The position numbers and the translations under genes are program-made. Below the pieces are notes generated by a model that was not told the origin of the DNA, made no database searches, and worked only from the letters and a program-made list of their open reading frames with translations. From a virus, in IMG/VR virus record IMGVR_UViG_3300013103_000056, positions 1 to 25,433 of that record: a stretch of 25,433 nucleotides of DNA, one strand, 5' to 3'. Position 1 is the first letter of the stretch; the number at the start of each line of letters is the position of its first letter. This document shows positions 1 through 25,433 of this stretch, piece by piece.

Positions 1-2
1 GC

Positions 3-435
3 TCATCAGGTAGTTCGGGTACATCTGGATCGTCTGGCTCAAGTGGAACAAGTGGAACAAGTGGAAGTTCAGGAGTATCTGGAACAAGTGGTTCATCTGG
101 AACTTCGGGGTCTTCGGGATCATCTGGAACATCAGGTTCATCAGGTACTAGCGGATCTTCAGGTTTATCAGGAACCTCAGGTAGTTCAGGATTAAGTGGT
201 ACATCAGGTTCTTCAGGAACATCTGGATCTAGCGGCTCTAGCGGTACATCAGGAAGCTCAGGAACATCTGGGTCTAGTGGTACATCCGGTTCTAGTGGAT
301 CTAGTGGTACGTCTGGCTCATCAGGTACGAGTGGAACATCAGGTACGAGTGGTTCATCTGGATCTAGTGGAACATCAGGAAGCTCGGGAACAGGCGGTTC
401 TTCTGGTACGAGCGGTTCTTCTGGTTCATCTGGAG
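3..435 (+). repeat. Collagen-like GSS/GTS coding repeat, tract 1
   Basis: Every third residue is Gly, with Ser or Thr (rarely Val, Leu) between. Synonymous codons are heavily mixed (Ser as tca, tct, agt, agc, tcg, tcc; Thr as aca, act, acc, acg), so the protein repeat is far more regular than the DNA. Confidence 0.9.
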
Positions 436-1589
436 ATAGGTATACTACTGATTCAACTAGTGTTATTTCAATAGATGATGCTACATGTGATATTAGTTTA
501 TATATAGAAAGTGGATTATCATATGCAACAGGACAGACTGTTATTATTGCGTATGATGAAAATAATAGGATAGAAGGAACAGTTTCTTCTTATAATCCAG
601 CAACTGGTTTAATATATGTATGTCCAACTTCAAAAACTGGTTCTGGTATATATAGTCAATGGATAGTTTCATTATCAGGTGCTCCGGGACCAGCAGGAAG
701 TTCGGGAACATCAGGTAGCTCAGGTACATCAGGATCTAGTGGAATTTCGGGTACTTCAGGAAGTTCGGGAACATCAGGTAGCTCAGGTACATCAGGATCT
801 AGTGGTACATCAGGATCGAGTGGTATATCTGGTACATCAGGAAGCTCTGGTACTAGCGGTTCGAGTGGAACGTCTGGTTCAAGTGGAAGTAGTGGTACAT
901 CTGGATCTAGTGGAGTAAGTGGTACCTCAGGTAGTTCAGGGATATCTGGATCTTCAGGTAGTTCAGGGACAAGTGGTTCATCTGGAACCTCAGGATCTAG
1001 TGGAGTTTCGGGTACATCTGGTAGTTCAGGGATATCTGGATCTTCAGGAAGTTCAGGGACAAGTGGTTCATCTGGAACAGGTGGTACCTCAGGAAGTTCA
1101 GGAACTTCAGGTTCAAGCGGAGTAAGTGGCACTTCAGGATCTAGTGGTACCTCTGGTACTAGTGCATCAGGCATCTATTATGATTCAACAGCAAATGAAG
1201 TTGTTTATTTTGATGAAATAAGAAGTAAAACTTTAAGTACTTCGTTAATAGTTCAAAGTTTTGGGACAAATAACTCAAACACAACAAACCAATATTTAAG
1301 GTTATCTGGAAATGTTCCATGTAATTTAAATGGTTTTGTTTTACCATTTGATGCTACATTAGTTGGAATTAGTATGTCTGAAAATCTAGCAACAGAAACT
1401 TGGACTGCACAGGTAGGACGTAATAATGTTGCTATTGCTTTAGATTCACTAACTATAAATAATCAACGGGAAAATCACGATTATACAAAAGATACAAATT
1501 TTAATGAAGGTGACCGAGTACAAGTATATTGTAGCGGAAACTCTATTGAATATCCATTCGTTACTCTATTTTTTAGGAGAAGGATATAA
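3..1589 (+). CDS. Collagen-like tail fibre protein (5' end outside window)
   Basis: The frame is open from the first bases of the window to the stop at 1587-1589, so the true start lies upstream; the methionine at 1374 is internal. Order: a Gly-X-Y collagen-like tract of GSS/GTS triplets (nt 3-435), a compact beta-rich insert (about 436-690, containing SGLSYATGQTVIIAYD), a second collagen-like tract (690-1165) and a non-repetitive C-terminal tip (1166-1589, ending FVTLFFRRRI). Collagen-like stalks with globular tips are known from phage tail fibres, where they form trimers; that this is a receptor-binding or whisker fibre is inferred. The stop overlaps the next gene's start by one base (TAATG), so the two are probably translated together. 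No host-binding domain was recognised in the tip. Confidence 0.85.
   Translation, partial: SSGSSGTSGSSGSSGTSGTSGSSGVSGTSGSSGTSGSSGSSGTSGSSGTSGSSGLSGTSGSSGLSGTSGSSGTSGSSGSSGTSGSSGTSGSSGTSGSSGSSGTSGSSGTSGTSGTSGSSGSSGTSGSSGTGGSSGTSGSSGSSGDRYTTDSTSVISIDDATCDISLYIESGLSYATGQTVIIAYDENNRIEGTVSSYNPATGLIYVCPTSKTGSGIYSQWIVSLSGAPGPAGSSGTSGSSGTSGSSGISGTSGSSGTSGSSGTSGSSGTSGSSGISGTSGSSGTSGSSGTSGSSGSSGTSGSSGVSGTSGSSGISGSSGSSGTSGSSGTSGSSGVSGTSGSSGISGSSGSSGTSGSSGTGGTSGSSGTSGSSGVSGTSGSSGTSGTSASGIYYDSTANEVVYFDEIRSKTLSTSLIVQSFGTNNSNTTNQYLRLSGNVPCNLNGFVLPFDATLVGISMSENLATETWTAQVGRNNVAIALDSLTINNQRENHDYTKDTNFNEGDRVQVYCSGNSIEYPFVTLFFRRRI
690..1165 (+). repeat. Collagen-like GSS/GTS coding repeat, tract 2
   Basis: Second Gly-Ser-Ser/Gly-Thr-Ser tract of the same protein, beginning after a classic collagen-like GAPGPAG. 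Codons are again scrambled, although short stretches (for example aggaagttcgggaacatcag) recur. Confidence 0.9.
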
Positions 1590-3727
1590 TGGCATTTAGA
1601 ATTACAACAACTGGAGTTTTAAGTCCAGTTATATTCTATGATTTGGGAGAGCGCAGTTTTACTCATCCAACAACAGATTATGATTTACAATTAGAATTTG
1701 GTAGAGAAGAGATTCGAACATCTTATGATGTTCAAAATTCTATTGATAATAATTGGATAACAGTAAAGGATGCATTTGGTAATACTCTTACAAACGTGAC
1801 TGAAACAGTTTCTCATGGTGAATCAGCTGGTTTACTAAGGGACGATCATACACAATATCCTCTTCTTGAGACTACAAGTGAAAGAGTCAAAATTAATACA
1901 GTTAATTCACAACATAATGATATTTTAACATATGATTCGACTAGTGGAAATTATATAAATTTATCTGGAGGCTCTGGTCAAGCTGGGACATCAGGATCTT
2001 CTGGAACAGGAGGGTCAAGTGGAACAAGTGGCTCATCTGGCATATCAGGAACATCAGGTAGTAGTGGAAGTTCTGGTTCTTCGGGGACCTCTGGTTCATC
2101 TGGAGTCTCTGGGACTTCAGGATCATCAGGTACAAGTGGGGTAGATGGTACTTCAGGATCAAGTGGAGCTTCAGGTAGTTCAGGGACTTCTGGCTCTAGT
2201 GGAACAAGTGGTACATCAGGAAGTTCAGGAACTTCAGGGGAGGATGGGACAAGTGGTTCATCTGGATCGAGTGGGATTAGTGGAACATCTGGATCTTCAG
2301 GTTCGAGTGGAACTTCTGGATCATCAGGAGTTAGTGGTACAAGCGGGTCAAGTGGTATATCAGGTACTTCGGGGTCATCAGGAACTTCTGGAACAAGTGG
2401 TAGTTCAGGGACATCCGGCTCGTCAGGGTCTTCTGGAAATAGTGGTACTTCTGGGTCTTCGGGTTCGTCAGGCTCTTCGGGAACTTCCGGGTCGAGTGGA
2501 AACTCGGGTACTTCTGGATCTAGTGGAGATAGTGGTACATCTGGTTCATCAGGAACTAGTGGATCTTCAGGAATATCAGGTAGTTCAGGATCTTCTGGAA
2601 CTAGTGGAATTTCAGGGACATCAGGAAGTTCAGGAATAAGTGGTACTTCTGGATCTTCTGGTTCATCAGGTACTTCTGGACAGGGTGGAACAAGTGGTTC
2701 ATCAGGGACATCAGGACAAGACGGTACTAGCGGAAGTAGTGGTACTTCTGGAACATCTGGGGAACCTGATGATTTACCTGTAGTTCAAGTTAGAAGGTCA
2801 ACAAATTATACTTTACCAGGAGCTTATGCTGATATTACATTTGATTTGATAGATGTTGAAACTAACAGTTCAATTTTAGAGCATGATAATGTTAACACCG
2901 AAAGGATTAATATAAAAGACGATGGTCTTTATATGATTACCTTTTCAGCAACTATTGATGCTGATGCTGGTGAGGATATATTTGATTTCAGAGCTGTCTT
3001 GAATGGTTCGACTCAAATACCAGGGAGTATCAGATCTATCAGTGAAGACGATGAAAAAAATGATGTAAGTAATGTTTTCTTTTATGATATGACTTCTGGA
3101 GATTATGTAACATTTCAATGTCGAACTAGTGGTGGAACAAATATTCTTCTACCAGATAGTACATTTACTGTAATGAAAGCTCAAGGGTCTAAAGGTTTTG
3201 ATGGAGCACAAGGTCCACCAGGTTCTGGATCGTCTATTAATGTTCAAGATGAAGGATCATATATTGCTAATTCTCCCGTTACAACGTTAAATTTTGTGGG
3301 AAATGATGTTACCGCTAGTGTAGGCGATAGTACTACTGCAGATATTACTATCTCACCAATATTTGGCTCTGAATTTCAACAAACAAAAGATGATACAGAA
3401 TCTTCGACCACAAGTACAACTTTTCAACAGAAACTAAGAATGACTACAACAAACTTACCATATGGAACTTATCGTATAGGTTTTTATCTTGAAACTTGGC
3501 AATCGAACGCTGGTGATGCAGTAGAATGGCAAGTAGAATTAAATGATACAACAGTTATTGCAACTGCAGAACAAGAACCAGATGATGTACATGATAGATT
3601 CTCATATGGTGGTTTTGATTATCAGTCTTTATCTGGAGTTAATACAATAGATATTGATTGGAGACAACAACGCGGTTCAACTGCATATATTAAGAGAGCG
3701 AGGTTAGAATTATGGAGGGTTAGTTAA
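1589..3727 (+). CDS. Collagen-like tail fibre protein 2
   Basis: 712 residues. The N-terminal part (about 1-128) contains SHGESAGLLRDDHTQYPLL, a form of the HG..aGL..DDH.QY motif seen in many phage fibre attachment regions. Residues about 130-395 are a collagen-like GSS/GTS stalk. Residues about 396-530 look like a C1q/TNF-type beta-sandwich (ERINIKDDGLYMITFSATI). A short GAQGPPG hinge and a linker follow (to about 590), then a C-terminal beta domain ending IKRARLELWRVS. The start overlaps the upstream stop (TAATG) with aggaga just upstream. The C-terminal domain resembles the C-terminal half of the next protein (IRRVRVGLK), so the fibre tip and its neighbour share a module. Role as fibre, whisker or appendage is inferred from architecture and position. 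Confidence 0.85.
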   Translation: MAFRITTTGVLSPVIFYDLGERSFTHPTTDYDLQLEFGREEIRTSYDVQNSIDNNWITVKDAFGNTLTNVTETVSHGESAGLLRDDHTQYPLLETTSERVKINTVNSQHNDILTYDSTSGNYINLSGGSGQAGTSGSSGTGGSSGTSGSSGISGTSGSSGSSGSSGTSGSSGVSGTSGSSGTSGVDGTSGSSGASGSSGTSGSSGTSGTSGSSGTSGEDGTSGSSGSSGISGTSGSSGSSGTSGSSGVSGTSGSSGISGTSGSSGTSGTSGSSGTSGSSGSSGNSGTSGSSGSSGSSGTSGSSGNSGTSGSSGDSGTSGSSGTSGSSGISGSSGSSGTSGISGTSGSSGISGTSGSSGSSGTSGQGGTSGSSGTSGQDGTSGSSGTSGTSGEPDDLPVVQVRRSTNYTLPGAYADITFDLIDVETNSSILEHDNVNTERINIKDDGLYMITFSATIDADAGEDIFDFRAVLNGSTQIPGSIRSISEDDEKNDVSNVFFYDMTSGDYVTFQCRTSGGTNILLPDSTFTVMKAQGSKGFDGAQGPPGSGSSINVQDEGSYIANSPVTTLNFVGNDVTASVGDSTTADITISPIFGSEFQQTKDDTESSTTSTTFQQKLRMTTTNLPYGTYRIGFYLETWQSNAGDAVEWQVELNDTTVIATAEQEPDDVHDRFSYGGFDYQSLSGVNTIDIDWRQQRGSTAYIKRARLELWRVS
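1975..2765 (+). repeat. Collagen-like GSS/GTS coding repeat, tract 3
   Basis: Roughly 260 residues of Gly-Ser-Ser/Gly-Thr-Ser triplets with occasional Asp, Asn, Ile, Val and Gln substitutions (GQDG, GVDG, GEDG). Same sequence type as the two tracts in the preceding gene, so homologous exchange between the genes is possible. Confidence 0.9.
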
Positions 3728-4377
3728 TGGCAGAAAAATATTCTTTTGTTATATCTGAAAATTTTCCAAATCAAAAAGTTGATTTAGATAAACTGACTAA
3801 CGAACTTACAAACTCTCTTGAGACAAATTTAGAATATATTAATATATCTAGTGGAATTTGTGATATATGGTTTGAGAGTGAAATTTCTTCTACCGATTCA
3901 ACTTCATTATTATCTATAGTCACTAGTCATGATGGAGAACCATATAATGGTATTAATTGTGCATATTTGGTTTCTACTGAAAGTAGTGTCACTAATTCAA
4001 CTAAATATATAACTCGTAATAATTTTACTTTAGAAAATATTATGGCTGGAGATTATGAAATAAAATGGTATTTTGAATACTCTTATACTGATGCAAAAAC
4101 TAAGCCATCTTTCAAAGTACAAGTTGATAATACAACTATAGCAGAGTTTGGTAAGACTCCTTCTAAAGCAGATGATGAATGGAATTCGAGAACTGGTTTT
4201 GCTTTCGTTAGTTTAACTGCGGGTAATCATAATATAAATATAAGTTATAAATCAGGTAGATTCAATAGAACAGTAAGAATTAGAAGGGTAAGAGTTGGAC
4301 TTAAAATAATAAGTGGTACGCGAACAACGATCGTTAGGGAGTTAGAACATATAGAGTTTATTTCTATATTATGTTAA
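3727..4377 (+). CDS. Putative virion appendage protein, paralogue A
   Basis: 216 residues. The N-terminal module runs from ENFPNQKVDLDKL to TSHDGEP and is clearly shared with the next protein. The C-terminal half (about 100-200) carries GDYEIKWYFEYSYTD and VRIRRVRVGL and resembles the C-terminal domain of the upstream fibre, suggesting a beta-sandwich tip. The ATG overlaps the previous stop (TAATG). The last about 20 residues (after LKIISGTRT) have no counterpart in the fibre and run to the ribosome binding site of the next gene. No enzymatic motif is seen. Likely a tail-fibre-associated or baseplate decoration protein; function inferred from position only. Confidence 0.75.
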   Translation: MAEKYSFVISENFPNQKVDLDKLTNELTNSLETNLEYINISSGICDIWFESEISSTDSTSLLSIVTSHDGEPYNGINCAYLVSTESSVTNSTKYITRNNFTLENIMAGDYEIKWYFEYSYTDAKTKPSFKVQVDNTTIAEFGKTPSKADDEWNSRTGFAFVSLTAGNHNINISYKSGRFNRTVRIRRVRVGLKIISGTRTTIVRELEHIEFISILC

Positions 4378-4394
4378 GGAGGGTTAAAAATTTG
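4376..4394 (+). promoter_or_regulatory. Strong Shine-Dalgarno deciding a TTG start
   Basis: aaggagg (4376-4382) sits 9 bases before TTG 4392. The upstream ATG at 4371 would place this ribosome binding site inside its own coding sequence and adds seven residues without match in the paralogue. Confidence 0.7.
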
Positions 4395-5243
4395 ACTTTG
4401 ACAAAATATACATATTCAATTTCTAATGATTTTCCAAATAAGAAAGTTGACCCTGGAAAGTTACAAGCAGAAATATACGAGAGTGATATTACTATTGCTT
4501 TAGACTATATCTCTACTGGCGCAGGTAATTGTTATATATGGTTTAAGGATGAGCTTTCTATTATAGATTCTACCGCTACATTACCAGCAATTATTTCTGC
4601 TCATGATGGAGAACCACTTATAATAGAAGCTCCTACTATGGAAGATGGAAGACCAATTGTTAGAGCAGATACTAGACCATTGAATTTTGAAACTTATTTT
4701 ACAATGGCAGGAGATAGTACAGCTATTGGAAGCGGAGAAGTATTGAAGTGGGATTTTTCAAATAATGATAATGATTATTCTGGACCTGATGTCCCATCTG
4801 ATTATAAATGTAAAAGAATTGATCTTACCTTTGTATGTCCTATTTATATTAAAGACGGAGCAGTATATTTTTTTGATACTTCGTGGGGATGTTATGTTAA
4901 CCTTGATATTATAGTCCCAGCAGGAAGTTATTATCCAAATCCAGCTGGTTCTATTCCTGCAATAGCTTTGGGATTATCCGGAACTGATATGTATGCTTAT
5001 GCGGCTACAGATATAATATATCAACGATATGTAAATAAACATTATATTTATGGAGATTGTCCAATGGGAGATGAGTTAAATGCTGAAGGATGTGCTATTA
5101 ATCCAATTCCAGTAGGATGGAAATTACGAGGGAGTGTATATACACCTACTTCAGATAATACAAGTAAAGGTTATGCTTCATTTGAAGTCTATAGATGTCA
5201 TACTAAATTATTACCAGGTCAAACAATAGAGAGTCTTCACTAA
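4392..5243 (+). CDS. Putative virion appendage protein, paralogue B (TTG start)
   Basis: 283 residues from TTG 4392. With this start the N-terminus aligns with the upstream protein: (M)TLTKYTYSISNDFPNKKVD against MAEKYSFVISENFPNQKVD, and both continue to a (T)SHDGEP or SAHDGEP segment near residue 75. The rest is unlike paralogue A: a beta-rich, aromatic and Cys-containing domain (FVCPIYIKDGAVYFFDTSWG; Cys in YGDCPMGD, EGCAI and YRCH). The N-terminal module probably docks both proteins to the same partner while the C-terminal parts differ. No catalytic motif recognised. Virion role inferred from neighbours. Confidence 0.75.
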   Translation: MTLTKYTYSISNDFPNKKVDPGKLQAEIYESDITIALDYISTGAGNCYIWFKDELSIIDSTATLPAIISAHDGEPLIIEAPTMEDGRPIVRADTRPLNFETYFTMAGDSTAIGSGEVLKWDFSNNDNDYSGPDVPSDYKCKRIDLTFVCPIYIKDGAVYFFDTSWGCYVNLDIIVPAGSYYPNPAGSIPAIALGLSGTDMYAYAATDIIYQRYVNKHYIYGDCPMGDELNAEGCAINPIPVGWKLRGSVYTPTSDNTSKGYASFEVYRCHTKLLPGQTIESLH

Positions 5244-5254
5244 GGAGAAAATAA

Positions 5255-5773
5255 ATGATAATGGGAGTGATTGATCAACAAGTAGAAGAACATTTTACTG
5301 TTGCTGATACTAACGGTAATTTGGTTCCAGGAATCGACACAACTTCTTTTACAATCTATATATATGATCCGAATGGCATAGAAGTATCTGCTTCAGTCAG
5401 TTCAAGTATTATTGAATTAGGAGAAGGTAGTTATAAACTTTTATTTACTCCAGCTTTAACTGGAACATGGTATGTAAATATAACACATCCAACTTATTTC
5501 CCTTGGGGAAAGAATGATGATATTCAAGTATATGATGGTGATATTTCTGATGTTTATAATAATGTTATTAAAACTCTTGGTCTTACACATCATAATTTTT
5601 ATATTGATCAAACCTCGTATGATGACCATGGAAATATGATTTCAGCAAGAGTTAGAATTTATTCAGATAAAAATTCTGTTGGCACAGATCATGATGTTAT
5701 CGAGACTTATTTAATAACTGCAGATGCTGTAGCATGTGGTCAATTTAATTATTGGACACAAATTACTATTTAA
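5255..5773 (+). CDS. Small beta-rich phage structural protein
   Basis: 172 residues; aaggaga lies 6 bases before ATG 5255 (a second ATG at 5261 is possible). The first about 100 residues look like an Ig- or carbohydrate-binding-like beta-sandwich (NGNLVPGIDTTSFTIYIYDP; GSYKLLFTPALTGTWYVNI). The second part (ISDVYNNVIKTLGLTHHNF ... ISARVRIYSDKNSVGTDHDV) is a short alpha/beta module often seen in phage structural proteins. It ends the fibre/appendage block directly before a homing endonuclease. Exact role unknown. Confidence 0.7.
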   Translation: MIMGVIDQQVEEHFTVADTNGNLVPGIDTTSFTIYIYDPNGIEVSASVSSSIIELGEGSYKLLFTPALTGTWYVNITHPTYFPWGKNDDIQVYDGDISDVYNNVIKTLGLTHHNFYIDQTSYDDHGNMISARVRIYSDKNSVGTDHDVIETYLITADAVACGQFNYWTQITI

Positions 5774-5782
5774 GGAGAACTT

Positions 5783-6811
5783 ATGAAGTTATGTGAATAT
5801 GGATGTGGCAGAGAAGCAAAATTTCAATTTAAAAATAGGAAATGGTGTTGTAGTGATTTTCATTCTAAATGTCCAGAAATAAAAAAGAGAACATCTAGAG
5901 ATTTATCTGGTAAGAATAACCCGATGTATGGTAGAAGCCATTCTAAAGAAGCAATTAAAAAAATGAGCGAAGCAAAAAAAGGGAAAGAAGCTTGGAATAA
6001 AGGATCAAAACATACAGAAGAAACAAAGAGTAAAATATCTCAACAATTAAAAGGAAGAGTAAGTCATAAAAAAGGAAAGTCAATAAGTAATGAAACGAAG
6101 GAAAAAATTTCAAGGAATAATGGTAAGGGGATGTTAGGTAAGAAACATTCAAATAAAGCAAAGGAAAAAATTAGTAAAGCAGTTAAGGGTAACAGTGCAT
6201 GGAATAAAGGAAAAGTCGGAGGTTATTCTAAGGAAACTCGAAAAAAAATGAGTATTTCGCATAGATTTACTATTAAAGACTTCAGAGAATTACATCCCTT
6301 CTTCTCACAAATTGAAGAAATGAGATATAACCCAGATAAACCAGGAGAAAAAGAAATTCAGGTACATTGTAAAAATCATTTATGTCCAAATTCAAAAGAA
6401 CAGAACGGTTGGTTTACACCAAGTAAGAACCAAATGTTTGAAAGAATAAGACAACTTGAAAATAAAGATGGAAATGGTGGTAGTTATTTTTACTGTTCAG
6501 AAGAATGTAAAAATATTTGTCCATTATATGGCTTGAGATCTGATCCGCTTCAAAATACTGAAAAAACATACACTCAAGAAGAATATCAGCAATTTAGGGA
6601 ATTTGTTTTAATTAGAGACAACTACCAATGTCAATATTGTGGCGATCTAGCAACTGAAGTTCACCACGAACGCCCTCAAAAATTGGAACCATTTTTTGCA
6701 CTTGATCCAGAATTAGCTTGGAGTTGTTGTAAAAAATGTCACTATAAATATGGACATAAAATTGGCAGTGAATGTAGTACTGGAAATTTAGCTAACTTAC
6801 AATGTATATAG
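5783..6811 (+). CDS. HNH homing endonuclease 1 with NUMOD3 repeats
   Basis: 342 residues. An N-terminal Cys cluster (CEYGCG ... WCC ... C) is a probable zinc finger. Residues about 45-160 hold repeated NUMOD3-type DNA-binding segments (GKNNPMYGRSHSKEAIKKM; GKKHSNKAKEKISKAVKG). Next is a second Cys region (HCKNHLCPNS ... YFYCSEECKNICP), then a C-terminal HNH nuclease: C283xxC286, H294-H295, C316xxC319-H320. Free-standing HNH/NUMOD3 enzymes cut target DNA and spread their own gene by recombination. It sits alone between structural genes with good spacing (aaggagaactt ATG), so it disrupts nothing obvious. It is a close relative of the enzyme at 13754-14830, with which it shares 72 identical consecutive bases. 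Confidence 0.92.
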   Translation: MKLCEYGCGREAKFQFKNRKWCCSDFHSKCPEIKKRTSRDLSGKNNPMYGRSHSKEAIKKMSEAKKGKEAWNKGSKHTEETKSKISQQLKGRVSHKKGKSISNETKEKISRNNGKGMLGKKHSNKAKEKISKAVKGNSAWNKGKVGGYSKETRKKMSISHRFTIKDFRELHPFFSQIEEMRYNPDKPGEKEIQVHCKNHLCPNSKEQNGWFTPSKNQMFERIRQLENKDGNGGSYFYCSEECKNICPLYGLRSDPLQNTEKTYTQEEYQQFREFVLIRDNYQCQYCGDLATEVHHERPQKLEPFFALDPELAWSCCKKCHYKYGHKIGSECSTGNLANLQCI

Positions 6812-6839
6812 TCTAGAACAAAAATAAAAGGAGTTTATT

Positions 6840-7034
6840 ATGTCAGTAAATATCGCAACGGGTGGTATGTTTCAAGATTGTTGTGGTAGAGCAGTCGGTG
6901 GGGGTGGTGCACCTCCTTATAGACGGGATGAAGAAAAAATTTTACCGAGAGTATTAGTGAAAAGAGTTGAGGTTAAAGATATTGACATAGATTCATTACT
7001 TAACAATATAAAAGTTAAATTAATTGACAACTAA
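6840..7034 (+). CDS. Small phage protein of unknown function
   Basis: 64 residues, with aaaaggag 7 bases before the ATG. The N-terminal half is Gly/Cys-rich (GGMFQDCCGRAVGGGGAPPY), the C-terminal half charged and probably helical (VLVKRVEVKDIDIDSLL). Directly followed by a larger virion-type protein. An AGAACAAAAATAAA sequence at 6815-6828, a weak form of the plus-strand promoter-like motif, lies in front of it. Not recognised as a named family. Confidence 0.65.
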   Translation: MSVNIATGGMFQDCCGRAVGGGGAPPYRRDEEKILPRVLVKRVEVKDIDIDSLLNNIKVKLIDN

Positions 7035-7048
7035 TGGAGGAACATAAG

Positions 7049-7870
7049 ATGTTAAGATTAAGTGCAAATAAAGAGAAAGAACTAACATTTGAAGTCCAAA
7101 TTGGAGGAGTTAATGACTTCGATCAAATTGAAAGTTTTTTCAGAATAGTTTTTGAGGGTATTGAGTATGGTTTCCCTTGTAAGGTAACGAGTGAAGCTAT
7201 CCAGGTTAATCTTCCTCCGTTAAATAAAGTGATAGCTAAAAGAATTAGAGAAGGTGATGAAGTGGATATTAAACTTGAAGTGGTTGTTGATGGCAATTAC
7301 TTGATTCCATGGAGAGATCGAGCCAAACTTTCTAATCCTCTTGTTATTGAAGCTAAGATTAAAGATAAAAGTTTTGTCGATAACCCAGAGTTTGAAACAA
7401 AACTTATTACTAGTAAGGGTGATCAAAAACAAGGCGTAATTGTTAAAGAAAAGGAACAGATAGATGAGGTATCAGAAGAATATCTTGACAAAATTGCAGA
7501 AAAGATTGCTGCTAAAATAAAACCAACATCAGGTGTAAAAGTAGAAGTTGAAAAAACAGCCATCGAGGAGAAAGAAGAAGTTCAAAAAGAAAAAGATATC
7601 GAACAATTAGTTAGTGAGAAAGTTAAAAATCTAACTACCAAAAAACCAAAGAAGAAAAATAAAATTTCAAAAATGACTCTACAAGAGAAAAAAGATTTTT
7701 TACAAAAGAAATTGACAAAAGAAGCTATTTTCAGATATATGGAAAAAGAAGGTACAAAAAATCCTAAAGTCCAAAAAATTATTTATGAGCAAGCAAAGGT
7801 TGCATCAGAGACTGGAGAGCTACTTGATATATTTAAAAATATTGTCAGATTTATAAATGAGAAAAGATAA
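7049..7870 (+). CDS. Putative virion or scaffold-type protein, basic helical C-terminus
   Basis: 273 residues from ATG 7049, chosen because ggagg (7036-7040) lies 8 bases upstream; the earlier in-frame ATG 7034 would overlap that site. Residues 1-120 are a beta-rich domain (LTFEVQIGGVNDFDQIESFFRI; VNLPPLNKVIAKRIREGDEVDIKL). The remainder is highly charged and helical with a long Lys/Glu region (VEVEKTAIEEKEEVQKEKD, TTKKPKKKNKISKM), likely coiled coil, ending in a short helical domain. This build (folded head plus charged helical tail) suits scaffold or adaptor proteins, but no family was identified. Confidence 0.7.
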   Translation: MLRLSANKEKELTFEVQIGGVNDFDQIESFFRIVFEGIEYGFPCKVTSEAIQVNLPPLNKVIAKRIREGDEVDIKLEVVVDGNYLIPWRDRAKLSNPLVIEAKIKDKSFVDNPEFETKLITSKGDQKQGVIVKEKEQIDEVSEEYLDKIAEKIAAKIKPTSGVKVEVEKTAIEEKEEVQKEKDIEQLVSEKVKNLTTKKPKKKNKISKMTLQEKKDFLQKKLTKEAIFRYMEKEGTKNPKVQKIIYEQAKVASETGELLDIFKNIVRFINEKR

Positions 7871-7888
7871 TTATTTTTGGGGGTCATA

Positions 7889-7993
7889 TTGAAAAACTGT
7901 GTGCGTTTAATATGGAGATTAAAACGGAAGCAACAAATTAAATTAAAAACATTACAAAAGTTAGAAGTTGAAAGAGCATGGATTAAAAAATAA
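7889..7993 (+). CDS. Small basic peptide gene (TTG start)
   Basis: 34 codons from TTG 7889 to TAA 7991, filling the gap between two genes. The product is very basic and helical (KNCVRLIWRLKRKQQIKL ... QKLEVERAWIKK). The sequence before the TTG is g-rich (ttttggggg, 7875-7883), a weak ribosome binding site. The absence of stops, the amphipathic pattern and the snug fit favour a real gene; the weak start signal argues against. Function unknown. Confidence 0.45.
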   Translation: MKNCVRLIWRLKRKQQIKLKTLQKLEVERAWIKK

Positions 7994-8005
7994 GGAAACA
8001 AGAAA

Positions 8006-8428
8006 ATGAAACCAACTGTAAATATATTTAGGATGAAGCGTAGTAGTCAGGGAACTCTTGGAATGTTATGTGTTGGTGGTTTTAGATGTTATACTCTTGA
8101 ACTTCCTTGGAAAGATAATAAAAGAAATGTCTCTTGTATTCCAAGGGGTTCGTATAAAGTTGAAACAAGATTGTCACCAAAATTTGGAAATGTATATTGG
8201 GTTAGGGAAGTTCCAGAAAGAACATTTATTTTAATCCATTCAGGGAATTGGGCAGGCGATATATCAGAAGGTTTCAAAAGTCATGCAAATGGATGTATTC
8301 TGTTAGGTCAGAAACGAGGGTTGTTAGCAAATCAATTAGCTGTTTTAAATTCTGGGATAACAGTTAGGCGATTTATGAGAACATTACAATATCAACCTTT
8401 TATTTTAGATATCCACGAAGAATTTTAG
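8006..8428 (+). CDS. DUF5675-like phage protein
   Basis: 140 residues. It shows the order typical of DUF5675: short beta strands with a TLELPWKDNKRNVSCIPRG segment, then YKVETRLSPKFGNVYWV, then ERTFILIHSGNWAGDISEG and SHANGCILLGQ. This His/Cys arrangement (IHSGN...DIS-EG...GCILLG) resembles L,D-transpeptidase-type folds, and members occur near phage lysis or baseplate genes. A role in peptidoglycan processing is an inference from fold-like motifs and from the two membrane proteins directly downstream. aaggaaac precedes the ATG. Confidence 0.75.
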   Translation: MKPTVNIFRMKRSSQGTLGMLCVGGFRCYTLELPWKDNKRNVSCIPRGSYKVETRLSPKFGNVYWVREVPERTFILIHSGNWAGDISEGFKSHANGCILLGQKRGLLANQLAVLNSGITVRRFMRTLQYQPFILDIHEEF

Positions 8429-8438
8429 GAGGAAAAAA

Positions 8439-9059
8439 ATGATTATTGAATCAATATTAGGTGGAGTAACAGGGTTAGTTGGGAATATCATAACTGGTGT
8501 TCTTGGATATAAAACGCAAAAATTGAAAAATGAACATGAAATAGCACTAATTACTGCTGAGACAACTGCTATGAAAATGGAAGCTCAAATGCAGATTCAA
8601 GTTGCTAAGGCAGAACTTGAGGGCACAATTGAGTTAGCAGATGCTCAAGCATATATGGTTTCTCAGAAGGTTGGTTCACAACAGATGTTTAGTGAAAAAT
8701 GGATTGATAAATTATTTAGTGTTAAAGGTAAATTTGGAAGATTTTTTGCTATTCCAGCTGCTGTTTTAATTGCAATTTTATTTAGTTTTGTAGATTGGTT
8801 AAGAGGATTTATGAGACCAGCCTTAACTATTTATCTAACAGGAGTAACAACTGTTCTAACTTGGATGGCTTGGCAAATTCTTCAAAAACATGGAGTGGAA
8901 ATGACTTCAGCAGAAGCATTAGCTACTTATAGTCAAGTTACTAGTATGGTAATTTATCTAACAGTTTCTTGTGTAACTTGGTGGTTCGGTGATCGTCGTA
9001 TGGCAAAATTTCTGACTTCATTAGATAAAAGAAAAAATCAAGATAGTGTCGATGAATAA
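8439..9059 (+). CDS. Holin-like membrane protein (three TM segments)
   Basis: 206 residues, aggagg 7 bases before the ATG. A Gly-rich amphipathic N-terminus (1-23) and an Ala/Glu/Gln-rich helix (about 30-80, likely coiled coil) precede three hydrophobic segments at about 103-119, 128-148 and 167-183. The WLRGFMRPALTIYL junction between TM1 and TM2 resembles the RP-T motif of three-TM holins of phages and gene transfer agents. A short basic tail follows (RRMAKFLTSLDKRK). Placement between a possible murein-related protein and a one-TM protein suggests a lysis cassette; this is inference. Confidence 0.65.
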   Translation: MIIESILGGVTGLVGNIITGVLGYKTQKLKNEHEIALITAETTAMKMEAQMQIQVAKAELEGTIELADAQAYMVSQKVGSQQMFSEKWIDKLFSVKGKFGRFFAIPAAVLIAILFSFVDWLRGFMRPALTIYLTGVTTVLTWMAWQILQKHGVEMTSAEALATYSQVTSMVIYLTVSCVTWWFGDRRMAKFLTSLDKRKNQDSVDE

Positions 9060-9074
9060 TTGGAGGAAACGAGA

Positions 9075-9476
9075 ATGCCAGAACAAGAACAAAATGTAAA
9101 TGGACCAAAGAAATTAATGTTTTATATTAAATTGGTAACTGCTATTGTAGTTCTTTGTCTGACTATTGGTGGTGCTATCTGGGGAATGAATACAACTTTT
9201 GCTACTAAACCAGAAGTGGAAAATAAACTACAAAGAGTTGCAGAAAAGTCAGTAGAAACATTTAAGATGTTTCAAAGAACTTATCAAGATGAACAAAGAA
9301 GACAAGCGTTACTATATTATAATCAACAAATAGAAGAATCTCATAGGAGAGAAAGATATATTAGGGAAGATTTACAAAGAAATCCAAATAATATATTTCT
9401 ACAAAATAGATTGCAAGATGAACTAAGATTGCAAGATTTTTATAGACAGAAACGAGATAGTTTATTAGCTGATTAA
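9075..9476 (+). CDS. One-TM membrane protein, spanin-like build
   Basis: 133 residues from ATG 9075; ggagg at 9062-9066 lies 8 bases upstream, so the earlier TTG 9060 is unlikely. One TM segment (about 17-38, YIKLVTAIVVLCLTIGGAIW) follows a short polar N-terminus; the rest is a charged helix with coiled-coil character (QRTYQDEQRRQALLYYNQQI). An N-terminal anchor with a long periplasmic helix is the layout of inner-membrane spanins (Rz), and it follows a holin-like gene. It could equally be another membrane-anchored accessory protein; no overlapping lipoprotein gene (Rz1) was found. Confidence 0.6.
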   Translation: MPEQEQNVNGPKKLMFYIKLVTAIVVLCLTIGGAIWGMNTTFATKPEVENKLQRVAEKSVETFKMFQRTYQDEQRRQALLYYNQQIEESHRRERYIREDLQRNPNNIFLQNRLQDELRLQDFYRQKRDSLLAD

Positions 9477-9490
9477 TGAAAGGAAAACCG

Positions 9491-10057
9491 ATGAATTATA
9501 AGGAAAAAATTGTAGAGCTATTAGAAAAGAATTTAACTAAAAAAGCGTTTAAACTTTGGATAGAGATTGATCAAAGACTTCCAGATGTTTGGGAGCGACC
9601 AACTTCGTCTACTGGAAAGTATCATAAGAAATTAAATGGAGACATACCTACTCAGGCTGAGCATGTCTATCATCTGTTATTTTCTGTCAGTAAATTATTA
9701 AGGATGTTTGATATTCGTAAGAAAACTCCTGAAGCAGATAAACTTTTTTTAGCTGTTGTATTACACGATTCCCTTAAATATGGAAACTTAGGAACCAGAA
9801 AGCATACAGATTATTCTCACGATAAGGCTGCTGCGGATATGGTAAGTCAAAATAAGAAAACTTTTTTGAAAATATTGAATGAAGAACAGTTTGATATAAT
9901 GGAAGAAGCAATTAGATTTCATTCTGGTAGATGGAGCACTGATGTTCCAAAAGATAAAACATTTACTTTTAAAGATTATAACCCAGAAACTTTCTTCATT
10001 CATATTTTAGATATGATGAGCACTGCAGATTTAATTCAGACAGATGTGAGGGAATAA
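9491..10057 (+). CDS. HD-domain phosphohydrolase
   Basis: 188 residues from ATG 9491, preceded by aaagga (9478-9483); the upstream ATG 9476 only overlaps the previous stop. HD-type metal ligands are visible: H58 (QAEHVYHLLF), H92-D93 (VVLHDSLKYG), a further His at 110 (HTDYSHDKAA), H144 (AIRFHSGRWS) and D174/D180 (HILDMMSTADLI). HD-domain enzymes hydrolyse phosphoester bonds of nucleotides or nucleic acids; the substrate here cannot be told. It is unusual between a membrane protein and tail genes, so probably an accessory metabolic gene read with the structural operon. Confidence 0.85.
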   Translation: MNYKEKIVELLEKNLTKKAFKLWIEIDQRLPDVWERPTSSTGKYHKKLNGDIPTQAEHVYHLLFSVSKLLRMFDIRKKTPEADKLFLAVVLHDSLKYGNLGTRKHTDYSHDKAAADMVSQNKKTFLKILNEEQFDIMEEAIRFHSGRWSTDVPKDKTFTFKDYNPETFFIHILDMMSTADLIQTDVRE

Positions 10058-10722
10058 TGACTACAGTTTTAACATCTTATTCACTAGTTCCTGAGTTACA
10101 ACATTTCTTTAATAGATTTGTTATTAACTCAAGTTTAAATAAATATAGACTTCCGGTACCTGTGGATATTCCGGAAATTTATATGCCAGAGAACTCGTTT
10201 ATTGAGATGTTATTTAATGATGACTATTCTAAATCAACTTACGAATATCATTATATAGATGAAATAGATCCTCTCTCAATTCCAAGAGTAGCATATGCTA
10301 GAACTCAAGTTTATCCTGCTTCATCAAAGTATTTAGTATTAGACCCAACTGGAGAGAATATTTTTAACTTACAACAAGATGATTTTTGTTTGTTAGATGC
10401 ATTATTAGCATATAGAAACGGTGCTACAGATTCAACTTCTCTTATGATTATTGACTCAACCGCAACTAATTTTATTGCTGATTCAACTGCTGGTATTTAT
10501 ATTTTATATACAAGTTTATCAGATCTGACTACAAAATTATCACAACTTATTTATTTATATTTAATCTTAAAATTACAAGGGAGGTTTCAAGAATATAATA
10601 ATGATTGTTTAATAACAACTGGTTGTTTAATATCAACTTGTTATGAAGCATATCTTATAGAGCAATATTTTTCATTTATGACAACACGTTATCCTGATCT
10701 AATTTATGATTGTGATAGCTAA
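10057..10722 (+). CDS. Phage protein of unknown function, upstream of baseplate gene
   Basis: 221 residues; the ATG overlaps the HD gene's stop (TAATG) with gaggga upstream. No recognised domain. It is Tyr/Leu/Asp-rich, with a helical C-terminal half (DLTTKLSQLIYLYLILKLQG) and late Cys residues (NDCLITTGCLISTCYEAY; DLIYDCDS). The middle repeats SMIIDSTATNFIADSTAG-like Asp-Ser-Thr motifs. Its position 9 bases before the baseplate-like gene suggests a tail or baseplate partner; that is inference. Confidence 0.65.
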   Translation: MTTVLTSYSLVPELQHFFNRFVINSSLNKYRLPVPVDIPEIYMPENSFIEMLFNDDYSKSTYEYHYIDEIDPLSIPRVAYARTQVYPASSKYLVLDPTGENIFNLQQDDFCLLDALLAYRNGATDSTSLMIIDSTATNFIADSTAGIYILYTSLSDLTTKLSQLIYLYLILKLQGRFQEYNNDCLITTGCLISTCYEAYLIEQYFSFMTTRYPDLIYDCDS

Positions 10723-10731
10723 GGAGATATA

Positions 10732-12672
10732 ATGCCATCTAAGCGAGAAGATTTTGATAAGATATTTAAAGCCGTAAGTGGTGCTGGTTATTATGAAAAA
10801 ATCCACGGTGCAAATATCGGCAAAGTAAAATGGTTTGATAGGCATCCGCAACCACAAGTAAGAAACGAATGGAAATATATTGGTCCAGGAACAGATATTA
10901 CTACTGCAGTAGAAGCTATTGCAAAAGCAGAAGAAACCACATCAGAGAAGTTATTCTCTAATGTTATTGATACTCCAGCATATAATACCGCTGATTATGA
11001 TAGAATTAGAGCTTTTCTTAAAGATTGGTATGGAACTTTAAGAACTTATACTACTTACCAAGCAAACATTTCAGATCCTTTTCAACTTCCAAACGATCAA
11101 CTTGATGAGCTATTTCAAAGTTTTGGTTACAATTTATCATCTAGTTTAAGAAATCCTGTAACTAATAATGCACCTGTTGCTAAGGTTAATTTCTTCCTTG
11201 ATTTAGTAAATCTATATAAAATAAAGGGTACTCCACAAGCTTTAGTAAGTGTCCTACAGTATTATGGAATTTCGGATGTTGATATATATGAGATATTATT
11301 ACAATTTGAAGACCGACCAGAAAAAGTTCAAGGGGAATTAATGTTCAAAGGAAGAGTAGTTGCTGGAACTACTGGTGATACAAGTCCTATTTATTTACCA
11401 TTTGAACTTTTGACTATAGGTGATCCACATTGGCTACAATCAGAAAGCCAAATTCGTCAATTATTCAATACTAACATAATTAACTTTCCATCTCAAACTC
11501 CATACTTTGCTGTCAAACCTAAATTCGATGAAGAGGCTACAGATGCTGCAACAGGGATGTTATCTAGAGCGATTCAAGATCAGCATGATGATTGGATGGC
11601 AGGAGGATCTCTAGCAGAAGACACAAATCCTATTTTACCACAAGAAGCAGTTATAACAATTACTGGAGATACTTGTTCAGCTCTAACATTATATTTATCT
11701 TGTATTTATATATTCAATCGAGATTATAATGTTGGTTCACCAGCAAATAGATTTGTATGTTATGATGGGACAGCTACTACAACTACTGAGATTTTAGAAG
11801 AGTTCCGAAATGTAACAAGTAGACCCTCAAGTCGTGCAGATCAATTAATTAGATGGAATCAATATTTAGATACCTTCTCAAGAGATATTGTTTTAAACTT
11901 TTTACAAACTAACACTGATGCAGAAACAGTTCTTGGAGTGCTAAATCCAACTGTTAAAGCGAACTTAGATACTCTAGTTGAAAGTAATAAAATCATCTTA
12001 GGTTCATTATTAAACGACCTTGGGGAATGGGTCAGAAATAATATTAGTTATGGTTTCATAAATATGAGTTATATCTTATTTGGTATTGACTCATTATTCT
12101 CCCAATTAAGAGATGTTATTAATTTCTTTAAACCTTATAGAGCAAGGTTAGTTCCACTAGAGTTAATTCAATTTTCAAATAGATTATTCAATTCTATTAT
12201 TATAGAAGATGCTCTTTCATTTGATGCAGATCTTAATTTTTATGATTTTATTACTGGTGATAGTGCTCCATGTTGTGCTGATGGTACAACAATAATATGT
12301 TTTGATTCAGATGTTTCTGACCAATATTCAAGAGAATATTTTGATTGTGGGTCTTATTTTGATATTGGTGCTGTAGTTGATACTGAGATAGAAATCAAAC
12401 AAATTGAATATATTAGTGATTGTTTAAGATGTCCACGTGATGGAACAGCATTTATAGTTACTGAAGATTTATCTGATGGTACAACAATCATTATTTGCCA
12501 ATCATCTGGTTTTAGAGATTTTGATGAAGAAGGAGTTTTTGATTGCACTCACGGTTTTGATTTAGTATTTATTGAAAGTGAAGATATTTCTGGTTTCTTG
12601 CAACAAGAAAGAGCAGCGGGCCAAGGTGAAGCATACATTCTACAAGAAAATGAAGGTCGTATTCAACTATAA
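10732..12672 (+). CDS. Baseplate-type tail protein (P2 gpI-like region)
   Basis: 646 residues, aaggaga before the ATG. Residues about 161-180 read LYKIKGTPQALVSVLQYYGI, the KGT-containing motif of tail protein I/baseplate wedge proteins, preceded by an acidic helix (LPNDQLDELFQSFGYNL) as in that group. About 470-500 contains INFFKPYRARLVPLELI, also seen in large myovirus baseplate-type proteins. The C-terminal about 130 residues hold a Cys-rich tandem: DGTTIICFD..., FDCGSYFD near 517-545 and DGTTIIICQ..., FDCTHGFD near 582-610. It probably connects tail tube/baseplate and fibres; the exact T4 counterpart is uncertain. Confidence 0.75.
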   Translation: MPSKREDFDKIFKAVSGAGYYEKIHGANIGKVKWFDRHPQPQVRNEWKYIGPGTDITTAVEAIAKAEETTSEKLFSNVIDTPAYNTADYDRIRAFLKDWYGTLRTYTTYQANISDPFQLPNDQLDELFQSFGYNLSSSLRNPVTNNAPVAKVNFFLDLVNLYKIKGTPQALVSVLQYYGISDVDIYEILLQFEDRPEKVQGELMFKGRVVAGTTGDTSPIYLPFELLTIGDPHWLQSESQIRQLFNTNIINFPSQTPYFAVKPKFDEEATDAATGMLSRAIQDQHDDWMAGGSLAEDTNPILPQEAVITITGDTCSALTLYLSCIYIFNRDYNVGSPANRFVCYDGTATTTTEILEEFRNVTSRPSSRADQLIRWNQYLDTFSRDIVLNFLQTNTDAETVLGVLNPTVKANLDTLVESNKIILGSLLNDLGEWVRNNISYGFINMSYILFGIDSLFSQLRDVINFFKPYRARLVPLELIQFSNRLFNSIIIEDALSFDADLNFYDFITGDSAPCCADGTTIICFDSDVSDQYSREYFDCGSYFDIGAVVDTEIEIKQIEYISDCLRCPRDGTAFIVTEDLSDGTTIIICQSSGFRDFDEEGVFDCTHGFDLVFIESEDISGFLQQERAAGQGEAYILQENEGRIQL

Positions 12673-12849
12673 TCAGTTTCTAATTACCAATCCCTTCTCG
12701 TTTTAAACTTCTATTATAAGATTATAACTATTTGATATTAGTCCATATCTTAGTTGATTATACTAGTCGTTCACCTCTTTTTTTAGAACAAAATACAAAA
12801 ATATATATATATAATTAAATTTAAGTAATTGGAGGTAATATAAATTTAA
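12673..12849 (+). promoter_or_regulatory. Intergenic promoter region before phosphoesterase
   Basis: 177 bp without a convincing ORF. It holds a T-run followed by AGAACAAAATACAAA (12785-12799), one copy of the recurrent plus-strand motif, then an alternating AT stretch (12801-12813) and ggagg at 12831-12835. The ribosome binding site is unusually far (14 bases) from ATG 12850; an in-frame stop lies just before that ATG, so no longer start exists. No clear terminator for the baseplate gene is visible. Confidence 0.5.
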
Positions 12850-13770
12850 ATGGCAAAAACTTTTAAAGAGCAAGTAATACATTTAGGCAAAACGACTCTT
12901 TTGAATAATAGAGAAATAGCTCGAATTGTTGGTTGTTCTGAAAAGACTGTTAGTAAATATGCTGGATCATTTACTAATAGATGCAAATTCAAGACATCAA
13001 AAGATGTTGATATGTTTGAGATTCAAAAAACAATTTTACTTCCAGATATTCATTATCCTCATTATGATGAACGAGTAATGGATTCAGTTGGTGAATTTAT
13101 AGTTGACTATCAACCACACGAAATAGTGTATATGGGAGATCAACTATCACTGGATTGTATTTCGTGGTGGCATAGGAAAAAACCTCTATTAAAAGAAGGA
13201 CAAAGATTAATAAAAGATTATAAAAATTTTGATAGAGATATATTACAAGTTCACGAAGCTCTTACTGGTCCAGAAACTAGAAGAACTTTTATGATAGGAA
13301 ACCATGAAGAAAGAGTAAATTGGTATATTGAACAACATCCTGAGTTAGAAGATTTAATAGATATAGATCGAAATTTAAAACTTACAAAACGTGGTTATAA
13401 GATTGTTCCATATAATGGTATTTATAAGATTGGAAAGCTCTCATTAATTCATGGTTTTTACTGGAATAAATATCATGCAGCAAAAACTCTTGAAGCTTTT
13501 GAGGGAAATGTTGTTTATGGACATGTTCATAATCCCCAAATGTTTGCTAAAGTTACTCCAGTAGATAGAAAAGGTTATCATACAGCGACAGCCCTTCCTT
13601 GCCTTTGTAATATTAAACCTGATTATAAAAAGAATGCGCCGAATTTCTGGATAAATGGTTTTGGGATTGTGGAGTGGTTACCTGCTACAAAATTATTTAA
13701 CCTCTATACAATAATAATAGTTGAAAGTACATTTATGTGGAATGGTAAACTTTATGGTGGAAATTTTTAG
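12850..13770 (+). CDS. Calcineurin-like metallophosphoesterase with N-terminal HTH
   Basis: 306 residues. A helix-turn-helix (about 19-38, NREIARIVGCSEKTVSKYA) precedes the phosphoesterase domain. Two-metal motifs are complete: D66-x-H68 (LLPDIHYPHYDE), G96-D97 (YMGDQLS), GNHE 150-153, H201 (LIHGFYWN) and GHVH 224-227. Such enzymes cleave phosphoesters of nucleic acids, nucleotides or proteins; the HTH suggests action at DNA, by inference. The final residues (MWNGKLYGGNF) are encoded where the homing endonuclease gene begins, so 17 bp are shared. An own promoter-like motif lies upstream. Confidence 0.88.
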   Translation: MAKTFKEQVIHLGKTTLLNNREIARIVGCSEKTVSKYAGSFTNRCKFKTSKDVDMFEIQKTILLPDIHYPHYDERVMDSVGEFIVDYQPHEIVYMGDQLSLDCISWWHRKKPLLKEGQRLIKDYKNFDRDILQVHEALTGPETRRTFMIGNHEERVNWYIEQHPELEDLIDIDRNLKLTKRGYKIVPYNGIYKIGKLSLIHGFYWNKYHAAKTLEAFEGNVVYGHVHNPQMFAKVTPVDRKGYHTATALPCLCNIKPDYKKNAPNFWINGFGIVEWLPATKLFNLYTIIIVESTFMWNGKLYGGNF

Positions 13771-14830
13771 AGTATGTGATTATGGCTGTGGCCAAAAAGC
13801 AAAATATTATTTTCCAACTGTTGGTAAATGGTGTTGTAGTAAAAGTCAAAATTCTTGTTTAGAAATGAGAAAGAAAAATAGTAGTTTACAAAAAGGAGAA
13901 AAATCAGCGTGGTATGGGAAAAAACACTCTCAGGAAGCTAAAGATAAAATAAGAAAAGCAAATAAAGGAAAAAAACATTCCCAAGAAACTAAAGAAAAAA
14001 TAAGAAAAGCAAATAAAGGAAAAAAACATTCCCAAGAAACTAAAGAAAAAATAAGAAAATCGAGTAAAAATATTAGTGAAGAAACTAGAGAAAAAATGAG
14101 TAACTCACAAAAAGGGAGAAAGCATTCTGAAGAAACTAAAAGGAAAATAGGAAAACAAAATAAAGGAAAAAATAATCCAATGTTTGGAAGAGTTGGTGAG
14201 GATCATCCAATATATGGAAGAAGGTTATCTATAGAAGAGAGAAAAAGAATAAGTCAAATAAATAAAGGAAAAAATAATCATGGTTATTTAACAATTGAAA
14301 AAATTAAAAAACGATATCCATTCTTTTCACAAATAGAAAAACTTCGTTATAACCCAGATAAACCCGGAGAAAAAGAAATTCAAGTTCACTGTAAAAACCA
14401 TCTATGCCCAAATTCAAAAGAACAAGATGGATGGTTCACACCTTCTAGAACACAATTAGCAGAAAGAATAAGACAACTTGAAAATAAAGATGGAAATGGT
14501 GGTAGTTATTTTTACTGTTCAGAAGAATGTAAAGAGCAGTGCCCGCTTTTTAATTTAAAATCAGATCCTTTAAAAGAAACTGAAAAATCATATACCCAAG
14601 AAGAATATGAAATTTTTAGAAAATTTGTTTTAGAACGAGACAATTACCAATGTCAATATTGTGGTGAATCAGCAAATATTATTCACCATGAACGTCCTCA
14701 AAAATTAGAACCATTTTTTGCACTTGACCCAGATCTTACATGGTCTGTTTGTGAAAAATGCCATTATAAATATGGACATAAAACTAGCACAGAATGTAGT
14801 ACTGGAAATTTAGCAAAAAAGGTTTGTTAA
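13754..14830 (+). CDS. HNH homing endonuclease 2 with NUMOD3 repeats
   Basis: 358 residues from ATG 13754 (an in-frame ATG at 13721 is also open, but the relative at 5783 starts right before its CEYGCG, matching RVCDYGCG here). N-terminal Cys cluster; then five or more NUMOD3 units (KGKKHSQETKEKIRKAN, twice in nearly identical DNA; KGRKHSEETKRKIGKQ; GKNNPMFGR); then PFFSQIEKLRYNPDKPGEKE, a Cys region and a C-terminal HNH (CQYCGE ... HHERPQ ... CEKCHYKYGHK). There is no good ribosome binding site and the start lies inside the phosphoesterase gene, so translation may be coupled. A selfish DNA endonuclease lodged at the 3' end of a host-phage gene. Confidence 0.92.
   Translation: MVEIFRVCDYGCGQKAKYYFPTVGKWCCSKSQNSCLEMRKKNSSLQKGEKSAWYGKKHSQEAKDKIRKANKGKKHSQETKEKIRKANKGKKHSQETKEKIRKSSKNISEETREKMSNSQKGRKHSEETKRKIGKQNKGKNNPMFGRVGEDHPIYGRRLSIEERKRISQINKGKNNHGYLTIEKIKKRYPFFSQIEKLRYNPDKPGEKEIQVHCKNHLCPNSKEQDGWFTPSRTQLAERIRQLENKDGNGGSYFYCSEECKEQCPLFNLKSDPLKETEKSYTQEEYEIFRKFVLERDNYQCQYCGESANIIHHERPQKLEPFFALDPDLTWSVCEKCHYKYGHKTSTECSTGNLAKKVC
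13946..14059 (+). repeat. 51-bp tandem repeat coding for NUMOD3 units
   Basis: A 63-bp stretch (13946-14008) is repeated exactly at a 51-bp offset (13997-14059), i.e. 17 codons per unit. A diverged third unit lies just upstream. Recent slippage or duplication inside the DNA-binding region of the endonuclease. Confidence 0.85.
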
Positions 14831-14838
14831 CCAAAAAA

Positions 14839-14923
14839 AAGAATGGGGTAAACCAATCGCCAACTGGAACGGCTCCCAGGTTGGTTCGCCCCAGGAAATC
14901 CCAACAGTCAGCCCCCCATTCTT
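14839..14923 (-). ncRNA. GC-rich foldable element, possible structured RNA or terminator
   Basis: About 57% G+C (47 of 83 bases at 14841-14923) within very AT-rich surroundings. Outer stem: aagaatgggg (14839-14848) pairs with ccccattctt (14914-14923), 10 bp. Inside, ccaactgg (14860-14867) pairs with ccaggttgg (14876-14884) around loop aacggctc; the loop ggct could pair with agcc at 14910-14913, giving a pseudoknot. Alternatively ggggtaaaccaa (14845-14856) pairs with ttggttcgcccc (14881-14892). On the minus strand the stem is followed by a T-run (complement of 14833-14840), the form of an intrinsic terminator for the transglutaminase operon, but the 65-base interior is far larger than needed. 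It does not fit a tRNA. Confidence 0.5.
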
Positions 14924-14930
14924 CCAATAA

Positions 14931-14948
14931 ACTCAGATTAATCTGAGT
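14931..14948. terminator. Perfect 18-bp palindrome between convergent genes
   Basis: actcagattaatctgagt is its own reverse complement and lies 6 bases past the stop of the minus-strand transglutaminase gene, followed on that strand by ttatt. It could be a weak hairpin terminator or a protein-binding site. Confidence 0.4.
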
Positions 14949-14954
14949 ATATTG

Positions 14955-15758
14955 TCAAATTATAATATCTATAAAAAGTGGTTTTTTTTCCGCAAATCTT
15001 ACTCTGTTAGTATAAGGTGTTTCAATGGTTTTTGTTGCTTGAACGAAAAAGTAGTCATCAATATATTTCAAATTTTCACTCATTGAGTATCTTTCATTTA
15101 ATGGTTCACTTGTTGGCCAATAACACCAATCAAGAATAATCCATTCATTATCAGATTCTCTTTGGTATGCGGTCCATGCATGACCGCCAGTTCTACTCCC
15201 TTCAGAAGTTGTAACAATCCCACCATATGTCCTAAGACGATTTGGATCGACTCCAGCATTCAATGCAAGACTATGTATCAAAAATGCTCCATCTTCACAA
15301 TCCCCTTGGTAACTATTAACTGTCATAGTAGGGTATGCCCAAAGTTCTGACTGTTTATATTGTTCAATATCACTTACATACTCAATATTGTTAATTACCC
15401 ACTGCTCAATTTTATACATTTTAGTATCATCTGAGTCAGTTAGTGATACAATAGATGATGCTAACGCTTTTATTGAACTGTTTGGGAATTGAAGATATCT
15501 TTCATAATCTAACCCGCTATCAACATCGTTAGATAACGCAGGATTTTGAAGTTTTATAATTGCTATCTTCATATTAAACATATTAGTAAGGAGACTATGT
15601 AAATCTGTCAATAGACCTTTTGGTGGTGAGATATAATCCCATAAATTTTTCTTCTGAGGTTCTGAAGGTAATAATGGTGTTATATCAATCATATCTAACT
15701 TTTTGGTTGATGTAATTTGTGCGTCCTTATTGAACGCATTTATTGGTTCGACTAACAA
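14955..15758 (-). CDS. Transglutaminase-like cysteine protein
   Basis: 267 residues from TTG 15758, chosen because aggagg (15769-15764) lies 5 bases upstream and directly after the previous gene's stop; an upstream TTG at 15788 would overlap that gene and contain the ribosome binding site. The catalytic triad pattern of the transglutaminase/papain-like superfamily is present: C154 in SYQGDCEDGAFL, H193 in TGGHAWTAY, D210 in WIILDWCYW. Members act as peptidases, transamidases or deamidases. In a phage it might process or crosslink a virion or host protein; the substrate is unknown. It is the last gene of a minus-strand operon, opposed to the tail genes. Confidence 0.85.
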   Translation of the reverse strand: MLVEPINAFNKDAQITSTKKLDMIDITPLLPSEPQKKNLWDYISPPKGLLTDLHSLLTNMFNMKIAIIKLQNPALSNDVDSGLDYERYLQFPNSSIKALASSIVSLTDSDDTKMYKIEQWVINNIEYVSDIEQYKQSELWAYPTMTVNSYQGDCEDGAFLIHSLALNAGVDPNRLRTYGGIVTTSEGSRTGGHAWTAYQRESDNEWIILDWCYWPTSEPLNERYSMSENLKYIDDYFFVQATKTIETPYTNRVRFAEKKPLFIDIII

Positions 15759-15774
15759 GGGAACCTCCTTTACT

Positions 15775-16146
15775 TTAATAGAAATCAACTTGTATTTGTT
15801 GACCTGTTTTTGGGTTTACTATAACCAAAAGATTTTTATCATAAAACAATAGGCATTTTTCATTAAGCATTTTACATGAAAGAGTTGGATATAATCTATC
15901 ATGACTTTGTTGTATTGGAAATGGAATTTGTTGACTTACCTTAAATCCACCACCCTCCCAAATTTCTGGATTATAATTTTTAACATCAACAATACTTTCT
16001 TGAGGTGTTTGATTGACAGGTCCAGTAAAACGGCAAAATACGCAAGATTCTTTTTCTTTTTCTTTTTTCATTGGATAACCATATTTCTGGGCACATTTAT
16101 CACAATAGTGAATTAGTAAAGACCGTCCTTTTAAATTTACCATCAT
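15775..16146 (-). CDS. Small Cys-pair (zinc-binding) phage protein
   Basis: 123 residues; aaaggag precedes the first of two ATGs (16146). CDKC (15-18) and CVFC (35-38) form one probable zinc site, separated by a Lys/Glu-rich linker. The C-terminal part is beta-rich (SCKMLNEKCLLFYDKNLLVIV). Its stop at 15775 is followed at once by the ribosome binding site of the transglutaminase-like gene, so the two are one operon. No known family; perhaps a partner of the transglutaminase-like protein. Confidence 0.7.
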   Translation of the reverse strand: MMVNLKGRSLLIHYCDKCAQKYGYPMKKEKEKESCVFCRFTGPVNQTPQESIVDVKNYNPEIWEGGGFKVSQQIPFPIQQSHDRLYPTLSCKMLNEKCLLFYDKNLLVIVNPKTGQQIQVDFY

Positions 16147-16155
16147 TGTCTCCTT

Positions 16156-16257
16156 TTAAATGTTGTCGGCGGTAGAATTTTCACCATGCGGATTGTCTAC
16201 TCTTATTTCAGTTGCCTCAACTGTAGGACCGACTATAAGTTTATAATGGAAGTAAAC
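16156..16257 (-). pseudogene. Out-of-frame coding-like extension of the Zn-ribbon gene
   Basis: The minus strand between the Zn-ribbon stop and the next gene holds 33 sense codons ending at TAA 16158-16156 and reading YFHYKLIVGPTVEATEIRV then DNPHGENSTADNI. The composition looks like real protein, yet the frame has no ATG, GTG or TTG and is +1 to the Zn-ribbon gene. Removing one T from the ttt in atgagtttacttcc would join it to the Zn-ribbon frame (KRNMS-YFHYKL...). It is therefore a frameshifted 3' end, a sequencing indel, or a product of programmed +1 frameshifting. Confidence 0.5.
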
Positions 16258-16507
16258 TCATATTTCGTTTCCATTTTGTTAAGTCTTCACCACATTTATT
16301 ACAATGATAACCCATACCAGGAACTGAAGATTTAACACAATATGTGGAATCTATAATTGCAGCACAGTTCCAACAGTGATTTATATAATGACTTGGTTTA
16401 GGTGTAATTGGTAGAAGTAGTGGTGTGCAAAAAACACATTCCGGCGTAATTTGTGGTGAGCCACAGTTTTTACAAATTGCCAACATTTCTGCTTTTTCCA
16501 GTGTCAT
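16241..16507 (-). CDS. Zn-ribbon protein, first gene of minus-strand operon
   Basis: 88 residues, aagga before the ATG. Cys pairs CKNC (12-15), CVFC (24-27), CWNC (45-48), a single C57 and CNKC (69-72) make two zinc-ribbon-like units. Such proteins bind nucleic acid or serve as protein-protein adaptors. The end (KRNMSLLPL) may be an artefact of a frameshift: a coding-like stretch continues in the +1 frame to 16156, which would give about 117 residues. A promoter-like AT motif at 16556-16575 lies upstream, shared with the radical-SAM gene. Confidence 0.7.
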   Translation of the reverse strand: MTLEKAEMLAICKNCGSPQITPECVFCTPLLLPITPKPSHYINHCWNCAAIIDSTYCVKSSVPGMGYHCNKCGEDLTKWKRNMSLLPL

Positions 16508-16555
16508 AATTTTTTCCTTAATTAAAATATTAATAAATATTCAGTTTAATTCTTA

Positions 16556-16575
16556 TCACTAATTAATATATATAG
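16556..16575 (-). promoter_or_regulatory. Minus-strand promoter-like motif, copy 1
   Basis: On the minus strand this reads CTATATATATTAATTAGTGA and lies 48 bases before the Zn-ribbon ATG. Nineteen of 20 bases match the element before the radical-SAM gene (21776-21795), the only other minus-strand unit in the window. Confidence 0.55.
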
Positions 16576-16576
16576 C

Positions 16577-16594
16577 AGAACATAATATAAATTT
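16577..16594 (+). promoter_or_regulatory. Plus-strand promoter-like motif
   Basis: AGAACATAATATAAATTT, a variant of the AGAACAAAATATAAA motif, 76 bases before the gene at 16671. It contains TATAAAT, like the T4 late promoter core TATAAATA. It lies back to back with the minus-strand motif. Confidence 0.45.
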
Positions 16595-16670
16595 ACCTAC
16601 ACGATAGATACCGATGGACTTTAAACAAATCTGAGGTCTTAGTCCATGACCTGTTAAAGGAGGAACTATC

Positions 16671-17516
16671 ATGACGTATAAAGATAATTTTGTAGTAGAA
16701 GTAAAACATAAAGGTAAAATCCTGAGAATAAGGGATGGAGCTATTTACCTGCCATTTGGAAGTGAATATTCTTTACTTCTAAAAAATCTCAATTCAAGAA
16801 AGGCTTCTGTAAAAGTTCATATTGATGGTCAGGATGTTCTTGACTATAGTTCGCTGATACTTGATCCAAATTCTAGCACAGAACTTGAAGGATTTTTGAG
16901 TGGAACAGTTGCTCGAAACAAATTTAAATTTATTAAGAAAACAAAAGAAATTCAAGAACATCGTGGTGATAAGTTAGATGATGGTTTAATTAGAGTTGAG
17001 TTTGCTTTTGAAAAACCTAAAAGAAGACAAATTATTTCTGAAAGACATGAATACCACTATCACCACTATGACTACTATCATTGGTGGCCTCAATTTACTT
17101 ATCATTGGAATTCTAAAACTATATGTGGTTCAGATGGAACTTCTGAAAGTTCAGGAGATAACATTAGTTCTAGTATGAGAAGTGTTATTGGGTCAGTTAA
17201 AGATTCAGAATCTCAAACAACATATTGTTATAATGCTCAAATGGATTCTCTTGGAGTTGAATCTATTGGACAACCATTAGATGATGAAGGAATAACAGTT
17301 AAAGGTTCTGAATGTCACCAGCAATTTAGATATGGTTCTATTGGTGAACTTGAACAATCTCAAGTTATTATAATTAATTTAAAGGGAATGTCTAAAACTG
17401 GTAGTACAGTTGAGAAACCTGTAACAGTTAAAACAAAACTAGTATGTTCTTCTTGTGGTAAAAAATGTAAATCATCTTTTAAATTCTGCCCAGATTGTGG
17501 AACATTCTTAGAATAA
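16671..17516 (+). CDS. Phage protein with N-terminal beta domain and C-terminal zinc ribbon
   Basis: 281 residues; aaaggagg precedes the ATG. Residues 1-115 form a conserved-looking beta domain (YLPFGSEYSLLLKNLNSRKA; VDLDPNS-like LILDPNSSTELEGFL; NKFKFIKKTKEIQEHRGDK; DDGLIRVEFAFEK). I believe similar domains occur in other phage proteins but cannot name a family. A striking His/Tyr/Trp-rich insert follows (126-147, HEYHYHHYDYYHWWPQF), then a Ser-rich linker and a C-terminal zinc ribbon (C259xxC262, C266, C273xxC276). A possible terminator lies just downstream. Role unknown; the metal-ligand-rich insert may bind metal or a surface. Confidence 0.75.
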   Translation: MTYKDNFVVEVKHKGKILRIRDGAIYLPFGSEYSLLLKNLNSRKASVKVHIDGQDVLDYSSLILDPNSSTELEGFLSGTVARNKFKFIKKTKEIQEHRGDKLDDGLIRVEFAFEKPKRRQIISERHEYHYHHYDYYHWWPQFTYHWNSKTICGSDGTSESSGDNISSSMRSVIGSVKDSESQTTYCYNAQMDSLGVESIGQPLDDEGITVKGSECHQQFRYGSIGELEQSQVIIINLKGMSKTGSTVEKPVTVKTKLVCSSCGKKCKSSFKFCPDCGTFLE

Positions 17517-17542
17517 AAATAGAACAAATATATAGGGTTTAT

Positions 17543-17601
17543 GGGGTGCAGTTTTGTCTGTGAACAAATGAAGCTTCCTTTCATAACTGCACCTCCTTTT
17601 T
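17543..17601 (+). terminator. Probable intrinsic terminator
   Basis: ggggtgcagtt (17543-17553) pairs with aactgcacctc (17585-17595; 9 Watson-Crick bp plus G-T and G-C), followed by c and ttttt (17597-17601). The 31-base loop contains a second small hairpin (atgaa...tttcat). It ends the unit starting at 16671. Confidence 0.6.
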
Positions 17602-17620
17602 CCTCTAACTTTGCTGCTAT

Positions 17621-17638
17621 TTAAGAACAAAATATAAA
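17621..17638 (+). promoter_or_regulatory. Plus-strand promoter-like motif
   Basis: TTAAGAACAAAATATAAA, identical over 18 bases to the site at 21878-21895. It lies right after the terminator and 34 bases before the ATG at 17673. Confidence 0.6.
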
Positions 17639-17672
17639 GGATTCGTCATAATTTTAAAAAGGGTATTATAAT

Positions 17673-18368
17673 ATGGAAAAAACTTTAAAAACAACTGAGT
17701 TTAAAATTGTAGATGATTATAGTGAAGTTCTTAAGGACTCTGTTAATAATCGTGCTGGTCAAGATAGAAAAAGACCTAAAGGGTTTGTTGAAATATATGA
17801 CGTACAACTAAATGGTAAAAAGAAACTTATAGGTCGTAATAATTTAATCGTTTATGTAGGTCGTGAGCAACTAGCTCAACGGTTAGTTAATAAAAATAAT
17901 CCAGATCCAGGTGTTACATCAACTAAAGACGAATTTTTATGTTGGTTTGGGTTAGGAACTGGGGGAGTTATACCCGGTGATCCTTTAAACCCACAACCTC
18001 CAGCACTTACAGATACTGACTTATATAGTTTAGTGATGATAAATGCTACTAATTCATCTGCTGCTGATTACTGGGCTATCCCAGATGCTGATCACCTAGA
18101 AGTAGGATATTATAAAATACCTTTTGATGGAATTACATTTGAGCAGGATTCTTTAAATGATGATAAATGGTTAGCTATTAAAATAATGACTACTGTTGGA
18201 GTAGATGATGCCAATGGAAAACAATTAAGTGAAGCAGGATTATATACTGCAGAATCCTCATCTGGAGGGTATGGTGGTCCATTTACTCTCTTTGCTAGAG
18301 TTACCTACCCATCAATAGTTAAAACAGTTGACCGAAGATTAATATATTATTGGTATTTGTTTTTATAA
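17673..18368 (+). CDS. Putative tail or neck structural protein
   Basis: 231 residues; only a modest aaaaaggg lies before the ATG. Beta-rich, with GFVEIYDVQLNGKKKLIGRN and LIVYVGREQLAQRL near the N-terminus and, near the C-terminus, KQLSEAGLYTAESSSGG and FTLFARVTYPSIVKTVDRR. This pattern occurs in phage virion proteins encoded near the tail sheath. It begins a plus-strand unit behind a promoter-like motif and leads into the sheath gene. The exact structural role is not determinable here. Confidence 0.65.
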   Translation: MEKTLKTTEFKIVDDYSEVLKDSVNNRAGQDRKRPKGFVEIYDVQLNGKKKLIGRNNLIVYVGREQLAQRLVNKNNPDPGVTSTKDEFLCWFGLGTGGVIPGDPLNPQPPALTDTDLYSLVMINATNSSAADYWAIPDADHLEVGYYKIPFDGITFEQDSLNDDKWLAIKIMTTVGVDDANGKQLSEAGLYTAESSSGGYGGPFTLFARVTYPSIVKTVDRRLIYYWYLFL

Positions 18369-18412
18369 AAATTTTAATTAAAAGGAGTATAAACATTCTA
18401 GAAGTCCACGAA

Positions 18413-18522
18413 AGCGTATCTTATAACAAATAGAGAAGTTATTATATTCAACCGGAAAGATTCTAAAAATGTAGAGAAGAAAAATTTAGAGAAAAAATAA
18501 AAATAAAAACGGAGGATACGCT
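18413..18522 (+). promoter_or_regulatory. Sheath leader with arm that can mask the ribosome binding site
   Basis: The 154-bp gap before the sheath gene holds no convincing ORF. AGCGTATCTT (18413-18422) is complementary (one G-T pair) to AGGATACGCT (18513-18522), which includes part of the ggagg ribosome binding site and touches the ATG. A second ribosome-binding-like aaaggag (18381-18387) has no start codon nearby. Pairing would hide the site; a translational control role is inferred. Confidence 0.4.
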
Positions 18523-20460
18523 ATGGCTAATGTCTCACCGGGTGTCTATACTAAAATTATAGACCTTTCGCAATTCGTCCAAGCAGTCCCTTCAACAATT
18601 GGATTCATTTCTGCTATTACAGAAAAGGGAGAAGATAATGTTCTTAAGTTTATCGGATCCAGAGCAGACTTTATCTCAGAATTTGGTGAACCAAATATTT
18701 CAACTTATGGTAAAAACTACGGGCAAGGACCATATTGTGCGTATAATTATCTAGGTGAAGCTGGTTCACTTTATTTTATGAGATGTCTTCCATATAATGC
18801 TGCATATGCAAATATAAGAATTGATGCTACGTTAGCAGCAGCTGATAATACAGCATCAATGAAAGTTACTTATATTGAAGGTATCAACACTGAAGAAGAA
18901 TTTGGTACTAATTTGCAGAATGTAGGGGATGATTATCCAATTTGCTTCTTACGTCCAATTGGAAGGGGTCAATGGTATAACGTTCTTGGAATAAGGTTAA
19001 CGGAGGTTTCAAATCCAACCTTCTGGGATACTTACATTCTTGACATCTATGAAAAACAGTCAGATGGTCAAGAAGTGATTATTGAATCGTTTGAAGTTTC
19101 ATTCGATCCTAAAGCAAGAGATACAGCTGGAAGCTCGATTTGGATTGTTGACATTTTGAATTTGTACTCAACAGTTCTAAGAGCAGAAATGTATAAAGAT
19201 GCAAATGCAGAGACTTTCTCAGATGGATATGATATTAATATTCGTGTTTATGATAAAGAAATTGGTACAACATCAGTTACATTGACTAATGGTTCAGCTG
19301 AAATTACAGATATTAAACAAGATTTCTCTGATTGGGAATCTAATGATTATGTTATAATTGCTAAGGATGCCAGAGGAACTGAAATTTGGGGTTGGTTAGG
19401 AGCCGCAAGTGGAACAGACGATGAAAGCATTTCTGTTTACTCAGATAGAGGATTAACTATTCAAAATTGGAATGGAGAAATTACATCTTTTGATATTAGT
19501 ACTGATATTGAGTATAGAATCAAAAAATCTTGGGGTTCTGTTGCTCAAGCATTTACTTCATCTGAACCAGTTCCATTGAGAAAAGGTAGTGATGGAGATC
19601 TATTACAAGCTGATGGTTCTCTTGATACTGCTGAAGCTACAACATTATTAAGTCAAGCATATAATGGAATTATTGATGATAATGTATTAGATACTGAGAA
19701 TATTTACTTCTCAATGGTATTTGATTGTGGTTATCCAGATGATGTTAAGAGTTCTATTAGTACACTATGTCAAACAAGACGTGACTGTGTTGGCATTCTT
19801 GATAATGGTGATAATGCTTCAGTTACCTTAGCTCTAAATGAAAGAAACAATACTCATACATATAACAATTATTTTGTTGCTTTATATGAATCATATAATA
19901 AAGTCTTTGATAGTTTTACTGGACAAGATGTATGGTTCTCACCAGTATATCATATGTCATATATCTTACCAAGAAATGACACTGTTGCAGAGATTTGGTT
20001 TGCAGCAGCTGGATATGAGAGAGCAGCAATTGACACAATTAAAGAGTTGAGATTTAATCCAAGATTGGGTGAGAGAGATCAACTTTATTTGAAACAATTA
20101 AATCCAATAGTTAAGTTTAATCCTGGTTATGTTGTTTGGGGTCAATTGACCAGTCAAGCAAAGGCTAGTGCATTACAAGACTTAAATATTGTAAGACTTG
20201 TTCTTTATATTAAGAGAGCGTTTGAAGATTTCTGTCGGTTCTTTATATTTGAGCAAAACGATCAAATTACTTGGTCATTAGTTGCAACTCAACTTGTTGA
20301 ATTCCTTGAAACTATTAGGAAGAAACGTGGTCTATATGACTACTCAGTTGAAGTTGGAGCTACTGATTATGAAATGAAAACAAAGAAATTCCATGTTAAT
20401 GTTACTTTAGAGCCAACGAGAGTTGTTGAGCAAATTGAGTTGAATTTCTTTATTCAATAA
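18523..20460 (+). CDS. Tail sheath protein (T4 gp18-like)
   Basis: 645 residues, ggagg 7 bases before the ATG. It starts MANVSPGVYTKIIDLSQFVQ, the typical beginning of contractile sheath proteins, with VPSTIGFISAITEKGEDNV next. The C-terminal region has the sheath-family features NPGYVVWGQLTSQAK (about 545), LQDLNIVRLVLYIKRAFEDF and a final beta part (TLEPTRVVEQIELNFFIQ). The sheath surrounds the tail tube and contracts to drive it into the host envelope. It is followed by a strong terminator, and the tube gene comes only after the radical-SAM cassette and a HAD gene, so the usual sheath-tube adjacency is interrupted. Confidence 0.95.
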   Translation: MANVSPGVYTKIIDLSQFVQAVPSTIGFISAITEKGEDNVLKFIGSRADFISEFGEPNISTYGKNYGQGPYCAYNYLGEAGSLYFMRCLPYNAAYANIRIDATLAAADNTASMKVTYIEGINTEEEFGTNLQNVGDDYPICFLRPIGRGQWYNVLGIRLTEVSNPTFWDTYILDIYEKQSDGQEVIIESFEVSFDPKARDTAGSSIWIVDILNLYSTVLRAEMYKDANAETFSDGYDINIRVYDKEIGTTSVTLTNGSAEITDIKQDFSDWESNDYVIIAKDARGTEIWGWLGAASGTDDESISVYSDRGLTIQNWNGEITSFDISTDIEYRIKKSWGSVAQAFTSSEPVPLRKGSDGDLLQADGSLDTAEATTLLSQAYNGIIDDNVLDTENIYFSMVFDCGYPDDVKSSISTLCQTRRDCVGILDNGDNASVTLALNERNNTHTYNNYFVALYESYNKVFDSFTGQDVWFSPVYHMSYILPRNDTVAEIWFAAAGYERAAIDTIKELRFNPRLGERDQLYLKQLNPIVKFNPGYVVWGQLTSQAKASALQDLNIVRLVLYIKRAFEDFCRFFIFEQNDQITWSLVATQLVEFLETIRKKRGLYDYSVEVGATDYEMKTKKFHVNVTLEPTRVVEQIELNFFIQ

Positions 20461-20470
20461 TTAATTAGAC

Positions 20471-20508
20471 AAAAAAAGAGTCCCTAAGAAAATAGGGACT
20501 CTTTTTTT
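20471..20508. terminator. Strong bidirectional intrinsic terminator
   Basis: A perfect 16-bp stem: a run of A then gagtcccta (20471-20486), loop agaaaa, and tagggactc then a run of T (20493-20508). It begins 10 bases after the sheath stop and serves both strands because of its A and T tracts. Confidence 0.92.
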
Positions 20509-20536
20509 CCGTTACCAGCAATCCAAATCTTTAAAG

Positions 20537-20647
20537 TTATTTATTTTCAATTACCTTATTTTGGTATTCTGTAATTTGTTTTGCTTTCTCGTAACTCTCT
20601 TTAAGAAACTTTCCATCTAGAAAATGAAATGTATTAATCACAGTCAA
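20537..20647 (-). CDS. Possible small ORF or gene remnant downstream of radical-SAM cassette
   Basis: 36 codons on the minus strand from TTG 20647 (or GTG 20641) to TAA 20539-20537, reading VINTFHFLDGKFLKESYEKA then KQITEYQNKVIENK. It looks protein-like (amphipathic, polar C-terminus) but the start signal is weak (aagg). It abuts the outside of the left inverted repeat, so it may be the surviving 3' end of a gene interrupted by the cassette. Function unknown. Confidence 0.35.
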   Translation of the reverse strand: MTVINTFHFLDGKFLKESYEKAKQITEYQNKVIENK

Positions 20648-20735
20648 TTACCTTGACCACAAGGGTACGAGGTTTTCTCGCGTCAAACTTATAAAGTTGA
20701 ATTAGAGTTTGTAACAAAATCAGTTTTATTTTCAA
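20634..20735 (-). CDS. Possible small ORF running through the left inverted repeat
   Basis: 33 codons from TTG 20735, with ggag (20748-20745) 9 bases upstream, directly after the radical-SAM stop. The product begins KIKLILLQTLIQLYK and continues through the repeat as FDARKPRTLVVKVIDCD. The right repeat copy, read outward on the plus strand, encodes DARKPRTLVVEVV but has no start codon. Real gene or chance reading of the repeat is undecided. Confidence 0.35.
   Translation of the reverse strand: MKIKLILLQTLIQLYKFDARKPRTLVVKVIDCD
20651..20690. repeat. Left inverted repeat of the radical-SAM cassette
   Basis: 40 bp matching the reverse complement of 21812-21850 with two substitutions and one indel. 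Core accacaagggt, then cgaggttttctcg, which is itself a hairpin, then cgtcaa. Confidence 0.85.
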
Positions 20736-20748
20736 ATGTTTTATCTCC

Positions 20749-21738
20749 TCACAATTCTGCTGGACATATATTTTTATATGTTTTTAATTCGTGCCTATAT
20801 TTTATAAATATTGGGGATGATTCCCAAATTTCGTGTATACCCATTTTTTCTGTTATTGGAACTCCAAGATTATGATTTTCAAAACTACATGGCAACAATT
20901 TCATATCTGGAGTTATATAAGCAGAGCACCTAGCAGCTTCGCATGTATCAATAGAAATCTCTTGTATTTTGCTTGGCTTGATATATTTTAATACATGGTT
21001 TACTAGACAACTATCCATCCCCACTTTGAATTGGCATTTTGGAACAAAAATATTTTCTGCAAATTCTTTTAACTGATCATTAGTTGGGGTCCAGTTTAAA
21101 TTTCTACCTGCTCCCTGTGGTTTAAACAAAAGAAAAATAATAGCATTCAATCGTCTAATATCAACGTTACCTTCCCAAGTATATTTTCCCTTAATAATAT
21201 TAATTGCTTTGTCATGTGATTCTGAAGAATAAATAAAATGGATGTTTGTTTTGATATTAGCATTCATAAGTTTTTTAAGTGCTTGATATGTATAAGGTTT
21301 ATCATAGGCACTTACAGCAACTGCCCCACACATTTTTGATAGATTAATTTCTCGATTCGTTAAATTAATTCCGCTTGTAGTATAATTAGGAACCACATTT
21401 TTAAATCTGCTATATTCTAAAATCTCCTTGAAATTTTCGTGATGGTTTGGATCTCCTCTACCTCCTAATGCTACTTGATTTGTGTGATATGAAATTTCGT
21501 CTAGAACTCTTTTAAAATCTTCTAATTTCATATTTGGTTGTGAGATATGATCTTGATAACAAAATTTACATTTGTTTTTACAATGTCCCATAACTCCTGC
21601 ATCTAAAAGAGAAGGTAAAACCAATGAAAAGGGATCATCCTTTCCATTTATTCCTGTTAGAACTTCAAAACCTGTCTTGGTATTAAATACCATCTTATAG
21701 TCATCATTAGAAAAATATCTTATTCTATTACTTTCCAT
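20749..21738 (-). CDS. Radical SAM protein, SPASM/twitch-like C-terminus
   Basis: 329 residues from ATG 21738; aaaggagaa lies 5 bases upstream, so the earlier ATG 21753 is unlikely. C53xxxC57xxC60 (GHCKNKCKFCYQ) is the canonical ligand set for the 4Fe-4S cluster that cleaves S-adenosylmethionine; GGRGDP (92-97) is the GGE-like SAM contact. C-terminal cysteines at 235, 244, 266, 271, 284 and 325 suggest an auxiliary cluster, as in SPASM/twitch maturases that modify peptides or proteins. It ends soon after C325, lacking the usual closing Cys cluster, so it may be a shortened form. Sits alone on the minus strand between sheath and tube genes, within inverted repeats. Substrate unknown. Confidence 0.85.
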   Translation of the reverse strand: MESNRIRYFSNDDYKMVFNTKTGFEVLTGINGKDDPFSLVLPSLLDAGVMGHCKNKCKFCYQDHISQPNMKLEDFKRVLDEISYHTNQVALGGRGDPNHHENFKEILEYSRFKNVVPNYTTSGINLTNREINLSKMCGAVAVSAYDKPYTYQALKKLMNANIKTNIHFIYSSESHDKAINIIKGKYTWEGNVDIRRLNAIIFLLFKPQGAGRNLNWTPTNDQLKEFAENIFVPKCQFKVGMDSCLVNHVLKYIKPSKIQEISIDTCEAARCSAYITPDMKLLPCSFENHNLGVPITEKMGIHEIWESSPIFIKYRHELKTYKNICPAEL

Positions 21739-21775
21739 TTTTTCTCCTTTCATAAAAAATAGGCAAGATGTTTCT

Positions 21776-21795
21776 TCACTTATTAATATATATAG
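21776..21795 (-). promoter_or_regulatory. Minus-strand promoter-like motif, copy 2
   Basis: On the minus strand CTATATATATTAATAAGTGA, 37 bases before the radical-SAM ATG (21738) and inside the right inverted repeat. Matches 19 of 20 bases of copy 1 at 16556-16575. Confidence 0.55.
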
Positions 21796-21811
21796 ATTTT
21801 ACCTTTTTATT

Positions 21812-21850
21812 AAGTTGACGCGAGAAAACCTCGCACCCTTGTGGTCGAGG
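21812..21850. repeat. Right inverted repeat of the radical-SAM cassette
   Basis: 39 bp, inverted partner of 20651-20690. The inner hairpin gcgagaaaacctcgc has 5 bp here; in the left copy the outermost pair is G-T instead of G-C, so the hairpin is kept. Outer edges of the two repeats span exactly 1200 bp. Confidence 0.85.
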
Positions 21851-21877
21851 TTGTTCATAGAACGATATCTATCATTT

Positions 21878-21895
21878 TTAAGAACAAAATATAAA
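21878..21895 (+). promoter_or_regulatory. Plus-strand promoter-like motif with T4-type late core
   Basis: TTAAGAACAAAATATAAA followed by TAAAT, so it contains TATAAATA, the T4 late promoter consensus. Identical over 18 bases to 17621-17638. It lies 20 bases before the HAD gene. Confidence 0.6.
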
Positions 21896-21914
21896 TAAAT
21901 ACGAATGGTGTAAT

Positions 21915-22439
21915 ATGAGAGTTATTGATAAAATTTTAGAAAAAAAAGTTCAGGATGATGAATCAGTTGGTTCATTTGCTATTGACTTATTCCCTAAAAA
22001 GAAGAAGAAAAGGAAACGACAAATTATTAGAACTATATATCCGGAATCGAAAGATGAAAAACTTCCACGTAGGGCAATGATTGATTTAGATGGTACGATT
22101 CATAAATACTCAAAAGGATTTCAAGATGGAAGTATTTATGATGATCCTTTTGACGGGGCACGAGAAGTTATCAATTGGTTACGAAATCAAGGATTTGAAA
22201 TTGTTATATTTACTACAAGAGCATCTCAAGCAAATTCTGATGAAACGGGTATTAGCAATTCTGAACAGATTAATAAAATTTCAAAATGGTTAACAGATAA
22301 TGGGATTTATTTTGACAAAATTACAGGTGAAAAATTAGCGGGTGAATTTTACATTGATGATCGAGCAATTCATATAAAAGATGGTGATTGGAACACAGTG
22401 TTAAATGTGATTAAAAAACGTATTAATTATAAAACTTAA
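21915..22439 (+). CDS. HAD-superfamily phosphatase
   Basis: 174 residues. A basic N-terminal extension (KKKKKRKRQ, 28-36) precedes a compact HAD domain: motif I D57-x-D59-G-T (MIDLDGTIHK), motif II T100-T101 (IVIFTTRAS), motif III K140 (TGEKLAG), motif IV D148-D149 (FYIDDRAIH). No sizeable cap domain. These enzymes remove phosphate from nucleotides, sugars or nucleic-acid ends; the resemblance to small phage HAD phosphatases makes nucleotide or end-repair activity possible. The start has only a weak ribosome binding site (ggtgtaat) but a good promoter-like motif. A complete gene. Confidence 0.85.
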   Translation: MRVIDKILEKKVQDDESVGSFAIDLFPKKKKKRKRQIIRTIYPESKDEKLPRRAMIDLDGTIHKYSKGFQDGSIYDDPFDGAREVINWLRNQGFEIVIFTTRASQANSDETGISNSEQINKISKWLTDNGIYFDKITGEKLAGEFYIDDRAIHIKDGDWNTVLNVIKKRINYKT

Positions 22440-22450
22440 ATACTTCCCAC

Positions 22451-22462
22451 AGAACAAAATAT
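22451..22462 (+). promoter_or_regulatory. Plus-strand motif before tail tube gene
   Basis: AGAACAAAATAT, a shorter copy of the recurrent motif, 32 bases before the tube ATG. Just downstream, agaac...gttct (22466-22480) forms a small hairpin directly before the aggagg ribosome binding site. Confidence 0.4.
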
Positions 22463-22494
22463 TGTAGAACAGTTCGTTCTTAGGAGGAACTAAA

Positions 22495-23229
22495 ATGACT
22501 ATGAAATATAGCTTTGCTGAACTTGGTCAAAATATTTTAACAAGAAAATTTGGTGGAACAACTGTAGGTGTTGCTGATCCCTACGTTACTGGTTATCATT
22601 TCATATGGTTTGATAAACTTCCAACAAAGTTAGCTGAATTTATTTCAACAAATGGTTTAAGTGGTATTTCAGCCACTGGTGAAATTCAAACTGTATTAGC
22701 TGCCTCTTGTTTATCTGTCACTCCTCCAGGAGGTACATTAAATAAGATTGAATATGCTGGTTTGGGTGGTTTGAAATGGGCAGTTCCAGGAAACGTTGAT
22801 TATGGTAATACTGTCTCTGTAAAGTTCTTAGAGTTCAACAAAACTCCAATCTTAGATATTATACATAATTGGGTTAAGTTAATTCGTGACTATAGAACTG
22901 GTATTACTGATTTAGAAGATGGTGATGGTGGTGAAGGTTATACAAAGAAAACTTATGCTGGTTTGATGTATTACTGGACAACTGCTCCTGATGCAAAAAC
23001 AGTTGAATATTATGCTTGTTATGATGGTATTTTTCCAGCGAAAGATCCACAAGATTTATATACTAGTGATGTTGAAACAGTTGGTCGACTAGATATAGAA
23101 ATTGAATTTAATGTTGACTATGCTTGGCATGAAAAGTGGGTCTATGATAAATGTGTATCATTTGCAAGCGACTTTGCTAAAATCAAAGATACAGTTAATG
23201 ATTATGGTTATAGACAATCGTCTGGATAA
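22495..23229 (+). CDS. Tail tube protein (T4 gp19-like)
   Basis: 244 residues; aggagg lies 7 bases before the ATG. Contains segments typical of myovirus tubes: YVTGYHFIWFDKLPTKLAEF, then a beta part (GGLKWAVPGNVDYGNTVSVKF) and the helix LDIIHNWVKLIRDYRTG, ending IEIEFNVDYAWHEKWVYDKC. It forms the inner tube of the contractile tail through which DNA passes. The 3' end (YGYRQSSG) and its downstream spacer are duplicated at 24607-24662. Confidence 0.88.
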   Translation: MTMKYSFAELGQNILTRKFGGTTVGVADPYVTGYHFIWFDKLPTKLAEFISTNGLSGISATGEIQTVLAASCLSVTPPGGTLNKIEYAGLGGLKWAVPGNVDYGNTVSVKFLEFNKTPILDIIHNWVKLIRDYRTGITDLEDGDGGEGYTKKTYAGLMYYWTTAPDAKTVEYYACYDGIFPAKDPQDLYTSDVETVGRLDIEIEFNVDYAWHEKWVYDKCVSFASDFAKIKDTVNDYGYRQSSG

Positions 23230-23271
23230 TTAAAAATAATTTACTAAATAAGTTAGGAGGAAGAGCAAAAA

Positions 23272-24378
23272 ATGTATACCAATATTATAAATATTCCTGA
23301 GTCAATTCTATTTTTGACTTCTGCTAGATTAGCAGTTAGGGAAGCGGTAAATGTAAGTGAAAGTTTAGATGAAGAAACAAAAGAATTTGTCGCTTATTAC
23401 GTTATGAATGAAGCAACTGATTATGAAATTATGTCAATGGTTATAAACGAAGAGGTAGCAGAAAAGAAATACTCGCTGGAAGATGAGATTCAATTATTTG
23501 ATAAATTTAGAGAGTCAGTAGTAGAAAATTACCATGAACTTTCTGAGTTTATGGAAAAAGAAGACATTTTTTCAATGATCTATGAAATTGGTCCTGTTTC
23601 AGTAGAAGGAATTTCAACTGCGGCTCCAATTTTAGAACATCTTTATGATTCTGGTATTTTACTTGAAAAGAAAGCAAGAAGATCAATGAAAGATGTTGCT
23701 TTTGATACTCAATTTAAAGCAAGAGCTGCAAAGAAAAAAGGTGCTCATAAAGCTAAAGGTCTTGCTAAAGACGTAGCGGGAGTTGCTGCTGATGTTGGCG
23801 CTGGTGTTGCAGCTGGAAGTGGTAAAGTTGCTCAAAAGGCTAAAGATATTGCTTTTGATACTAGATTCAAAGCTAGAGGTGCAAAAAAGAAATTAGCACA
23901 TAAGGCAAAAGGTGCTGCTGCTACTATAAAAGGTGGTGCAAAGAAAGCTGGTGGTACAGTTAGTGGTGCTGCTGGTAAGGCTGCTTCAAAAGCTAAAGGT
24001 GCCGCTTTTGATGTTCAATTTAAAGCACGAGGATTGAAAAAATCTATTCCTCATAAATTGAAAGGTGCAGGAATAACAGGTGCAAAAGCTGCCAAGGGTC
24101 TTGGTGCTGTAGCTTTAGCAACAGCTGCTATTTATGCTGGAGTTAAAGCATATCAAAGATTCTTGAGTCAAGCTGCTAGAGCATGCTCTGGTTTTTCTGG
24201 TAGTGCTAAAACTCAATGTATGCAAAAGTATAAAGCCAATGGTTTAAGAGCTCAAATTACTGCTACTTCAGCTGGTATGAATAAGTGCTCTCAAGCTAAG
24301 AATCCTGAAAAATGTAGAGCGGCAATTCAAAATCGAGTAACTAAGTTAAAAGCTAAATTAGCTAAAATGTCAGTATAA
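23272..24378 (+). CDS. Ala/Lys-rich structural protein with three internal repeats
   Basis: 368 residues; aggagg precedes the ATG. The N-terminal part (1-137) is acidic and helical with FVAYYVMNEATDYEIMSMV, a motif shared with the paralogue at 24673. Residues about 139-290 contain three copies, about 51 residues apart, of AFDTQFKARAAKKKGAHKAKG (starting near 141, 192 and 244), Ala/Lys-rich like histone H1 tails; a hydrophobic Ala/Gly helix (GAVALATAAIYAGVKAY) follows. The C-terminal about 65 residues have a Cys pair in CSQAKNPEKCRAA, matching the paralogue's MCMAKKDPEKRKKC. Position after the tube suggests a virion component, perhaps a DNA-contacting or ejected protein; no function is proven. 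Confidence 0.75.
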   Translation: MYTNIINIPESILFLTSARLAVREAVNVSESLDEETKEFVAYYVMNEATDYEIMSMVINEEVAEKKYSLEDEIQLFDKFRESVVENYHELSEFMEKEDIFSMIYEIGPVSVEGISTAAPILEHLYDSGILLEKKARRSMKDVAFDTQFKARAAKKKGAHKAKGLAKDVAGVAADVGAGVAAGSGKVAQKAKDIAFDTRFKARGAKKKLAHKAKGAAATIKGGAKKAGGTVSGAAGKAASKAKGAAFDVQFKARGLKKSIPHKLKGAGITGAKAAKGLGAVALATAAIYAGVKAYQRFLSQAARACSGFSGSAKTQCMQKYKANGLRAQITATSAGMNKCSQAKNPEKCRAAIQNRVTKLKAKLAKMSV

Positions 24379-24427
24379 AAATATTTGAATTTTAAAAAAA
24401 TAGATCCGAAAGGAAAGGAGATAGTAA

Positions 24428-24579
24428 ATGACTTTACAGGTTTTAAAGCAAAGTTTCTGGAGTATGAAGGAAGTCTTGTAACGCCAACAAAGATAGCAGA
24501 ACATTTAAATACTTGTTTATTTCAGACCTTACTTAAAAAACCAGAAGGGATTACAACTCTAGATTCATTTAAAAGATAG
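24428..24579 (+). pseudogene. Broken duplicate of the start of the gp26-like gene
   Basis: Nearly identical to the beginning of the gene at 25257. Relative to it, one T is missing in acttttacagg (here actttacagg), so the ATG at 24428 is out of frame, and 72 bp (24 codons) are deleted between two aag triplets. The remaining frame reads GSLVTPTKIAEHLNTCLFQT then LLKKPEGITTLDSFKR and stops at 24579. An open frame from TTG 24385 covers it but has no good start signal. Confidence 0.8.
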
Positions 24580-24606
24580 AGATGCATTATTATATGGCTT
24601 ATATCA

Positions 24607-24662
24607 TTATAGACAATCATCTGAATAATCAAAAATAACTTATTAAAAATAAGTTAGGAGGA
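24607..24662 (+). repeat. Duplicate of tail tube 3' end and spacer
   Basis: ttatagacaatc.tctg.ataa matches 23208 onwards (tube codons YRQSSG-stop) and continues through the spacer to the aggagg ribosome binding site. Within this copy aacttatt (24637-24644) and aataagtt (24648-24655) form a perfect hairpin before the site. Confidence 0.85.
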
Positions 24663-24672
24663 AAAGTTAGAC

Positions 24673-25206
24673 ATGGAAAAAGAATTAAAACTCATGGCTG
24701 CATATATGGTTAAAGAATCTGCTTTAACCAAAGGTGCTAAACTACAATTAATTAACTTTATTCAAAATGAGGCTTCAGAAATACAAATTAAAGGTCTACT
24801 CTTAGATGGAGAGATCTTAGGTGACCTTGATGAGCAAGCAACTGAAATTTTAGAACAAAGATTTTCAGTTAGTGAAGTAAAGAAAATACTTGATGATAGA
24901 TTTGTCGAAGCACCTTATATAGAGAAGTCTTTAAAGAAAGCATCATTAGAGGCAATGAGACATTTAGTAAGTGAAATGTCTGATGAACGAAAAGCTAAAA
25001 AAATTGCAAAACTAAAACATCGGTTAGCTGTGGTTATGAGCGATTGGAAGATTGAAATTGAACAGCAAAGACAGATGTGTATGGCGAAGAAAGATCCAGA
25101 AAAAAGGAAAAAGTGCTTAGCCAAAAAAATACCTTCTCTTCATGCTTATTGGAAAGCTCAAGCTGATGAACTTAAGATGAAAATACAGAAAATAAGTGCA
25201 AAATAA
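24673..25206 (+). CDS. Structural paralogue, short form
   Basis: 177 residues; aggagg precedes the ATG. It shares with the 368-residue upstream protein the N-terminal LQLINFIQNEASEIQIKGLL module (compare FVAYYVMNEATDYEIM) and a C-terminal helical domain with two Cys (MCMAKKDPEKRKKC), but lacks the Ala/Lys-rich repeats. The duplicated flanks on both sides show that the pair came from a tandem duplication. Mostly helical and charged; likely virion-associated; function unknown. Confidence 0.75.
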   Translation: MEKELKLMAAYMVKESALTKGAKLQLINFIQNEASEIQIKGLLLDGEILGDLDEQATEILEQRFSVSEVKKILDDRFVEAPYIEKSLKKASLEAMRHLVSEMSDERKAKKIAKLKHRLAVVMSDWKIEIEQQRQMCMAKKDPEKRKKCLAKKIPSLHAYWKAQADELKMKIQKISAK

Positions 25207-25220
25207 TGCTTTATTAAAAA

Positions 25221-25228
25221 TATAAATA
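25221..25228 (+). promoter_or_regulatory. T4-type late promoter core
   Basis: TATAAATA exactly, 28 bases before ATG 25257, in the intact copy of the duplication. The broken copy upstream lacks this octamer at the same place. Confidence 0.45.
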
Positions 25229-25256
25229 GATCCGAAAGAAAAGGAGATAGAAGTAA

Positions 25257-25433
25257 ATGACTTTTACAGGTTTTAAAGCGAAGTTTCCGGAGTATGAAGT
25301 TATTACTCCGCAAACAAAACAATCCTTTACTTTAAGATCTCTGACAGTTCAAGAGGAGGAGAATCTTAAAGGAAGTCTTGTAACGCCAACAAAGATAGCA
25401 GAACATTTAAATACTTGTTTATTTCAGACCTTA
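25257..25433 (+). CDS. Baseplate-hub gp26-like protein (3' end outside window)
   Basis: First 59 codons, with aaggag 10 bases before the ATG. FPEYEVITPQTKQSFTLRSL followed by TVQEEENLKGSLVTPTKI resembles the start of the T4 baseplate gp26 family (an 'ITP.T..sf..R...V.EE..L' pattern), whose T4 member acts in baseplate hub assembly. The similarity is from memory of the family pattern, so moderate certainty. The window ends inside the gene. A damaged copy of this start precedes it. Confidence 0.55.
   Translation, partial: MTFTGFKAKFPEYEVITPQTKQSFTLRSLTVQEEENLKGSLVTPTKIAEHLNTCLFQTL

Follow-up and report, generated by a model that had tools for sequence, protein, structure and literature searches.

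In Haloquadratum walsbyi, palindrome-associated transposable elements (PATEs) are ~52-bp terminal-only remnants of IS605-type elements, formed by repeat-mediated deletion (PMC3119063). End hairpins of IS605 are dispersed without a transposase gene on Borrelia plasmids, where they are described as free-standing stem-loop motifs (PMC2775950). REP and REPIN sequences are short palindromes tied to Y1 transposases, in their case TnpA_REP (PMC8266576, PMC3116915). Among radical-SAM enzymes, the peptide-modifying maturases SuiB and SkfB each act on one short precursor peptide.

We analysed a 25,433-nt stretch of viral DNA (the window) in which two inverted repeats flank one radical-SAM gene. By sequence comparison, each repeat appears to be its own copy of a 48-nt, core-deleted, transposase-less, terminal-only element derived from IS200/IS605, which places such elements in tailed phages, where they would be usable for studying single-strand transposition by a host transposase. 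Like the PATEs, the element seems to have lost its core between similar near-terminal palindromes, lacks terminal inverted repeats (TIRs) and target duplication, and is present or absent at syntenic sites. Unlike them, it resides in bacteriophages, measures 48 nt, follows a TTTAT target and carries a hairpin of the clostridial IS605/IscB kind. Whereas the Borrelia motifs are described as standing free, the phage element retains both cleavage-side flanks with one hairpin and has an exact empty site. It differs from REP/REPIN in having no GTAG tag, in its low copy number (1–4 per fragment) and in keeping both transposon termini. SuiB and SkfB are the best structural matches of the modelled phage enzyme, but share only 12–14% identity with it; the phage C-terminus is shorter, with four cysteines, and its putative targets would be not a single short precursor but many unrelated proteins that have an N-terminal motif in common. 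The overall explanation, which combines the element, a resident gene and modification of that motif, is in our judgement likely. Within it, the element is well supported, and the link between enzyme and motif is a strong, testable proposal.

Inverted repeats around a radical-SAM gene

The inverted repeats are real and far above chance level. Their arms (20650–20695 and 21806–21851) are 46 nt long and 89% complementary without gaps, and the longest exact stretch (TTGACGCGAGAAAACCTCG) is 19 bp, whereas 30 first-order shuffles of the window average 14.8 and never exceed 17. This bears out the original prediction, which had called the repeats near-identical and had placed a single minus-strand radical-SAM gene between them (one ORF, 20749–21753), itself between the tail sheath gene (18523–20460) and the HAD (21915–22439) and tube (22495–23229) genes. 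The hairpin described for each repeat also exists, with one pair differing as C–G versus T–G (C–A on the opposite strand), but this pair is internal to the stem and not the outermost one, as had been proposed. The promoter-like motif assigned to the gene did not stand out, since the region contains 7 promoter-like sites against 8.1 expected by chance. An ordinary hairpin terminator, another inverted-repeat pair in the window, follows the sheath gene (20471–20508). Its loop at 20487–20492 reads AGAAAA in the window and TTTTCT in two relatives that are nearly identical to it, L001 and L002; the loop is exactly inverted inside the palindrome.

The repeats had been taken for the defined ends of a discrete mobile or invertible unit. 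Comparison with related phages counts against this, and both of the checks that had been named as able to refute the proposal went against it. L001 has both copies, and L002, a 99% relative, has the left copy only. Between their sheath and HAD/tube genes, the five contigs L017–L021 carry the gene (55–58% identical products) at the corresponding place, on the opposite strand and without any element. Searched elsewhere, the repeat proved widespread without the gene, with single copies at unrelated sites in other phage contigs. What survives of the claim is an origin from a mobile element, for each repeat on its own.

Two specific forms of the joint unit fare no better. A composite or TIR-type transposon, in which the 46-nt arms serve as TIRs and the whole 1.2-kb segment is mobile with the gene as its cargo, would account for near-identical inverted arms around one gene. 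It is highly improbable, being already contradicted by L002, which has the gene with one arm, and by the armless gene at the same place in L017–L021; the arms also occur singly elsewhere, no relative examined shows arms and gene at another site or gives any sign that the gene and both arms moved together, and the segment encodes no transposase. Moreover, a single IS200/IS605-type unit cannot be bounded by two copies in opposite orientations. An invertible switch, flipping the gene by recombination between the arms, deserves just as little credence: homologous recombination between 46-nt inverted arms is conceivable, but the orientation of the gene relative to the sheath and tube genes is identical in the window, L001, L002 and L017–L021, no recombinase is visible, and L002 lacks one arm. 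We therefore reject the cassette. Two insertions of such a small transposon remnant, though unrelated, can mimic one exactly.

A 48-nt element with the ends of IS200/IS605 transposons

The right element occupies 21811–21858 on the plus strand, behind the target pentanucleotide TTTAT (21806–21810), and ends in the tail TTGTTCAT. Exactly these 48 nt are missing from L002, whose site reads TTTTTAT/AGAACG instead of TTTTTAT/48 nt/AGAACG (a slash marks an element boundary) and retains the target. The left element (20643–20690) reads from left end to right end on the minus strand, behind its own TTTAT (20691–20695; ATAAA on the plus strand), identified by sequence comparison, and ends in the tail TAATTGAC. 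Boundaries were set from the empty site and from relatives; that of the left copy, for which no empty site was seen, is a putative one, with an identical 48-nt register in L001, L002, L003 and L004. Because L002 lacks only the right copy, the two arms must have arrived or left separately. Insertion occurs 3′ of a fixed short target without target duplication, as judged from one direct empty site in one relative, which could also have arisen by precise excision and need not be ancestral.

A scan of bacterial genomes and phages connected the element to complete transposons. The core CCTCGTACCCTTGTGGTCGAGG, with TTTAT in front, forms the end of IS elements that carry either tnpA (Y1_Tnp) with a divergent tnpB (L028 and L007) or a HEARO RNA, an iscB gene (RRXRR and HNH domains) and tnpA (L022). 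Left end and hairpin together are found in intact IS200/IS605 transposons of Clostridia, beside tnpA/tnpB or iscB, and the 16-nt core recurs without mismatch, preceded by TTTAT, in L028, L007 and L030. Read in the tnpB direction, the left ends have the form TTTAT/..AAAACCTCGTACCCTTGTGGTCGAGG.. and the right ends ..CCCCTTGTGG(G)..GGGGTAAGTTCAC/ or ..TCATTGAC/. The ends opposite the core terminate in TAAGTTCAC/ (L028 and L007) or TCATTGAC/ (L022), and a right-end-like sequence in L175 terminates in TAATTGAC/; all of these match the tails of the short copies. The tails TTCAC and TTGAC come after a CCCTTGTGG hairpin. The short phage copies, TTTAT/AAGTTTGACGCGAGAAAACCTCGTACCCTTGTGGTCGAGGTAATTGAC/, thus run from the left end through the hairpin directly into a right-end tail. 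TTTAT precedes all near-consensus phage copies and all IS ends that we read, and TTCAT takes its place in a divergent copy in phage G011 (locus L046, position 2515). TTTAT is the reverse complement of ATAAA, the target-adjacent motif reported for an IscB (PMC13180657). Four of the eight pattern matches in bacterial genome contigs, one in Streptomyces and three in Burkholderiales/Limnohabitans, had neither TTTAT nor the LE context and were judged to be chance.

These features suggest how the element may have formed. The ancestor would have carried a similar hairpin at either end, and would have lost its core and one hairpin, most simply through recombination between the two. The product would be a left end, one hairpin and a right-end tail (TTGAC, TTCAC or TTCAT) behind a TTTAT target. 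It would most likely move as single strands, with a TnpA (Y1 HUH) transposase provided in trans, and enter 3′ of TTTAT without duplicating the target. Identity to both transposon ends, the exact empty site, and presence or absence at four matching positions of two other, syntenic phages were observed directly; mobilization in trans and the identity of the transposase are inferences. We assume such a transposase because no TnpA/Y1 transposase was found in the phage records with the short element, which are fragments, or in a 223-kb relative. Scans of phages and bacterial genome contigs also yielded no autonomous parent with the same left end, and BLAST of the 1.3-kb region against phages returned no match. 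We consider it very likely that the repeats are two independent insertions of this one 48-nt non-autonomous element.

Further copies allowed us to weigh whether the repeat is instead a conserved cis-acting signal (promoter, terminator or riboswitch) at many phage genes. Most phage copies directly precede a gene of the same sense, one of them a folE2-like gene in L003; the hairpins fold on both strands, and the right copy scores as terminator-like. Phages G003, G004 and G011 each have the element at two sites. G003 and G011 are syntenic over ~23 genes with 29–63% protein identity, and all four sites (G003 10287 and 17029; G011 21271 and 22863) are occupied in one phage and empty in the other, although the element sequence is nearly identical between them. 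Near-identity combined with absence from these sites speaks for a probable recent spread and against a conserved regulatory signal, and the riboswitch or promoter idea raised by the folE2-upstream copy was dropped on this synteny. In addition, IS elements with tnpA end in the same sequence, its fold energies do not clearly surpass those of shuffled sequences, and when the window and 12 loci were searched with Rfam for riboswitches, the sole match was HEARO in L022. A conserved signal is thus very unlikely, and the mobile element is the reading we retain; individual copies could have been taken over as signals. G011 has two further damaged or divergent IS200/605-type copies (L046, 2368 and 2515), one of which extends to the start codon, upstream of the motif gene and second radical-SAM gene described below. 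Separately, these phages encode homologues of the multi-subunit RNA polymerase β and β′ together with a FolE2-like enzyme (L003 2611–9173 and L046 11674–14379).

The radical-SAM gene and its broken partner

The radical-SAM gene (20749–21753, minus strand) encodes 334 residues of the phrog_7293 family. Its product has core cysteines in the arrangement CKNKCKFC and four further conserved cysteines in a short, SPASM/twitch-like C-terminus. Taken alone, the protein matches Pfam Radical_SAM at E = 3.6e-6 and 27.7 bits, just below the 29.5-bit cut-off; all 13 of 13 family members match. The family conserves CxxxCxxC, GGRGDP-like residues and the four C-terminal cysteines, and CxxxCxxC together with the predicted radical-SAM fold places the protein in the Radical SAM superfamily. 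Pfam SPASM matches 5 of the 13 members, the window copy not among them, and no NCBIfam equivalog reached its cut-off (best match, 36.8 bits against 380).

In a PDB comparison of the AlphaFold model (pLDDT 87), the nearest structures are those of two peptide maturases, SuiB and SkfB, followed by viperins and PqqE, with matches to 5v1s (E = 1.3e-11; TM-score 0.66 by query) and 6efn (E = 3.4e-10). SkfB is also the best PDB match by sequence. Peptide modification is the natural reading of the family. A viperin-type defence role for the window enzyme drew weak matches only and was rejected. G011 encodes a second, different radical-SAM protein, which is viperin-like (pVip, E = 4e-14) and lies directly after a motif gene (MKIKSDFITNSSSTSY) at L046:2566–3995.

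In L017–L021, the radical-SAM gene is followed by a partner gene whose product starts MKIK(S/T)DFVTNSSSSSF; the two mostly overlap by 4 to ~30 nt and lie 155 nt apart in L021. At this place the window holds the decayed start of such a gene (20696–20745, minus strand), with TTG for ATG and a 1-nt deletion. The remnant reads KTDFVTNSNST or KTDFVTNSSST before a stop in the window (KTDFVTNSNST), L001 and L002, and is broken ~14 codons in, where the left element begins. The region past that element has no similarity to known motif proteins. We are accordingly highly confident that the radical-SAM gene is a resident rather than cargo, and that the left element sits at the break of its partner gene, the original start of which was MKIKxDFVTNSSSSSF. 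The insertion may have killed the partner or may have landed in an already dying gene. The three radical-SAM genes of the window type differ by too few changes to prove continued selection. If the enzyme modifies the motif, the window phage would use it on tagged proteins encoded elsewhere in the genome.

A shared N-terminal motif and its candidate modifying enzyme

The association of the enzyme with this motif is more surprising than the repeat pair, and matters more. The motif is N-terminal and spans 16 residues, with the consensus MKI[KR]x[DG]FV[TS]NSSSSSF; its DNA pattern occurs in at least 120 stretches of the viral collection. Over all loci we collected 218 distinct motif ORFs. With the first 22 residues removed, 205 protein bodies fell into 59 clusters at E = 1e-3; the motif is common to dozens of otherwise unrelated phage protein families. 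Serine codons within it are split almost evenly between TCN and AGY (491:524), which argues that it is kept as a peptide and not as DNA. Tandem arrays of 5 to 8 motif proteins lie within a few kilobases in L106 (a 548-kb contig), L083 and L096.

Among the matches listed, 80 loci chosen by the motif alone contained 150 motif ORFs and 15 radical-SAM-like ORFs. Twelve of the 15 lie on the same strand as, and touch, a motif ORF of the DFVTN or DFITN type (gap −52 to +19 nt), and ten of these twelve belong to the family of the window enzyme. The pair extends to bacteria: a serine-rich pattern matched 7 times among 391 clostridial-class genomes, two of the matches (L051 and L054) having a MKI[KR]xDFVTNSSST-type start, and in L054 a radical-SAM gene adjoins the motif gene as in the phages. 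In many phages of the GFVSN type, the radical-SAM gene is not adjacent to motif genes.

Co-occurrence was counted with the family profile A3, because the general Pfam Radical_SAM model is too unspecific in jumbo phages. The family is present in 22 of 25 contigs chosen by the motif (101–548 kb), nearly always exactly once, and in one of 26 chosen by a terminase motif (122–311 kb). This one, Klebsiella phage KP15, is also the sole member of its set with motif genes, which include KP15_102 and one at 66.5–67 kb; the first motif pattern had missed it by excluding CGN arginine codons, and a wider pattern found it. With KP15 counted in the motif group, the family occurs in 23 of 26 large contigs with the motif and in 0 of 25 without (Fisher P = 1.5e-11), for genomes that are not phylogenetically independent, controls that are mostly T4-like and contigs whose completeness is not established.

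These data raise the question of what the enzyme acts on. It had been proposed that a phage-encoded SPASM-like maturase modifies a virion or host protein. Protein modification gains support from the motif linkage and the co-occurrence, but the likely targets are N-terminally tagged phage proteins and not a virion protein picked by map position. Should the enzyme act on sheath, tube or another target, its link to the motif would come merely from both belonging to large phages. That alternative fits the map position in this phage group, flanked by sheath and tube genes, and also three motif-bearing contigs of 114–162 kb, of unestablished completeness, without the family. We regard it as unlikely: in KP15 the gene (KP15_135) is found at 90 kb among small hypothetical genes that follow one another, radical-SAM genes with such a neighbour overlap motif genes and not sheath or tube genes, in a Clostridium as well as in phages, and all 25 motif-free large contigs lack the family.

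We favour, with some reservation, an enzyme that modifies the shared N-terminal motif that phages place on many unrelated proteins. The evidence consists of adjacency and co-occurrence, a genetic linkage to a conserved peptide motif of the kind expected for a radical-SAM enzyme that acts on a leader peptide. Slightly better than even, in our estimate, is the broader proposal that large phages use one dedicated radical-SAM enzyme on many substrates, modifying a common 16-residue tag on dozens of unrelated proteins, often in tandem arrays. Such a tagging system has no described counterpart in the papers searched, and the motif strings were not found there as a phage protein motif, within a partial coverage of the literature. 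The link ties phrog_7293, a family annotated without function, to a peptide motif spread over many uncharacterized protein families; it might explain many hypothetical phage genes at once and is testable in the cultured phage KP15.

Two other features of the window deserve mention. Two NUMOD3 proteins (5783–6811 and 13721–14830) resemble homing endonucleases and are related to ones in G003 and G004. A virion-like protein (1589–3727) contains a long SGTSGSSG repeat with collagen-like spacing, and the long overlapping ORFs in other frames are artefacts of this repeat.
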